Assembly (NCBI RefSeq): GCF_003814815.1
Contig: NZ_RKQQ01000003.1
Location: forward strand, 310,001-374,000
Reading direction: 5' to 3'
From: Salisediminibacterium halotolerans
GTDB lineage: Bacteria; Bacillota; Bacilli; Bacillales; Salisediminibacteriaceae
DNA: 64,000 bases
In this document: positions 1 through 64,000 of the stretch, piece after piece
How positions within the stretch are numbered: position 1 is the stretch's first letter
Layout: each line of letters begins with the position of its first letter
Program-made: the position numbers and the translations under genes
Notes under the pieces: generated by a model
Told to the model about the DNA's origin: nothing
The model's input: the letters and a program-made list of their open reading frames with translations, nothing else
Database searches by the model: none

Positions 1-2
1 AT

Positions 3-1688
3 ATCCCGTTTGAAGGACCGATTGCCGGTGTCACTGTCGGGAGAGTCGGCGGCGAATTCGTTATCAACCCGAGCACAGCGCAAATGGAAGAGAGCGATAT
101 TGAATTGATTGTTGCCGGTACGAAGCATGCGATCAATATGGTTGAAGCGGGAGCGAATGAAATTCCTGAAGACGTAATGCTCGATGCGATCATGTTCGGA
201 CACGAAGAAATCAAACGTCTCGTTGCTTTTCAAGAAGAGGTTATTGCGCAAACAGGCAAACCGAAAATGGAAGTATCTTTAGCCGTGAACGATGCCGATT
301 TAACGGAAGATGTGCGTGAAAAGGCGCTCGAACCGTTAACGAAAGCAGCGACAGTTGTTGAAAAAGCGGCGCGGGAAGAGGCGATTGAAGACGTTTTTGC
401 CTCGATTGCCGACGAGTATGCAAGTGAAAATGAAGATGAAGACCGCTCGAAAGAAGTGCGCAATATTTTAGATAAACTCTTAAAAGAAGTCGTTCGCAAG
501 TTAATCACGCAAAACAATATCCGCCCGGATGGACGGAAAATTGATGAAATCCGTCCGCTCGCCTCTGAAGTTGATCTGCTGCAGCGCACGCACGGCTCAG
601 CTATGTTCACACGCGGTCAAACACAGGCGCTCAGTGTTTGCACGCTCGGAGCGCTCGGTGATATGCAGGTGCTCGACGGACTCGGTATTGAAGAGTCCAA
701 ACGATTTATGCACCATTATAATTTTCCGCTCTTCAGTGTCGGTGAAACAGGACCGATCCGAGGACCGGGACGCCGCGAAATCGGTCACGGTGCTTTAGGT
801 GAACGGGCATTGGAGAAAGTGATTCCGCCTGAAGAAGAATTCCCGTACACGATACGGCTCGTTTCCGAAGTGTTGGAATCCAACGGTTCTACCTCGCAAG
901 CAAGTATATGTGCAAGTACAATGGCGATGATGGCAGCAGGTGTTCCGTTGACTTCACCGGTTGCAGGAATTGCGATGGGACTTGTCAAACACGAAGATGA
1001 TGTTGCTGTTCTGACAGACATCCAAGGTATTGAAGATGCTCTCGGGGACATGGACTTTAAAGTCGCCGGCACAGATAAAGGTGTAACAGCTTTACAAATG
1101 GATATCAAAATTGACGGCATTGACAAACAAGTTCTCCAAGAAGCGTTGCGACAAGCTCAAGACGGACGGATGAAGATCTTGAACAATATGCTGTCAGCGA
1201 TTCCGCAAGTGCGCGACGAACTCAGTCCGTATGCACCGAAAATCATGACGATGAAAATTAATTCGGATAAAATCCGCGACGTGATCGGACCGAACGGTAA
1301 AACCATTAATAAAATCATCGAAGATACCGGTGTGAAAATCGATATTGAGCAAGACGGCACGGTCTTTATTTCGTCGACAGACGCTGCCAAAAATGAAGAA
1401 GCGAAAAAAACGATTGAAGATCTCGTGCGCGAAGTTGAAGTCGGAGCAACTTACCTTGGTACCGTAAAACGAATTGAAAAGTTCGGTGCATTTGTCGAAG
1501 TCTTCAAAGGCAAGGACGGCTTAGTTCATATTTCTCAGCTGGCCAATGAACGCGTCGGCAAGGTCGAGGATGTTGTGTCGATCGGCGATGAACTGCTTGT
1601 CAAAGTCACGGAGATTGACAGTCAAGGACGCGTGAACTTGTCGCATAAAGATGCGTTGAATGAAGAGAAAAAAGAGACAGAAGGATAA
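3..1688 (+). CDS. pnp: Polyribonucleotide nucleotidyltransferase, C-terminal 561 residues (5' end outside window)
   Basis: PNPase degrades RNA 3' to 5' by phosphorolysis in the cytoplasm. The reading frame is open from the left edge, so roughly the first 140 residues of a usual ~700-residue protein lie outside. Visible are the all-helical linker, the second RNase PH core ([15 protein letters not shown] and the acidic [13 protein letters not shown] segment holding catalytic aspartates), a KH domain ([16 protein letters not shown]) and a terminal S1 domain ([19 protein letters not shown]). Domain order and length are normal. An intrinsic terminator follows at once, so it does not read strongly into mlpA. 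Confidence 0.97.
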
Positions 1689-1694
1689 AAACGA

Positions 1695-1724
1695 GATTCG
1701 GCCTTTTCGGGCCGAATTTTTTTG
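1695..1724 (+). terminator. Intrinsic terminator of pnp
   Basis: An 8-bp stem (ATTCGGCC with GGCCGAAT) and a 5-nt loop are followed by seven T, just after the pnp stop codon. Confidence 0.9.
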
Positions 1725-1816
1725 CATTTTCGGATGATTGTATTGATGGTATGATAAACAATGAGAACGGCCGTCTGTATGGCAAACTGTCTGCGTTTAT
1801 TTTTAGGAGGATTATT

Positions 1817-3082
1817 GTGGTAGAACGTTATGTAAGCGACAACGGCCTTCGGGTCGTTTATGAACCGATAGAACATGTCCGAAGTGTCGCCATAGGAATC
1901 TGGGTTCATACCGGCTCGAGGTATGAAACGGCTGGCACGAGAGGAATGGCTCATTTTATTGAACACATGCTTTTTAAAGGGACGAAAACCCGCTCAGCTC
2001 AACAAATTGCCGAAGAGTTTGATGCTGTCGGCGGACAGGTAAACGCGATGACATCAAAAGAGTATACATGTTTTTATGCGAAAGTGATGGATACGCACGC
2101 TGAAAAAGCGCTCGATATACTCGCGGATATGTTTTTTAACTCCGTTTTTGACCCTGACGAGATGGAAAAAGAAAAGCAAGTGATTTATGAGGAAATGAGT
2201 ATGTATGAAGATGAGCCGGATGATTTAGCTCTTGAAATGCTCAGCGAAGCGGTCTATCAAGATCATTCACTTGCAGCGCCGATATTAGGGACGAGAGCAT
2301 CGGTTGCCTCGTTTACCCGTGACGGCGTCATCGCGTATATGAACGACCAATATCATGCCGGGAATGTCGTGATCTCGATCAGCGGACACGTCGGCGATGA
2401 TATTGTCGAAGCGGCACAGGATCGTTTTTCGCCGTTAGCTTCAGGTTTCGGCAACACGAGCTTGCTTGCGCCGCATTTTATCCCCGGGCAAGCCGTAAGG
2501 CAAAAAGAAACCGAACAGGCGCATATTTGTCTCGGTTATGAAGGCGTGTCTTTACAAAACGAGCAAATGTACGCGATGGTGCTGTTAAATAATGCTGTGG
2601 GCGGAAGCATGAGCAGCAGACTGTTTCAAGAAATCCGCGAAAACCGCGGGTTGGCTTATTCGGTCTTTTCGTTTAATGCAGCTTATCAAGATACCGGGAT
2701 GTTCACCGTTTATGCCGGAGCGCGTCACGATCAGCTCGATGAAGTGTACGCCGCTTCAATGGACATTCTCGATAACGTGAGCGCTAAAGGATTGACGGAA
2801 AAAGAATGGCAAAACGGAAAAGAGCAGTTGAAGGGAAATTTAATGCTCGGTTTGGAAAGCACGTCGAGCCGGATGAACCGCAACGGCAAAAATGAGTTGC
2901 TGCTTAACAAACACCGCTCGCTTGATGAAGTCATTTCGCGAATCGACGAAGTGACGATGAGTGATATTCAGCTTACAGCTGCCGCTGTTTTCAGCTCTGA
3001 ACACGCTTCAGCAGTGGTCAGTGAAACCGGCGAACTTCCAGGAAAAATCAGTCATTATTCAGCTCGTCCGCTGCCGAAATAA
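1817..3082 (+). CDS. mlpA: M16-family zinc peptidase MlpA (YmxG)
   Basis: Processing-protease-like M16 peptidase of 421 residues. The inverted zinc motif HFIEH lies at residues 46-50, with an acidic MYEDEPDD stretch about 80 residues later where the third ligand is expected, and the C-terminal M16 half follows. The frame opens upstream with an ATG at 1751, but a GTG at 1817 preceded by AGGAGG at 6-nt spacing gives the N-terminus seen in the family (VERYVSDNGLRVVYEP), so that start is chosen. In B. subtilis mlpA is followed by ymxH and the dipicolinate synthase genes; here asd follows directly. Confidence 0.93.
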   Translation: MVERYVSDNGLRVVYEPIEHVRSVAIGIWVHTGSRYETAGTRGMAHFIEHMLFKGTKTRSAQQIAEEFDAVGGQVNAMTSKEYTCFYAKVMDTHAEKALDILADMFFNSVFDPDEMEKEKQVIYEEMSMYEDEPDDLALEMLSEAVYQDHSLAAPILGTRASVASFTRDGVIAYMNDQYHAGNVVISISGHVGDDIVEAAQDRFSPLASGFGNTSLLAPHFIPGQAVRQKETEQAHICLGYEGVSLQNEQMYAMVLLNNAVGGSMSSRLFQEIRENRGLAYSVFSFNAAYQDTGMFTVYAGARHDQLDEVYAASMDILDNVSAKGLTEKEWQNGKEQLKGNLMLGLESTSSRMNRNGKNELLLNKHRSLDEVISRIDEVTMSDIQLTAAAVFSSEHASAVVSETGELPGKISHYSARPLPK

Positions 3083-3149
3083 CGTCGATTTGTTGCGGGA
3101 AATAAGGAGCGGTCATAAAAACGGACAGAACGAAACCGTATGTCGGCAC

Positions 3150-3178
3150 TTAACGGCAGGCGCGACTTCCGTTATAAT
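3150..3178 (+). promoter_or_regulatory. Sigma-A type promoter upstream of asd
   Basis: TTAACG and TATAAT are separated by 17 nt, about 55 nt before the asd start codon. Confidence 0.6.
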
Positions 3179-3231
3179 AAGACCAGTACGATTAAAATGA
3201 GGAATACACAATTCGAAAGGGGAATACAAAC

Positions 3232-4281
3232 ATGTCAGAAGAAGCTGTTCACGTAGCGGTACTTGGGGCCACAGGCGCTGTCGGCAAACAAATGCTCGAA
3301 ACGCTCGACCGGCACAATTTTCCGCTGGCCTCGCTTAAATTATTGTCTTCAAAAAGATCTGCCGGGAAAACAATTGAGTTTCGCGGTCAAACATACACAG
3401 TTGAGGAAGCGACACCAGAGTCGTTTGATAACGTTGACCTCGCCTTATTCAGCGCCGGGGGATCTGTCTCGAAGGCGCTCGCTCAAGAAGCAGTGAACCG
3501 CGGGGCGGTTGTCGTCGATAATACGAGCGCTTTTCGGATGGATCCGACTGTCCCGTTAGTTGTACCGGAAGTGAATGAAAACGAGCTGCAAAATCATAAC
3601 GGAATCATTGCTAATCCGAATTGTTCGACGATTCAAATGGTTGCGGCTTTGGAACCGATTCGGCAAAAAGCAGGCTTGAAGCGCGTAATTGTATCCACGT
3701 ACCAAGCCGTTTCCGGAGCTGGAAACGATGCGGTTGATGAAATGTATGAACAGACGCAGCAAATCTTAAACAAAGAGCCGATCGACCCGCAAGTCCTTCC
3801 GGTCGGATCGGATAAAAAACATTACCAAATCGCTTTTAATGCCGTTCCGCAAATCGATGTTTTTCAAGACAACGGTTATACGTTTGAAGAGATGAAAATG
3901 GTCAATGAGACGAAAAAAATCATGAATGATGCGGAGCTTTCTGTTGCAGCGACTTGCGTCCGCCTTCCGGTGGAGACAGGCCATTCGGAATCTGTTTATA
4001 TCGAAACAGAAAGCGCAGATTTGACTGCAGAACAAATCAAAGAACTGATGACAGAAGCCCCGGGCATCACGCTGCAAGACGATCCGTCACAGCAAGTGTA
4101 CCCGCTTGCTTCTGATGCACACGGAAAAGAAGATATTTTCGTCGGCCGGATCCGCAAAGACTTAGATGATCCGTGCGGATTTCATTTCTGGGTCGTTGCA
4201 GACAACCTGTTAAAAGGGGCTGCGCTGAACTCTGTGCAAATTGCCCAATCTTTGCTGAAAATGGGTCTGTTGCAAAAATAA
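3232..4281 (+). CDS. asd: Aspartate-semialdehyde dehydrogenase
   Basis: Converts aspartyl phosphate to aspartate semialdehyde with NADPH, the branch point for lysine/diaminopimelate, threonine and methionine. The 349-residue protein has the N-terminal Rossmann motif [10 protein letters not shown] (12-21) and the active-site segment NPNCSTIQ with catalytic Cys131. The start has an AAAGGGG ribosome site. It heads an asd-dapG-dapA run with short gaps that supplies dihydrodipicolinate for peptidoglycan and lysine. The dpaA-dpaB (spoVFAB) genes that precede it in B. subtilis are missing. Confidence 0.97.
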
Positions 4282-4306
4282 TCGCTGATAAAGGAAGATG
4301 AGAAGC

Positions 4307-5533
4307 ATGAGAATTATCGTACAAAAATTCGGCGGCACATCGCTGCAGTCAGAAGAAGCGAGAAATGCAGCAGCAGAGAGGGTGATTGAAGCCGTCCGTG
4401 AAGGGTATAAAGTTGTCGCTGTTGTATCGGCAATGGGCCGAAGCGGTGATCCGTATGCGACGGACACGCTGATGGAGCTTGTCGGCGGCATTCAATCCAC
4501 TGTCACAAAACAGGATCAAGATTTGCTTCTTTCTTGCGGAGAAACGATTTCATCCGTTGTTTTTTCCGGCCTTCTTCAGTCGAAAGGATTGCGCTCGATG
4601 GCTATGAATGGCGCACAGGCCGGTTTTCGCACAACGGAACAATACGGAGATGCGAAAATTCTCGACATGAAAACAGACGGCGTAAAAGCTGCATTGGCGG
4701 AGCGCGACGTTGTTGTTGTCACCGGTTTTCAAGGGGAAACGGTAAAAGGAACGATTGCTACGCTTGGACGCGGAGGATCCGACACATCCGCGACGGCTTT
4801 AGGCGCATCACTGCAAGCTGAGGTTATCGATATTTTCACAGATGTTGCCGGCGTGATGACAGCCGATCCGAGAATCGTCCCTGATGCGCGGACACTCTCC
4901 TCGGTTACTTATAATGAAATCAGCAACTTGGCTCACCAGGGTGCCAAAGTTATTCACCCGCGCGCCGTCGAAGTTGCGATGCAAGCAGAAGTGCCGATCC
5001 GCATCCGCTCGCTGTTTGACGACGGACGCGGCACGCTCGTTTCGAGCACAACGGCTGCCGGGTTGGGCCGCGATCTCGAAGAACGCCCGGTAACCGGGAT
5101 CGCTCACGTATCCGGCCTGGCCCAAGTAAATGTTGATTTGACCGGACTCGAAACAGCGAAAACGACAGCAGCTGTCTTTCAGGGAATGGCTGATTCCGGG
5201 ATTTCTGTCGATTTCATTACGATTCAGCCTGACTTCGTCCAGTTCACCGTGCCGAATCATTTGATTCAAACAGCTGAAAGCGTGCTGACAAACATCGGCA
5301 TAGAGGTGACGTTTCTGGAAGGGTGTACGAAGGTGTCGGCCGTCGGTGCGGGCATGACCGGTGTTCCCGGAATAACAGCAAGTATCGTGCAAGCATTGGC
5401 GGATGAAAATATTTCCATTTTGCAATCAGCAGACTCCCATACCACGATATGGGTGCTCGTGAAAGAGACAGAGATGAAGAAGGCTGTGAATGCCCTTCAT
5501 CGAGCATTTTTAATCGAAGAAGAGGGGGAATAA
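4307..5533 (+). CDS. dapG: Aspartate kinase (DapG type)
   Basis: Phosphorylates aspartate, the first step of the aspartate pathway. The 408-residue protein has the N-terminal kinase signature KFGGTS (7-12), the GRGGSDTSATALGA segment, and two C-terminal ACT domains for feedback control. An in-frame ATG lies 9 nt upstream, but AAGGAAG abuts that codon and is correctly spaced (9 nt) for the internal ATG, so MRIIVQKF is taken as the start. Position between asd and dapA matches B. subtilis dapG, the diaminopimelate-sensitive isozyme; the effector is inferred from synteny. Confidence 0.95.
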   Translation: MRIIVQKFGGTSLQSEEARNAAAERVIEAVREGYKVVAVVSAMGRSGDPYATDTLMELVGGIQSTVTKQDQDLLLSCGETISSVVFSGLLQSKGLRSMAMNGAQAGFRTTEQYGDAKILDMKTDGVKAALAERDVVVVTGFQGETVKGTIATLGRGGSDTSATALGASLQAEVIDIFTDVAGVMTADPRIVPDARTLSSVTYNEISNLAHQGAKVIHPRAVEVAMQAEVPIRIRSLFDDGRGTLVSSTTAAGLGRDLEERPVTGIAHVSGLAQVNVDLTGLETAKTTAAVFQGMADSGISVDFITIQPDFVQFTVPNHLIQTAESVLTNIGIEVTFLEGCTKVSAVGAGMTGVPGITASIVQALADENISILQSADSHTTIWVLVKETEMKKAVNALHRAFLIEEEGE

Positions 5534-5535
5534 GC

Positions 5536-6405
5536 ATGGGTTTCGGCAGTGTTATAACAGCAATGGTTACGCCGTTTGATGAAAAAGGACAGGTGGATTT
5601 TGAAAAACTTCCAAAGCTGATCGATCACTTGATTGAGAACGGTTCGGAAGCGCTTGTCGTCGGCGGAACGACCGGTGAATCCGCGACGCTCAGCGAAGAA
5701 GAAAAGGCGGCGCTTTATCAACAGTCTGTCAAGGCAGCGGACGGGCGCGTCTCGATTATTGCCGGTACAGGAATGAATGACACGCATGCGACGGCTGAAT
5801 TGACAGTCAGAGCTGAGCGGGTCGGTGTCGACGGGATTATGCTCGTTGCGCCTTATTACAACAAACCTTCGCAAAAAGGGCTGTATGAGCATTTCAGAAC
5901 GGTTGCCGAAAAAACGTCGCTGCCGGTTATGTTATACAATGTCCCGGGACGAACAGTCGTTAATCTGCTGCCGGAAACAGTGATTGAGCTCGCAAAAATT
6001 CCGAACATAACTTGTGTTAAAGAGGCGAGCGGCAATCTTGAACAGGTGACGACAATCGTTGATCAGACACCGGATGATTTTCTTCTTTACTCCGGCGACG
6101 ACAGTTTAACGCTTCCTTGTCTCTCCGTCGGCGGTGACGGTGTTGTGTCTGTTGTCAGCCATGTTGCCGGTAAAGAGATGGGCGATATGATCCGCGCTTA
6201 TCAAGCCGGGGATGTGCAAAAAGCTGCCGAGATTCACCAGCGTTTATTGCCGGTCATGAAGAGCATGTTCGTTTCACCGAGCCCGGCCCCGGTGAAAACA
6301 GCGCTGCAAATGAAAGGAATGGACGTCGGCGGCGTGCGCCTTCCGCTCGTGCCGTTGACTTCTGATGAGCGTGAGAAATTATACAGCGCTGTCATGAACG
6401 AATAA
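5536..6405 (+). CDS. dapA: 4-Hydroxy-tetrahydrodipicolinate synthase
   Basis: Condenses pyruvate with aspartate semialdehyde. The 289-residue TIM-barrel protein shows GGTTGES (43-49), the Tyr134 region (MLYNVPGRT) and the Schiff-base Lys162 (CVKEASGNL). The frame is open further upstream inside dapG, but AGAGGGGGAA precedes the ATG two bases after the dapG stop, indicating translational coupling. A terminator closes the three-gene unit. Confidence 0.97.
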   Translation: MGFGSVITAMVTPFDEKGQVDFEKLPKLIDHLIENGSEALVVGGTTGESATLSEEEKAALYQQSVKAADGRVSIIAGTGMNDTHATAELTVRAERVGVDGIMLVAPYYNKPSQKGLYEHFRTVAEKTSLPVMLYNVPGRTVVNLLPETVIELAKIPNITCVKEASGNLEQVTTIVDQTPDDFLLYSGDDSLTLPCLSVGGDGVVSVVSHVAGKEMGDMIRAYQAGDVQKAAEIHQRLLPVMKSMFVSPSPAPVKTALQMKGMDVGGVRLPLVPLTSDEREKLYSAVMNE

Positions 6406-6418
6406 AAAATCTTTTTTT

Positions 6419-6443
6419 TGGCGGGCGCTGCCCGCTTTTTTTA
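6419..6443 (+). terminator. Terminator of asd-dapG-dapA
   Basis: A GCGGGC/GCCCGC stem with a 3-nt loop is followed by seven T. A run of T also precedes the stem. Confidence 0.88.
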
Positions 6444-6494
6444 TTAAACAAGTCGTGAAAAGAACACAAAGTTGGCAGCGGACTGTTTCTTTGC

Positions 6495-6524
6495 TTGTAG
6501 AAGAAATGACCGGTGCGTTATACT
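6495..6524 (+). promoter_or_regulatory. Sigma-A type promoter of rnjB
   Basis: TTGTAG and TATACT are separated by 18 nt, leaving a leader of about 60 nt before the TTG start. Confidence 0.55.
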
Positions 6525-6590
6525 GATTAAGGAGTAACGACCGAACCGTGAAAACATTATTTATTTGAAACGATATAGGAGGAACACAAA

Positions 6591-8261
6591 TTGTCAAATC
6601 AACAGACAGAAAATATTCGCATTTATGCCCTCGGCGGGCTTGGCGAAGTCGGGAAAAATATGTACGTACTTGAACTGGATGATGAAATGATTATCATCGA
6701 TGCCGGCTGCATGATCCCCGAGGATGATATGCTCGGCGTCGACATTGTCATTCCGGATATTACGTACTTAGTCGAAAACAAAGAGAAAGTCAAAGGGATC
6801 GTGCTTACGCAGGCGCTTGAAGACCATATCGGCGCCATCCCTTACGTGCTGCGTGAGCTTAATGTGCCGGTATACGGGACGAAATTCACGCTCGCGCTTG
6901 CGAAAGATCTGTGTAATGAAGTGAAGGTGCCGGGAAAACAGCAATTTATCGAAATCACCTCGAATTCAAAAATTAAAATCGGTACGACACCGGTGAACTT
7001 CTTTCGCACAAACTACAGCGTCCCGGATACGCTCGGTATGATTGTTCACACTTCGCAAGGGCCGATTGTGCACACCGGCGACTTTAAATTTGACCAAAAT
7101 CCGGTCGATCAGCAAACGACAGAGATGGGCAAACTGACTGAAATCGGCGACAAAGGTGTGCTCGCTTTAATGTCAGACAGCACGAATGCTGAAACCCCAG
7201 GTCATTCAGCCTCCGAATCCGTTGTGGCGGACGGGCTGAAAGAAGCGTTCCACGAAGCTCCGGAAGCGATCATTGTAGCGGTTTATTCTTCACATATTCA
7301 CCGGATTCAACAAATTCTTGATGCTTCCAAGCGGGAAGAGCGAAGCGTCGTATTTATCGGCAAATCGATTGAACGGGCTGTCAGCATTGCGCTGGAATTA
7401 GGGTATTTGCAAGACCCTGAAGGGCTGATTGTTTCACAAGATGAACTGAAGACGAAAAACCGCAGCGATCTTGTCGTTGTCACGACCGGCAGCCAAGGTG
7501 AACCGCTGAGCAGTCTGATGAAGATGGCCAAAGGTTCACATTCGCTGTTTAAAATTACCGACCGCGACCGGGTCGTTATGTCAGCGATGCCGAGTCCCGG
7601 CAATGAAAAAGTCGTTTCTCAAATGATTGATTTACTGTCGCGCACAGGTGCTGATGTGATTTACGGAAAAGAGGAAAAAGTCCATGTATCTGCGCACGCG
7701 AGTCAAGAAGAGTTAAAATTGATGCTCAATGTCATTCGGCCGCAGCATTTTATCCCGGTTCAAGGCGAGTACCGAATGCAACATGCTCACCGTCATTTAG
7801 CGAATTCGGTCGGTATTGATGACAGCCGGATTTTCTTGCTGGAAAAAGGTGAAGTCGCGGAATTTACGAAACGCAAAGGCAGAAAAGGCAATAAAGTCCC
7901 GTCAGGCCATGTTCTGATTGACGGCCTCGGCGTCGGGGATGTCGGCAATATTGTTCTCCGCGATCGGCGCTTGCTCTCAAAAGACGGCATTTTAGTTGTT
8001 GTGGTTACGCTAAATAAATCCCATAAACAAGTGCTTTCGGGACCGGATATCATCTCCCGCGGATTCGTGTATGTCCGTGAATCAGAAGAACTGATTGCTG
8101 AAGCTGAAAAACTCGTGTCCGCATCACTGGAGCAGCTGATCGCGCAAAACCAGACGGAGTGGGCGCAAATGAAAAGCCAGATTCGCGACCAACTGAGCCG
8201 GCTGCTGTTTGAAAAAACGAAGCGGCGTCCGATGATTATGCCGATCATTATGGAAGCATAA
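6591..8261 (+). CDS. rnjB: RNase J2-like beta-CASP protein with degraded metal site
   Basis: RNase J family protein of 556 residues in the slot of B. subtilis rnjB, where it partners RNase J1 in 5'-3' decay and endonucleolysis. Starts at TTG after AGGAGG. The metallo-beta-lactamase, beta-CASP and C-terminal domains are complete (HTGDFKFD, GSQGEP, HVSAHASQEELKLML, C-terminal RPMIMPIIMEA). The first metal motif, normally HxHxDH, reads QALEDH at 74-79, so two histidines are missing, and the usual NHS histidine is Tyr142 (NYSVPD). Asp78, His79 and Asp164 remain. Hydrolytic activity is probably weak or absent; a structural role with RNase J1 is likely. Confidence 0.9.
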   Translation: MSNQQTENIRIYALGGLGEVGKNMYVLELDDEMIIIDAGCMIPEDDMLGVDIVIPDITYLVENKEKVKGIVLTQALEDHIGAIPYVLRELNVPVYGTKFTLALAKDLCNEVKVPGKQQFIEITSNSKIKIGTTPVNFFRTNYSVPDTLGMIVHTSQGPIVHTGDFKFDQNPVDQQTTEMGKLTEIGDKGVLALMSDSTNAETPGHSASESVVADGLKEAFHEAPEAIIVAVYSSHIHRIQQILDASKREERSVVFIGKSIERAVSIALELGYLQDPEGLIVSQDELKTKNRSDLVVVTTGSQGEPLSSLMKMAKGSHSLFKITDRDRVVMSAMPSPGNEKVVSQMIDLLSRTGADVIYGKEEKVHVSAHASQEELKLMLNVIRPQHFIPVQGEYRMQHAHRHLANSVGIDDSRIFLLEKGEVAEFTKRKGRKGNKVPSGHVLIDGLGVGDVGNIVLRDRRLLSKDGILVVVVTLNKSHKQVLSGPDIISRGFVYVRESEELIAEAEKLVSASLEQLIAQNQTEWAQMKSQIRDQLSRLLFEKTKRRPMIMPIIMEA

Positions 8262-8326
8262 GCCAATCTGCCAATGGGCACACCGGTATGAATGTGTTAC
8301 ACTGAACCAAACAGACGATCTCATTG

Positions 8327-8352
8327 AGCAGCCGGATATCCGGCTGCTTCTT
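8327..8352 (+). terminator. Probable terminator of rnjB
   Basis: A perfect 22-nt palindrome (AGCAGCCGGAT and its complement) is followed by a broken T-rich tail (TCTTGTCT). Confidence 0.65.
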
Positions 8353-8398
8353 GTCTATTTGTGAGTAATCGTTGTGTAAAGGAAGGGGGCCTCGTTTC

Positions 8399-10804
8399 AT
8401 GACAAAAAAATCACCTAAAAAAGGAAAATCTTCAGCGAAGAAACAAACGAAAAACGAAGAGACGGCAAAGCGCTCGATTACATATGAATTAACGGGCCTT
8501 TTCATTTTTATACTAAGCGTGATCGGAATTTTTCAATTCGGCGTAGTCGGGCAATTTCTTGCTTCCGCCGTTTATTTTTCAGCGGGGAACTGGGCCTGGC
8601 TTTTTGCCGTCTTAATCATTTGGTTTTCGTTGTATGTAATCGCTAAACGCAGTGTGCCTGCATTTTTGAACCGGCGCTTGATCGGTGTTTACTTATTTAC
8701 GATCAGCTTTCTTCTTATCAGCCATGCCCGTTTATATGCCCAGCTTCCGGAAACAGACAGATCAGTGGTCGGGATGACTTGGGATCTGTTTTGGAACGAA
8801 GGAAGCCTTGCGCAAACAGCTGACGGTTTAGGCGGAGGGATGATCGGCGCATTGCTTTTTTCATTAACGAATGCGCTGATCGCTTTAGGCGGAACGTACG
8901 TTCTGGCCGGAGGGCTGCTGCTGGCTTCGCTTATTTTTCTTACCGGAAAAACGTTAGTTGAGCTTTATGAACAAACGAAAAAAGAAGATACAACGTTTTA
9001 TGAAGCCGTCGCCGATAAATGCCGCCGCGCCTGGCAGGGTGTCGGCCGTATAATTGCCAATCGCCGCAGCGCCGAAAAAAATAAACGCCAGGCTGCCACC
9101 GAGAGCACAGCTGCTGAACCGGTTTCGGCTGATAAAAAAGAAAATGCGACAGAAGAGGAGCCGGTCATCTATGACTTCACCCATCAGCTCGCACCGCCAG
9201 CTGAAGGCGAAATCATTGATGTTCCGGCTGAACCGGTGAAGACGCCCGCAAAAACCCCTTCGGCCGCCAGCGAAAATAACAAGAAGCCGGCTGCCGGCAA
9301 TGGCGGCAGCGGCGGAGAAATGAACGAGGAAAAGTCCGGCGAGACCCTTGTTGTGCGTGAAACAGAGAATGCAGACTATATTTTGCCGAGCATGGATTTG
9401 CTTGCCAGCCCGGGAAAGCCTTCGCAGTCAGGCGAGCACGCGATGCTTTCAAAAAATGCCCGCAAGCTGGAATCGACGCTGGAAAGTTTCGGGGTGAAAG
9501 CGAAAGTCTCCAAGGTGCATTTAGGTCCGTCCGTTACGAAGTATGAAGTGCACCCGGAAACCGGGGTGCGCGTAAATAAAATTGTCAATTTATCTGATGA
9601 TATTGCGCTGGCGTTGGCGGCGAAAGACGTTCGGATGGAAGCTCCGATTCCGGGAAAATCGGCGATCGGCATTGAAGTACCGAATCAGGAAGTGTCGCTC
9701 GTCAGCCTGAGAGAAGTGCTGGAATCTAAAGAAATGAAACAGAAAACGAACCCGCTTGCTATTGCGCTCGGCCGTGATATTTCCGGCGAAGCTGTGATCG
9801 CTGAATTAAATAAAATGCCTCACCTCCTCGTTGCCGGAGCGACGGGGAGCGGAAAAAGCGTTTGTATAAACGGGATTATTACGAGCATTCTTATGCGTGC
9901 GAAACCGCATGAAGTGAAATTGATGATGATTGATCCGAAAATGGTCGAGCTCAATGTATACAATGGGATTCCTCACCTTCTCAGCCCGGTGGTAACAGAG
10001 CCGAAACGAGCTGCACAGGCGTTAAAAAAAGTCGTCAGTGAAATGGAACGCCGCTACGAATTATTTGCCGCATCCGGCACGCGGAACTTAGAAGGGTACA
10101 ACCAGCATATCGCAAAAGAAAATGAATACCGGGATGCTGAAGAAGCTTACTCGCCGCTGCCGTATATTGTCGTAATTGTCGATGAGCTGGCAGATTTAAT
10201 GATGGTTGCATCGTCGGAAGTAGAAGATGCGATTACAAGGCTGGCACAAATGGCACGGGCGGCAGGGATCCATATGATTATTGCGACGCAAAGACCGTCC
10301 GTTGATGTCATCACCGGGGTGATAAAAGCAAATATCCCGTCACGGATCGCTTTTGGTGTTTCAAGTGCGACAGATTCGCGGACCATTTTAGACTCGAACG
10401 GCGCAGAAAAATTGCTCGGCAAAGGAGATATGCTGTTTATCCCTGTCGGGTCGTCTAAATCAACCCGGGTCCAAGGCGCTTTTTTAGCGGATGAAGAAGT
10501 CGAAAGGATCGTCGGTTATTGCATCGAACAGCAAAAAGCGCAATACTCGGAGGAAATGGCCCCGGCTGAAGCGGATGAACAGTCGGCAGCGGGCGAAGTG
10601 GACGATGAGCTTTACGATGATGCAGTGGCTCTTGTTATGCAAATGCAGTCCGCATCTGTGTCGATGATCCAGCGCCGTTTCCGCGTCGGTTATGCCCGGG
10701 CAGCACGGCTGATTGATGAAATGGAAGTGCGCGGAATTGTCGGGCCTTATGAAGGGAGCAAACCGCGCGAAGTCTTGGTCGATAAAGATCCGAATGAATC
10801 ATAA
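8399..10804 (+). CDS. spoIIIE: FtsK/SpoIIIE-family DNA translocase
   Basis: Membrane-anchored hexameric ATPase that pumps DNA at the septum. The 801-residue protein has four N-terminal membrane helices, a variable acidic/Pro-rich linker, an FtsK motor with Walker A GATGSGKS near residue 480 and Walker [13 protein letters not shown], and a C-terminal winged-helix gamma domain ([21 protein letters not shown]) that reads orientation sequences. The ATG has AAAGGAAGGGGG about 9 nt before it, preferred to the upstream TTG. It occupies the SpoIIIE locus, but FtsK and SpoIIIE cannot be separated by sequence alone and this strain may not sporulate. tepA, which precedes spoIIIE in B. subtilis, is missing. 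Confidence 0.92.
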
Positions 10805-10912
10805 AAATATGCTTGCGCTTTCATGAATTACAGATAAAGGATAGTCGTCTGACATATTTCGTGATACATTACTATTAAGAAGCTTGTCATTTTGTCAGCA
10901 GGGGGATTTCAT

Positions 10913-11635
10913 ATGATCAGATCGGATCAGCGTCCATTATATTTGCAAGTCATCGATAAGATGAAAGAAGATATTGATAACGGCGCTTATAAAGCAGGAG
11001 AACGGCTGCCTTCGGAGTTCCAGCTTTCAAAACAGCTCGGGGTCAGCCGCGCAACGCTGCGAGAAGCATTGCGGATGCTCGAAGATGAAAATGTTATCGT
11101 CCGCCGTCACGGGGTCGGGACATTTATTAACACGAAGCCGCTTTTTTCTTCCGGAATTGAAGAATTGTTCAGTGTGACAGACATGATCCGCCGAGGGAAA
11201 AAAGAACCGGGAACAAATTTTTTATCCTCGTCGATTCAACCGGCGACAGATGATGATCAGCGCCGTTTTCTTGACGAAAAAATGCATGAACTGATCACGA
11301 TTGAACGGGTGCGAACAGCTGACGGAGAGCCGGTTGTATATTGTCTCGATAAAGTTCCTGCCGTTCACTTGCCTGATTACACGTCGCAAGATGAACAGTC
11401 GATGTTTGTTCAATTGGAAAGCACAGGCACAACTATTGCTTATGCGTTGACACAAATTGAACCGCTCGGCTATCACGAGAAAGTATCAGAAATTCTTCAG
11501 TGTGAACCGGAGACCGCACTGCTAGTCTTAAAACAAATGCATTATAATGAATGGGACGAACCGATTCTTTATTCGATCAACTATTTCAGGGCAGATAAAT
11601 TTAAATTTCACGTATTGCGAAAACGCGTTTATTAG
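10913..11635 (+). CDS. ymfC: GntR/HutC-family transcriptional regulator YmfC
   Basis: A 240-residue one-domain-plus-effector regulator. The N-terminal GntR winged helix ([26 protein letters not shown]) is followed by a UTRA ligand domain. Start chosen at the ATG after CAGGGGGATT; a longer in-frame start 21 nt upstream lacks a ribosome site. It sits in the usual ymfC slot after spoIIIE. The ligand and targets are not visible; regulation of the downstream ymf genes is possible but unsupported. Confidence 0.88.
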
Positions 11636-11645
11636 TATGTTTCCG

Positions 11646-11672
11646 GCCCTCCTGTTAGATTGTCAGGAGGGC
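11646..11672 (+). terminator. Terminator-like hairpin after ymfC
   Basis: A 9-bp stem (GCCCTCCTG with CAGGAGGGC) has only a weak T-rich tail, so it may act as an attenuator rather than a full stop. Confidence 0.45.
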
Positions 11673-11709
11673 TGGTGATTTTCGATTGAATTGACAGGAG
11701 GAATGTACA

Positions 11710-13014
11710 ATGGAAACGATGCCGATAAAAACCGATCATGTCGGACGGATGAATATACATGTTTTTCCGACCCGGACGTATAAGACAAATACGATTGTAT
11801 TGCAGCTTGCCTCACCGCTTAAGGAGGAGGATGCTTCCAAACGGTCTGTACTTGCGAATGTGCTGAAAACATCGACGAAAGATTACCCGACACGCCAAGC
11901 GCTGCAAGAGCGGTTGGAAGATCTTTACGGCATGTCGTTATCTGCGGATGTTTACAAAAAAGGGGAATGGCACATAATCAGCATCCGTGCGGAAATCGCC
12001 AACGAGAAATACTTGCGGGATACGGAGCCGCTGACGGAGACGGCCGTTCAGCTGCTGGCTTCGCTGCTTTTACAGCCTAATGCTGACGAATCCGGTTTTG
12101 ACGAGGCTGTTACGGCTGATGAGAAGCGGGCGCTAAAGCAAAAGCTGGCTTCGATTTATGACGATAAAATGCGTTATGCAAACAAACGCCTCATCGAAGA
12201 AATGTGCGGCGGCGAGCCGTTTTCTGTGCATGCCTACGGAAATGAAACGGCGATTGACAATATCGATCCCGCTTCGCTTTACAGCTGTTATCGTGAAATG
12301 CTCCAAAACGATCAGTTTGATTTGTATATTCTCGGCGATGTCGCTGAAGAAGAATGCATGCGCTGGGTTGATCACTATTTCAAGGATAGCGATTTATTAC
12401 AGGGCGGGCACGTTAAACCGCCGCGTCCGCAACTGGTGTCTTCTAGAAACAAACCGCAAGAGATTACCGAACAGCAAGAGGTCCAGCAAGGGAAGCTGCA
12501 CCTTGGTTATCGAACGGGGATTGTATACGGAGACAGTGATTATTTTGCTTTACAAGTTTTCAACGGTCTTTTCGGCGGTTTCCCGCATTCGAAATTGTTT
12601 ATGAATGTGCGCGAGAAAGCAAGCCTCGCCTATTACGCCGCGTCGCGTCTTGAAACACATAAAGGGTTGCTTATCGTTATGGCCGGGATTGCGTTTGAAG
12701 ATGAAAATGAGGCGAAATCAATTATTCATGCTCAACTCGATGCGATGAGAGCAGGTGACTTCACAGAAGACGATATTGCACAAACAAAAGCGATGCTTAA
12801 AAATCAGCTTTTGGAAATGACCGATTCACCGCGCGGGCGGATTGAGCTCGAGTACTATAATGCGTTAAGCCAGACGGATTTAACGATAACGGAATGGCTG
12901 AGCGCAATCGATGCTGTTTCGTTTGATGAGATTAAACAAATCGGAGAAAAAATTCAATTGGATACAGTCTATTTTCTCCGCGGAAAGGACGGTTCTGCTC
13001 ATGAAAGCAGTTGA
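11710..13014 (+). CDS. ymfF: M16-like peptidase partner YmfF (no zinc motif)
   Basis: 434-residue protein with the M16 fold (C-terminal segment PRGRIELEYYNALSQ, KLFMNVREKASLAYY) but no HxxEH zinc motif in its N-terminal half, so it is expected to be the non-catalytic subunit. It overlaps the next gene, which carries the motif, by 14 nt. The arrangement resembles active/inactive pairs such as mitochondrial processing peptidase. An AGGAGG-like site lies 6 nt before the ATG. The substrate is unknown. Confidence 0.87.
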   Translation: METMPIKTDHVGRMNIHVFPTRTYKTNTIVLQLASPLKEEDASKRSVLANVLKTSTKDYPTRQALQERLEDLYGMSLSADVYKKGEWHIISIRAEIANEKYLRDTEPLTETAVQLLASLLLQPNADESGFDEAVTADEKRALKQKLASIYDDKMRYANKRLIEEMCGGEPFSVHAYGNETAIDNIDPASLYSCYREMLQNDQFDLYILGDVAEEECMRWVDHYFKDSDLLQGGHVKPPRPQLVSSRNKPQEITEQQEVQQGKLHLGYRTGIVYGDSDYFALQVFNGLFGGFPHSKLFMNVREKASLAYYAASRLETHKGLLIVMAGIAFEDENEAKSIIHAQLDAMRAGDFTEDDIAQTKAMLKNQLLEMTDSPRGRIELEYYNALSQTDLTITEWLSAIDAVSFDEIKQIGEKIQLDTVYFLRGKDGSAHESS

Positions 13015-14305
13015 ATTTCAACAAATTAATGAAACACTCTATACGGAGACGTTGCCGAACGGTCTAACCGTCTACTTGCTTCCGAAAAACGGTTTTAAAA
13101 AAACGTTTGCGACGTTTACGACGAAATACGGTTCGATTGACCGAACGTTTCAGCCGTTAAACAGCGCGGAGACGATTACGGTTCCAGACGGGATCGCCCA
13201 TTTTTTAGAACATAAAATGTTTGAAGATGAAGAAGGGGACGTTTTTCATACCTTCAGTAAACAAGGGGCTTCAGCAAACGCTTTTACGAGCTTTACGAAC
13301 ACAGCCTATTTATTTTCCAGTACAACGAATGTCTCCGAAAATGTCCAAACGCTTTTGGATTTTGTGCAAAAACCTTATTTTACCGACGAAACAGTTGAAA
13401 AAGAAAAAGGCATTATCGGCCAAGAAATTAATATGTACGATGACAATCCGGATTGGCGCAATTTTTTCGGGCTGCTTAACGGGATGTATGAAAATCATCC
13501 TGTCGCTGTCGACATTGCCGGCACAGTCGAGTCCATTAACGAGATTTCCAAAGATGATTTGTATACCTGCTATGAAACATTTTACCACCCGTCAAACATG
13601 GTTTTGTTTATCGTAGGCGCTGTTGACCCGGACAGTTTGATTGAAGAAATCCGGACCAATCAACAGGAAAAGACATTTCCGCCAGCTCCGGCGATTCAAC
13701 GTCAAGAAGATTTTGCCGAACCCGAAAAGGTTAAACAGCGGTCAGTAGAAATATCGATGCCGGTTCAAACACCGAAATGCTTAATCGGTGTAAAAGAAGC
13801 ATCGCCTGTTTTAAGCGGAAAAGCCCTCTTGCAGTATGAATTGGCGGTTGAATTAATTCTTGAGATCGCTTTTGGCGAGAGTTCCCCGCGTTATCAAGAG
13901 CTGTTTGAAGAAGGGTTAATTGATGACAGTTTTGAGTTTGATGTCGAATATGAACGCGGATTTGCTTTCTCCGTTTTCGGCGGGGAGTCTCCGCGTCCGT
14001 ATGAACTCGCTGAGAGATTGAAGCAGATCGCCTTAGCGGTCCGCCCGGAGATCACACAATCAGAATTAAACCGGATGAAGAAAAAGAAAATCGGCGAATT
14101 TTTAAAATCCTTGAATTCTCCGGAATTTATTGCAACGCAGTTCACCCGCTACCGGTTTAATGATGCTGAGCTTTTCGATGTCATTCCGATTCTTGAAGAT
14201 TTAAACCTCGAAGACGTTCAGCGCGTATACGATGAACATTTTCGATCGGAAGAACAAATGACAGCTTGCATTGTGATAAACAAGGAGGAAGAAAACGGTG
14301 GCTGA
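13001..14305 (+). CDS. ymfH: M16-family zinc peptidase YmfH
   Basis: 434-residue peptidase with the inverted zinc motif HFLEH in IAHFLEHKMFED, and a downstream EKGIIGQEINMYDDNPDWR segment supplying the third ligand. Start is the ATG within the end of ymfF (MKAVEFQQINETLYTETL); the open frame extends upstream without a ribosome site. Overlap with ymfF suggests co-translation and a heterodimer. A ribosome site for ymfI lies inside its last codons. Confidence 0.9.
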   Translation: MKAVEFQQINETLYTETLPNGLTVYLLPKNGFKKTFATFTTKYGSIDRTFQPLNSAETITVPDGIAHFLEHKMFEDEEGDVFHTFSKQGASANAFTSFTNTAYLFSSTTNVSENVQTLLDFVQKPYFTDETVEKEKGIIGQEINMYDDNPDWRNFFGLLNGMYENHPVAVDIAGTVESINEISKDDLYTCYETFYHPSNMVLFIVGAVDPDSLIEEIRTNQQEKTFPPAPAIQRQEDFAEPEKVKQRSVEISMPVQTPKCLIGVKEASPVLSGKALLQYELAVELILEIAFGESSPRYQELFEEGLIDDSFEFDVEYERGFAFSVFGGESPRPYELAERLKQIALAVRPEITQSELNRMKKKKIGEFLKSLNSPEFIATQFTRYRFNDAELFDVIPILEDLNLEDVQRVYDEHFRSEEQMTACIVINKEEENGG

Positions 14306-15029
14306 ACAAAGAGCGGTAATCACCGGAGCGAGCGGCGGAATCGGACGTTCGGTGGCCCGTATTTTAGCAGAAACGCATAATGAATTGATCGTTCATTATT
14401 TTCAAAATGAAAAAGCCGCTGTTGAGCTGAAAGATGAATTAGAAGACGCCAAGCAGTGCCGCGTTACACTTATTCAAGCGGATTTCAGCGACACCGCAGC
14501 TGCAGTTTCGAAATTTGCCGCTGCGGCGAAAAAAATAACGACATTAGTGCATTGCTGCGGGGTATCACCGGTCCGTCAGTTTCAAGATGAGTCTGAAGAA
14601 ACGATCAGCCGTCAAATAGCGGCAGGACTTACAACACCGACAGTGATCACTAATTTATACTCAGCGGAAATGATTCGCAGCCGGAGCGGCTCAATTGTTT
14701 GGATCACCTCGGTTTGGGGTCTCGAAGGGGCTGCCTGTGAATCGATCTATTCGTCTGTGAAATCAGGGCAGCACGGTTTGATCAAATCGCTCGCGAAAGA
14801 GTTTGCCCCTTCGCATGTCACTGTGAACGGTGTTGCCCCCGGAGCGGTTGACACCGGCATGCTCTCAGTCTATTCCGAAGCTGAACTAGAAGAAATCAGA
14901 TCGGATATCCCGGCAGGTTATCTCGGTAAACCGGAGGATGTTGCTAATGCTGTGCGTTTTTTGATCTCGTCTGATGCATCCTATATAAATGGACAGATTA
15001 TTTCTGTGAACGGCGCTTGGCACTGTTGA
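14298..15029 (+). CDS. ymfI: Short-chain dehydrogenase/reductase YmfI
   Basis: A 243-residue SDR with the NAD(P)-binding motif TGASGGIG near the N-terminus, the catalytic serine strand SIVWITS, and an active-site YSSVK (Tyr-x3-Lys). FabG-like in length, but here it follows the ymfFH peptidases rather than fatty-acid genes, so the substrate is unknown. GTG start after AAGGAGG, overlapping ymfH by 8 nt. Confidence 0.9.
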   Translation: MAEQRAVITGASGGIGRSVARILAETHNELIVHYFQNEKAAVELKDELEDAKQCRVTLIQADFSDTAAAVSKFAAAAKKITTLVHCCGVSPVRQFQDESEETISRQIAAGLTTPTVITNLYSAEMIRSRSGSIVWITSVWGLEGAACESIYSSVKSGQHGLIKSLAKEFAPSHVTVNGVAPGAVDTGMLSVYSEAELEEIRSDIPAGYLGKPEDVANAVRFLISSDASYINGQIISVNGAWHC

Positions 15030-15202
15030 TGCAATGGAATTGTCAATTCCGCCCCGGATGATCAGGCGAGAATTATCAAACCTTTTTCCTTATCTTTGCC
15101 ATATCTCTTTTAATGCGCGCTGAAATCCATTATTATAGAACAAGGTGCAGTCTACACGTTTTATCAGCTTCTCTGTCCAAGAAATGGGGTGTCTCTGCAA
15201 TC

Positions 15203-15976
15203 ATGGAGCCAAAAGAATGGTATTTAGAGTACCAGATCAATGAAAACCGTCCCGGTTTGCTCGGTGAAATTGCCTCGCTTTTAGGTATGCTCCGGATCAA
15301 TATTATAACGATAAACGGCGTTGAAACGAGCAATCGCGGCATGCTGCTGAAAACTACGAGCGATGAGGCAATTGAGCGGCTTCGTTACATTTTGCAGACG
15401 ATGGATGTGATTACGCTCTACAAACTGCGCCAGCCGAAATTGCGCGACCGTCTCGCGGTCCGCCACGGTCGTTACATTCAAAGAGACCAAGACGAAAAAA
15501 AGAAGTTTCGTTTTGTTCGGGATGAACTGGGTGTATTGGTTGATTTTATGGCAGAACTGTTTATGAAAGACGGACACCGTTTGATCGGTATACGGGGAAT
15601 GCCGAGAGTCGGCAAAACCGAATCGATCGTTGCTGCCAGTGTCTGTGCGAGTAAACGGTGGTCCTTTCTATCGTCGACGCTATTAAGGCAGACGATTCGG
15701 AGCCAGCTGGCAGATGACGAAATGTCTGAAGACCACATTTATATTATTGACGGGATTGTTTCAACGATGCGCGCATCTGAAAAACACCGGATGTTAGTGT
15801 CAGAAATGATGCGGATGCCTTCAACAAAAGTGGTTGAACACCCGGATATTTTTGTCAGAGAAACAGAATACTCATTGGAAGACTTTGATTATATAATCGA
15901 ATTACGAAGCGATGAAAACGAAGAGATCACTTATCAAGCGGTTGACTCCGGGTTTTCATCCTTCGATATTAGCTAA
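15203..15976 (+). CDS. ymfK: YmfK-like DUF3388 protein (ACT-like plus P-loop)
   Basis: 257-residue protein. The N-terminal ~80 residues look like an ACT domain (NRPGLLGEIASLLGMLRINI), and a P-loop-like GIRGMPRVGKTES follows in the middle, suggesting nucleotide binding. The annotated start follows the conserved family N-terminus MEPKEWYLEYQI; the ribosome site there is weak (AATGGGGTG), so a start further upstream cannot be excluded. YmfJ, usually in front of it, is missing. Function unknown. Confidence 0.8.
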   Translation: MEPKEWYLEYQINENRPGLLGEIASLLGMLRINIITINGVETSNRGMLLKTTSDEAIERLRYILQTMDVITLYKLRQPKLRDRLAVRHGRYIQRDQDEKKKFRFVRDELGVLVDFMAELFMKDGHRLIGIRGMPRVGKTESIVAASVCASKRWSFLSSTLLRQTIRSQLADDEMSEDHIYIIDGIVSTMRASEKHRMLVSEMMRMPSTKVVEHPDIFVRETEYSLEDFDYIIELRSDENEEITYQAVDSGFSSFDIS

Positions 15977-15992
15977 GTGGCAGGTGTTTGTA

Positions 15993-16910
15993 TTGTCAGA
16001 ATTGGGAGTAAGATTAAAAACAGCACGTGAAGAAGCCGGTTTTTCGCTGGATGAACTGCAACAGCGGACGAAAATTCAAAAGCGTTACTTGCAAGCGATT
16101 GAAGAAGGGGATTTTTCAAAAATGCCCGGGGAGTTTTACGCCCGTGCGTTTGTTAAACGTTATTGTGAAGCCGTCGGTCTTCAGCCGGACCTTATTTTTG
16201 AGGAACATGAAAATGAATTGCCTAAGCCGAAAGCGGAAAAACAGGATTTGCCGCCGCGGACTGAAAAAGATAAAACGGCGTCCCGTCCCGGGAAAAGAAA
16301 ATCGAAAATGGCCTCGCTCGTCCCGTCAATTGTCGTTTTGTTATTTTTAATCGGAATTATTGCCGGTGTTTGGTTCGTGCAGCAGGGCGGAACCGGCGAT
16401 AATGACGCTGTCTCAAGAGACGAACAGCAAAATTCACCGTCTGTTGAAATCACAGATGATTTAAATAACGAGAACGAAGACGGCGAAGGTAATAACGCAG
16501 AAGAGAACAATAACAACAACGAAAACAACGAGAACAATGAGAACGGCGAAAATAATGCAAATAACGACAACAACGAAAATGAATCGGAAGAGCAAGAACT
16601 TTCAGCAGAAGACGTTGACGGTTCGACAACGACGTACTCGCTTTCCCAAGCTGATGATTTCACGATTGACTTAGAATTCACGGCTGACAGCTGGATCAAC
16701 GTATCGAATGCAGATGATGAAGATTTGCACGAAAGCACACACAGTGACGGCGATGAAATTTCGTTTGATTTCAGCGGCGAATCAGAAATTATTTTTAATA
16801 TCGGCAATACGTACGGAACAGAAATTTATGTAAATGATGAGCTCCTTGAATATGAACGCGACGACACCGATCATCAATATATCGTTATTCAATATGAAGA
16901 GTCTTCATAA
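15993..16910 (+). CDS. rodZ: RodZ-like cell-shape protein YmfM
   Basis: 305-residue bitopic membrane protein. The N-terminal HTH (residues ~1-70: LGVRLKTAREEAGFSLDELQQRTKI) is followed by a charged linker, a single membrane helix (SIVVLLFLIGIIAGVWFV) and an external DUF4115-type domain. RodZ links MreB to the wall-synthesis machinery. Between helix and domain is an Asn/Glu/Gly-rich tract of about 50 residues with repeated ENN units. TTG start with AGGTG 6 nt upstream, just after ymfK. pgsA follows, as in B. subtilis. Confidence 0.88.
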   Translation: MSELGVRLKTAREEAGFSLDELQQRTKIQKRYLQAIEEGDFSKMPGEFYARAFVKRYCEAVGLQPDLIFEEHENELPKPKAEKQDLPPRTEKDKTASRPGKRKSKMASLVPSIVVLLFLIGIIAGVWFVQQGGTGDNDAVSRDEQQNSPSVEITDDLNNENEDGEGNNAEENNNNNENNENNENGENNANNDNNENESEEQELSAEDVDGSTTTYSLSQADDFTIDLEFTADSWINVSNADDEDLHESTHSDGDEISFDFSGESEIIFNIGNTYGTEIYVNDELLEYERDDTDHQYIVIQYEESS

Positions 16911-16917
16911 GGTGCTT

Positions 16918-16945
16918 TAAAGCAGTCTGCAACAGACTGCTTTAT
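16918..16945 (+). terminator. Terminator of the ymf/rodZ unit
   Basis: A stem of about 11 bp (AAAGCAGTCTG with CAGACTGCTTT) and a 3-nt loop end in TTTATTTGTT. Confidence 0.8.
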
Positions 16946-17024
16946 TTGTTCGCATAACGTTACATAATTTGATAAACTTTTAGTAGTCAAGCTGGAAATG
17001 ATCGTTACAGTCAGGAGGAATAGT

Positions 17025-17606
17025 GTGAATATACCAAATCAAATTACCATTTCCCGAATTATTTTAATTCCTGTCTTCATGCTTTTACTGCTCGTTCCTT
17101 TTGATTGGGGCTCATGGGCTATACTCGGAGCCGATATTCCTGTTCACCATTTCTTTGCCGCGCTTGTATTCATCATTGCGGCAGCGACGGATTGGCTGGA
17201 CGGCTATTATGCCCGGAAGTATCAACTCGTGACGAATATGGGAAAATTTCTCGATCCGCTTGCGGATAAACTGCTGATCACGGCCGCTTTTGTGTCTCTT
17301 GTCGGACTTGACATGTTCCCGGCGTGGGCAGCTGTTGTTATTTTAACGCGGGAATTTGCGGTTACAGGCCTGCGCCTTGTTGCATCCGGTGATGGCGAAG
17401 TGATTGCAGCGAGTATATGGGGCAAGTGGAAAACGGTCAGTCAAATTGTCGCAGCGGCTGTCATTATGCTTCATAACGTGCTCTTTGAACTGATGGCACT
17501 CCCTTTTGATTCAATCATGATCGCGGTCGCAGTCATTTTGACGGTGTTATCAGGCGTTGACTATTTCGTGAAAAACAAGCATGTGCTGATGTCAGCCGGA
17601 GCTTAG
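17025..17606 (+). CDS. pgsA: CDP-diacylglycerol-glycerol-3-phosphate 3-phosphatidyltransferase
   Basis: Makes phosphatidylglycerophosphate, the precursor of phosphatidylglycerol and cardiolipin. The 193-residue integral membrane protein carries the complete CDP-alcohol phosphotransferase signature (DGYYAR followed by GKFLDPLAD). GTG start (VNIPNQITISR) with AGGAGG 6 nt upstream; the longer open frame lacks a ribosome site. cinA follows within 20 nt. Confidence 0.95.
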   Translation: MNIPNQITISRIILIPVFMLLLLVPFDWGSWAILGADIPVHHFFAALVFIIAAATDWLDGYYARKYQLVTNMGKFLDPLADKLLITAAFVSLVGLDMFPAWAAVVILTREFAVTGLRLVASGDGEVIAASIWGKWKTVSQIVAAAVIMLHNVLFELMALPFDSIMIAVAVILTVLSGVDYFVKNKHVLMSAGA

Positions 17607-17622
17607 AAAGGATTTATCATCT

Positions 17623-18876
17623 ATGAATGCGGAAATTATTGCGGTTGGGTCTGAACTTTTATTAGGACAAATAGAAAACTCGAATGCAGCTTATCTGTCA
17701 AAAGAGTTAACGACGCTGGGGATTAACGTTTATCACCATATTACGGTCGGGGATAATCCGGACAGGCTGCAAGCTGCGGTCGAATCCGCCGCCGAGCGGG
17801 CAGATTTGCTGATTTTTACCGGAGGACTGGGGCCGACAAAAGACGATTTGACAAAAGAAACTGTGGCGAAAGTGACCGGCTCTCCGCTTATCTACGACGA
17901 TGAAACAGAACAGCGCATTTTAGCTTATTACGCTAAGCGCGGCCAAACGATGACAGTCAACAACCGAAAACAGGCGCTTATCCTGGAAGGCGCTGACGTG
18001 TTCCCGAACGATCACGGCATGGCCTGCGGAATGTCGCTAAAAACCGACAAAGCGCAGTGGATCATGTTGCCGGGACCTCCAAAAGAACTGCAGCCGATGG
18101 TAGAAGATTACGTAATGCCTTACTTGCGCCGCGAGCTTTACACAAACGAAAAAATCGAATCGAAAATTTTGCGTTTTTTTGATATCGGCGAATCAAAAAT
18201 TGCCGAAGAGCTCGATGACTTGATTGAAAATCAAACGAACCCGACGATTGCTCCGCTTGCTTCGGAAGGGGAAATAAAAATCCGTTTGACGGTTAAAGGC
18301 GATGATCCGGCTGAAAATGGCCGCCTGCTTGAAGAGATGAAAACCGAGGTTTTAAGCCGAATCGGAAAATATTTTTACGGCGAGGGTGAAAAAGATTTAC
18401 GCGAGCTTGTAAACGACCGTCTTCGCGCGTCAAATCAAACAATTGCTTCGGCTGAAAGTTTAACAGGCGGGCTGTTTGCAGAGACGTTAACATCGCTTTC
18501 AGGAGCATCGGATGTTTTTCCGGGGGGTGTGGTATGTTATAGTAATGCAGTGAAGGAAAACGTCCTGTCGGTACCCCGGAAATTGTTGGACGAACACGGA
18601 GCTGTCAGCGGAGCATGTGCTGCCCGGCTGGCTGAAAACGTCCGTAAGCTGATGGATGTGGACATTGGAATCAGTTTCACCGGAGTTGCGGGACCGGACC
18701 CTCTCGAAGGGCATGAGCCGGGAGTCGTCTTCATGGCGATTTCTCAAATAGATGATACAACAGTAATACCATTGAACTTGGCCGGAAGCAGGCGAAATAT
18801 CAGCGGACGCACAGTGAAATACGGTTGTTTTCATCTATTGAAAATACTAGAAAAGCAAAGAGAAAAGGATGGATGA
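17623..18876 (+). CDS. cinA: CinA-family competence/damage-inducible protein
   Basis: 417 residues: an N-terminal MoaB/MogA-like domain (TGGLGPTKDDLT) and a C-terminal nicotinamide-nucleotide amidase domain (ASAESLTGGLFAETLTSLSGAS; GISFTGVAGPDP). CinA proteins deamidate NMN and hydrolyse ADP-ribose in pyridine-nucleotide salvage. Usually placed directly before recA in Bacillaceae; here a helicase gene lies between them. GAAAGGATTT precedes the start. Confidence 0.95.
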   Translation: MNAEIIAVGSELLLGQIENSNAAYLSKELTTLGINVYHHITVGDNPDRLQAAVESAAERADLLIFTGGLGPTKDDLTKETVAKVTGSPLIYDDETEQRILAYYAKRGQTMTVNNRKQALILEGADVFPNDHGMACGMSLKTDKAQWIMLPGPPKELQPMVEDYVMPYLRRELYTNEKIESKILRFFDIGESKIAEELDDLIENQTNPTIAPLASEGEIKIRLTVKGDDPAENGRLLEEMKTEVLSRIGKYFYGEGEKDLRELVNDRLRASNQTIASAESLTGGLFAETLTSLSGASDVFPGGVVCYSNAVKENVLSVPRKLLDEHGAVSGACAARLAENVRKLMDVDIGISFTGVAGPDPLEGHEPGVVFMAISQIDDTTVIPLNLAGSRRNISGRTVKYGCFHLLKILEKQREKDG

Positions 18877-18881
18877 ATTGA

Positions 18882-20471
18882 ATGATGACGTTTGAAGACT
18901 TTAAAATCTCGAATGACTTGAAAAAAGCTGTAAAGGATATGGGGTTTGAGGCAGCTTCTCCAATTCAGGAGCAAGTGATTCCGAAGATTCTTGAATATAA
19001 AGATATAGTCGGTCAGGCGCAAACAGGCACTGGTAAAACAGCCGCGTTTGGACTGCCGCTGCTTGAACACATTACAGATCAAAAAAGTGTGCAGTCACTG
19101 ATTTTGACGCCGACACGCGAGCTTGCGATCCAAGTTTCCGGAGAAATGCAAAAGCTCGCGAAATATAAAAAGGTCGATATTCTTCCGGTTTACGGCGGTC
19201 AATCGATCGGCCATCAAATTAAATCGTTGAAGCGCGGTGTGGAAATTGTTGTCGGGACGCCGGGCCGTGTACTCGACCATGTTTCGCGCGGAACATTGAA
19301 ACTGGATAAAATTCATACGCTTATTCTTGATGAAGCGGATGAAATGCTTGATATGGGCTTTATTGAAGATATTGAAAAAATTCTCCAAAAAGCGAATGAA
19401 GACCGGCAAACATTGCTGTTTTCAGCGACGATGCCGCCGCCGATCCGCAAACTGTCGAATAAATATATGAAAAACCCGGAGCAAGTTACCATCAGCAAAA
19501 ACGATGTTACGGCTCCGTCGATTGACCAAGTGTATTATAAAGTGTTGGAAAAAAATAAACTCGACTCGCTTTGCCGCCTGATTGACAGTGAAGCTGTTGA
19601 ACTCGGCATTATTTTCTGCCGGACGAAAAAAGGCGTGGCAGAGCTGACCGAAGCATTGCAAGCCCGCGGGTATCGCGGCGATGGCCTGCACGGCGATCTG
19701 ACGCAGTCACAGCGCGATATTGTGATGAAAAAATTCCGTGATTCATCGATTGATTTCTTGATCGCAACGGATGTAGCCGCCCGCGGAATTGACGTCCAGA
19801 ATGTGACCCACGTCATTAACTACGATATCCCGCAAGATCCTGAAAGCTATGTGCACCGCATCGGCCGAACCGGCCGGGCCGGCCGCGACGGCATCGCTCT
19901 GACACTTGTCACGCCGCGCGAGATGAAGCACCTGCGCTCGATTGAACAGCAAATTAAAATGTCGATCCCGTCACAAAGCTTGCCGTCGGTCGAAGAAGTG
20001 ATTGAAAAGCAGCAAGAAGCATGGAAAGCCCAAGTGATTGATATGATTGAGAATGATGACGATCAGCATACGAGCAATTACGATACGATTGTAACGGATT
20101 TGCTCGATCATTATCCGGCGGAAAAGGTCGTCACAGCGATGATGAAGTTAGCTTTTTACAGCCAAGATGAAATCGCCACAGACGGCGGTTACGATTTTGG
20201 TGATACCGGCGCGCAGGAAGGTATGACCCGCTTCTTTATTAACGTGGGACGAAACGTGGATATGACGCCGAAAAAATTAGTGGACGAAGTTTCGCGCCTT
20301 GCAGGTGTGAGTCCAAAATCGATCGGTAAAATTGACATTTTTGAAAACTTCACATTTATGGAAGTACCTGAAGATGTCGCCCCGTTTATTTACGAAGGGT
20401 TAAAATACGCGCGTGTCAGCGGAGCAAAAATCAATTTAGAACCGGCAAAACCGCGGCCGAAGCGAAAGTAA
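18882..20471 (+). CDS. DEAD-box RNA helicase with DbpA-type RNA-binding domain
   Basis: 529-residue ATP-dependent RNA helicase, likely in ribosome assembly or mRNA unwinding. Motifs in order: Q motif with TPIQ-like [58 protein letters not shown]. The C-terminal ~75 residues ([20 protein letters not shown]...) look like the DbpA/CsdA RNA-binding domain, so it is closer to DeaD/CsdA than to the basic-tailed CshA. Five bases separate it from cinA. In B. subtilis no helicase lies between cinA and recA. Confidence 0.92.
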
Positions 20472-20487
20472 TTATATAGTAAAGAAT

Positions 20488-20523
20488 AAAAATCCGCCTG
20501 CTCTTTACAAGGCGGATTTTTAT
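20488..20523 (+). terminator. Terminator after the DEAD-box helicase
   Basis: An 11-bp stem (AAAAATCCGCC with GGCGGATTTTT) and a 12-nt loop lie ahead of recA. The A and T flanks make it potentially bidirectional. Confidence 0.85.
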
Positions 20524-20541
20524 GTCTATAATTATAATCAT

Positions 20542-20555
20542 CGAACGAATGTTTG
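20542..20555 (+). promoter_or_regulatory. LexA (SOS) box of recA
   Basis: CGAACGAATGTTTG matches the Gram-positive LexA consensus CGAACRNRYGTTYG at every defined position, about 75 nt before the recA start codon. Confidence 0.88.
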
Positions 20556-20628
20556 TATTTTTGCAGAATATAACGAGGATTCATCTGTCATCAGACTCGT
20601 CAATTTGATCAATAAAGGAGAGAATCGC

Positions 20629-21690
20629 ATGTCATCAGAACGGAAACAAGCTTTGGATATGGCATTGAAACAAATCGAAAAGCAATTCGGCAAAGGGTCG
20701 ATTATGAAACTGGGTGAACAGGCAGAACAGCGTGTTTCAACCGTTTCGAGCGGTGCATTGGCGCTCGATATTGCTCTAGGCGTCGGCGGCTATCCGCGCG
20801 GCCGTGTTATCGAAATTTACGGACCGGAATCGTCCGGTAAGACGACAGTAGCTCTGCATGCGATTGCAGAAACACAAAAAAACGGCGGCCAGGCAGCATT
20901 TATTGATGCCGAACACGCGCTTGACCCGGCGTATGCACAAGCTTTAGGCGTTGATATCGACGAGCTGCTTCTTTCGCAGCCTGATACCGGTGAGCAGGCG
21001 CTGGAAATTGCTGAAGCGCTTGTTCGCAGCGGAGCGGTCGACATGGTCGTGGTCGACTCGGTCGCAGCGCTTGTACCGAAGGCTGAAATCGAAGGCGAGA
21101 TGGGCGATTCGCACGTCGGTTTGCAAGCACGCTTAATGTCCCAGGCTCTTCGGAAACTGTCCGGGTCCGTCAGTAAATCAAAAACAACAGCAGTATTTAT
21201 TAACCAAATCCGTGAAAAAGTCGGGGTAATGTTCGGAAGTCCGGAAACGACACCCGGCGGCCGTGCGCTGAAGTTTTATTCATCGGTCCGCCTTGAAGTC
21301 CGCCGTGCGGAAACACTTAAGCAAGGCAACGATATGATCGGAAATAAAACGAAATTAAAAGTTGTTAAAAATAAGGTCGCTCCGCCGTTTAAAACAGCAG
21401 AAGTCGATATTATGTACGGGGAAGGAATTTCCCGCGAAGGCTCGATCCTTGATATCGCTTCCGATCTGGATATCGTGCAAAAAAGCGGCGCATGGTATTC
21501 GTATAACGGCGATCGTCTAGGTCAAGGCCGGGAGAATGCGAAGCAATATATGAAAGAAAACCCAGAGACGGCTGAAGAAGTTGAATTAAAGATCCGTGAA
21601 TATCACGGATTGACGGAACCGAAAGACGTGCCGGCTCCGGACGAAAACGATCCGGAAAACGGCAAAGATCAGCCTTTGGATCTTAAATAA
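20629..21690 (+). CDS. recA: Recombinase RecA
   Basis: 353-residue strand-exchange ATPase, also the co-protease for LexA self-cleavage. Walker [10 protein letters not shown] at 65-73, Walker B region [18 protein letters not shown]2-type [17 protein letters not shown], and an acidic C-terminus. No intein. Start chosen at [10 protein letters not shown] with AAAGGAGA 7 nt upstream; the frame extends 24 nt earlier without a ribosome site. Its terminator is interrupted by a mobile element. Confidence 0.98.
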
Positions 21691-21696
21691 ACGAAA

Positions 21697-21716
21697 AGAC
21701 GGCCTCTTGGCCGTCT
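21697..21716 (+). repeat. Upstream copy of the recA terminator hairpin
   Basis: AGACGGCC/GGCCGTCT stem with loop TCTT, followed by CAAGG rather than a T tract. The same stem recurs about 420 nt later with loop CCC and a T tract. The two copies bracket the element. Confidence 0.85.
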
Positions 21717-21721
21717 CAAGG

Positions 21722-22134
21722 TGTAGACAAACTATTATTTTGACGTAAGCCATGAATCCACTACCCTCCGCTTGCCCCGGGCAAGGACTCAGCTAGGATT
21801 CGGCGGCCTCAGGCCGCCGAATCCGGATCTTCGTCTCTTGCTTTCCCGGAGGCGTCGGAGGAGTGTATGCATGGCTTCTTTTTTTTCAATACACTCGCTT
21901 CAAAAAAGAGGATGACCCAGCATCCCGGCTTTCTCCTGCGGGATAGCGGGATAGACGAGACCCTGCAGGGCATAAGCCCGAAGCGGCTCGGCGCTCGCCC
22001 GCGGACTAGTAAGACACGGCGAAGTCTTTTTGAGCCGATGTCGCAGTGATACCTTCAGGTGAAAGAAGCCGGACGATGCGCCGTCATCCGTTCCTTTTAA
22101 CATGACATCTAACGATGGCGTGACTTTGTCAACA
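21722..22134 (+). mobile_element. Terminator-targeting structured element, copy 1 (413 bp)
   Basis: Bounded by TGTAGACAAA and TTTGTCAACA, an imperfect 10-bp terminal inverted repeat. The left half folds into a long branched hairpin: CCTCCG, CACT and AGCCATG segments pair with CGGAGG, AGTG and CATGGCT over about 130 nt, enclosing ATTCGGCGGCC/GGCCGCCGAAT. A sub-terminal GACATC-type dyad lies near the right end. Two other copies occur in the window. Short open frames inside differ in residues and length between copies, so it is treated as non-coding. Likely a MITE-like non-autonomous transposable element; the helper family is unknown. Confidence 0.75.
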
Positions 22135-22138
22135 CTCT

Positions 22139-22163
22139 GAGACGGCCCCCGGCCGTCTTTTTT
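22139..22163 (+). terminator. recA terminator, downstream copy
   Basis: AGACGGCC-CCC-GGCCGTCT hairpin followed by seven T. It probably represents the original recA terminator end. Confidence 0.85.
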
Positions 22164-22235
22164 AAAAGCATTTTTAAGGCAGCAGTGTTTTTGTAACAAG
22201 CGCTGTTAAAACAGTCACATACGTTTTTTGACAGC

Positions 22236-22264
22236 TTGACAACACACGTCATGAAGCATACAAT
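22236..22264 (+). promoter_or_regulatory. Sigma-A promoter of rny
   Basis: Consensus TTGACA, 17-nt spacer, TACAAT. The leader to the start codon is about 125 nt. Confidence 0.78.
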
Positions 22265-22394
22265 TAACGGGAATACTGAATGAATCGGCAAAGAAATATT
22301 GCCGTTGCTGGATGTATCCAAGATGTTTAATGATGATTAGTATGTCTTAAACAAAACTGAAAAACAAAAGTAATAGCATGAGGAGGTGAATCAG

Positions 22395-23957
22395 ATGGAT
22401 CTGATCGTTCAAATCCTCATTTTGCTATTCGCAGCACTAGTCGGTGTCCTGATTGGCTATTTCGTGCGTAAATCGATCGCAGAGGCAAAAATATCAAGTG
22501 CGGAGAGACTCGCCAAGCAAACCGTAGAGGAAGCAAAACGGGAAGCAGATGCGAATAAAAAAGAATCCGTGCTTGAAGCGAAAGATGAGGCGCATAAACT
22601 TCGAATGGAAGCGGAGAAAGAAGTTCGTGATCGACGTAACGAAGTTCAAAAGCAGGAAAACCGTTTACTCCAAAAAGAAGAAGTTTTGGACCGAAAGAGT
22701 GAATCGTTAGACAAAAAAGAAGAGACGTTAGAACAGCGTGAAGAAGACTTATCGAAACGTCAACAAGAAATCGACGAAATGAATAGCAAAGTAGAGGAAG
22801 CAGTTGAAAAACAGGAAAAAGAATTACAGAGAATTTCTGGATTCACAAAAGACGAAGCAAAAGAATCGATTATGCAGACTGTTGAAGATGAGTTAGCTCA
22901 TGAAAAAGCTGTAATGATTAAAGATTCCGTGTCCCGCGCAAAGGAAGAAGCGGACAAAAAAGCGAAAGAAATCTTGTCAACAGTGATGCAGCGAACGGCC
23001 GCCGACCATGTCTCAGAGACTACGGTGTCTGTTGTCAACTTGCCGAATGATGAGATGAAAGGCCGTATTATCGGCAGAGAAGGCCGAAACATTCGTGCGC
23101 TGGAAACACTCACCGGCATCGATCTCATTATTGATGATACACCGGAAGCGGTGATTTTATCCGGCTTCGATCCGATTCGGCGCGAAATCGCGAAAACCTC
23201 GCTTGAACGTCTTGTTTCAGATGGCCGTATTCATCCGGCGCGGATTGAAGAAACGGTCGACAAAGCACGCCGTGAAGTGGATGAAATGATCCGTGAATAC
23301 GGAGAACAGACCACCTTTGAAATGGGAATTCACAATCTTCATCCCGATTTAATTAAAATTCTCGGGCGGCTGAAATACCGTACAAGCTATGGACAAAATG
23401 TGCTTAATCATTCTAAGGAAGTCGCTCATTTAAGCGCGATGATGGCAGCCGAACTGGGAGAAGATGAACAGCTCGCGAAACGGGCAGGGCTTCTCCACGA
23501 TATCGGTAAGGCGATCGATCATGAAGTCGAAGGCAGCCACGTGGAAATCGGTGTCGAATTAGCGACAAAATACAAAGAACATCCAGTTGTTATTAACAGT
23601 ATTGCATCGCACCACGGGGATACCGAAGCAACATCGGTCATTGCGACACTTGTTGCCGCAGCTGACGCATTATCTGCTGCCCGTCCAGGTGCCAGAAGAG
23701 AAACATTAGAAACGTACATTAAACGTCTGGAAAAGCTTGAAGAGATTTCGGAATCGTTTGAAGGCGTTGAGAAAACTTACGCAATTCAGGCTGGACGTGA
23801 AGTGCGTATCATGGTGAAACCGGATATTATTACGGATGAGGATTCGTACCGGTTAGCCCGCGATATAACAAAAACAATCGAAAATGAACTTGACTATCCG
23901 GGCCACATTAAAGTAACAGTCATCCGGGAGACCAGGTCAGTCGAGTATGCTAAATAA
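22395..23957 (+). CDS. rny: Ribonuclease Y
   Basis: 520-residue membrane-anchored endoribonuclease that initiates mRNA decay. N-terminal helix ([20 protein letters not shown]), a coiled coil of roughly 150 residues rich in Glu/Lys, a KH domain ([19 protein letters not shown]) and an HD domain ([10 protein letters not shown]). ATG with AGGAGGTGA 5 nt upstream is preferred over the GTG inside that site. Followed closely by ymdB, as in B. subtilis. Confidence 0.97.
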
Positions 23958-23986
23958 AGTGGTATTTATACCACTTTATTTTATTT
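23956..23986 (+). terminator. Hairpin between rny and ymdB
   Basis: A 10-bp stem (AAAGTGGTAT with ATACCACTTT) and TTATTTTATTT tail end just before the ymdB ribosome site. Partial read-through is likely. Confidence 0.7.
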
Positions 23987-24002
23987 AAAGGAGCATTGAA
24001 AG

Positions 24003-24797
24003 ATGAAGTTATTGTTTATTGGAGATGTTTACGGTTCGCCGGGAAGAGAAGCCGTAAAAGAATATTTGCCAAAATTAAAACGGAAGCACCGGCCTGATAT
24101 TACCGTCGTCAATGCAGAAAATGCAGCAGCCGGCAAAGGCTTGACGAAAAAAATCTATAACGAATTGAAAGAAACCGGGGCCGATGCCTTCACGATGGGT
24201 AATCATATGTGGGATAAAAAAGAAATTTTTGATTTTATTGATGACGTTGACGATATTGCCCGGCCGATTAATTACCCGGATAATAATCCCGGGGTCGGCA
24301 TAGTTAAAAAAAAGGTCGGCAATAAAACGATCGCGATTATTAATGCGCAGGGACGAACGTTCATGCCTCCGGCAGACTGTCCGTTTCGCAAGCTCGAAGA
24401 AACCGTTACTGAAGTGCGCAAAGAGACACCGTTTATTTTTATCGATTTTCACGCGGAAGCGACGAGCGAGAAACAAGCCATCGGCTGGTATCTCGACGGC
24501 CAAGTTTCTGCTTTAGCCGGCACGCATACCCACGTACCGACGGCGGATGAACGGCTGCTTCACAACGGGACGGCTTTTATTACCGATGTCGGTATGACCG
24601 GTCCGTTTGACGGGATTTTAGGCACGGACAGAAATATTATTATCCGCCGATTTTTGTCCAATTTACCCGAACGCTTTGAAGTCCAAGAAGGCCGTCTGCA
24701 GCTCAACGGGGTGTTAATTGATATTGACGATGCATCGGGATTGGCGAAAAGAATTAAACGGATACAAATTAACGAAGACCGGCCGTTTTTTGATTAA
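24003..24797 (+). CDS. ymdB: YmdB-type metallophosphoesterase
   Basis: 264-residue cytoplasmic phosphoesterase of the TIGR00282 type; in B. subtilis it affects biofilm and late adaptive gene expression through a 2',3'-cyclic nucleotide phosphodiesterase activity. Metal-binding segments: FIGDVYGSPGR, VVNAENAAAGKG, TMGNHMWDKKE, IDFHAEATSEKQA and GTHTHVPTADE. Length is normal. It follows rny and precedes spoVS. Confidence 0.95.
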   Translation: MKLLFIGDVYGSPGREAVKEYLPKLKRKHRPDITVVNAENAAAGKGLTKKIYNELKETGADAFTMGNHMWDKKEIFDFIDDVDDIARPINYPDNNPGVGIVKKKVGNKTIAIINAQGRTFMPPADCPFRKLEETVTEVRKETPFIFIDFHAEATSEKQAIGWYLDGQVSALAGTHTHVPTADERLLHNGTAFITDVGMTGPFDGILGTDRNIIIRRFLSNLPERFEVQEGRLQLNGVLIDIDDASGLAKRIKRIQINEDRPFFD

Positions 24798-24964
24798 TAT
24801 TCCAGTTGCCGGTGAATGAAGCAGTAAAAACAGGTTTTAATCGACGCTCAACAAGGTAAAGGTGAACAAAGTATATTATACTTCCATTTTTACATTTCAA
24901 GCGGTCGCATTTTATTTAACAAACACTGTCACGTCAATTCACCAATCGATGAGGAGGTACTGGA

Positions 24965-25225
24965 ATGGAAGTCTTAAAAGTTTCAGCAAAATCCAATCCT
25001 AATTCTGTAGCAGGAGCTCTTGCAGGTGTGATAAGAGAACGTGGAACAGCCGAAATCCAAGCGATCGGAGCCGGTGCGCTCAATCAATCTATAAAAGCGA
25101 TTGCGATTGCCAGAGGGTTCGTCGCCCCTAGCGGAATTGATCTAATTTGTGTGCCGGCGTTTACGGACATTGAAATTGACGGTGAAGAGCGCACGGCGCT
25201 GAAATTAATAATTGAACCGCGATAA
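24965..25225 (+). CDS. spoVS: Stage V sporulation protein S (SpoVS)
   Basis: 86-residue AlbA-like small protein, highly conserved (EVLKVSAKSNPNSVAGALAGVIRERG; ARGFVAPSGIDLICVPAF). Needed for spore coat and septation timing in B. subtilis, but also kept in many non-sporulating bacteria. GAGGAGG 6 nt before the ATG. The ~165-nt upstream gap holds AT-rich sequence without a convincing sigma-H promoter. Its survival beside the loss of other sporulation genes suggests a vegetative role. Confidence 0.95.
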   Translation: MEVLKVSAKSNPNSVAGALAGVIRERGTAEIQAIGAGALNQSIKAIAIARGFVAPSGIDLICVPAFTDIEIDGEERTALKLIIEPR

Positions 25226-25268
25226 AAAAACAGGCCCGGCGCAGCAACGCAGCCGGGCCTGTTTTTTA
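25224..25268 (+). terminator. Terminator of spoVS
   Basis: A 14-bp stem (AACAGGCCCGGC with GCCGGGCCTGTT core) plus T tract. An A run in front makes it symmetrical. Confidence 0.9.
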
Positions 25269-25373
25269 TTCCTAAAACATTCTTTAATAAAGAAATGATT
25301 TCCTGTTTACATCGTCTTCCTTTTCGAGTAATCTTTTCAGTGGCTTGTACAAATTTGATAGTTGGAGGATGTT

Positions 25374-26915
25374 ATGGAAAGTATTTTAGATCAGCTTGCT
25401 AGTTTACAAATGCTTAATCAGTTTTGGATTACGCTGTTTTTAATTATTCCTATGGTGCTGATTTCCCGCACAGTTGTGGCAGGTACACGATATTCGCCGA
25501 TATTGATTATCGTTATTTTCGGCTTGGCGATGGGCTATATCCTTGTGCAGAGCGGTGTCGGCGAGCCGGGCTTGGCTGAATTTCCGATGGTGGACTTGAT
25601 CGCGCAAACGACAGTTGTGGCGTTGACCGTTTCGTTTTTTGTCGGCGGACAAGAACTGCGGAAAATATTTGGAAAAAAAGAGCTGCCGGCTGTCAAAGAT
25701 ATGGTCGAGCCGTCGAACGAAGAGGCGGTTTTGGGAACGAACCGCACGCAGCTCGTGATGATTGTCCGCGCGTTCTTCTTGTTAATCGGTATCGAAGGTG
25801 TGACAAGGTTAGTTACCGGCAGCGATGCCGGGGCTCTCAGTGATGTGTACGCGTTGATCGCCTACATTGGGTTAGTCGGAGCCGTAATATTCATCGACAA
25901 TAAAGCGGTTATTTCTGATAAACCCCTCTACATACGCAAAGGGATTATGGAGATTGCAGTGATTATCCTCGTATTATACGGTGCTTATCTGATCGCAACT
26001 GCGGTTGAACCGGTCATCGCTCTGCCGCAAATTTTCTTTGCGATGCTGATTGCAGCAGGATTGGGAGCTGTTTTTTATACTTGGAGATTCGGACCGACGA
26101 TCAAATCGCTCTTGTTTGCCGGCATTCCGGTAGTGTTAGCCGGCAATTTTATGGTCGGCGGCAGCCGGATTGATGAAGCGTTTATGATCGAAGGGATGAA
26201 TTCAGTATTAGCTTACGGCTTTTTCGGTCAGCTTTTCTGGATGTTCGGCGGCATTGCTCTGTTAATTTACTTTGCCAAAACAAATCACGTCCGTAACTTA
26301 GCTCCCGGTATGGCGGGAGGATTGTCTCATTCCGGTTTGACCGGAGCGTGTACGGCCGGAGACTTAGGAGAAGGAGCAGCGAAACGCGCGCCGATCATGA
26401 TCAATATCCCGTTTTTCGGCCACGTGTTCGTCTTTTCTGTTTTGGCGATCAGCGCGCAGCAAGGCGGATTGATTATGATTCCGGCCCTGCTGATTTTATT
26501 TGTCGGGTTTGGATTGACGGCTTACTCGCTCCGCAATTTGCGGCTTGCTGCCGGTGAAGACGGAAAAGAAGTAAAATCATTGATGCAATTTTCTTTCGGC
26601 TGGCAGCTGATTGCTGTTTTTGGCGGCCTCGTGCTGCTTAATTTCGGTACGATGCCGTTTGACTATGCCGGAATGGCTCAGGCATCCGCCATATCTCACT
26701 TCGGCTTGTTTGCGGCGATTCAGGAAGGGATGTTCAGTGCCGAGGCGGCTTCGTTAATTCCGTTTATCTTTTCAATGCCGTTTTTAGTGCATCCGGTCGT
26801 TTTCTTTATGTTCGGTAAAGCGATGAAAGATGACGGGTTAATGCCGATAAAGACCGTGTATCTTCTTGCGGCTGTCGGTGTCGTCGGCGTATTTGGTTCG
26901 GTATTATTTTTGTAA
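25374..26915 (+). CDS. Polytopic membrane protein of unknown function
   Basis: 513 residues, with some 12-14 hydrophobic segments by eye. I do not recognise the family. A conserved-looking glycine-rich stretch GMAGGLSHSGLTGACTAGDLGEG sits between helices around residue 330, the kind of polar loop seen in ion or solute carriers, and a FFVGGQELRK segment near residue 95 recalls secondary transporters; this is only impression. Single gene between spoVS and korA terminators, with GGAGG 5 nt before the ATG (the frame opens 12 nt earlier at TTG). Confidence 0.7.
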   Translation: MESILDQLASLQMLNQFWITLFLIIPMVLISRTVVAGTRYSPILIIVIFGLAMGYILVQSGVGEPGLAEFPMVDLIAQTTVVALTVSFFVGGQELRKIFGKKELPAVKDMVEPSNEEAVLGTNRTQLVMIVRAFFLLIGIEGVTRLVTGSDAGALSDVYALIAYIGLVGAVIFIDNKAVISDKPLYIRKGIMEIAVIILVLYGAYLIATAVEPVIALPQIFFAMLIAAGLGAVFYTWRFGPTIKSLLFAGIPVVLAGNFMVGGSRIDEAFMIEGMNSVLAYGFFGQLFWMFGGIALLIYFAKTNHVRNLAPGMAGGLSHSGLTGACTAGDLGEGAAKRAPIMINIPFFGHVFVFSVLAISAQQGGLIMIPALLILFVGFGLTAYSLRNLRLAAGEDGKEVKSLMQFSFGWQLIAVFGGLVLLNFGTMPFDYAGMAQASAISHFGLFAAIQEGMFSAEAASLIPFIFSMPFLVHPVVFFMFGKAMKDDGLMPIKTVYLLAAVGVVGVFGSVLFL

Positions 26916-26928
26916 TGTCAGCACTCAT

Positions 26929-26963
26929 CCTGCCGGGTTGTAAAACCCCGGCAGGTTTTTTTA
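26929..26963 (+). terminator. Terminator of the membrane-protein gene
   Basis: CCTGCCGGG/CCCGGCAGG stem with a 9-nt loop, then seven T. Confidence 0.9.
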
Positions 26964-27036
26964 ATTTTCTTGAATTTTCTATCATATGCGCAGATTTATT
27001 TATGTTACAATCAAATTGTAATAAAAAATTCATTGA

Positions 27037-27050
27037 TGCAAACGCTTACA
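27037..27050 (+). promoter_or_regulatory. CcpA cre-like site upstream of korAB
   Basis: TGCAAACGCTTACA matches the cre consensus TGWNANCGNTNWCA with one mismatch (C at the first W). The ~250-nt leader of korA otherwise holds AT-rich sequence and a possible 11-codon frame at 27121-27156 with a good ribosome site. Confidence 0.45.
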
Positions 27051-27215
27051 ACATTGGCGTCGCTAAGAGCTGTTTTTAATGCATCCTAAAAGCGAGGTGT
27101 TGGGTGGAGGGGGACTCTCGATGGGAATCATTCTTCATCAGAAGCTACATACATGATTTATTTGCTTCATGATTGAAAGCGCAGTAACTGTCAAGTATAA
27201 AAAGGGGTGTCGCAT

Positions 27216-28970
27216 ATGAACAGGCAGCTATCTTGGAAAGTGGGAGGCCAGCAAGGCGAAGGGATTGAAAGCACGGGGGAAATCTTTTCAATGGCCTTAA
27301 ACCGTCAAGGGTATTACTTATACGGGTACCGTCATTTTTCTTCACGAATTAAAGGCGGACATACAAACAATAAAATTCGTGTCAGTACGTATCAGACAAA
27401 CTCGATTTCTGATGATTTAGATATTCTCGTTGCGTTTGACCAAGAGACGATTGATTTGAACCATCACGAATTGGTAAATGGCGGAGTTATTATCGCCGAC
27501 AGCAAATTCTCGCCGAAATTACCGGATCAGTCTGACGCACGCTTATTTTCCATTCCTTTTACCGAGATCGCTTCGGAACTTGGGACAACATTGATGAAAA
27601 ACATGGTGGCTGTCGGTGCGTCAGCCGGACTTCTCGGTTTACAATCGGAAACGTTTTATTCCGTCGTCGAGCAAATTTTTAAGAAAAAAGGCGAGTCGGT
27701 CGTTGAAAAAAACATGAATGCGATTCGAGCAGGCATGGAACATTTCATACATGATGTTCCGGATGATTTAAAAGATTTCACGCTCGAACCCGGAGACGGC
27801 AAAAACCGCATGTACATGATTGGAAACGATGCCATAGCGCTTGGATCTTTAGCTGGAGGAGCCCGGTTTATGCCTGCCTACCCGATTACGCCGGCGTCGG
27901 AAATTATGGAATATTTAATTAAAAAACTTCCGGACTACGGCGGAACCGTTATTCAAACCGAAGACGAAATGGCTGCCTGCACGATGGCGATCGGTGCCAA
28001 TTACGCAGGGGTGCGCAGTTTAACAGCTTCAGCAGGGCCGGGGTTATCGTTGATGATGGAGTCGATCGGTTTGAGCGGAATTACCGAAACACCGCTTGTC
28101 ATCGTCGATACACAGCGCGGCGGTCCGAGCACCGGCTTGCCGACAAAACAAGAGCAATCTGATTTGATGGCGTTAATTTACGGAACACACGGCGAAATTC
28201 CCAAAGTCGTCATGGCGCCGTCAAGTGTTGAAGAAGCTTTTTACGATGCGGCAGAGGCATTCAATATTGCTGAAGAATATCAAGTGCCGGTGATTTTAGT
28301 AACGGATTTGGCGCTGTCGCTCGGCAAACAGACCGTAAATCCGCTTGATTACAGTAAAATTGAGATTCGCCGCGGAAAACTCGTGAATGAAGAACTGCCG
28401 GAATTAAATAAAGGCGAATATTTTAAACGTTATGAAGTGACGCAGGACGGCGTGTCGCCGCGGCCAGTACCCGGGACGAAAAACGGTATTCATCACGTTA
28501 CCGGTGTTGAACACAGTGAAGAAGGAAAGCCGTCTGAGAGCACATTGAACCGCCAAGCACAGATGGATAAACGGATGCGAAAGCTCAATGGACTGCCGCG
28601 CCGTTTTCCTAATCCGATTGTGAGGTATGAAGAGCATGAGAAAGCAGATTTGCTTGTCATCGGCGTGAATTCAACTCGCGGTTCGATTCAGGAAATGATA
28701 CCGCGCTTAGAGACAGAAGGCTTGAAAGTCAATCACGGGCAGATTCGTCTATTGCACCCGTTCCCGGCGGATGAAATGGAAGCGATGATGAAAAAGGCCA
28801 AAAATGTTGTAGTGATCGAAAACAATGCGACAGGACAAATCGCGCAGTTACTGAAATTAAACACAAGTGCCAAAGATGTTAAGTCGATTTTAAAATATGA
28901 CGGCAATCCGTTCTTACCTTCGGAACTATACAATCAATGCAAGGAGCTGTTTGCATATGGCAACGTTTAA
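27216..28970 (+). CDS. korA: 2-Oxoacid:ferredoxin oxidoreductase, fused gamma-alpha subunit
   Basis: 584-residue subunit. The N-terminal ~190 residues are the gamma domain (GGQQGEGIESTGEIFSMAL; HFSSRIKGGHTNNK), followed by the alpha pyrimidine-binding domain (GNDAIALGSLAGGARFMPAYPITPASEIME). With KorB it decarboxylates 2-oxoglutarate or a related 2-oxoacid to the acyl-CoA, reducing ferredoxin. ATG after AAAGGGGTG is preferred over a GTG inside that site. It overlaps korB by 14 nt. The substrate is assigned from Bacillus neighbours at this locus. Confidence 0.92.
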   Translation: MNRQLSWKVGGQQGEGIESTGEIFSMALNRQGYYLYGYRHFSSRIKGGHTNNKIRVSTYQTNSISDDLDILVAFDQETIDLNHHELVNGGVIIADSKFSPKLPDQSDARLFSIPFTEIASELGTTLMKNMVAVGASAGLLGLQSETFYSVVEQIFKKKGESVVEKNMNAIRAGMEHFIHDVPDDLKDFTLEPGDGKNRMYMIGNDAIALGSLAGGARFMPAYPITPASEIMEYLIKKLPDYGGTVIQTEDEMAACTMAIGANYAGVRSLTASAGPGLSLMMESIGLSGITETPLVIVDTQRGGPSTGLPTKQEQSDLMALIYGTHGEIPKVVMAPSSVEEAFYDAAEAFNIAEEYQVPVILVTDLALSLGKQTVNPLDYSKIEIRRGKLVNEELPELNKGEYFKRYEVTQDGVSPRPVPGTKNGIHHVTGVEHSEEGKPSESTLNRQAQMDKRMRKLNGLPRRFPNPIVRYEEHEKADLLVIGVNSTRGSIQEMIPRLETEGLKVNHGQIRLLHPFPADEMEAMMKKAKNVVVIENNATGQIAQLLKLNTSAKDVKSILKYDGNPFLPSELYNQCKELFAYGNV

Positions 28971-29823
28971 AGATTTCCGAAATAATGTGAAACCGAACTG
29001 GTGCCCCGGATGCGGTGATTTTTCCGTTCAGGCAGCGATTCAGCGCGCGGCTGCCAATGTCGGTGTTGTTCCGGAAGAATTGGCAGTCGTTTCAGGGATC
29101 GGCTGTTCAGGCCGGATTTCCGGTTACATTAACTCTTACGGTCTGCACGGGATTCACGGACGGTCCTTGCCGATTGCCCAAGGTGTAAAAATGGCCAACC
29201 GTGAATTGACAGTCGTTGCTTCAGGCGGCGACGGCGACGGATTTGCGATCGGGATGGGCCATACCGTGCATGCGATTCGGCGCAATATCGATGTCACTTA
29301 CATTGTGATGGATAATCAGATTTACGGGTTAACTAAAGGACAGACTTCTCCGCGAAGCGAAATGGGCTTTAAGACAAAAAGCACACCTGACGGTTCAATC
29401 GAATCCTCACTCAATGTGATGGAACTCGCTTTAACGGCAGGTTCGACATTTGTTGCGCAAAGTTTCTCTAGTGATTTAAAAGAATTAACATCGTTAATTG
29501 AACAAGGTATGGAGCATAAAGGATTTTCGCTGATCAACGTATTCAGTCCGTGCGTCACATTTAATAAAGTCAATACGTACGAATGGTTTAAAGAAAACTT
29601 GACATCGTTAAATACGATTGAAAATTACGATCCGAACAGTAAGGTTCAAGCAATGAACACGTTAATGGAGCATAACGGTCTCGTGACCGGTTTGATTTAT
29701 CAAAATACGGAAAAACCTTCTTATGAGGAGATGGTTCAAGGTTTTAACGAAGAAGGGCTGACAAAGCAAGATTTGACAATGGATGAAACCAAATTCAATC
29801 AGCTCGCGGCTGAGTTTATGTAG
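28957..29823 (+). CDS. korB: 2-Oxoacid:ferredoxin oxidoreductase, beta subunit
   Basis: 288-residue thiamine-diphosphate subunit. Cluster cysteines sit in WCPGCGDFS and GIGCSGRISGY, and the TPP motif is GDGDGFAIGMGHTVHA...DNQIYGLTKGQTSPRS. No extra ferredoxin domain. Start chosen at the ATG with AAGGAG 10 nt upstream inside korA, which implies translational coupling; the upstream open frame is korA sequence in another frame. Its terminator is interrupted by mobile element copy 2. Confidence 0.94.
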   Translation: MATFKDFRNNVKPNWCPGCGDFSVQAAIQRAAANVGVVPEELAVVSGIGCSGRISGYINSYGLHGIHGRSLPIAQGVKMANRELTVVASGGDGDGFAIGMGHTVHAIRRNIDVTYIVMDNQIYGLTKGQTSPRSEMGFKTKSTPDGSIESSLNVMELALTAGSTFVAQSFSSDLKELTSLIEQGMEHKGFSLINVFSPCVTFNKVNTYEWFKENLTSLNTIENYDPNSKVQAMNTLMEHNGLVTGLIYQNTEKPSYEEMVQGFNEEGLTKQDLTMDETKFNQLAAEFM

Positions 29824-29831
29824 GCCTGTCT

Positions 29832-29855
29832 AAAGCGCTCATTTATGAGCGCTTT
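29832..29855 (+). repeat. Upstream copy of the korB terminator hairpin
   Basis: Palindrome AAAGCGCTCAT...ATGAGCGCTTT followed by AGAT instead of a T tract. It is duplicated on the far side of the element with an identical 22-nt core. Confidence 0.88.
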
Positions 29856-29859
29856 AGAT

Positions 29860-30285
29860 TGTAGACAAATTATTCTTTTCACGTGTCACGCAGCCACTAA
29901 CCTCCGCTTGCCCCGGGCAAGGACTCAGCTAGTATTCGGCGGCCTGAGGCCGCCGAATACGGATCTTCGTCTCTTGCTTTCCCGGAGGCGTCGGAGGAAG
30001 TGGTTGCGTGGCTTTCTTACTTTGCAGAACAATATGGACACCGCGATGTTTGAAACAAGGAGGATGACCCAGCATCCCGGCTTTCTCCTGCGGGAAAGCG
30101 AGACAGGCGAGACCCTGCAGGGCCAAGCCCGAAGCGGCTCGGCGCTCGCCCGCGGACTAGTAAGACCCGGCGAAGTCTTATTGAGCCGATGTCGCAGTGA
30201 TACCTTCAGGTGAAAGAAGCCGGACGATGCGTAGTCATCCGTTCCTTTTAACATGACATCTAACGATGTCATGATTTTGTCTACA
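29860..30285 (+). mobile_element. Terminator-targeting structured element, copy 2 (426 bp)
   Basis: Perfect 10-bp terminal inverted repeats TGTAGACAAA/TTTGTCTACA. Same orientation and internal order as copy 1. The long left hairpin is kept but with changed bases: CACGCA pairs TGCGTG where copy 1 has a different sequence, and the inner stem has T-A where copy 1 has G-C. The sub-terminal dyad is GACATC-TAAC-GATGTC. It separates two copies of the korB terminator hairpin. No transposase and no stable reading frame. Confidence 0.78.
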
Positions 30286-30290
30286 GTCTG

Positions 30291-30316
30291 GAGCGCTCAT
30301 TTATGAGCGCTTTTTC
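30291..30316 (+). terminator. korB terminator, downstream copy
   Basis: AGCGCTCAT-TT-ATGAGCGCT hairpin with TTTTT. Confidence 0.87.
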
Positions 30317-30380
30317 TTTGAAAAAAATTCCGAAAAATTTTTCTGCAGAGGCATATGTACATATGTTATGGACAGTGCGG

Positions 30381-30410
30381 TTTACGGAGGACAATCATTC
30401 GTGCTACACT
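30381..30410 (+). promoter_or_regulatory. Possible promoter of tdh-kbl
   Basis: TTTACG, an 18-nt spacer and TACACT with an extended -10 TGC. The cre-like site begins 7 nt downstream. Confidence 0.5.
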
Positions 30411-30416
30411 TTTATA

Positions 30417-30430
30417 AGACAGCGCTTACA
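30417..30430 (+). promoter_or_regulatory. CcpA cre-like site upstream of tdh
   Basis: AGACAGCGCTTACA fits the cre consensus with one mismatch at the first base. Placed just after the candidate -10, where CcpA would block transcription. Confidence 0.45.
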
Positions 30431-30465
30431 AAAGCGGTGATGAGAAAGGTCAGGGGGTGGCGTAT

Positions 30466-31506
30466 GTGGGGCAGACAATGAAAGCAATCGTGAAAAACCG
30501 TCCCGAAAAGGGGGCGGAACTTCAAGAAGTCCCGATCCCGGAAATCGGTGACCGCGATGTATTAATTGAAGTGAAGGCCGCCTCAATTTGCGGCACGGAT
30601 GTTCACATTTATGAATGGGATCAATGGTCGGCAAATCGCGTTAAACCGCCGTATGTTTTCGGCCACGAATTTGCCGGCGTCGTGGTAGCGAAAGGCCGTT
30701 TTGTTGAGAGAGTAGAGGTCGGCGATCATGTTTCAGCAGAAACGCACCTTGTTTGCGGCTATTGTCCGCAATGTCTGAACGGTCAAGCGCATATTTGTGC
30801 GAATACCGAAATTATCGGGGTTGATCGCGACGGAAGTTTTGCAGAATATGTAGCGCTTCGTGCAGACAACGTATGGAAAAATGATCCGGCGCTGCCGTTT
30901 AGCGAGGCCAGCATTCAAGAACCGTTCGGAAATGCCGTGCACACAGTTCTGTCCAAAGACGTCGCCGGCAAGTCCGTTGCCGTGATCGGTTGCGGACCGA
31001 TCGGGCTAATGGCGGTAGGTATTGCCAAAGCTTCCGGAGCGTCGCAGGTGCTTGCTTTTGATGTGAATGAATATCGGCTTGATTTAGCTGAACAAATGGG
31101 GGCCACCCGAACGGTCGACTCTTTGCGTGAAGATCCGGTTCACGCCGCTAAGGCATTAACGTCCGGCAATGGGGTGAATGTCGTCTGTGAAATGAGCGGC
31201 AGTCCGCAAGCGATCGATCAGGCATTTAAAATGGTTACAAACGGCGGACATATGGCGATACTCAGCTTGCCTGTAAAACCGGTTACACTGGATATAACGA
31301 ATGATATTGTTTTTAAAGGAATCACCGTTAAAGGCATTTCCGGCAGGAAAATGTATGAGACATGGCAGCAGACGGCTGGACTTCTTCAGTCAGGACAAGT
31401 GAATGTGAAGCCGCTCATAACGCACCATTTTCCGCTTGAAGATTTTCACAAAGGTTTTGAACTTATGCTCGAAGGTAATTGCGGCAAAGTAGTGCTGTAT
31501 CCATAA
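30466..31506 (+). CDS. tdh: L-threonine 3-dehydrogenase
   Basis: Oxidises threonine to 2-amino-3-ketobutyrate with NAD; the next gene cleaves the product to glycine and acetyl-CoA. The 346-residue zinc MDR protein has catalytic-zinc residues in SICGTDVHI and VFGHEFAG, a structural zinc lobe (CGYCPQCLNGQAHIC) and the Rossmann motif GCGPIGLMA. Two GTG codons and an ATG are possible starts; the GTG with AGGGGGTG 6-7 nt upstream is chosen, giving a length close to the B. subtilis enzyme. A GTG at 30457 remains an alternative. Confidence 0.93.
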   Translation: MGQTMKAIVKNRPEKGAELQEVPIPEIGDRDVLIEVKAASICGTDVHIYEWDQWSANRVKPPYVFGHEFAGVVVAKGRFVERVEVGDHVSAETHLVCGYCPQCLNGQAHICANTEIIGVDRDGSFAEYVALRADNVWKNDPALPFSEASIQEPFGNAVHTVLSKDVAGKSVAVIGCGPIGLMAVGIAKASGASQVLAFDVNEYRLDLAEQMGATRTVDSLREDPVHAAKALTSGNGVNVVCEMSGSPQAIDQAFKMVTNGGHMAILSLPVKPVTLDITNDIVFKGITVKGISGRKMYETWQQTAGLLQSGQVNVKPLITHHFPLEDFHKGFELMLEGNCGKVVLYP

Positions 31507-31527
31507 AGACAGTTACGGAGGGATCGT

Positions 31528-32703
31528 ATGCAAGGTTTTGAACATTTAGAGGAAGAATTGCAGCAAATGAAAACGGACAGTGTGTTTCGCTCGCTTATTC
31601 CGCTCGAAACCGATCAAGGTGCGAAAGTGATGATTAACAGCCGGGAGATGATCCAGCTGTCGTCAAATAACTATTTGGGGCTTACAACGCATCCGCGTCT
31701 CAAGCTGGCAGCTGTAAGAGCAACTGACAAGTACGGCGCAGGCACCGGGAGCGTCCGCACGATTGCCGGAACGTTTACAATGCATGAGGAACTGGAACAA
31801 AAGCTGGCTGAGTTTAAACATACGGAAGCTTCGCTTGTTCTGCAATCCGGTTTTACAGCGAATCAAGCGGTTTTATCATCGATATTATCAAAAGAAGATG
31901 TCGTTATTTCCGATGAACTTAATCATGCTTCGATTATTGACGGGATTCGTCTGACGAAAGCGGCGCGAAAAATTTACAGTCATGCGGATATGACAAGTCT
32001 TGAAAGTGCACTTGAAGCGTCACAGGATTACCGAAAGCGGCTCGTTGTGACCGACGGGGTATTTTCCATGGACGGAAATATTGCACCGCTTCCGGAAATT
32101 GTTGCATTGGCGGAGAAATACGACGCCCTTATTATGGTGGACGATGCGCATGCGAGCGGCGTTCTCGGCCGCAACGGCAGAGGATCAGTTGATCATTTCA
32201 ATCTGAATGACCGTGTGCACATTCAAGTCGGCACATTAAGCAAAGCCGTAGGTGTGCTCGGCGGCTATATTGCCTGTCCGCAAACAGTCAGGGATTACTT
32301 GATTCATAAAGCGAGACCGTTTCTTTTCAGCACATCTCATCCGCCGGCGGTGACAGCGGCCTGTTCTGAAGCAATCGATGTATTAATCGATGAACCGGAA
32401 CGTATCAGCCGTCTGTGGGAGAATACCGCGTATTTTAAAGAAGAACTGTTAAAACTGGGCTTTGATACGGGCAAAAGCGAGACACCGATCACGCCGGTTG
32501 TCACAGGTGACGAGAAAAAAGCGCATGAACTATCTGATAAACTGGCTGATTACGGGGTGTTTGCCCAAGGGATCGCGTTTCCGACGGTGCCGAAAGGTCA
32601 AGCGCGCGTCAGGACGATCGTCACGTCGGATCATACGAAACCTTTGCTTGATGAAGCGTTGGCTGCCTTTGAAAAAGCAGGAAAAGAATTGGGGCTGATT
32701 TGA
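31528..32703 (+). CDS. kbl: Glycine C-acetyltransferase (2-amino-3-ketobutyrate CoA ligase)
   Basis: 391-residue PLP enzyme of the alpha-oxoamine synthase family. PLP-contact segments: [37 protein letters not shown] and the Schiff-base lysine in GTLSKAVG near residue 239. Lies 21 nt after tdh in a two-gene threonine-to-glycine operon. BioF-like homologues are close, but the tdh neighbour decides the call. Mobile element copy 3 sits in its terminator. Confidence 0.94.
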
Positions 32704-32726
32704 GCGAACATTCTTTTGCCGGATTG

Positions 32727-32758
32727 TTTAAGAGCCAGACAATTGTCTGGCTCTTAAA
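32727..32758 (+). repeat. Upstream copy of the kbl terminator hairpin
   Basis: A 32-nt perfect palindrome centred on AATT (arms TTTAAGAGCCAGAC and complement), immediately followed by the element. The core recurs after the element with one base changed. Confidence 0.88.
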
Positions 32759-32759
32759 G

Positions 32760-33115
32760 TGTTGACAAAGTCATGACATCGATTGATGTCCTATTAAAAA
32801 GAACGGATGACTACGCATCGTCAGGCTTCTTTCCTGCGGGCGAGCGCCGAGCCGCTTCGGGCTGATGCCCTGCAGGGTCTCGCCTGTCTCGCTATCCCGC
32901 AGGAGAAAGCCGGAATGCTGGGTCATCCTCTTTTTTGAAGCGAGTGTATTCATAAAAAAGAAGCCATGCATCCACTCCTCCGACGCCTCCGGGAAAGCAA
33001 GAGACAAAGATCCGGATTCGGCGGCCTCAGACCGCCGAATCCTAGCTGAGTCCTTGCCCGGGGCAAGCGGAGGGTAGTGGATTCATGGCTGACATAAAAA
33101 TATAGTTTGTCTACA
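32760..33115 (-). mobile_element. Terminator-targeting structured element, copy 3 (356 bp, inverted)
   Basis: Ends are TGTTGACAAA and TTTGTCTACA. Read on the minus strand it aligns with copies 1 and 2 from the branched hairpin through to the sub-terminal GACATC-type dyad, but lacks roughly 60 bp present in both others, between the GGCGCTCGCCCG and GACGATGCG segments. It therefore inserted in the opposite orientation relative to its host terminator. No transposase. Confidence 0.77.
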
Positions 33116-33119
33116 GTCT

Positions 33120-33146
33120 GAGAGCCAGACGATTGTCTGGCTCTTT
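33120..33146 (+). terminator. kbl terminator, downstream copy
   Basis: AGAGCCAGAC/GTCTGGCTCT stem around GATT, then TTTTT. Confidence 0.87.
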
Positions 33147-33164
33147 TTCACGCAGTTTCAACTG

Positions 33165-33193
33165 TTGTACAATCTGCGTATACACTTTATAAT
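33165..33193 (+). promoter_or_regulatory. Sigma-A promoter of miaB
   Basis: TTGTAC, 17-nt spacer, consensus TATAAT. It begins about 20 nt past the kbl terminator. Confidence 0.75.
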
Positions 33194-33233
33194 TTAAAGT
33201 TGCGGACCTATTTATAAAGGAGACGAGAGATGT

Positions 33234-34778
33234 ATGAATGAAGAGCAAAAAAACGAACAAATGCGTGCAGTAGAAGAAGCTTCTTCCGCGGACAAAAAAT
33301 CCGGACAGGAAAAAGACTACTCGCAGTATTTTCAAACGACATATACACCGCCTGACCTGAAACAAGCCAAGAAGCGCGGAAAAGAAGATGTCGATGTGCA
33401 TTATGATTTTACGATTCCTGACGACATGAAAGAGATCGGTGTCGGAAAGAAATTTTTAATTCGGACATACGGCTGTCAAATGAATGAGCATGATTCAGAA
33501 AACATGGCCGGGATTTTACTGGAGATGGGCTTTGAATCGACAACGTTTCAAGAAGATGCTGATATTATCTTGCTGAACACGTGTGCGATCCGTGAAAATG
33601 CGGAAAATAAGGTGTTCGGTGAAATCGGCCATCTAAAGGCGCTGAAGAGGGAAAAGCCTGAGCTGATTATCGGTGTTTGCGGCTGTATGTCGCAAGAGGA
33701 GTCGGTTGTAAACCGTATTTTGGAGAAACATCAGCAAGTCGATTTAATTTTCGGGACACACAATATTCATCGCCTGCCGGAATTGATTAAAAACGCGATT
33801 TTTGAAAAAGAGATGGTTGTTGAAGTTTGGTCTAAAGAAGGCGATATTATTGAAAATATGCCGCGGGCCCGCAAAGGAAAAATCCAAGGCTGGGTAAACA
33901 TTATGTACGGCTGCGATAAATTTTGCACATACTGTATTGTGCCGTTCACCCGCGGGAAAGAACGCAGCCGGCTTCCGGAAGATGTTATCGAAGAAGTCAG
34001 GCATTTGGCTAGAAACGGATATAAAGAGATCACACTGCTCGGTCAAAATGTTAATGCGTATGGCAAAGATCTCGTTGAACGTAACTACCGCTTGGCTGAT
34101 TTACTCGATGAAATCCGGCAAATCGGGATTCCGCGCGTCCGTTTTACGACGAGCCACCCGTGGGATTTTGAAGACGAGTTGATAGAGGTGTTAGCTAAAG
34201 GCGGCAATATGATGGAACATATTCATTTGCCGGTTCAAAGCGGAAATAACGATGTATTAAAAATTATGAACCGCAAGTATACGCGTGAGGGCTTTATTGA
34301 ACTGGCAGGAAAGATCCGTAAAGCAATGCCGCATGCGTCGTTTACAACAGACATCATCGTCGGTTACCCAAATGAAACAGAAGAACAGTTTCAAGATACG
34401 CTGTCTTTAATGACAGAAATGCAATTCGACGCAGCTTATACGTATATCTATTCTCCGCGCGAAGGAACGCCGGCTGCACAAATGGAAGACAACGTGCCTA
34501 ATGAAGTGAAAAAAGAACGTCTGCAGCGTTTAAACGCCGTCGTGAACGATCTTTCAAACAAAAGCAATAAAAAGCTCGAAGGCGAAATTGTTGAAGTGCT
34601 TGTCGAAGGAGAAAGCAAAAAAAATGCAGAGGTTCTGATGGGCCGTACGCGGACAAATAAGCTCGTCAATTTCCGCGGCGAAAAATCTTTAATCGGTCAA
34701 CTAGTCAATGTGCGGGTCACAGAAGCAAAAACATGGTCTCTCGATGGCGAAGTTGCTGAAACGGCAGGAGTGAAATAA
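33234..34778 (+). CDS. miaB: tRNA-2-methylthio-N6-dimethylallyladenosine synthase MiaB
   Basis: Radical-SAM methylthiotransferase that adds the methylthio group to A37 after MiaA prenylates it. 514 residues, with the ~70-residue polar N-terminal extension typical of Bacillus. First cluster cysteines lie in [21 protein letters not shown] and GVCGCMSQE; the SAM cluster is CDKFCTYC; a C-terminal TRAM domain follows. AAGGAG lies 11 nt before the ATG. ricA follows by 2 nt; miaA lies about 5 kb downstream. Confidence 0.97.
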
Positions 34779-34780
34779 CA

Positions 34781-35197
34781 ATGAGCGAAGGATATACGAA
34801 AAAAGAGATTATGGAAGAATCACGCAAGCTTGCCGAAAAAATTGCCGAAACCGAAGAAGTCGACTTTTTCAAACGTGCTGAAGCACAAATTAATGAGCAT
34901 TTGCGTGTACAGGAAATCATCGGACAGATCAAATTGCTGCAAAAAGAAGCCGTTAATTTAAAGCATTATGAAAAGACAGAAGCCTTAAAAGAAACAGATG
35001 CGAAAATTGATGCGCTTCAAGATGAGTTGGATGATATCCCGCTCGTGCAAGAGTTTAAACAATCTCAAGGTGAAGTGAATGATTTGCTGCAAATGGTAAG
35101 CAATACGATTTCGAATACTGTCACGCAAAAAATTGTTGAATCGACCGGCGGCGATCTCTTAAAAGGCACGACACAAAAAAGCCCGTTTGACCGCTGA
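34781..35197 (+). CDS. ricA: RicA (YmcA), Y-complex subunit
   Basis: 138-residue helical protein of the YlbF/YmcA family. In B. subtilis it joins YlbF and YaaT in the Fe-S-containing Y-complex that steers RNase Y cleavage and affects competence, biofilm and Spo0A phosphorylation. Two residues near the centre region and C-terminal repeats of NTISNTV type fit the family. Two-nt gap after miaB indicates a shared transcript. cotE, next in B. subtilis, is missing. Confidence 0.92.
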   Translation: MSEGYTKKEIMEESRKLAEKIAETEEVDFFKRAEAQINEHLRVQEIIGQIKLLQKEAVNLKHYEKTEALKETDAKIDALQDELDDIPLVQEFKQSQGEVNDLLQMVSNTISNTVTQKIVESTGGDLLKGTTQKSPFDR

Positions 35198-35280
35198 TAA
35201 TTCAGTTACCAGCTAAACGAGAAGGCTGTTTTCCTGCGGGAAAGCAGCCGTTATTCGTGTCATGAAAATCCATACAGCTG

Positions 35281-35289
35281 TGCTATAAT
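35281..35289 (+). promoter_or_regulatory. Extended -10 promoter element of mutSL
   Basis: TGC-TATAAT lies about 50 nt before the mutS start; no good -35. The stretch 35198-35280 holds an imperfect GGCTG/CAGCC hairpin and no gene. Confidence 0.55.
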
Positions 35290-35337
35290 GTAACACACAG
35301 TCTATGTTGGGCAGAAAATAATGATTGGATGATAACG

Positions 35338-37902
35338 ATGGCAACAACTCCGATGATGGAACAGTATTTGCAGATTAAAGAGGAATACCAAGATGCGTTT
35401 TTATTCTTCCGCCTCGGCGATTTTTACGAGCTATTTCATGATGATGCGCTGCTTGCCGCGAAAGAATTGGAGATTACGCTGACAGGCCGCGGAAAAGGGG
35501 AAGAAAAAATCCCGATGTGCGGGGTGCCTCACCATTCATCGAAACAATACATTGCAACGCTGATTGACAAAGGGTATAAAGTGGCGATTTGTGAACAAAC
35601 GGAAGATCCCTCTCAGGCAAAAGGCGTTGTCAAACGTGACGTCGTTCAAGTCATTACCCCCGGAACAGTGATGGAAACGAACGATTTGGGCGCAAAAGAG
35701 AACAATTACATAGCAGCCATTTGTGAGGATGGTTCAGCGCATTTCGCGATGGCTGCAGCAGATACGACGACGGGCGAAATGTTCGTAACGAAGCTGGAAA
35801 GTTATCCTGCTCTTGTCAGTGAAGCATCCGCATACCGTCCGAAGGAAATTGTCGTATCAGATTCTTTATCGAAAGCGATGCAAGCTCAGCTGGAAACGGA
35901 CCTTGCTGTAACGTTGTCATATGCGGACGCGGCTGAAGACGGACGCAAAGAGAATTTGAGCGACCCGGCTCTGCAAAATGCTTTCGGAATCTTAATCGGA
36001 TACTTGAACTATACAATGAAGCGTTCACTCGATCATTTGCAAGAACCGACGTTTTATTTGCCGCAAGAGTTTATGACGATCGATCAGCATTCAAAGCGGA
36101 ATCTGGAGTTAAGTGAAACACTTCGTGACAAAACGAAAAAAGGTTCGCTCCTCGGTGTGTTGGATCGCACGTCGACGGCGATGGGCGGACGTTTGTTAAA
36201 GCACTGGCTTGAAAAACCGCTCGTAAAAGAAACAAGCATAAACGAACGTCACTCGTTAGTCGCAGCACTGATCGATCAATTTTTCACGCGAGAAACGCTG
36301 AAAGAGCAGCTGCGGGGGGTTTATGATTTAGAACGGCTCGCCGGACGCGTCGCGTTCGGCAATGTTAACGGCCGTGATCTGCTACAGCTGAAACAATCGC
36401 TCGGCTGTATTCCGGAAATGCTCGAGACAGTGCGCTCGCTGAATCATCCCGGGGCTGATCAAATGATTGCTCATGCGGATGAAGCGCGCCCGCTGAAAGA
36501 ACTGTTGGAAGAAGCCATTCATGAAAACTGTCCGGTCAGTATTACAGAAGGGAATGTAATTAAAGACGGCTATTCTGAACAATTGGATATTTACCGTGAT
36601 GCGATGACAAACGGCCGAACGTGGATCGCTTCACTGGAGAGGCAAGAACGGGAAATCACCGGGATTAAATCGCTGAAAGTCGGCTTTAACAAAGTATTCG
36701 GTTATTATATTGAAGTGACGCGCGCAAACCTTCCTTATTTGCCGGAAGGCCGTTACGAACGGAAGCAAACCCTGGCCAATGCTGAGCGGTATATTACAGA
36801 AGAACTGAAAGAGAAAGAACGGACAATCCTTGAAGCGGAAGAAAAAAGCGAAAAATTAGAACACGAGCTGTTTTTAGATATTCGCGAACGGGTGAAAGCG
36901 TACATTCAGCCGCTGCAAGATTTGGCGCGGATCATCAGCACGTTCGATGTTTTAACAAGTTTTGCGGACGTTTCCGAAGATAGGCGGTTTGTCCGGCCGT
37001 CGTTCAACCAAGCAGGGCGTCTGGACGTTTCTTCCGCCCGTCATCCGGTCGTTGAGACGATGATCGATCAGGGGAAATACGTGCCGAATGATATTTGTAT
37101 GAATGGCAGCCGCGAGATGCTGTTAATTACTGGACCGAATATGTCCGGCAAAAGCACATATATGCGCCAGCTGGCGTTAATAGCGATTATGGCGCAGGCG
37201 GGCTGCTGCGTTCCGGCAGATAAAGCGGATTTGCCGATATTTGATCAAATATTTACCCGGATTGGAGCGGCTGACGATTTATCCCAGGGCCAGAGCACGT
37301 TCATGGTGGAAATGATTGAGACGCAGCACGCCGTTAATAATGCAACGGAAAACAGTTTGATACTGTTAGATGAGATCGGCCGCGGCACCTCAACGTATGA
37401 CGGGATGTCGCTCGCGCAATCGATTATTGAATATATTCACAGCCATGTTCGGGCTAAGACGCTGTTTTCGACGCATTATCATGAGTTGACCCATCTGGCC
37501 GGAAAGCTTGACCGGCTGGAAAATGTTCATGTCCGGGCTAAAGAAGAAGACGGCAATGTCGTTTTTCTTCATCAAGTCATGGACGGACCGGCTGATCGCA
37601 GTTACGGGATTTACGTTGCTCAATTAGCCGATTTGCCGGACGAAATTATTTCGCGCGCCAAACATATTTTAGCAGAATTTGAAAACGGTGCAGGCGCAGA
37701 AGGAACTGAAGAACAAACGAACGAACAAAAAGCTGATCAAATTCCGCTTTTTCAAATCGAACAAGGAAACAGTGAGGAAGAATTGCCGGCGCATCTTGAA
37801 GAAATAAAAGCCGAAATAGCCCGGTTTAATTTACTTCAAACGACGCCTTTGGAAGCTATGCAGCTCCTGGAGAGGCTGCAGCAGAAATTAACTGACAGCT
37901 GA
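35338..37902 (+). CDS. mutS: DNA mismatch repair protein MutS
   Basis: 854-residue mismatch-recognition ATPase. N-terminal mismatch-binding motif in FFRLGDFYELF (Phe-x-Glu), connector, lever and clamp domains, Walker A GPNMSGKST near residue 600, Walker B LILLDEIGRGTSTYDG, and a C-terminal tail with a beta-clamp-like QIPLFQIE segment. Start set at the ATG giving MATTPMMEQYL, matching relatives; an ATG nine bases earlier is also possible as neither has a strong ribosome site. Operon with mutL, 26 nt downstream. Confidence 0.97.
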   Translation: MATTPMMEQYLQIKEEYQDAFLFFRLGDFYELFHDDALLAAKELEITLTGRGKGEEKIPMCGVPHHSSKQYIATLIDKGYKVAICEQTEDPSQAKGVVKRDVVQVITPGTVMETNDLGAKENNYIAAICEDGSAHFAMAAADTTTGEMFVTKLESYPALVSEASAYRPKEIVVSDSLSKAMQAQLETDLAVTLSYADAAEDGRKENLSDPALQNAFGILIGYLNYTMKRSLDHLQEPTFYLPQEFMTIDQHSKRNLELSETLRDKTKKGSLLGVLDRTSTAMGGRLLKHWLEKPLVKETSINERHSLVAALIDQFFTRETLKEQLRGVYDLERLAGRVAFGNVNGRDLLQLKQSLGCIPEMLETVRSLNHPGADQMIAHADEARPLKELLEEAIHENCPVSITEGNVIKDGYSEQLDIYRDAMTNGRTWIASLERQEREITGIKSLKVGFNKVFGYYIEVTRANLPYLPEGRYERKQTLANAERYITEELKEKERTILEAEEKSEKLEHELFLDIRERVKAYIQPLQDLARIISTFDVLTSFADVSEDRRFVRPSFNQAGRLDVSSARHPVVETMIDQGKYVPNDICMNGSREMLLITGPNMSGKSTYMRQLALIAIMAQAGCCVPADKADLPIFDQIFTRIGAADDLSQGQSTFMVEMIETQHAVNNATENSLILLDEIGRGTSTYDGMSLAQSIIEYIHSHVRAKTLFSTHYHELTHLAGKLDRLENVHVRAKEEDGNVVFLHQVMDGPADRSYGIYVAQLADLPDEIISRAKHILAEFENGAGAEGTEEQTNEQKADQIPLFQIEQGNSEEELPAHLEEIKAEIARFNLLQTTPLEAMQLLERLQQKLTDS

Positions 37903-37928
37903 TGGTTTAGCAGGAAAGGAGGCCGCAG

Positions 37929-39785
37929 ATGAACGCGATTCACCAGCTCGATACATTTTTATCGAACAAGATTGCCGCCGGTGAAGTGGTCGAACGGCCG
38001 GCTTCTGTTGTGAAAGAGCTTGTAGAAAATGCCGTTGATTCCGGTTCCGCACAGATCAGGATTGATACCGCAGAAGGCGGTCTGGCGAAAATCCGCGTTC
38101 TCGACGACGGCGGCGGTATTGCTTCTGAAGATATTGCGCTCGCATTTTCCCGGCATGCCACAAGCAAAATTTTTGCAGACGAAGATCTGTTCAGGATTAA
38201 AACGCTCGGTTTTCGGGGAGAAGCACTGCCGAGTATTGCATCAGTTTCAAAAGTTACCCTCCGCACGAGTACGGGAGAAAAAGACGGGGAAGAGGTGTTT
38301 ATCGAAGGCGGCGAAATCCGCGAACGAAAAACAGCGGCGCTTCGGCGCGGGACGGAAATTACCGTAACGGACTTATTTTACAATACTCCGGCGCGATTGA
38401 AATATTTGAAGACGGTTCATACAGAACTCGGTCATATTTCCGAAGCTGTCAACCGCATTGCCCTTGCCCATCCGGAAATTGCATTCACACTGACGCATAA
38501 CGAGAAAACGTTGCTGCAGACGGCCGGCAACGGCGACATTGCCCGGGTCATTGCAGCGATATACGGTACGTCGATCGGCCGAAAGCTGTTAAATATCGAA
38601 GCGGAAGACTTGGATTTTCAAGTAACCGGTTATATTGCCAAACCGGAAGTGACCCGGGCCAACCGTAATTACATGACGACGATTATTAACGGCAGGTTCG
38701 TTAAAAATTACGCGCTCTATAAAGCCGTTCAAGACGGATTTCATACCCTTTTGCCGATTGGGAAATTTCCGCTTGTCGTGCTCCACATTGAGATGAACCC
38801 GCTTCTCGTTGACGTAAATGTTCATCCTTCAAAATTGGAAGTGCGGATCAGTAAGGAAAAGGCGCTCCAAGATCTGGTTAAAAAGGCGGTTCAAGAACGG
38901 CTGCAAAAAGAACGGCTCATACCGGAAGCAGAAACACCGCATCCTGTTCACGGTGAAGGGGGAAAACCGCTTCGAACCGAGCAGCTGAATTTAACGTCGA
39001 ATCAGCCGGCGCCTTTTTCCGAACCGATCAAGGATCCGCCGCTTGAACACGTTAACCGGGGAGATGCCGCCGGCGAAACGGTGCATGAAGAACAGGAAGA
39101 TTTACACGCATTATCCGCGCCTGAGCCTTTAGATCAAGGCGGAGACAACGAAGACCGTCAAGCAGACAACATTGCCAAACCGCCTGATGAACCGCCGTCT
39201 TCAAAAGTTCCTGAACTGGAACCGATCGGGCAGCTGCACAGCACGTACATTGTCGCTGAAAATGAAACCGGTTTGTACTTGATTGATCAGCATGCCGCCC
39301 AGGAACGAATTAAATATGAAGAATTTCGCGAAAAGTTGGCTTCGGCCGCGAAAGAAACACAAGAACTTCTGGTTCCGCTGACGATTGAATGCACAACATC
39401 CGAAGAAATGCAGATTGAACAGTCGCGTTCATGGCTTGAAGACGTCGGACTCGAGCTTGAACCGTTCGGCAAAGGCACGTATATTGTTCGTGCTTGTCCG
39501 ACCTGGTTTCCGCAAGGTGAAGAAGAAGCGATCATTTTTGAAATGATTGAACATTTAAAGCAGCTTGACCATATTCATATCGGCAAAATCCGTGAAGAAG
39601 CTGCGATTATGATGTCATGCAAAGCGGCGATCAAGGCGAATCACTTTTTAAGAAAAGAAGATATGCGTTACTTGCTCGATGACTTGCGTGCATGCACAGA
39701 ACCCTACACGTGCCCGCACGGCAGGCCGATTATTGTTCATTATTCGGTCGGCGAAATCGAACGGATGTTTAAACGAATTCAATAA
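37929..39785 (+). CDS. mutL: DNA mismatch repair protein MutL
   Basis: 618-residue GHKL ATPase with motifs [23 protein letters not shown] and GFRGEAL. A Pro/Glu-rich linker leads to a C-terminal dimerisation domain with the nicking endonuclease motif [12 protein letters not shown] near residue 452 and a C-terminal [10 protein letters not shown] zinc-site segment. It therefore cuts DNA itself, as expected for an organism without MutH. AAAGGAGG precedes the ATG. Confidence 0.97.
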
Positions 39786-39806
39786 CGTGTGAAAGAGGGA
39801 AAATGA

Positions 39807-40724
39807 ATGAACGAACACGCGCCGCTTCTTGTCATTATCGGGCCGACAGCTGTTGGGAAAAGTGAAACGTCGTTAAGGGCTGCGGCTGAATTAAACGGCG
39901 AAATAATAAACGGCGATTCGATGCAAGTCTATCAAGGAATGGACGTCGGGACCGCGAAAGTATCGGCTGAAGAACGCAATCTGATTCCTCATCATTTATT
40001 TGATATTTGCACACCGCAAGACAACTTTTCGGTTGCCGACTTTCAACAGGAAGCGAAACGGGCGATCGCGGATATTCACAGCCGGGGCAAATTGCCGATT
40101 ATTGTCGGAGGCACCGGACTTTATGTCAGCGCGGTGATTTATGATTACCAGTTTTCTTCGTCAGGCGAAGATGAAACGATTCGCAAGCGACGGGAACAAC
40201 AAGCAGCTGAATACGGTGATCTGTGGCTTCATGGGGAACTGCAAAAAGTCGATCCGGAAAGTGCAGCACAAATTCATCCCCACAACAGACACCGAGTGAT
40301 TCGAGCGCTTGAAGTTTATGAGCGGACGGGCCGGCCGATCAGCGAGCGGGCAATGGAAGCGAAAACTTCGCCGTATGATGTTCGTATCATCGGTTTGACG
40401 ATGGACAGAGAGCAGCTGTATGCGCGGATTAATGCACGTGTCGACCAGATGATTGAAAATGGACTGCTTGATGAAGTGCAAACGCTGCTTGAACACGGTT
40501 ACCGTGAAACAAAAGCAATGAAAGGAATCGGTTATAAAGAGATGATCCCGGTTATTGACAAAACCGTGCCGCTGGCGGAAGCTTCTGAGCAGTTAAAACG
40601 AAACACGCGCCGGTTTGCGAAGCGTCAATTGACGTGGTTTCGAAACAAAATGGACGTGGAATGGTTTGATTTAACGGGAAACAGGGAAGAAAAGATAGAA
40701 GAAATCATTGCACGTCTAAAATGA
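39807..40724 (+). CDS. miaA: tRNA dimethylallyltransferase MiaA
   Basis: Prenylates A37 of tRNAs reading UNN codons, the substrate for MiaB. 305 residues with P-loop GPTAVGKS at 12-19, the NGDSMQVYQGMDVGTAK substrate motif, GGTGLYVSAV, and KGIGYKEM near the C-terminus. Short gap after mutL and before hfq, the same order as in other Bacillaceae. Confidence 0.96.
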   Translation: MNEHAPLLVIIGPTAVGKSETSLRAAAELNGEIINGDSMQVYQGMDVGTAKVSAEERNLIPHHLFDICTPQDNFSVADFQQEAKRAIADIHSRGKLPIIVGGTGLYVSAVIYDYQFSSSGEDETIRKRREQQAAEYGDLWLHGELQKVDPESAAQIHPHNRHRVIRALEVYERTGRPISERAMEAKTSPYDVRIIGLTMDREQLYARINARVDQMIENGLLDEVQTLLEHGYRETKAMKGIGYKEMIPVIDKTVPLAEASEQLKRNTRRFAKRQLTWFRNKMDVEWFDLTGNREEKIEEIIARLK

Positions 40725-40780
40725 TGCTGTAAAAAGAAGCGGTTATTGCGGCGGCACAATGAACAGGGGGCGTGAAAGAA

Positions 40781-41035
40781 ATGAAACAGCAGCCGGTAAA
40801 TATTCAGGACCAGTTTTTAAATCAATTGCGTAAAGAGAATATGCCTGTGACAGTTTTTTTATTGAACGGATTTCAATTGCGCGGTCATGTGAAAAGCTTT
40901 GATAATTTCACTGTCATTCTAGAGACTGACGGAAAGCAGCAGCTGATTTATAAACACGCAATTTCCACGTTTTCGCCGCAGCGAAATGTTCAGCTCTATC
41001 AGGACAAAACACAGCCGGCTAACGACGCTGACTGA
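40781..41035 (+). CDS. hfq: RNA chaperone Hfq
   Basis: 84-residue Sm-fold hexamer subunit with Sm1 ([23 protein letters not shown]) and Sm2 ([10 protein letters not shown]). About ten residues longer than B. subtilis Hfq, mainly a short polar C-terminal tail. ATG with AGGGGG ten nt upstream; a GTG three codons earlier is too close to that site. Confidence 0.96.
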
Positions 41036-41053
41036 TCATATTCCGACTGAGCT

Positions 41054-41077
41054 AAGCCTGGCAGCGCCAGGCTTTTT
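41054..41077 (+). terminator. Terminator of hfq
   Basis: AAGCCTGGC/GCCAGGCTT stem with a 3-nt loop and TTTTT. Confidence 0.9.
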
Positions 41078-41116
41078 GACTGTTCCGATCCCAAAGATAA
41101 AAAGACGAGGTGGCCT

Positions 41117-42403
41117 ATGATCGAAACGAATAAGTCGATTAAAAAAGAACAGCCCGCGGTTCTTGCAGGAGTAATGAGAAAAAAAGCGAAGGAAGAAGAT
41201 TTTCAGCACCGGATGGAAGAGCTCGCATCCTTAACGAAAACAGCGGGCGGTAAAGTAGCGGCGAAAGTTACTCAAGCGTTGGAACACCCGCATCCGTCCA
41301 CTTATTTCGGCAGCGGTAAATTAGAGGAATTGGCCGCTGTTTTTGCCGAGACAAATGCGGAACTGATCATCATCAACGATGAATTAACCCCGTCGCAGCT
41401 GCGGAATTTAACGAATAAGCTCGATGTTTTAATTATTGACCGGACACAGCTGATTCTCGATATTTTTGCGAAGCGGGCGCAATCGAAAGAAGGAAAGCTG
41501 CAAGTCGAACTTGCTCAGCTGAATTATTTGCTTCCCCGGCTGCGCGGACAAGGACATGTATTAAGCCGTCTTGGTGCAGGGATTGGGACACGCGGTCCCG
41601 GGGAAACGCAGCTGGAAATCGACCAGCGTCATATTCGCCAGCGGATGGATGACATCCGCAAACAGCTCGATAATGTCGTGAAGCACCGCGAACGCTACCG
41701 CGAGCGGCGGAAAAAAAATCAAGTGTACCAGATTGCGCTTGTCGGTTATACGAATGCTGGGAAATCGACACTGCTGCATCGACTTGCCAATGCGGATATT
41801 TTAATTGAAGACCAGCTGTTTGCGACACTTGACCCGACGACAAAACAAATCAAACTGCCGTCAGGTATGCAAGCTGTTCTTACCGACACCGTCGGTTTTA
41901 TTCAGCAGCTTCCGACATCTTTGATTGCAGCTTTTCGCTCAACATTGGAAGAAGTAACGGAAGCGGATTTAATTTTGCATGTTGTCGACGGCTCTCATGC
42001 AGATGCGCTCAACCACGAGTATTCTGTCAATGAACTGCTGCATGAACTTGGAGCTGACGCGATTCCTAAATTGACCGTATATAATAAAAAAGATCAAATG
42101 AAGCGTGACTTTATCCCGCCTTCAAATGATCCGTCCGTCGTGATTTCCGCTATGGACGAAGCTGATTTGCAGAAACTTTTAAAGGAAACGGAGAACAGCA
42201 TTTTATCGTCTTTTATTCCTTACTATACAAAAGTTGATGCATCGGACGGAAAATTCCTTCACCGGCTGAGAGAAGAGACAATTACAGAAAAACAGCACTT
42301 TGATGAAGAAGCAGCCCAGTATTTTGTTAAAGGCTACGTCGATAAAAACGCGCGTATTTACGATGAAATTATCAAGCGCAGTGCTGAACAGGAGGAAGAG
42401 TGA
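41117..42403 (+). CDS. hflX: Ribosome-associated GTPase HflX
   Basis: 428-residue Obg-HflX GTPase that splits or rescues stalled ribosomes. N-terminal HflX domain ([43 protein letters not shown]) followed by the G domain with G1 GYTNAGKST near residue 210, [10 protein letters not shown] and TVYNKKD. The stop codon directly abuts the ynbB start, so the two are co-translated. Confidence 0.95.
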
Positions 42404-43642
42404 ATGACTAGTGAGATCGATCGATGGAAAGAAGAAGCTGAAGCAGCATTGCAGCCTCTTTTTACAGCACGAAATCGGATTGCTGAAAAAAACCAGCGTA
42501 AAGTATTAGAGGCATTTCGTGCCGAAGGTGTGTCAGATTTTCATTTTGCCGGTTCGACAGGTTACGGCTATGACGATCAAGGAAGAGAAAAATTAGAACA
42601 TATATACGCCCGTGTATTTGAAGCCGAAGCGGCGATTGTCCGCCCTCAGCTGATCTCCGGTACGCACGCGATCAGCACCGTACTGTTTGGCATTCTCCGT
42701 CCCGGTGATGAAATGGTTTATGTCACAGGAAAACCGTATGACACTCTGGAAGAAGTGATCGGCGCTGATGATCAAGACGGAAGCGGTTCGCTGCGCGATT
42801 TTGGGATTTCTTACCGCGAAATCCCGCTTAAAACTGACGGCCAAGTCGATGTCGGCGCGTTTTATAATACGCTTACGTCAAACACGAAACTCGTCGGTAT
42901 TCAACGTTCGCGCGGTTATGATGACCGTCCGTCGTTAACCGTTTCTGAAATCGAGACGATCATCGGCCGCATCCGTGAAACGGCACCGCAGGCGGTGATT
43001 TTTGTCGATAACTGTTACGGGGAATTCGTTGAAGAACGTGAACCGACTCAAGCAGGAGCAGACATCATCGCCGGATCATTGATTAAAAATCCGGGCGGAG
43101 GATTGGCGAAAATCGGCGGTTACATAGCAGGCAGACGCGAATTGATTGAACGGTGCGGAAACAGATTAACGGCTCCGGGAATCGGCTTGGAAGGCGGACC
43201 GACTTTGCAGACGATGACGGATTTTTACCAAGGTTTTTTCCTTGCTCCGCACGTCGTCAATGAGGCTATGAAAGGTGCTTTGTTCACCGCGCACTTGCTC
43301 TCTTCAGCCGGCATGGACGTTTCCCCCCGGTGGGATGAACCGCGGACCGATTTAATTCAATCGGTCGCTTTCCCGGACGCGCAAGCAATGATCGCTTTTT
43401 GCCAGTCCGTTCAGGCGGGTTCGCCGGTAGATGCGCACGTAACGCCGAACCCGAGTCAGATGCCCGGTTATCAGAGCGATGTCATTATGGCTGCAGGGAC
43501 ATTCGTCCAAGGATCAAGCATTGAATTGACCGCAGACGGGCCGATTCGTCCTCCGTACCGAGCTTATATCCAGGGCGGCCTGACCTTTGAACATGTAAAA
43601 ATTACCGTAACCGATGCGTTAAAACAGATTAATAAACAATAA
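42404..43642 (+). CDS. ynbB: YnbB, PLP-dependent methionine gamma-lyase-like protein
   Basis: 412-residue protein of the 'aluminium resistance' / methionine gamma-lyase-like family. PLP fold with the probable Schiff-base lysine in GSLIKNPGGG near residue 227 and FVDNCYGEFVEE as the aspartate strand. Enzyme activity in Bacillaceae is not established. A ribosome site lies in the end of hflX. In B. subtilis glnR follows; here only a non-coding gap precedes glnA. Confidence 0.9.
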   Translation: MTSEIDRWKEEAEAALQPLFTARNRIAEKNQRKVLEAFRAEGVSDFHFAGSTGYGYDDQGREKLEHIYARVFEAEAAIVRPQLISGTHAISTVLFGILRPGDEMVYVTGKPYDTLEEVIGADDQDGSGSLRDFGISYREIPLKTDGQVDVGAFYNTLTSNTKLVGIQRSRGYDDRPSLTVSEIETIIGRIRETAPQAVIFVDNCYGEFVEEREPTQAGADIIAGSLIKNPGGGLAKIGGYIAGRRELIERCGNRLTAPGIGLEGGPTLQTMTDFYQGFFLAPHVVNEAMKGALFTAHLLSSAGMDVSPRWDEPRTDLIQSVAFPDAQAMIAFCQSVQAGSPVDAHVTPNPSQMPGYQSDVIMAAGTFVQGSSIELTADGPIRPPYRAYIQGGLTFEHVKITVTDALKQINKQ

Positions 43643-43670
43643 GAAAAGAGAATATTCTCTTTTCTTATTG
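43641..43670. terminator. Palindromic terminator after ynbB
   Basis: A perfect 26-nt palindrome (AAGAAAAGAGAAT and complement) overlaps the stop codon and is followed by ATTG. Confidence 0.7.
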
Positions 43671-43758
43671 CAAATATATGACAACGCTGTCATTAGCGGT
43701 AAAAGCGATGAAACCAGCTGAAGAGAAAAAACTTTTGAGATCTGTCAGATAATTTCTC

Positions 43759-43775
43759 TGTCAGATAATCTGACA
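43759..43775 (+). promoter_or_regulatory. GlnR/TnrA box upstream of glnA
   Basis: TGTCAGATAATCTGACA fits TGTNAN7TNACA exactly. A half-site TGTCA lies 16 nt upstream. The remaining ynbB-glnA gap (289 nt) shows no gene. Confidence 0.75.
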
Positions 43776-43931
43776 AAGGCCTACACTTTTTGACGGAACT
43801 TCGTTATTATTTACACATCGAACAAAAGAACACTTTTCAGCAAAATTTTTTGAAAAGATGGATTCTTTTGAATTATTGATTATTTCCGTGGTTATGACGG
43901 AAGCTACTATTTAAAGGAGGCGTACAAACAG

Positions 43932-45269
43932 ATGAGCAACTATTCGAAAGAAGACATTCTACGCATGGCTAAGGAAGAAAATGTCCGGTTTATCCGGCTG
44001 CAGTTTACCGATTTATTAGGGATTATTAAAAACGTGGAAATCCCGGTCGATCAATTGACGAAAGCGCTGGATAACTTGATGATGTTTGACGGATCATCGA
44101 TTGAAGGGTTTGTCCGGATTGAAGAATCGGATATGTACTTATACCCTGATTTGGATACATGGGTGATCTTTCCTTGGACACCGGAAAAAGGGAAAGTTGC
44201 TCGTCTCATTTGCGACGTGTATAATCCAGACGGAACGCCATTTGCCGGAGATCCGCGCGGTGTCCTTAAACACGTTATGAAGCAAGCAGAAGAACTCGGA
44301 TTTACCGATTTCAACATCGGTCCGGAGCCGGAATTCTTCCTCTTTAAAAACGATGAGCGCGGTGAACCGACACTTGAACTGAACGATAAAGGCGGTTACT
44401 TCGACTTAGCGCCGACGGATCTCGGTGAAAATTGCCGGCGTGACATTGTGCTCGAACTTGAAGACATGGGCTTCGAAATTGAAGCGTCTCACCACGAAGT
44501 CGCACCTGGGCAGCACGAGATCGACTTTAAGTATGCAGACGCCGTCACGACGTGTGATAATATTCAAACGTTTAAGCTTGTTGTCAAAACGATTGCGCGC
44601 AAGCACGGATTGCACGCAACATTCATGCCGAAGCCGCTCTTCGGTGTCAACGGAAGCGGCATGCACGCGAATATGTCGTTATTCCGCGGAGAGAAAGAAA
44701 ACGCATTTTATGATGAAAACACAGAAAGCCAGTTAAGCGAAACGGCGATGCAGTTTTTAGCGGGGACGCTTAAGCACGCTTCGGCGTTTACGGCGATCAC
44801 GAATCCGACGGTCAACTCCTTCAAACGGCTTGTTCCAGGCTACGAAGCGCCGTGTTACATTGCCTGGTCGATGCGCAACCGTTCACCGCTTGTCCGTATT
44901 CCGTCTTCGCGCGGCATCAGCACACGGATTGAAGTCCGCAGTCCGGACCCGTCGGCCAACCCGTACTTGGCGATGGCAGCTATGCTCGCTGCCGGTCTTG
45001 ACGGCGTGAAAAATAAGATGACACCGCCGTCGGAAACAGACCGCAATATTTATGCAATGGATGAAGACGAGCGCAAAGCGGAAAAAATCGAGGCGCTGCC
45101 TGAAACGCTTAAAGGTGCGATCGATGCGTTGAAAGAAAATGATGTGATTTTGAAATCTCTCGGCGAGCATGCCGTTGAACACTTCATTGAAGCAAAAGAA
45201 ATTGAATGGGATATGTTCAGAACGCAAGTTCACCCTTGGGAACGCGAGCAATATATGCAAATGTTTTAA
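43932..45269 (+). CDS. glnA: Glutamine synthetase, type I
   Basis: Makes glutamine from glutamate, ammonia and ATP. 445 residues, the short GSI-alpha length of Bacillus without the adenylylation loop. Motifs: [43 protein letters not shown], and [21 protein letters not shown] precedes the ATG. Nitrogen control is suggested by the GlnR/TnrA box about 160 nt upstream. In B. subtilis glnR lies directly upstream; it is not in this window. Confidence 0.97.
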
Positions 45270-45277
45270 TCAACATC

Positions 45278-45309
45278 CTCCGGCACAAAACCGTGCCGGA
45301 GATTTTTTT
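45278..45309 (+). terminator. Terminator of glnA
   Basis: CTCCGGCAC/GTGCCGGAG stem, 6-nt loop, then seven T. Confidence 0.92.
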
Positions 45310-45411
45310 CATCTGTAAGCAGGATAATAAAATTTTTTTACAATTATTTGTTTGGTTTTTGCCGGGACGGGGATAGACAGGTAGGCACTTAAAAATAGGG
45401 AGGGGATGGTT

Positions 45412-46253
45412 ATGAAGCATGTGATTCAGCCTTGTCTTTGGTTCGATAATCATGCAAATGAAGCGGCGGATTACTATTCACACGTGTTTCAACAATGCAC
45501 AGTATTATCCGCATCGCCAATGACCGTTCAAATTGAAATTGAAGGACTGCCGTTTACGCTGTTAAACGGCGGTCCGCATTTTACTCCGAATCCGTCGATC
45601 TCGTTTTTTATCACGTACGAGTCGGAGGCGGAATTGGATGCCGTTTGGAACAAACTGTTGCCGGGCGGAGAGTTGCTGATGCCGCTTGCAGAATACGAGT
45701 GGAGTAAAAAATACGGATGGATCCAAGACCGTTACGGAATTTCATGGCATCTGTCGCTGGGCCGGATCAGTGATACCGGCCAAAAAACCGTGCCGTTTTT
45801 GCTGTTTGTCAACGAACAATACGGCCTTGCAGAAAAGGCGGTTGATCACTATACAGCGATATTCGATGATTCGTTCATCGACGGCATTCTCCGCTACAGT
45901 GAAGAGGAACGGCCCGAACGTGCCGGCTCTGTAAAACATGGTCAATTCGGATTGAAAAATGAAAAATTTATGATCATGGAAAGCAGCGACGACCACCGGT
46001 TTTCCATGAATGAAGCGATATCTTTGATTGTTTACTGTAAGACACAAAAAGAAGTTGATTATTACTGGGAGCAGTTAACGAGAGGCGGACGCGAAGTGCA
46101 ATGCGGGTGGCTGAAAGATGCGTTTGGCGTTTCGTGGCAAGTGTGCCGGTGCAATTGATCGAGCTGTTGAAAGATCCGGCCAAGCAAGAGCGGGTGATGG
46201 ACGCCTTCATGCAAATGAAAAAAATTGATATTGCCAAGTTGGAAGAAGTGTAA
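45412..46253 (+). pseudogene. VOC/PhnB-like (3-demethylubiquinone methyltransferase-like) gene with a frameshift near its end
   Basis: Two tandem VOC-type halves (HVIQPCLWFDNHANEAADYY; KTVPFLLFVNEQYGLAEKA) typical of the YjdN/PhnB-like group. The frame stops at 46158 after SWQVCRCN, but from 46147 another frame continues with PVQLIELLKDP and ends in RVMDAFMQMKKIDIAKLEEV, the usual C-terminus of this family. A single base missing around 46141-46146 would restore SWQVVPVQL. It is either a real recent frameshift or a sequencing error. Start set at the second ATG, 6 nt after AGGGAGGGG. Function of the intact family is unproven. Confidence 0.8.
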
Positions 46254-46265
46254 AGCGGTTAATAT

Positions 46266-46299
46266 AAAACAGGGACATTCTGAGAATGTCCCTGTTTTA
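46266..46299. terminator. Bidirectional terminator shared by the VOC gene and lexA
   Basis: A 15-bp stem (AAAACAGGGACATTC and complement) with a 3-nt loop sits between the convergent genes, with A and T runs on both sides. Confidence 0.9.
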
Positions 46300-46334
46300 G
46301 AGGAGGGAAGTAAGTTGAGCAAACTCCTCCGTGA

Positions 46335-46955
46335 TTAATGAAGCGAACGGAAAACGCCGACAACTTTTCCGAGAATTTGCACATTATCGAGAATAATCGG
46401 CTCAAGCGTCGTATTTTCCGGCTGCAGGCGGAAATGATCCTTTTCTTTGAAAAAACGCTTTACAGTCGCTTCGTTTTCATCCGTCATAGCGACGACGATC
46501 TCGCCGTTAGCGGCCGTGTTTTGCTGCTGGACGACGACGTAATCGCCGTCGAAAATCCCCGCTTCGATCATCGAATCTCCGGAAATTTCCAGAATGAACG
46601 ATTCTTCATTATGGACGAGTGTTGCCGGCATCGGCATGTATTCCTCGATGTTTTCAATCGCAGTGATCGGTTCGCCGGCAGTGACTTTTCCGATCACAGG
46701 CACTTGAATCGAGGCAGTTTCGCTTGCAACTTCGTCATTTTCCTCACCGATTAATTCAATCGCTCTCGGTTTTGTCGGATCGCGGCGAATATGCCCTTTC
46801 TTTTCCAAGCGGGCTAAATGGCCGTGGACCGTTGAACTGGAAGCGAGACCGACAGCTTCGCCTATTTCACGAACAGAGGGCGGATACCCTTTTTGTAATA
46901 CCTCGCCGCGGATATAATCGAGGATAGCCTGCTGTCTGGCAGAAAGTTTCTTCAT
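46335..46955 (-). CDS. lexA: LexA repressor
   Basis: 206-residue SOS repressor. N-terminal winged helix ([27 protein letters not shown]) binds CGAAC-type boxes; the C-terminal S24 peptidase domain self-cleaves at Ala93-Gly94 (VTAGEP), with catalytic Ser128 (ISGDSM) and Lys166 (EATVKRFF). Start taken at MKKLSARQQ with GAGGTG upstream, five codons inside the open frame. Divergent from yneA with LexA boxes between, so it represses itself. Confidence 0.97.
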
Positions 46956-47015
46956 AGTTATGCACCTCATTTGTAAGGGATGGTCTTTAAGGGCGTTTCA
47001 ATTATTCATAACCAA

Positions 47016-47044
47016 ATTGTAGCATGAGAACAGATGTTTTACAA
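47016..47044 (-). promoter_or_regulatory. lexA promoter
   Basis: On the minus strand TTGTAA and TACAAT are 17 nt apart. The LexA box at 47027-47040 fills the spacer. Confidence 0.75.
47027..47040. promoter_or_regulatory. LexA box 1 (lexA side)
   Basis: AGAACAGATGTTTT, with mismatches to CGAACRNRYGTTYG only at the outer bases. Confidence 0.75.
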
Positions 47045-47055
47045 ACATCCGTTCT
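47042..47055. promoter_or_regulatory. LexA box 2 (central)
   Basis: Reads AGAACGGATGTTTG on the minus strand, one mismatch to consensus. It overlaps the lexA -35. Confidence 0.78.
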
Positions 47056-47063
47056 ATTTTCCC

Positions 47064-47092
47064 TTGACACGAACAAGCGTTCTTAGTAAGAT
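47064..47092 (+). promoter_or_regulatory. yneA promoter
   Basis: TTGACA, 17-nt spacer, TAAGAT; the spacer contains LexA box 3. Confidence 0.82.
47070..47083. promoter_or_regulatory. LexA box 3 (yneA side)
   Basis: CGAACAAGCGTTCT, one mismatch to consensus at the last base. Confidence 0.82.
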
Positions 47093-47128
47093 TTATAGGA
47101 ACACACATTCTTGTTTGGAGGGGATTTT

Positions 47129-48124
<996 letters not shown>

Positions 48125-48157
48125 GAAACGAAATTCATAGGTTATGGAGGGAATTTT

Positions 48158-48394
48158 GTGCTCGATCAAGCTAAAATTACACGGATTAACGAATTAGCCC
48201 GTAAATCAAAAAACGAAGGTCTTAACTTAAAAGAACAAAAAGAACAAAAAGAGCTTCGAAGTGAATATTTGAAAAATGTCCGCAAGTCTTTCAAAAACCA
48301 ATTGAAATCGGTGAAAGTTGTGGATGAAGAAGGGCAAGACGTGACGCCGGAAAAGTTAAAAGAAGAAAAACGAAACTCCGGATTGAATCATTAA
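48158..48394 (+). CDS. ynzC: YnzC/DUF896 family small protein
   Basis: 78-residue charged protein. The conserved N-terminal helical hairpin (ITRINELARKSKNEGLNLKEQKEQKELRSEYL) is the DUF896 signature; the basic tail is variable. GTG start after GGAGGG. Third gene of the SOS group but possibly also transcribed alone. No known activity. Confidence 0.92.
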   Translation: MLDQAKITRINELARKSKNEGLNLKEQKEQKELRSEYLKNVRKSFKNQLKSVKVVDEEGQDVTPEKLKEEKRNSGLNH

Positions 48395-48472
48395 ATAAAA
48401 ACGGCAGGGGCTGAATTCTCCTGCTGTTTTTATTTATGCAGATGTTTTTGCAAAAGTTTTATTAAAACGCTG

Positions 48473-48501
48473 TTGTCTAACCTTGTCAGAACATATATGA
48501 T
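48473..48501 (+). promoter_or_regulatory. Sigma-A promoter of tkt
   Basis: TTGTCT, 17-nt spacer, TATGAT, with a 40-45 nt leader. Just upstream is a weak ynzC terminator (CCTGCTGTTTTTATTT). Confidence 0.65.
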
Positions 48502-48547
48502 AGAAATAGTGATTGTATTCTATCAAGAAAAGAGAGGTTGATGTCAG

Positions 48548-50545
48548 ATGTCAGTTCAATTGGATGACTTGGCAGTTAATACGGTGCGGACGCTTTCAAT
48601 CGATGCGGTTGAAAAAGCAGCTTCCGGTCACCCCGGCTTGCCTATGGGAGCAGCTCCGATCGGGTATAAGGTTTTTACTGAATTTATGAAGCACAATCCG
48701 GAGAATCCGCAATGGTTTAATCGCGACCGGTTTGTTTTATCTGCAGGACACGGATCGATGTTATTATACAGCCTTCTTCATCTCTCGGGTTACGATGTAA
48801 CACTCGATGATTTGAAAGCGTTTCGCCAATGGGGAAGCCGCACGCCGGGCCATCCGGAATTTGGACACACCCCAGGAGTCGAAGCTACTACCGGACCGTT
48901 AGGCCAAGGGCTCGCAATGTGTGTCGGTATGGCGATGGCTGAAAAACATTTGGCTGGTAAATACAATACCGAAGACTTCAATATCATCGACCACTATACG
49001 TATGGGTTATGCAGTGACGGCGACTTAATGGAAGGCGTTGCAGCTGAAGCGTCTTCTTTGGCAGGTCATTTACAGCTTGGAAAATTGATTCTGCTTTATG
49101 ATTCCAATGACGTATCGTTGGACGGCGAACTCAATCAAGCTTTTTCGGAAAATGTTCTGAAGCGTTATGAAGCTTACGGATGGCATGTTGAATACGTCGA
49201 AGACGGCAATGATCTTGAAGCGATCGGTAAAGCGATTGAAAACGCTAAAAATGATGAGCGGCCGTCGATGATTGAAGTACGGACGGTGATCGGGTACGGC
49301 TCGCCGAACAAATCAGGCAGCTCCGCTTCGCACGGCGCTCCGCTCGGTGAAGATGAAGTGAAGCTGGCAAAAGAATATTACAAGTGGGAGTCTGACGAAG
49401 CGTTCCATATTCCGGACCGCGTGCGTGAACACTTTGCTGAACTGAAAAAGCAAGGTTCCGCGAATGAAAATGCATGGAACGAACAATTCGCCCGTTATAA
49501 AGAAGCTCACCCTGAACTGGCGGCAGAATTGGAACAAGCAATAAACGGTGAATTGCCGGCCGATTGGGCTGACAATCTGCCGGTTTATGAAGAAGGCGAT
49601 AAAGAGGCGACACGCGCAACCGGCGGTGAGGCGGTAAATGCGCTGTCAAAATCTGTCCCGTCTCTGTTTGGCGGTTCAGCTGATTTGTCTGTGTCGAATA
49701 AAACAATGATTAAAAATGAGCAAGACTTTGCGGCGAACAATGCAGCAGGGCGAAACATTTGGTTTGGCGTGCGTGAATTTGCTATGGCGGCAGCCGGAAA
49801 CGGCATGATGCTTCATGGCGGCTTGCGGCCTTACGTTTCGACATTTTTTGTCTTTTCCGACTACCTGCGCCCGGCGCTTCGTCTTTCGGCATTAATGGGG
49901 GCACCGGTTACGTACGTGTTCACACATGACAGCATTGCTGTAGGCGAAGACGGCCCGACACACGAGCCGATTGAACACCTCGCTTCATTGCGTGCGATTC
50001 CTAACCTGTCTCTTATTCGTCCGGCAGACGGCAATGAAACGGTCGCAGCCTGGAAAATAGCGCAAGAAAACCGCAAACAGCCGACAGCGCTTGTGTTAAC
50101 ACGTCAAGGGCTGCCGACGCTTCCGGGCACGAAAGACGCTGCCTATGAGGGTGTTCGACGCGGAGCTTACACGGTTTCAGAAGCAAGCGGCCAAGTGGAC
50201 GGTTTACTGTTGGCTACCGGTTCGGAAGTTTCTTTAGCAGTGGAAGCGCAAAAAGAACTCGAAAAAGACGGTATCCATGTTTCGGTCGTCAGCATGCCGA
50301 GCTGGGACCGCTTCGAAGCGCAGCCGGCTGATTATAAAGAACAGGTGCTGCCGAAATCTGTTAAAACACGTCTGGCAGTTGAAGTGGGCGCCCCGATCGG
50401 TTGGGAGCGTTACACCGGCGATCAAGGTTCTGTACTGGGAATCAACGGCTATGGCGCTTCAGCACCGGGCGACCGTATTATGAAAGAATACGGTTTTACA
50501 GCGGAAAACGTAGCTGCACGGTTTAAACAGCTGATCGAAAAATAA
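48548..50545 (+). CDS. tkt: Transketolase
   Basis: 665-residue thiamine-diphosphate enzyme moving two-carbon units in the pentose phosphate pathway. N-terminal substrate residues [15 protein letters not shown] motif [10 protein letters not shown]...LLYDSND, pyrimidine domain [15 protein letters not shown] and [22 protein letters not shown]. Full length. GAGAGG lies upstream of the ATG. In B. subtilis sirA (yneE) follows; here the next gene is yneF. Confidence 0.97.
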
Positions 50546-50557
50546 GTATAAGCAAAC

Positions 50558-50606
50558 GATGAAGCGGGCATTCGCAACGTGCGGGTGCCCCTTCATCTTT
50601 TGTTTT
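50558..50606 (+). terminator. Terminator of tkt
   Basis: A 12-bp stem (GATGAAG-CGGGCA with TGCCC-CTTCATC) and TTTTGTTTT tail. Confidence 0.85.
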
Positions 50607-50706
50607 GCACATTTCAAAATGAATCTTCCCAATCACAGCACATTCATGTATAATGAACAGGGTTGTTTGAAAGAATGAAATGCAGATGTAAAGGAGGTCA
50701 ACGCCG

Positions 50707-50970
50707 ATGTGGGTTAATATTTTAATCGGTGTCATTGCACTGTTGGCAGGACTTGCCCTCGGGTTTTTTATCGCCAGACAGTACATGATGAACTACATGA
50801 AGAAAAATCCCCCTATTAATGAGCAAATGCTTCGCACGATGATGATGCAAATGGGGCAAAATCCTTCACAGAAAAAGATTAATCAAATGATGAAGGCCAT
50901 GCAAAGCCAGCAAACAGATGATAAGAAACCGAAAAAGACCAATGATAAGCAACAGAAAAAGAAGAATTAA
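50707..50970 (+). CDS. yneF: YneF/UPF0154 small membrane protein
   Basis: 87 residues: one N-terminal membrane helix ([23 protein letters not shown]) and the conserved [32 protein letters not shown] core, then a Lys-rich tail. AAAGGAGG before the ATG. A TATAAT lies at 50649-50654. Function unknown; family restricted to Firmicutes as far as I know. Confidence 0.93.
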
Positions 50971-50993
50971 CACTCCGATTTGGGGTGTTTTTT
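50970..50993 (+). terminator. Terminator of yneF
   Basis: ACACTCC/GGGGTGT stem with a short loop and a T tract. Confidence 0.85.
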
Positions 50994-51040
50994 CATATAA
51001 GATTCTTTAACGAAATAACCGGCTGCGGGGAGGGCGGGAC

Positions 51041-52798
51041 ATGCGTGTCTTTTTAGAATTAAAATGGTATTTTATCCAAGAACGTCGGCGTTACAGTCTT
51101 GGGATTTTAATATTAGCGTCGGTGTCGCTATTGTCGCTGCTTCCTCCTTATGTTGTCGGGATGATCGTCGACCATATTGATCAAAATACGCTCACGCCGC
51201 AAATTCTGTTCAATTGGATGACCGCTCTTTTTGGCTTGGCTGTTACGGTGTACATACTCAGATATATTTGGCGGATTATGATTTTCGGGTCATCGATTCG
51301 CCTTGCCAGGCAGCTCCGTAACGACCTGTATGAACATTTTACGAAACAGTCAGCGCGTTTTTTTCAAACGAAACGCACTGGCGATTTAATGGCACATTCA
51401 ACCAATGATATTCGGGCCGTCGAGCAAACAGCCGGCGCAGGAGTGTTAACGCTCGTTGACTCTTTAACACTGGGCGGATTTGTCATTATTACGATGGCGG
51501 TATCGATCAGCTGGGAACTGACGATAATTGCGCTTTTACCGATGCCGTTGATGGCGTTAGCCGTCAGTAAATACGGTTTTATGCTCCATAAACGTTTTTC
51601 CGGTGCTCAAGCGGCCTTTTCGCGGTTGAATGATAAAGTCCAGGAGAGTATGAGCGGTATCCGCGTAACGAAAACATTCGGAAATGAAAAAGATGACGTC
51701 GCGGCTTTTCGGGATGAATCGGCAAACGTCGTTAAAAAAAATATCGATGTAGCCAAAGTGGATGCCCTTTTTGATCCGACGATTATGCTGATCGTCGGAA
51801 GTTCGTATTTTCTTTCAATATCCGCCGGGGGATACCTTGTCGTCAATGAAACATTGACAATCGGACAGTTGACGAGTTTTAACGTCTATTTAGGCATGCT
51901 GATTTGGCCGATGCTTGCTTTTGGCTGGCTCTTTAATATTGTCGAAAAAGGCCGGGCGTCGTACGGAAGAATCCGCACAATCCTTCAGGAAGAACCTGAC
52001 ATAGAAGACCGTCGCAATGCTGTAAACACCCCGCCGCGAGGTGATATTTTCTTTGACATAAAGCGGTTTTATTTTTTTGAGGACCAAAAGCCGGCGCTTG
52101 AAAACATTTCAATTGAATTACCCCGCGGTCAGACATTGGGGATTGCCGGAAAAACCGGTAGCGGTAAATCGACGCTTGTCAGAACACTGATTCGCGATGC
52201 GGAAATCCAAGACGGGACGATTTATTTTGCCGGCTTGCCGATTGCAGAGTACACACTGGATGCGCTGCGATCATCAGTCGGGTACGTCCCGCAGGATCAT
52301 TTTTTGTTTTCCGCGACGATAGCCGATAATATAGCTTTTGCCCGCCCGGATGCATCGTATACGGAGATTATCAACGCGGCTTCATACGCAGCGGTGCACG
52401 ATGATATCACTGCATTTAAAGATGGTTATGAAACCGTTGTAGGTGAACGCGGCGTAACCCTTTCAGGCGGACAAAAACAGCGGATTTCCATTGCCAGAGC
52501 GCTTTTGGCTGATCCGGAAGTATTGATTTTGGATGATTCATTGTCAGCGGTGGATGCGAATACGGAAGAGATGATTTTAACTAATTTGCGTACGCTGCGC
52601 AACGATAAAACGACGATTATTACTGCTCACCGGCTAAGCGCGATCCAACATGCCCGGCAAATTGTCGTGCTTGAGAACGGCCGGATCGCCGAACAGGGAA
52701 CACACAGTCAGCTGATGCAAAAACCCTCATGGTATCGCCGCATGTATGAGCGTCAACAGTTGGAATCGTTAATTGAAAAGGGCGGTGATGATCTATGA
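51041..52798 (+). CDS. ABC exporter half-transporter, degenerate-site subunit (BmrC/YheI-like)
   Basis: 585 residues: a six-helix membrane domain then an ATPase domain with Walker A GKTGSGKST near residue 370, signature LSGGQKQR and Walker B LILDDSLSAVD. The residue after Walker B is Asp, not the catalytic Glu, so this is the degenerate-site partner of a heterodimer. The ATGA overlap with the next gene supports pairing. Closest B. subtilis arrangement is yheI-yheH (bmrCD), a multidrug exporter. Substrate not known here. Confidence 0.88.
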   Translation: MRVFLELKWYFIQERRRYSLGILILASVSLLSLLPPYVVGMIVDHIDQNTLTPQILFNWMTALFGLAVTVYILRYIWRIMIFGSSIRLARQLRNDLYEHFTKQSARFFQTKRTGDLMAHSTNDIRAVEQTAGAGVLTLVDSLTLGGFVIITMAVSISWELTIIALLPMPLMALAVSKYGFMLHKRFSGAQAAFSRLNDKVQESMSGIRVTKTFGNEKDDVAAFRDESANVVKKNIDVAKVDALFDPTIMLIVGSSYFLSISAGGYLVVNETLTIGQLTSFNVYLGMLIWPMLAFGWLFNIVEKGRASYGRIRTILQEEPDIEDRRNAVNTPPRGDIFFDIKRFYFFEDQKPALENISIELPRGQTLGIAGKTGSGKSTLVRTLIRDAEIQDGTIYFAGLPIAEYTLDALRSSVGYVPQDHFLFSATIADNIAFARPDASYTEIINAASYAAVHDDITAFKDGYETVVGERGVTLSGGQKQRISIARALLADPEVLILDDSLSAVDANTEEMILTNLRTLRNDKTTIITAHRLSAIQHARQIVVLENGRIAEQGTHSQLMQKPSWYRRMYERQQLESLIEKGGDDL

Positions 52799-54567
52799 TT
52801 GAACGTCACCGCCACTTAATGACCCCGTTAAACCAAAAAGAAACATTCAAACGCTTGATGGGTTATGCAAAAACTCATTGGAAAAAGCTTGCTATCGCGC
52901 TTCTTCTTTTGCTCGGCGGGACGGCTTCGGAACTGATCGGCCCAATTTTGATTCAAATATTTATCGATGATTACTTAACGCCGCGGGAGTTTCCGCAAAA
53001 TGAACTAGTCATGCTCGGTCTGCTGTATATTGTTTTACATCTCGGCGCGGCCGGGATGAATTACGTGCAAATGCTGTTTTTTCAAAAAGTTTCGCTGGAA
53101 ATCATTCAGTCGCTTCGGATCGATATTTTCGCAAAAGTTCAAAGCCTCGGTTTGTCTTTTTTCGATCAATTTCCTGCCGGAGGTCTGATCAGCCGCATTA
53201 CAAATGATACGGAACAAGTGAAAGAACTTTATATCAGCGTTCTCGGGACATTTATTCAAAATATTGTCTTTTTACTCGGGATTTTTGTTGCGATGTTTTA
53301 TTTAAACCCGCAGCTGGCGTTGTTCTGTTTAGTTCTGATTCCGCTGATTATCGGGCTGATGCTTTTGTACAAGCGGTTCAGCTCGCGGTACTATGCGCGT
53401 ATGAGTGAAAAACTGAGTGAGTTAAACGCTCGTTTAAATGAGTCGATTCAAGGTATGGCGGTCATTCAAATTTTCCGACAGGAGCGCCGGATGCTGCGGG
53501 AATTTAAAGCAGTCAATGAAGATCATCACCAAGCGTGGCTGAAAAGCATTAAATTGGACGGACTGCTTCTGCGCCCGGCAGTCGATTTTATTTCGATCGC
53601 CGCGCTTATCTTCATTTTGTCTTATTTTGGCATCACTTCGTTCGATCAGCCGGTTGAACTCGGCGTTTTATATGCATTCGTGAACTATTTGGACCGTTTT
53701 TTTGAACCGGTCAATCAGATTATGCAGCGCTTATCGGTATTTCAGCAAGCAATGATTTCTGCAGGACGGGTCTTTCGTTTAATGGATCATGACGAACCGT
53801 CGCCGGGGCAAAAAGGAACAGGTTCGCCGGTTATTAACCAAGGCAACATTATATTCGAAAATGTGTCTTTTTCGTATGACGGACATGAAGATGTATTAAA
53901 AAATGTCTCATTTACGATTCATGAAGGGGAAACATTAGCGATTGTCGGCCATACAGGGAGCGGCAAAAGCAGCATTATCAATTTGCTGCTAAGGTTTTAT
54001 CCGTTGGAAAGAGGAGAAATTTACATCGACGGTGTAGCGCTGTCCCGTTACAATAACAAGGAACTGCGGGAGAAAATCGGCCTCGTTTTACAAGATCCGT
54101 TTTTATTTGCCGGCGATATATCTTCGAATATCCGGTTATACGATCAGCGTTTAACGGATGCAGATGTGCAAAAAGCAGCCGAGTTTGTCCGTGCTGATCG
54201 CTTCATCGAAAATTTAACCGGCGGATACGCCCACCCCGTAGGTGAACGGGGGACGACATTTTCCGGCGGTCAGCGGCAATTAATCGCGTTTGCCCGCACG
54301 ATGGCGAAAGCACCGAAAATCCTCGTTCTCGATGAGGCCACAGCCAGCATTGATACGGAAACTGAAGAAGATATTCAGCATGCGCTGGAAAATATGCGCA
54401 AAGACCGGACGACGATTGCGATCGCTCACCGCCTTTCGACGATCAAACATGCAGACAAGATTTTAGTGATGCATCAAGGAGAAATTGTCGAACAAGGCAC
54501 ACACGAAACGTTGATCGCAGAACAAGGTTTATACGAAAAAATGTACCGTTTGCAAAAAGCGTATTAG
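52795..54567 (+). CDS. ABC exporter half-transporter, catalytic subunit (BmrD/YheH-like)
   Basis: 590 residues with six membrane helices, Walker A GHTGSGKSS near residue 386, signature FSGGQRQL and a canonical Walker B/Glu ILVLDEATASID. The first ~25 residues are polar. Translationally coupled to the preceding gene by a 4-nt overlap. Together they form an asymmetric exporter. No BmrB-like leader peptide was seen upstream of the pair. Confidence 0.88.
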   Translation: MIERHRHLMTPLNQKETFKRLMGYAKTHWKKLAIALLLLLGGTASELIGPILIQIFIDDYLTPREFPQNELVMLGLLYIVLHLGAAGMNYVQMLFFQKVSLEIIQSLRIDIFAKVQSLGLSFFDQFPAGGLISRITNDTEQVKELYISVLGTFIQNIVFLLGIFVAMFYLNPQLALFCLVLIPLIIGLMLLYKRFSSRYYARMSEKLSELNARLNESIQGMAVIQIFRQERRMLREFKAVNEDHHQAWLKSIKLDGLLLRPAVDFISIAALIFILSYFGITSFDQPVELGVLYAFVNYLDRFFEPVNQIMQRLSVFQQAMISAGRVFRLMDHDEPSPGQKGTGSPVINQGNIIFENVSFSYDGHEDVLKNVSFTIHEGETLAIVGHTGSGKSSIINLLLRFYPLERGEIYIDGVALSRYNNKELREKIGLVLQDPFLFAGDISSNIRLYDQRLTDADVQKAAEFVRADRFIENLTGGYAHPVGERGTTFSGGQRQLIAFARTMAKAPKILVLDEATASIDTETEEDIQHALENMRKDRTTIAIAHRLSTIKHADKILVMHQGEIVEQGTHETLIAEQGLYEKMYRLQKAY

Positions 54568-54589
54568 CAGCCGGTGCCGCACAGCAGTA

Positions 54590-54618
54590 AAACACTCCCG
54601 TCAGCGGGGGTGTTTTTT
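54590..54618 (+). terminator. Terminator of the ABC exporter operon
   Basis: ACACTCCC/GGGGGTGT stem followed by six T. Confidence 0.88.
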
Positions 54619-54676
54619 AGGGTATCTGTCAATAGTGTTTAACCGCTCTTTATATAGCAAAGGGTAAGTACCCCGG

Positions 54677-54710
54677 TTGACAAATATACATACCTGGGGT
54701 AGGGTATACT
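54677..54710 (+). promoter_or_regulatory. csoR promoter with CsoR-type dyad
   Basis: TTGACA at 54677-54682 and TAGGGT 17 nt later. The dyad ATACC-N8-GGTAT at 54690-54707 spans the -10 and is rich in GGGGTA, resembling known CsoR operators. Confidence 0.62.
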
Positions 54711-54734
54711 TAACAACTGAAATGAGGTGAGAAA

Positions 54735-55061
54735 ATGGATGATGCAAAGCTAGACATTCCGTTATCTCCGGAAAAGACACCGGTGAAAATGCGCACCGAA
54801 GAAGATAAAAAACAGCTCGTCCAGCGTTTGAAGCGGGTGGAGGGGCAAGTTCGAGGCATTCAAAAAATGATCGATGAAGACCGCTACTGTGTCGATATAC
54901 TCGTTCAAGTGTCAGCGATCAACGCGGCTTTAAAAAAGGTCGGTTTTCAGCTGCTTGAAGACCATACAAAAGGCTGTGTAACAAAAGCTGTCCAAGACGG
55001 AGAAGGCGACGAAACGATTGAAGAATTGCTTAAAGTATTTCAGCAATTTACAAAATCATGA
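54735..55061 (+). CDS. csoR: Copper-sensing repressor CsoR
   Basis: 108-residue all-helical repressor. The Cu(I) ligands Cys52, His77 and Cys81 are all present (RYCVDILVQ; LEDHTKGCVTKA), distinguishing it from nickel or formaldehyde sensors. Copper binding releases the operator and induces copA-copZ. AATGAGGTGAG precedes the ATG. First gene of the copper operon. Confidence 0.95.
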   Translation: MDDAKLDIPLSPEKTPVKMRTEEDKKQLVQRLKRVEGQVRGIQKMIDEDRYCVDILVQVSAINAALKKVGFQLLEDHTKGCVTKAVQDGEGDETIEELLKVFQQFTKS

Positions 55062-55084
55062 TCAGTTGAAGGCAGGTGAATGAA

Positions 55085-57535
55085 GTGGCTAAAACGAAAG
55101 TCGAACTTCCGGTTGAAGGCATGACGTGTGCGGCTTGTTCCTCACGGATCGAAAAAGTATTGAATAAAGAAGAAGGCGTTCAAGCCTCGGTGAATTTACC
55201 GATGGAACGGGCGACGATTGAATATGATGACGAGCGCTTTTCTCCTGATCAAGCGATCGGGAAAATTAACAAAGCGGGATTTTCCGTCCCGGAAAAACAG
55301 CTTAGTCTTGATATCGAAGGCATGACCTGTGCGGCCTGTTCAGCAAGGATTGAGAAAGTGTTGAACAAGCACGAAGGGATCCGCGAAGCTTCTGTCAATT
55401 TAACGATGGAGACAGCAACGATTACGTATATTCCCGGGCTGATTGACGAAGAGACGATATTTGAAAAAATCGAGAAAGCCGGGTTTCGAGGGAAATATCA
55501 GCAAGAAGCTGACGAAGCCTCTTCTGAAAACAAAGATGCAGCTTTGAAAAAACAAAAATTCTTGTTTATTTTTTCACTCATTCTCAGCTTGCCGCTTTTT
55601 ACAACGATGATTGATCACATGTATCCGCAAGAAATGATTTTGCCTCACTGGCTGATGAACCCGTATTTACAGTGGGCGTTAGCGACACCGGTGCAATTTT
55701 ACGCCGGACTGCAGTTTTATAAAGGGGCGTACAAGTCTCTTCGCGGCGGAAGCGCGAATATGGATGTGCTTGTCGCTATGGGGACGTCAGCTGCCTATTT
55801 TTACTCTGTATTTCTCGTCATGAACGGCGAAGTGTATTTGTACTTCGAAACGAGCGCGGTTATTATTACGCTTGTGCTTCTCGGGAAAATGCTGGAAGCG
55901 CGGGCGAAAGGACAAACCTCCGAAGCGATTCAAAAACTGATGGGTCTCCAAGCGAAAAAAGCGACGGTTCTGCGGGGCGGATCTGAACAGCAGGTTGCGA
56001 TTGAAGACGTGCAAATCGGCGACTGGATCCGGGTGAAGCCGGGAGAAAAAATTCCCGTCGACGGTGTGGTCAAAGAAGGGGCTACATCAGTCGATGAATC
56101 GATGCTGACCGGGGAAAGTCTCCCGGTGGAAAAATACGCCGGGGACGAAATGATCGGCGCGACGATCAATAAAAATGGAACGGTGACGTTTGAAGCGACG
56201 AAAGTTGGGCGCGAAACAGCGCTGGCGCAAATTATTAAAGTTGTTGAACAGGCGCAAGGATCGAAAGCTCCGATTCAGCGGATGGTCGATGTTATTTCCG
56301 GTTATTTCGTGCCGACGGCTGTTGCGATTGCTATATTATCGTTTGGCGGATGGTATTTTATTGCCGGGTTGCCGTTTGAAGCCGCGCTGATCAATTTCAC
56401 TGCTGTACTTGTGATCGCCTGTCCGTGCGCTCTTGGCTTGGCGACACCGACTTCAATTATGGTCGGCACAGGCAAAGGGGCCGAAAACGGGATTTTGTAT
56501 AAAGGCGGCGAATATTTAGAACGGGCGCATCACACAGATACGGTCGTTTTGGATAAAACCGGAACGATCACGAAAGGAAAACCTGAAGTCACTGATATTA
56601 TCCAGTTTGCCGGACTGTCTGATCAGGATCTGCTCCAAGTAAGTGCGACGATCGAAAACTATTCAGAACATCCGCTCGGTGAAGCGATTGTCGAAAAGGC
56701 CTCCGAGGAAGGTGTGCGATTGTCGGAAGCGGAAAAATTCGAAGCAGTTCCGGGACACGGACTGACCGGGACCGTTGACGGGGCCGCTGTTCTGATTGGC
56801 ACCCGGAAACTGATGCATGAACACGGGATCAACGCAGCTGAAGCGGAAGAAACGATTCAAAAACTCGAGCATGCGGGAAAAACTGTTATGCTTATTGCCA
56901 GCGGCGGAGAACTGGCTGGTGCGATCGCGGTAGCTGATCCGCTGAAAACATCCTCAGTCCAGGCAGTAACATCGATTCGAGAACTCGGCTATCATGTCAC
57001 GATGATGACCGGTGATAATGAGCGCACAGCTCAGGCGATCGCGGCATCAGCGGGCATTGATGATGTCTTCAGCGAAGTGCTTCCTGAAGAGAAAGCAGAT
57101 AAAGTCGCGCAGCTGCAAAAAGCAGGCAAACGCGTTATTATGGTCGGTGACGGCATCAATGACGCACCTGCGCTAGCAACTGCCGACATCGGGATGGCGA
57201 TCGGCACCGGCACGGATGTGGCGATGGAAGCAGCCGATATCACACTCATGCGCGGCGACCTTCGCTCGATACCGCAAGCGATTATGCTGAGCCGCAAAAC
57301 GATGCGCAACATTAAACAAAATTTATTTTGGGCGTTTGTTTACAACTCGATCGGCTTGCCGATTGCGGCATTCGGGCTGTTAGCCCCGTGGGTTGCCGGT
57401 GCGGCTATGGCATTTAGCTCAGTGTCTGTAGTGACGAATGCGCTCCGCTTAAAACGGGTGAAGCTTGATCAAACGAAAGGCGGCGGCAACGGCCGCGATC
57501 CGAAAAGAACGGAAAGCGAGCCGGCAACGGCCTGA
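55085..57535 (+). CDS. copA: Copper-exporting P1B-type ATPase CopA
   Basis: 816-residue Cu(I) efflux pump. Two N-terminal heavy-metal domains with MTCAAC motifs (Cys15/18 and Cys82/85), transport motif [11 protein letters not shown] in helix 6 near residue 446, phosphorylated Asp in [11 protein letters not shown] near 489, TGES, HP in SEHPLGEA, and [14 protein letters not shown] start with AGGTGA 5 nt upstream; the annotated frame opens nine bases earlier inside that site. Between csoR and copZ. Confidence 0.95.
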
Positions 57536-57557
57536 ATTTTATAAAAGGAGGGTATTT

Positions 57558-57764
57558 ATGAGTGAAGAAACGATTGAAGTGCAAGGAATGACGTGCAAAC
57601 ATTGTAAAGCATCTGTTGAAGGTGCTCTGAGCGGTTTGGACGGCGTAAATAAGGCTGAGGTAAACCTTGATAAAAATCAAGTGACGGTCGATTTTGATGA
57701 TGACAAAGTTACGATTCAAAAAATGAAAGATGAAATCGAAGACATTGGTTTTGAACCCAAATAA
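57558..57764 (+). CDS. copZ: Copper chaperone CopZ
   Basis: 68-residue HMA protein with the metal motif MTCKHC (Cys13, Cys16). It hands Cu(I) to CopA. Start is the ATG 8 nt after AAAAGGAGGG; the upstream open frame lies within copA sequence. Last gene of the operon; a strong hairpin follows. Confidence 0.95.
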   Translation: MSEETIEVQGMTCKHCKASVEGALSGLDGVNKAEVNLDKNQVTVDFDDDKVTIQKMKDEIEDIGFEPK

Positions 57765-57770
57765 TGAACA

Positions 57771-57807
57771 AGCCGGCCGATTTGATCATAACGCAAATCG
57801 GCTGGCT
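57771..57807 (+). terminator. Hairpin after copZ
   Basis: AGCCGGCCGATTTG pairs with its near-complement (14 bp, one G-T) around a 9-nt loop. The tail TATGTTAT is a poor T tract; an extended -10 (TGTTATACT) follows directly. Confidence 0.6.
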
Positions 57808-57856
57808 TATGTTATACTCGCATACATACCCCGAAGTGTATAAAGGACGTGTAAAC

Positions 57857-58393
57857 GTGTTAATCATGAAACGAGGTTTATTTTTAATCATGGCGGTGTC
57901 TGTCGGCTTCTTTCTGTGGCTTGGACAAGAGCAGGAAAACATTGATGACGGACAAAGCGTCAGTTATCCCCAACCCGGGCACGAGGCTCCTGCCTTTGAA
58001 GCCGGGGCGTTTGGCGGCGGCGAATACAGCTGGGAAGAGGGACAACCGGCGGTGCTTTATTTTTGGACATCATGGTGCCCTTATTGTCAAGCCTCAAGTG
58101 AAATGATAGAAGAGGCTCATCACCGGTACGGAGATGAGGTTGAAATGATCGGTGTGAATGTGCTGACCCAAGACCGTCAACAAGATGCAGAAACATTTAT
58201 ACGAGAGAACGGGTTATCGTTTACCAATCTGCAAGACAGTGAAGGAGCCATTTCGGATATGTATTACGTACCGCCCGTTCCGACAACCGTTTTCATTGAC
58301 GAAGACGGGGTGATTTCGCATCGCAAAACCGGTGCGATCGCTGAAGGAGAATTAACTTCTGAAATCAGAAGCTTGAAAGGGGGCGGGGAGTAA
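57857..58393 (+). CDS. Membrane-anchored thioredoxin-like (ResA/TlpA-type) protein
   Basis: 178 residues. An uncleaved-looking N-terminal anchor (GLFLIMAVSVGFFLWLG), a redoxin fold with active site WCPYC (Cys74, Cys77) and a cis-proline loop VPTTVFIDEDG. Expected to act on thiols outside the membrane, as ResA does in cytochrome c assembly. GTG start with AAGGA 9 nt upstream; a nearby ATG nine bases later is possible. One-base overlap with the next gene. Confidence 0.87.
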   Translation: MLIMKRGLFLIMAVSVGFFLWLGQEQENIDDGQSVSYPQPGHEAPAFEAGAFGGGEYSWEEGQPAVLYFWTSWCPYCQASSEMIEEAHHRYGDEVEMIGVNVLTQDRQQDAETFIRENGLSFTNLQDSEGAISDMYYVPPVPTTVFIDEDGVISHRKTGAIAEGELTSEIRSLKGGGE

Positions 58394-59016
58394 TGTTTCC
58401 TCCGTATGAAACGTGGACGCTCGGACCGCTCAGTTTGCAGACGGAATTGATTTTTCTGCTTCTTACGGCTTTGATCGGAATTTTCACCTTTTCGTTGTAT
58501 TTAAAATACATCGGTGCAGAAAAAGAAAAGGATATGTCGGACAATATTACCTGGGCGGTCCTGGCTGCAATCGGCGTATTTAAGTTTTGGCCGGTTATCA
58601 CCTCGCCGGCGCTTTTAACCGATCCGATGAATTTAATTTATTTTACCGGCGGTGCCGGAGCTTTGCCGGCGGCGGTTATTGTCTTCGCCGGGGTTATGAC
58701 TTTCTTTTTCTTTCGCCGGAGCTGGCCGGTGGTGATGTGGGAAAGTTTGCTCGTCAGCGTAATGACGGCAGCGGTTGTTTATTTTGCGGCAATTGTATTT
58801 TACGGGACAGTATCGCCGCTGTCTGTCGGGTACAATGTCAATGATGAAGTCGTACATCCGGTTAATTTATATGCAGCGTACTTATTAGCGCTCACACTTG
58901 CAGGTTTGCCGGTCTTTTTTCAGCGCAGAACACGCTGGTATGCGCCGCTCGTCTATTTAATAGCGGCGGCGGGGGCAATCGCATTTCTTTTGCAGCCGTT
59001 TTATGTTTCTTCATGA
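58393..59016 (+). CDS. Polytopic membrane protein, weak Lgt-like N-terminus
   Basis: 207 residues with about six hydrophobic helices. The opening WTLGPLSLQTELIFLLLTALIG recalls prolipoprotein diacylglyceryl transferase (Lgt), but the catalytic H-x-H-G-G-L region of Lgt is not seen, so it is not assigned that activity. The stop of the thioredoxin-like gene overlaps its ATG (AATG), so the two probably work together; it could pass electrons or help place the redoxin. Not CcdA: no cysteine pair in membrane helices. Confidence 0.7.
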   Translation: MFPPYETWTLGPLSLQTELIFLLLTALIGIFTFSLYLKYIGAEKEKDMSDNITWAVLAAIGVFKFWPVITSPALLTDPMNLIYFTGGAGALPAAVIVFAGVMTFFFFRRSWPVVMWESLLVSVMTAAVVYFAAIVFYGTVSPLSVGYNVNDEVVHPVNLYAAYLLALTLAGLPVFFQRRTRWYAPLVYLIAAAGAIAFLLQPFYVSS

Positions 59017-59062
59017 CGTTGTATGATACAATATCACAGGAAACATAAAGGAGTGACAACGG

Positions 59063-59551
59063 ATGTACGGTGTAATTTTATCTGTTTTGGCCGTATTGAT
59101 GGCTGTATTAGCGATGTTTGTCCGCATGAAAGCGATGAAGCGGCCGGCGTCGGTAAAAAAAATTCTTTTGCCGCCGGCGGCAATGTCAACAGGCTTTTTG
59201 ATGTTTTTGTACCCCCCGGTCCGTGAAATCACGGCGTTGCAAGTTGCCGAAGCGTTCACGGTCGGCCTGATTTTCTCGATTATTCTCATCAAAACGTCAT
59301 CTTTTGAAATTCGTGACGATCAGATATACATGAAACGGTCAAAAGCGTTTCCGTTCATATTGATCGGGCTTTTAGTCGTGCGGATTCTCTTGCGCCAATT
59401 TTTCGGCATATACGTTGAATTAGAAGTGCTCTCCGGGATGTTCTTTATTTTAGCGTTCGGGATGATTTTACCTTGGCGTGTTGCCATGTATGTAAAGTTT
59501 AAGCAAGTGCAAAAACAGCATACAGCTCCGTCGGCATCCTGGCAGACGTAA
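59063..59551 (+). CDS. ccdC: CcdC-like (YneJ) membrane protein
   Basis: 162 residues, DUF1453/CcdC type, with five or so membrane helices (LAVLMAVLAMFVRMKAM; FILIGLLVVRILLRQFF). In B. subtilis ccdC lies by ccdA and yneI near yneK; here it is convergent with a yneK homologue, and ccdA and yneI are missing. AAAGGAG lies about 10 nt before the ATG. Its role in cytochrome c maturation is uncertain even in B. subtilis. Confidence 0.85.
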   Translation: MYGVILSVLAVLMAVLAMFVRMKAMKRPASVKKILLPPAAMSTGFLMFLYPPVREITALQVAEAFTVGLIFSIILIKTSSFEIRDDQIYMKRSKAFPFILIGLLVVRILLRQFFGIYVELEVLSGMFFILAFGMILPWRVAMYVKFKQVQKQHTAPSASWQT

Positions 59552-59552
59552 A

Positions 59553-59594
59553 TCCCCGGAAAGATGACGAATGCGTCAGCTTTCCGGGGGTTTA
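59553..59594. terminator. Bidirectional terminator between ccdC and yneK
   Basis: CCCCGGAAAG/CTTTCCGGGG outer stem with an inner TGACG/CGTCA stem. It ends the convergent genes on both strands. Confidence 0.85.
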
Positions 59595-60026
59595 GTTTGA
59601 CTGAGAAAAAATATTTTCGTACTGCTGTTCATCAATATTTTTTTCCCGGAGTTTTTTACGCAGAAATTTGTGGTCACGTTTTGGTGTGGCGAGTATATAC
59701 CCGCGAATCAGCAATTCTTCGGTAATCTCTGTTGCCCCCTCGTTTAGAGCAAGTTCGCCGATCTTACCGGCGATTTTTTCTTTTGCAACATCGCGGAAAA
59801 TTTCCGGGACCGGCTCGACCAATTCGTTCAGAAAGACCTTTTGATCTTCGGTCCATAGATGGAGAGTTTCTTGAATGTAGTAATCTTGCCAGTCCAGTAT
59901 CGATTTGCCGTCTTCTTTCGGCATTTTTTTCAAAAATTTGCGAAACATAAAATAACCGCCGATGGCGACCATAACAAAAATGAAAACAGACCATAGAAAA
60001 ATAAACCACATAAACCAATCGTTCAT
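59592..60026 (-). CDS. yneK: YneK-like DUF2621 membrane protein
   Basis: 144 residues: an N-terminal membrane helix (WFMWFIFLWSVFIFVMVAIGGYFMF) and a cytoplasmic domain with the conserved KEDGKSILDWQDYYI and AKEKIAGKIGELAL segments. Start at the ATG (MNDWFMWF) with GGAGGAAGGAGCG upstream, seven codons inside the open frame. Function unknown. Confidence 0.88.
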   Translation of the reverse strand: MNDWFMWFIFLWSVFIFVMVAIGGYFMFRKFLKKMPKEDGKSILDWQDYYIQETLHLWTEDQKVFLNELVEPVPEIFRDVAKEKIAGKIGELALNEGATEITEELLIRGYILATPKRDHKFLRKKLREKNIDEQQYENIFSQSN

Positions 60027-60111
60027 TAAGATCGCTCCTTCCTCCATTTGTATTTTACGATATAGCTACAGTGTTTTAAAGAGAAAGGTCGCAGTGTCCG
60101 ATCCGACGATA

Positions 60112-60125
60112 GGAACAAATGTTCG
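60112..60125. promoter_or_regulatory. Candidate LexA box at the toxin promoter
   Basis: GGAACAAATGTTCG has one mismatch to CGAACRNRYGTTYG (first base). A perfect TATAAT at 60134-60139 places this box over its -35/spacer region. Confidence 0.6.
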
Positions 60126-60133
60126 AATCCGCT

Positions 60134-60161
60134 TATAATCAACGATATTATATGGTAAAAT
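60134..60161 (+). promoter_or_regulatory. Toxin promoter region (two candidate -10 elements)
   Basis: TATAAT at the left, and an extended -10 TGG-TAAAAT at the right. Neither has a good -35, which suits a weak or regulated promoter. Confidence 0.5.
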
Positions 60162-60195
60162 AAAGGCACAGCAGAAAACGCAGATGGGCGGCTGA

Positions 60196-60217
60196 CACTC
60201 CCTTATGAAAGGGGGTG
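60196..60217 (+). promoter_or_regulatory. Shine-Dalgarno-sequestering hairpin of the toxin mRNA
   Basis: CACTCCCTT pairs with AAGGGGGTG (9 bp, one T-G) around loop ATGA, burying the whole ribosome site. AGATGGGCGG at 60182-60191 can also pair with CCGCCCATCT just after the stop codon (60340-60349), a 5'-3' closure typical of type I toxin mRNAs. Confidence 0.75.
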
Positions 60218-60225
60218 ATCGGGAA

Positions 60226-60339
60226 GTGGTGACATACGACACGCTTAATATCCTGATTCAATTCGGGATTTTTCTTACGACCGGTCTTGCTGCAATCGCG
60301 GCAATATTGGCGATAGTCACCGACAGCAAAAAAAAGTAA
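60226..60339 (+). CDS. Holin-like type I toxin peptide (37 residues)
   Basis: Too short for standard gene calls. MVTYDTLNILIQFGIFL opens a 37-residue peptide with a single hydrophobic segment (about residues 8-30) and a basic SKKK end. The (T/V)YxxLxxxIQFGxF opening matches the putative holin-like toxin / TxpA-BsrG type membrane peptides of Bacilli, which depolarise or disturb the membrane. GTG start 8 nt after the strong but sequestered AAGGGGGTG; a second GTG follows at once. The antisense RNA on the other strand covers its 3' end. Confidence 0.78.
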   Translation: MVTYDTLNILIQFGIFLTTGLAAIAAILAIVTDSKKK

Positions 60340-60377
60340 CCGCCCATCTCCTCTGCCAAGGTGTGTGGGGCGGTTAC
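60328..60377 (-). terminator. Terminator of the antisense antitoxin RNA
   Basis: On the minus strand GTAACCGCCC/GGGCGGTTAC forms a 10-bp stem followed by eight T, which are the A run encoding the toxin's C-terminal lysines. Confidence 0.82.
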
Positions 60378-60436
60378 CGTCCGTCATTTCACGCATGTTG
60401 GTCAGCCGCCGTCAAACGGCGAACTGCTGGATATTC

Positions 60437-60465
60437 GGCCGGACAGTTAATGTCCGGTCGTTTTC
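60437..60465 (+). terminator. Terminator of the toxin mRNA
   Basis: CCGGACA/TGTCCGG stem with a 5-nt loop, then TCGTTTTCT. Confidence 0.65.
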
Positions 60466-60472
60466 TACTTCC

Positions 60473-60502
60473 AGTATACACAATGATGCGGCCTGTCTGC
60501 AA
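60473..60502 (-). promoter_or_regulatory. Promoter of the antisense antitoxin RNA
   Basis: Minus-strand TTGCAG, 18-nt spacer, TATACT. A canonical, probably constitutive promoter, stronger in appearance than the toxin's. Confidence 0.65.
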
Positions 60503-60534
60503 GATAAATTGTTCAAGCGTATTCGAAGTTGACG

Positions 60535-60543
60535 TGTTAAAAT
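60535..60543 (+). promoter_or_regulatory. Extended -10 of the TraB-family gene
   Basis: TGT-TAAAAT lies about 43 nt before the start codon and is divergent from the antitoxin promoter. Confidence 0.45.
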
Positions 60544-60585
60544 GATGAAGTTGGTAGATAAAATTCGATGAAACAGAGGGTCGTT

Positions 60586-61755
60586 ATGTCTGAGGAAAAT
60601 ATTACACGCCTGACAGTGAACAATAAAGAGGTTATCTTAATTGGCACTGCGCACGTCTCGAAGCGAAGTGTAGAACAAGTAAAAGAAGTGATTGAAGCTG
60701 AAAACCCAGATTCAGTCTGTGTTGAACTGGATGAACAGCGGTATCAATCCGTTATGCAAGATAACCAATGGAAAGACATGGACATATTTAAAGTGATTAA
60801 AGAAAAGAAAGCCTCTCTTTTGCTGATGAATATGCTGCTGTCATCGTTCCAAAAACGAATGGCGAAGCAAATGGGCGTTAAGCCCGGCCAAGAAATGATT
60901 CAGGGAATTGAATCAGCTGAAGAAACAGGGGCGGAATTAGTGCTCGCGGACCGAAATATTCAAGTGACATTCGCCCGTATTTGGGGCCGGGTAGGTATAT
61001 GGGGAAAAGCGAAATTGATGGTTTCTGTTTTCGGGAGTATTTTAAACAATGAACAAATCACCGAAGAAGAACTCGAACGAATGAAATCAGAAGACATGCT
61101 CAATTCAGCGATGGAAGAGATTACAAAAGCTTTTCCGGGCCTTAAAACGCCGCTGATTGATGAGCGGGATCAATATTTGGCGCAAAAAATTAAAGATGCC
61201 CCCGGTGAAAAGGTCGTCGCCGTTTTAGGTGCAGCGCACGTGCCCGGCATCAAAGAACAGCTGTATGCAGAACAAGACCTCGACGCTTTAAACGAACGAC
61301 CGCCGAAATCTAAAGCGCCGAAGTTTTTTGCCTGGGCGATTCCGGCGATGATTATTGCCATTATTGCAGCAACACTGATTACTAACCCGGCAGCTGGTAT
61401 GCAGCAAATTGTCAGCTGGCTCTTATGGAACGGCTCGTTTGCTGCGCTCGGGGCGCTGCTTGCCTTCGGACATCCGGCGGCTGTAGCGACGGCCTTTGTG
61501 GTCTCGCCTTTGAGTTCGTTAAGTCCGCTGTTAGCCGCCGGCTGGTTTGCCGGCATGGCGCAAACGTATTTTCGCCGCCCGCATGTGACTGATTTTGAGG
61601 AGCTATCCGAAGATGTTTACAGTTTTAAAGGGTTTAAAAATAACAAAGTAACCCGAATCCTGCTTGTTGTTATTTTCAGCAACATCGGCAGCACGATCGG
61701 TTCGCTCGTCGGCGGAGCAGATGTGATCCGTCTTTTCCTGCAAAATTTCTTTTAA
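60586..61755 (+). CDS. TraB/PrgY-family membrane protein
   Basis: 389 residues. N-terminal TraB domain with LIGTAHVSKRSVEQV and later VVAVLGAAHVPGIKEQL, the paired GTAHVS/GxxHxxG motifs of the TraB/GumN fold, then four C-terminal membrane helices from about residue 247. PrgY proteins reduce pheromone activity in enterococci; in chromosomal Bacilli copies the role is unknown. ATG with AGAGGG 7 nt upstream; an ATG six codons earlier has no ribosome site. Confidence 0.88.
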   Translation: MSEENITRLTVNNKEVILIGTAHVSKRSVEQVKEVIEAENPDSVCVELDEQRYQSVMQDNQWKDMDIFKVIKEKKASLLLMNMLLSSFQKRMAKQMGVKPGQEMIQGIESAEETGAELVLADRNIQVTFARIWGRVGIWGKAKLMVSVFGSILNNEQITEEELERMKSEDMLNSAMEEITKAFPGLKTPLIDERDQYLAQKIKDAPGEKVVAVLGAAHVPGIKEQLYAEQDLDALNERPPKSKAPKFFAWAIPAMIIAIIAATLITNPAAGMQQIVSWLLWNGSFAALGALLAFGHPAAVATAFVVSPLSSLSPLLAAGWFAGMAQTYFRRPHVTDFEELSEDVYSFKGFKNNKVTRILLVVIFSNIGSTIGSLVGGADVIRLFLQNFF

Positions 61756-61773
61756 AATTGCATCATTATAAAG

Positions 61774-61806
61774 AAAAACCGGGCTGATTTATCGCCCGGT
61801 TTTTCG
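61774..61806 (+). terminator. Terminator of the TraB-family gene
   Basis: AAACCGGGC/GCCCGGTTT stem with a 9-nt loop and T tract. Confidence 0.9.
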
Positions 61807-61921
61807 TATGGATGCTTGATTTGACGGGGGTTGTCAAATCATTATATTAAAATAACTCCCGTCTTCGAGCGTGTCTCTCTCAGAAGGACATAATGTACGC
61901 TATAAAGAACGGCAAGGGGCA

Positions 61922-61951
61922 AAAAGACCCTCTGTATGATAACAGAGGGTC
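61922..61951 (-). terminator. Terminator of tRNA-Sec
   Basis: ACCCTCTGT/ACAGAGGGT stem with a 6-nt loop, followed on the minus strand by CTTTTT. Confidence 0.85.
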
Positions 61952-61964
61952 GCAGTCATTTTTT

Positions 61965-62061
61965 TGGCGGGACCGTCTGGGAATCGAACCCAGCGGAGAC
62001 GCCACGCGCCTCCCTGATGGTTTTGAAGACCACGGCAAGCACCAGCTACGCATCCGGCCCC
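61965..62061 (-). tRNA. selC: tRNA-Sec (anticodon UCA)
   Basis: 97 nt including an encoded CCA. The anticodon stem GUGGU/ACCAU encloses loop CUUCAAA, anticodon UCA, which reads UGA as selenocysteine. The long variable arm (GGGAGGCGC/GCGUCUCC) and T arm CUGGG-UUCGAUU-CCCAG are typical. Acceptor stem GGGGCCG pairs with CGGUCCC, with one G-U, and the eighth pair expected in tRNA-Sec is a G-A mismatch. Bacterial discriminator G. Divergent from selB. Confidence 0.95.
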
Positions 62062-62082
62062 AAGATTTAAAATCCGACCTTC

Positions 62083-62111
62083 ATTATAGCTTGCACGCAG
62101 TTTTCCTGCAA
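62083..62111 (-). promoter_or_regulatory. Promoter of tRNA-Sec
   Basis: Minus-strand TTGCAG, 17-nt spacer, consensus TATAAT, with a ~15-nt leader. Confidence 0.78.
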
Positions 62112-62198
62112 GCAATTTTTGACTTTTGAAGCGTCTGAACTTATGACATATGCTAAAATAGGCAAGGTAGAAGCTGATAATCTCAAGAGGTGAGAATA

Positions 62199-64000
62199 TT
62201 GTCAAAAAGGTATTACACGATTGGAATGGCAGGTCATATTGACCATGGTAAAACGACGCTGACGAAAGCTCTGACAAACGTTGATACTGACCGTCTAAAA
62301 GCGGAAAAAGAACGGTCAATCTCAATCGAGCTCGGGTATGCCCCGCTCAAATTGGATGACAATATGGAAGTTTCAATTGTCGATGTTCCCGGTCATGAGA
62401 AATTTATCCGGCAAATGATTGCCGGCGTGGCAGGAATTGATTTAGTGCTGCTCGTCGTTGCGGCGGATGAAGGCGTGATGCCGCAAACAGTCGAACATTT
62501 GGATATCTTAAACCTTCTCGGTATTCATGAAGGCTTGATCGTTGTAACGAAAGCAGATTTGGTTGAAGATGATATGGAAGAACTGATTGAAGCGGATATT
62601 GCAGACCAGGTAGCGGGTACATTTTTCGAAGGAGCTGATCTTCACTTTGTAGACAGTGTGTCCGGCCGCGGGATCGATGACCTTCGCAGTGCGATCCGAA
62701 CGAAGCTCGCAGACGTGCAGATGCGCGATGCGCGCGGAGCATTCAGGCTCCCGGTCGATCAAGTTTTTACTGTGCACGGTCAAGGGACGGTGGTCCGCGG
62801 AACGGTATATGAAGGAAAGGTGACTGAAGGTGATACACTTGAAGTGCTTCCGGAACGAAAAAAAGTTCGTGCTCGGCAAATTCAGGTTCATCACGAAAAG
62901 CAGCCGTCAGGGCGTGCCGGCCAGCGGGTTGCGATCAACCTCGGCGGTGCATCGAAAGATGAGCTGCAGCGCGGAGATGTCCTCGTTTCCACGCAGTATT
63001 ACAGCACGACGACAACGGTAGATATCACATTGGATACGGTTGAGAATTTAAGGTTTCCGTTAAAGCAGCGCGGATATATTAAACTCCACCTTGGAACAGC
63101 CGAGGTGTACGGGAAGATTGTCTTTTTTGACCGCAATGAGCTGGTCGTCTCCGGCGGGCAAGGAATCCTCTGTCAACTGCGTCTCGACCATCCTGTCGTG
63201 ACAAAACGCGGCGATCGCTTCATCTTAAGGCGCCCGTCGCCTGTTGAGACGATCGGCGGCGGTTTTGTTATTGAGCCGAACGGTCAAAAATACCGCTTCG
63301 GTGAAGAAACGATTAAACAATTAGAACGCAAACGGGAAGGGACGCCGGAAGATCTTCTGTTTGATCTGTTAAAAACGGAGCGCTCAATGACACGCAGAGA
63401 TTTAACTGAAAAGCTCGGTACAGCCGAAGAAGAACTGGATGAGCTGCTCGTTGCCCATATAAATGAAGGGACAATTCGAACTGAAGCCGGCCGGATTTTT
63501 CTGCAGTCAGTCGCTGAAGAACTGCTGGAGCTGATTCAAGAAGATCTGGCTGCGTATCATCAATTGTATCCGCTTCGGGACGGCAAAGACCGTGCCGTTT
63601 TACTCCAAGAGTTTATATCGTACGGAAAAGAATTAACGTCACTCGTTCTCGATGAAGCTGCTGATCGCGGTGAATTAAAAAAACATGCTTCGGCTGTTGC
63701 ACTTGGAGATTTCGCGCCGGGTTTTCCGAAGCAATGGGCGAAAAGAATGGAACAAGTGGAGCAAACGATTAAAAATCAAGGGCTTGAAGTCGAACAAGAG
63801 AGTGAAATATTTGAACGTGCCGGGCTTCCGGCTGAATGGATACAGGAACTTCGTCATTATTTAATGCGCAGCAAGAAAGTAATTGAGCTCGATGAAAAAC
63901 ATCTGCTCAGTGTTGAAGCATTTAATGAAGCGGCCCGTAAGCTCTCTGCTGAAACAACAGAGCGTTTCAGTCTGCAAGATGCGAAGCAAGTTCTCGGTCT
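62199..64000 (+). CDS. selB: Selenocysteine-specific elongation factor SelB (3' end outside window)
   Basis: Carries Sec-tRNA to UGA codons marked by a SECIS hairpin. The first ~600 residues are present and open to the right edge. GTPase motifs GHIDHGKTT (12-20), the DVPGHEKFI switch II and VVTKADL; then EF-Tu-like domains 2 and 3, and the start of the C-terminal winged-helix SECIS-binding repeats ([22 protein letters not shown]). TTG start with AAGAGG 8 nt upstream; an extended -10 TGC-TAAAAT lies at 62151-62159. Divergent from selC. Confidence 0.96.

Follow-up and report, generated by a model that had tools for sequence, protein, structure and literature searches.

Transposable elements of the IS1182 family are already known to target terminator hairpins: as far as the available text of the two accounts goes, IS1272 and TnSha1 insert into terminator hairpins without preference for a primary sequence, and IS1272 deletes or replaces part of the target hairpin and generates no target duplication (PMC4923244, PMC5678879). 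In this study, the hairpin at positions 21748 to 21876 of the window (the whole 64,000-nucleotide stretch of Salisediminibacterium halotolerans DNA that was analysed) was found to be one module of a larger mobile element. This element resembles IS1272 and TnSha1, as described in those parts of the accounts, in its transposase family (NCBIfam) and in its insertion at terminator hairpins. However, an IS1182-type element with the target hairpin on both sides, as found here in 40 of 41 copies, contrasts with the reported behaviour of IS1272, and the conserved internal hairpin module is unmentioned in the available portions of the IS1272 accounts (PMC4923244, PMC5678879).

At the gathering score, no Rfam family was found over the module in the window or in 20 + 20 related loci, and a lax search of positions 21600 to 22300 returned nothing above that score. 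Likewise, no description of the module appeared among the papers listed by the literature searches, and those listed by a full-text search for stretches of its sequence look unrelated. REP and REPIN elements carry two inverted hairpins each. The present element is similar to them as a palindromic intergenic repeat with two inverted hairpins, and differs from them in its IS1182-type ends and in residing in a genome without a Y1 transposase. The BOX, RUP and SPRITE families are not known outside narrower groups, whereas the core module described here is distributed order-wide and is common to elements with different ends and duplications. In the available text on those families (PMC10969869), they share with the present element a short, non-coding and multicopy nature, terminal repeats, strong structure and ends resembling those of an autonomous insertion sequence. 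The Bacillaceae-1 RNA (RF01690) is also a high-copy structured repeat of the Bacillales without G-U excess and sometimes lies inside the module, but its sequence and fold differ and it is usually independent of the module. In addition, the 74-bp stem-loop repeat Bhal-1 of Bacillus halodurans fits the B-type module described below in size and host order and could be a relative of it, the comparison being with the description of Bhal-1 in the accessible part of its account (PMC2267715).

The first copy of the element occupies positions 21717 to 22139 (plus strand) and has the ends CAAGGTGTAGACAAA and TTTGTCAACACTCTG, which are of the same kind as those of the IS1182 of this genome. It is flanked on the left by a terminator hairpin (21696 to 21717) with no T-run after it on the plus strand, and on the right by a copy of the same terminator stem (22140 to 22163, plus strand) in which the T-run is present. 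Within the element, the main hairpin, module A (21748 to 21876, plus strand), which is marked by its fold and covariation, contains a match at 21763 to 21862 to the covariance model R1, which was used for the cross-genome module search. A second, reversed and diverged module copy, module B, lies at 21928 to 22015 (minus strand), and module C (22007 to 22061, plus strand) is an insert of about 56 nt in module B. The second copy of the element (29856 to 30290, plus strand) carries module A at 29899 to 29998 (plus) and module B at 30080 to 30166 (minus), with AGCGCTCATTTATGAGCGCT on both sides. The third copy (32755 to 33120, minus strand) carries module A at 32976 to 33075 (minus) and module B at 32821 to 32913 (plus), is devoid of module C and is flanked on both sides by GAGCCAGACAAT[C/T]GTCTGGCTC. 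In the three window copies, module A scored 101.8, 104.0 and 100.1 bits and module B scored 14.4, 24.9 and 25.7 bits, of which the lowest (14.4 bits, E 0.13) is insufficient alone. The elements in the window are about 365 to 435 bp long, typically about 420 bp, which is too short for a transposase gene, and no ORF longer than 99 amino acids was found within copy 1.

Module C (TAGTAAGACACGGCGAAGTC...GGTG) was missing from four of the 41 copies (L036, L038, L039 and L041). Its conservation among copies (diversity 0.019) equals that of the module A core, and its relatives in other genera adjoin B-type modules (L044, L045). Elsewhere in the window, a selenocysteine tRNA gene (anticodon tca) was observed at 61965 to 62061 (minus strand) beside an ORF at 62190 to 63998 (plus strand), the translation of which presumably resembles the elongation factor SelB; therefore, the host probably makes selenoproteins.

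The genome contains a single PF13751 match, which is an intact IS1182 transposase gene (NF033551, E 6e-135). The element that encodes it (L042) has the ends CAGAGTGTCGACAAA and TTTGTCTACAGTCTG and lies between two copies of the hairpin ACCGTCCCTCTTCTTTAGAGGGACGGT; a B-type module (23.5 bits) is present in it on the same strand as the transposase. Left ends of the TGTAGACAAA type and right ends of the TTTGTC[T/A]ACA type were found in L042 and, sometimes with single changes, in almost every one of the 41 small-element copies. Moreover, the same flanking hairpin, usually terminator-like, stood on both sides of 40 of the 41 copies when a match was defined as a score exceeding the 99.5th percentile among 820 swapped pairs (maximum 11.0); the exception was L025, in which the right flank differs. 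The first window copy (L001) scored exactly 11.0 because its loops differ and its stems are identical. By the same measure, the flank stem had at least six pairs in 37 of the 41 copies. The right flank was T-rich in 27 of 40 copies and the left flank A-rich in 23, both being so in 14, and the exclusive classes numbered 13 versus 9 (p 0.52). The right-hand hairpin thus usually keeps its T-run, and so a terminator-like hairpin persists after insertion. The element is short, has terminal inverted repeats and a flank duplication, lacks a transposase gene and occurs in many copies; furthermore, it shares its ends with an element encoding an IS1182 transposase and is inserted at palindromes or terminators. 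By these sequence features, it is a non-autonomous IS1182-type transposon (MITE), with the IS1182 transposase as its putative mobilising enzyme.

Among the flanking hairpins of L001, L002, L006, L015, L035, L036 and L039, the stems are often the same and the loops different, and the loops flanking L035 appear inverted (TTTTT versus AAAAAA). These loop differences may reflect either fast mutation of the loop or a trace of hairpin duplication.

The 129-nt stretch at 21748 to 21876 folds far more stably than expected by chance, both as RNA (-76.8 kcal/mol, z -7.9) and as DNA (-43.4, z -8.7), and in each case none of 200 shuffles equalled it. The initial annotation had argued from the three window copies that compensatory changes preserve the stems and had suggested selection on a folded RNA or cruciform and not on a protein. 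A search of the own assembly gave 75 matches, of which 40 candidates were scored; 41 loci were read, L001 (the copy at 21748 to 21876), L033 and L041 being the window copies. Alignment A1 comprised 43 hairpins, namely 40 loci and three neighbouring copies in L004, L027 and L030, with 40 distinct rows, and L040 was omitted because of an insertion within its hairpin. The individual changes reported were all confirmed in A1: the inner-stem pair at columns 53/79 is G-C in copy 1 (21.75 kb) and T-A in copy 2 (29.9 kb), the outer-stem pair at columns 7/128 is T-A in copy 1 and C-G in copy 2, and in copy 3 (33.0 kb, minus strand) column 63, opposite a G, has changed from C to T. However, these two best pairs rank among those most often broken. 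Among the 40 distinct rows, columns 53/79 held GC in 14, TA in 7, CG in 1 and a broken pair in 18, and columns 7/128 held TA in 23, CG in 8, TG in 2 and a broken pair in 7. The outer stem of copy 1 also carries one broken pair (AGTGTATG versus AGTGGATG in most copies).

Over all 48 pairs of the 40 distinct rows, 92 cells were broken and 54 were changed yet paired, and by the refuting criterion of the initial annotation itself, stems broken as often as kept, the argument as originally made therefore fails in the larger own-genome alignment. The proportion of paired cells in these rows (95.2%) was close to that in shuffles (94.4%), the double-changed cells numbered 29 versus 17.6 and the double-changed pairs 5 versus 4.2, and RNAalifold on the 43 rows found no more than two double-changed pairs, with a covariation term of -0.17. 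Own-genome covariation was consequently rejected as evidence for the fold, since breaks outnumber restorations; either the recent copies are under weak selection, or they are in decay. Within the element, diversity across the 40 aligned copies was lowest in the core of the module and in module C (0.017 to 0.024), compared with 0.112 for the left end and 0.099 to 0.147 for the spacers. In the omitted locus, L040, a second, different small element has inserted at 223 to 490 into the 3' arm of module A; it has the ends GAGGCTGCTGAAAAAG and CTTTTTCAGCAGCCTC, a duplication of about 9 bp (CTTGCTTTC) and a module of its own (66.9 bits).

Comparison across genera gave the opposite outcome for the stems. 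The matches from the same family have the frame of the window module and a different apical stem, and in alignment A2 (10 sequences from seven genomes) 12 of 32 pairs were changed on both sides. Alignment A3 contained 60 sequences, namely the best match of each of 55 loci (one per genome) and five secondary matches. In A3, 26 of 27 pairs were changed on both sides, the double-changed cells numbered 348 versus 91 in shuffles, 95.4% of the cells were paired versus 71.4% in shuffles, and the covariation score was 0.547, compared with 0.140 for shuffles and at most 0.070 for slid partners. Because A3 was fitted to the model, the arms outside the model were tested separately; the 18-nt flanking arms had a mean duplex energy of -11.1 kcal/mol versus -5.4 kcal/mol for arms exchanged among genomes (n=55, p 7e-17). 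The hairpin fold conserved across the order is real. With a covariance model built and covariation tested across genera, the proposal of a selected fold is correct for the module as a family and is unprovable from the three window copies on which it had been based.

Quasi-palindromes are corrected by template switching during replication. Covariation might thus arise by mutation, with arm-to-arm correction of long imperfect palindromes and no selection on the fold, and this process would explain the well-paired arms of unrelated sequence, the strict Watson-Crick pairing and the scarcity of G-U pairs described below. We consider it unlikely, since the module core is conserved among copies and since correction would tend to erase the asymmetric bulges and the internal loop, whereas the bulges (CTT, CTTT, one A and one T) were, like the internal loop, 77-100% conserved per column in the 60 sequences of A3.

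A single-stranded RNA under selection is expected to contain many G-U pairs and few A-C pairs. In A3, 20 cells were G-T (1.3%) and 17 were A-C (1.1%), and the tolerance of G-U on one strand expected of a structured RNA family was thus absent. In the control, 6S RNA from 30 genomes of the same family, G-U cells numbered 134 (11.0%) and A-C cells 6 (0.5%), a ratio significantly different from that of the module (Fisher p 4e-9); in this comparison the module alignment was fitted to its model, and the 6S structure was obtained by RNAalifold on a MAFFT alignment. In the copies of this genome, G-U versus A-C amounted to 26 versus 28 cells, or 17 versus 10 pairs. When MAFFT and RNAalifold were run on the 60 module matches, 68 G-T and 12 A-C cells were counted, an excess that was judged to result from misalignment; this run recovered only 18 pairs and was dropped from the main count. 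The finding that G-U is no commoner than A-C therefore argues against a single-stranded RNA and for a DNA fold, a two-strand constraint or template-switch repair. Of the two alternatives in the initial annotation, folded RNA or cruciform, the fold itself has held, and the near absence of G-U pairs makes DNA more likely than RNA as the folded molecule.

The autonomous IS1182 elements bear on the same question. By eye, these run from the left end through a terminator-like hairpin, the module and a hairpin covering the ribosome site to the transposase start. The module lies upstream of the IS1182 transposase ORF on the same strand, at about 100-117 nt in L076, L079, L081, L101, L078 and L086 and at about 70 nt from the start codon in L104, and in these elements it is probably transcribed within the transposase leader. 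This position, beside terminator-like and ribosome-site hairpins, is one that an RNA role would predict likewise. The module could accordingly be a structured RNA with a putative regulatory role in the leader of the transposase mRNA, for example one that prevents expression from read-through transcripts, and it would be retained in the small elements either through descent or because the transcripts of those elements are important. Its position on the sense strand, about 70-117 nt before the transposase start, and the covarying pairs beyond chance in A2, in A3 and in the arms outside the model are consistent with such an RNA. Nevertheless, we regard this role as doubtful, given that G-U is no commoner than A-C in the module, compared with 134:6 in 6S RNA, that the module ranks among the best-conserved stretches of an element without room for a transposase gene, and that the elements have no clear orientation bias to the target terminators (13 versus 9).

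Matches to R1 were found in 35 of 35 genomes of the family and in 112 of 199 sampled genomes of the order, with at least 121 in this genome. A strict sequence pattern, which in species genomes returned only three records (Alkalicoccus urumqiensis, Halobacillus andaensis and a Bacillus MAG), was much less sensitive than the covariance model. No module match was found in plasmid and phage records, and there were 0 matches in viral contigs. The module number was correlated neither with the PF13751 number (rho 0.14, p 0.44) nor with the Y1_Tnp number (rho -0.13) across 35 genomes with module counts up to at least 121. The hairpin and inverted second hairpin in one element recall a REP/REPIN-like element moved by a Y1 (RAYT-type) transposase acting on single-stranded hairpins, with the IS1182 ends being secondary. 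Moreover, in one genome (G155) the modules are followed downstream by decayed reading frames (L151-L155), the peptide of which we take, by eye in L155, to resemble an IS200-type TnpA. Such an origin is nonetheless highly improbable: Y1_Tnp is absent from nine of the 35 family genomes and its counts are uncorrelated with the module, and the copies here have IS1182-type ends and targets. For this genome (G000), mobilisation by Y1/RAYT was rejected, since 0 matches to PF01797 (Y1_Tnp) were found despite the at least 121 modules.

The module-carrying elements have at least five types of ends. In addition to the TGTAGACAAA type, GAGGCTGGGACAAAACCC-type ends were found in G002 and G010. Elements of about 187 bp around the module in G113 have AGCTCTGTTAAA-type ends and duplications of about 8 bp, those of about 248 bp in G190 have CACGGCTGTTGATTA ends and duplications of about 9 bp, and those of about 206-210 bp in G215 have GGGGCTGTATCAAAA ends and no clear duplication. 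We propose tentatively that the module may be an order-wide folded-DNA part common to unrelated Bacillales transposon families and acting in cis in transposition, with Bacillaceae-1 in the same DNA-level class. Bacillaceae-1 had 8 G-T versus 11 A-C of 476 cells in 28 sequences (L201-L226, L228 and L230, with L227 and L229 dropped).

Bacillaceae-1, which is annotated as an sRNA in Rfam, had matches in 77 of 150 genomes of the order. Its matches were nearby or nested in four of 40 related loci scanned. The first cases were nested in 4/4, but those loci had been chosen for other element parts. Among 30 loci drawn order-wide, 29 were scored (L229 was dropped because its core was not found), and nesting was seen in one of 29 by pattern (0/174 controls) and in about four of 29 by eye. 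A fixed place for Bacillaceae-1 within the module was therefore rejected as a general rule.

From the fold, the ends, the target and the placement of the module, we infer that the hairpin at 21748 to 21876 is the main hairpin module of an IS1182-type MITE that would act in cis as folded DNA, a reading to which we assign a probability of roughly 0.5. The bulged hairpin would form when one strand is exposed, either as the lagging strand or by extrusion under supercoiling. The predicted reading site consists of the bulges and the internal loop, which are conserved (CTT; TCAGC facing GGATCTTC; CTTT), and their reader may be the transposase itself or a protein of the host, acting while the carrying element transposes. 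The failure of module numbers per genome to track PF13751 (n=35) was counted against this DNA role.

Compensatory change normally counts as evidence that proves an RNA. In this module it is overwhelming, and yet the pairs show the behaviour expected of DNA, with no G-U excess. If the proposed reading is true, the comparison of G-U with A-C pairs could sort other candidate RNAs in mobile repeats. Furthermore, the long-standing question of why palindromic repeats are maintained in the genomes of bacteria would become testable on one defined and widespread module.
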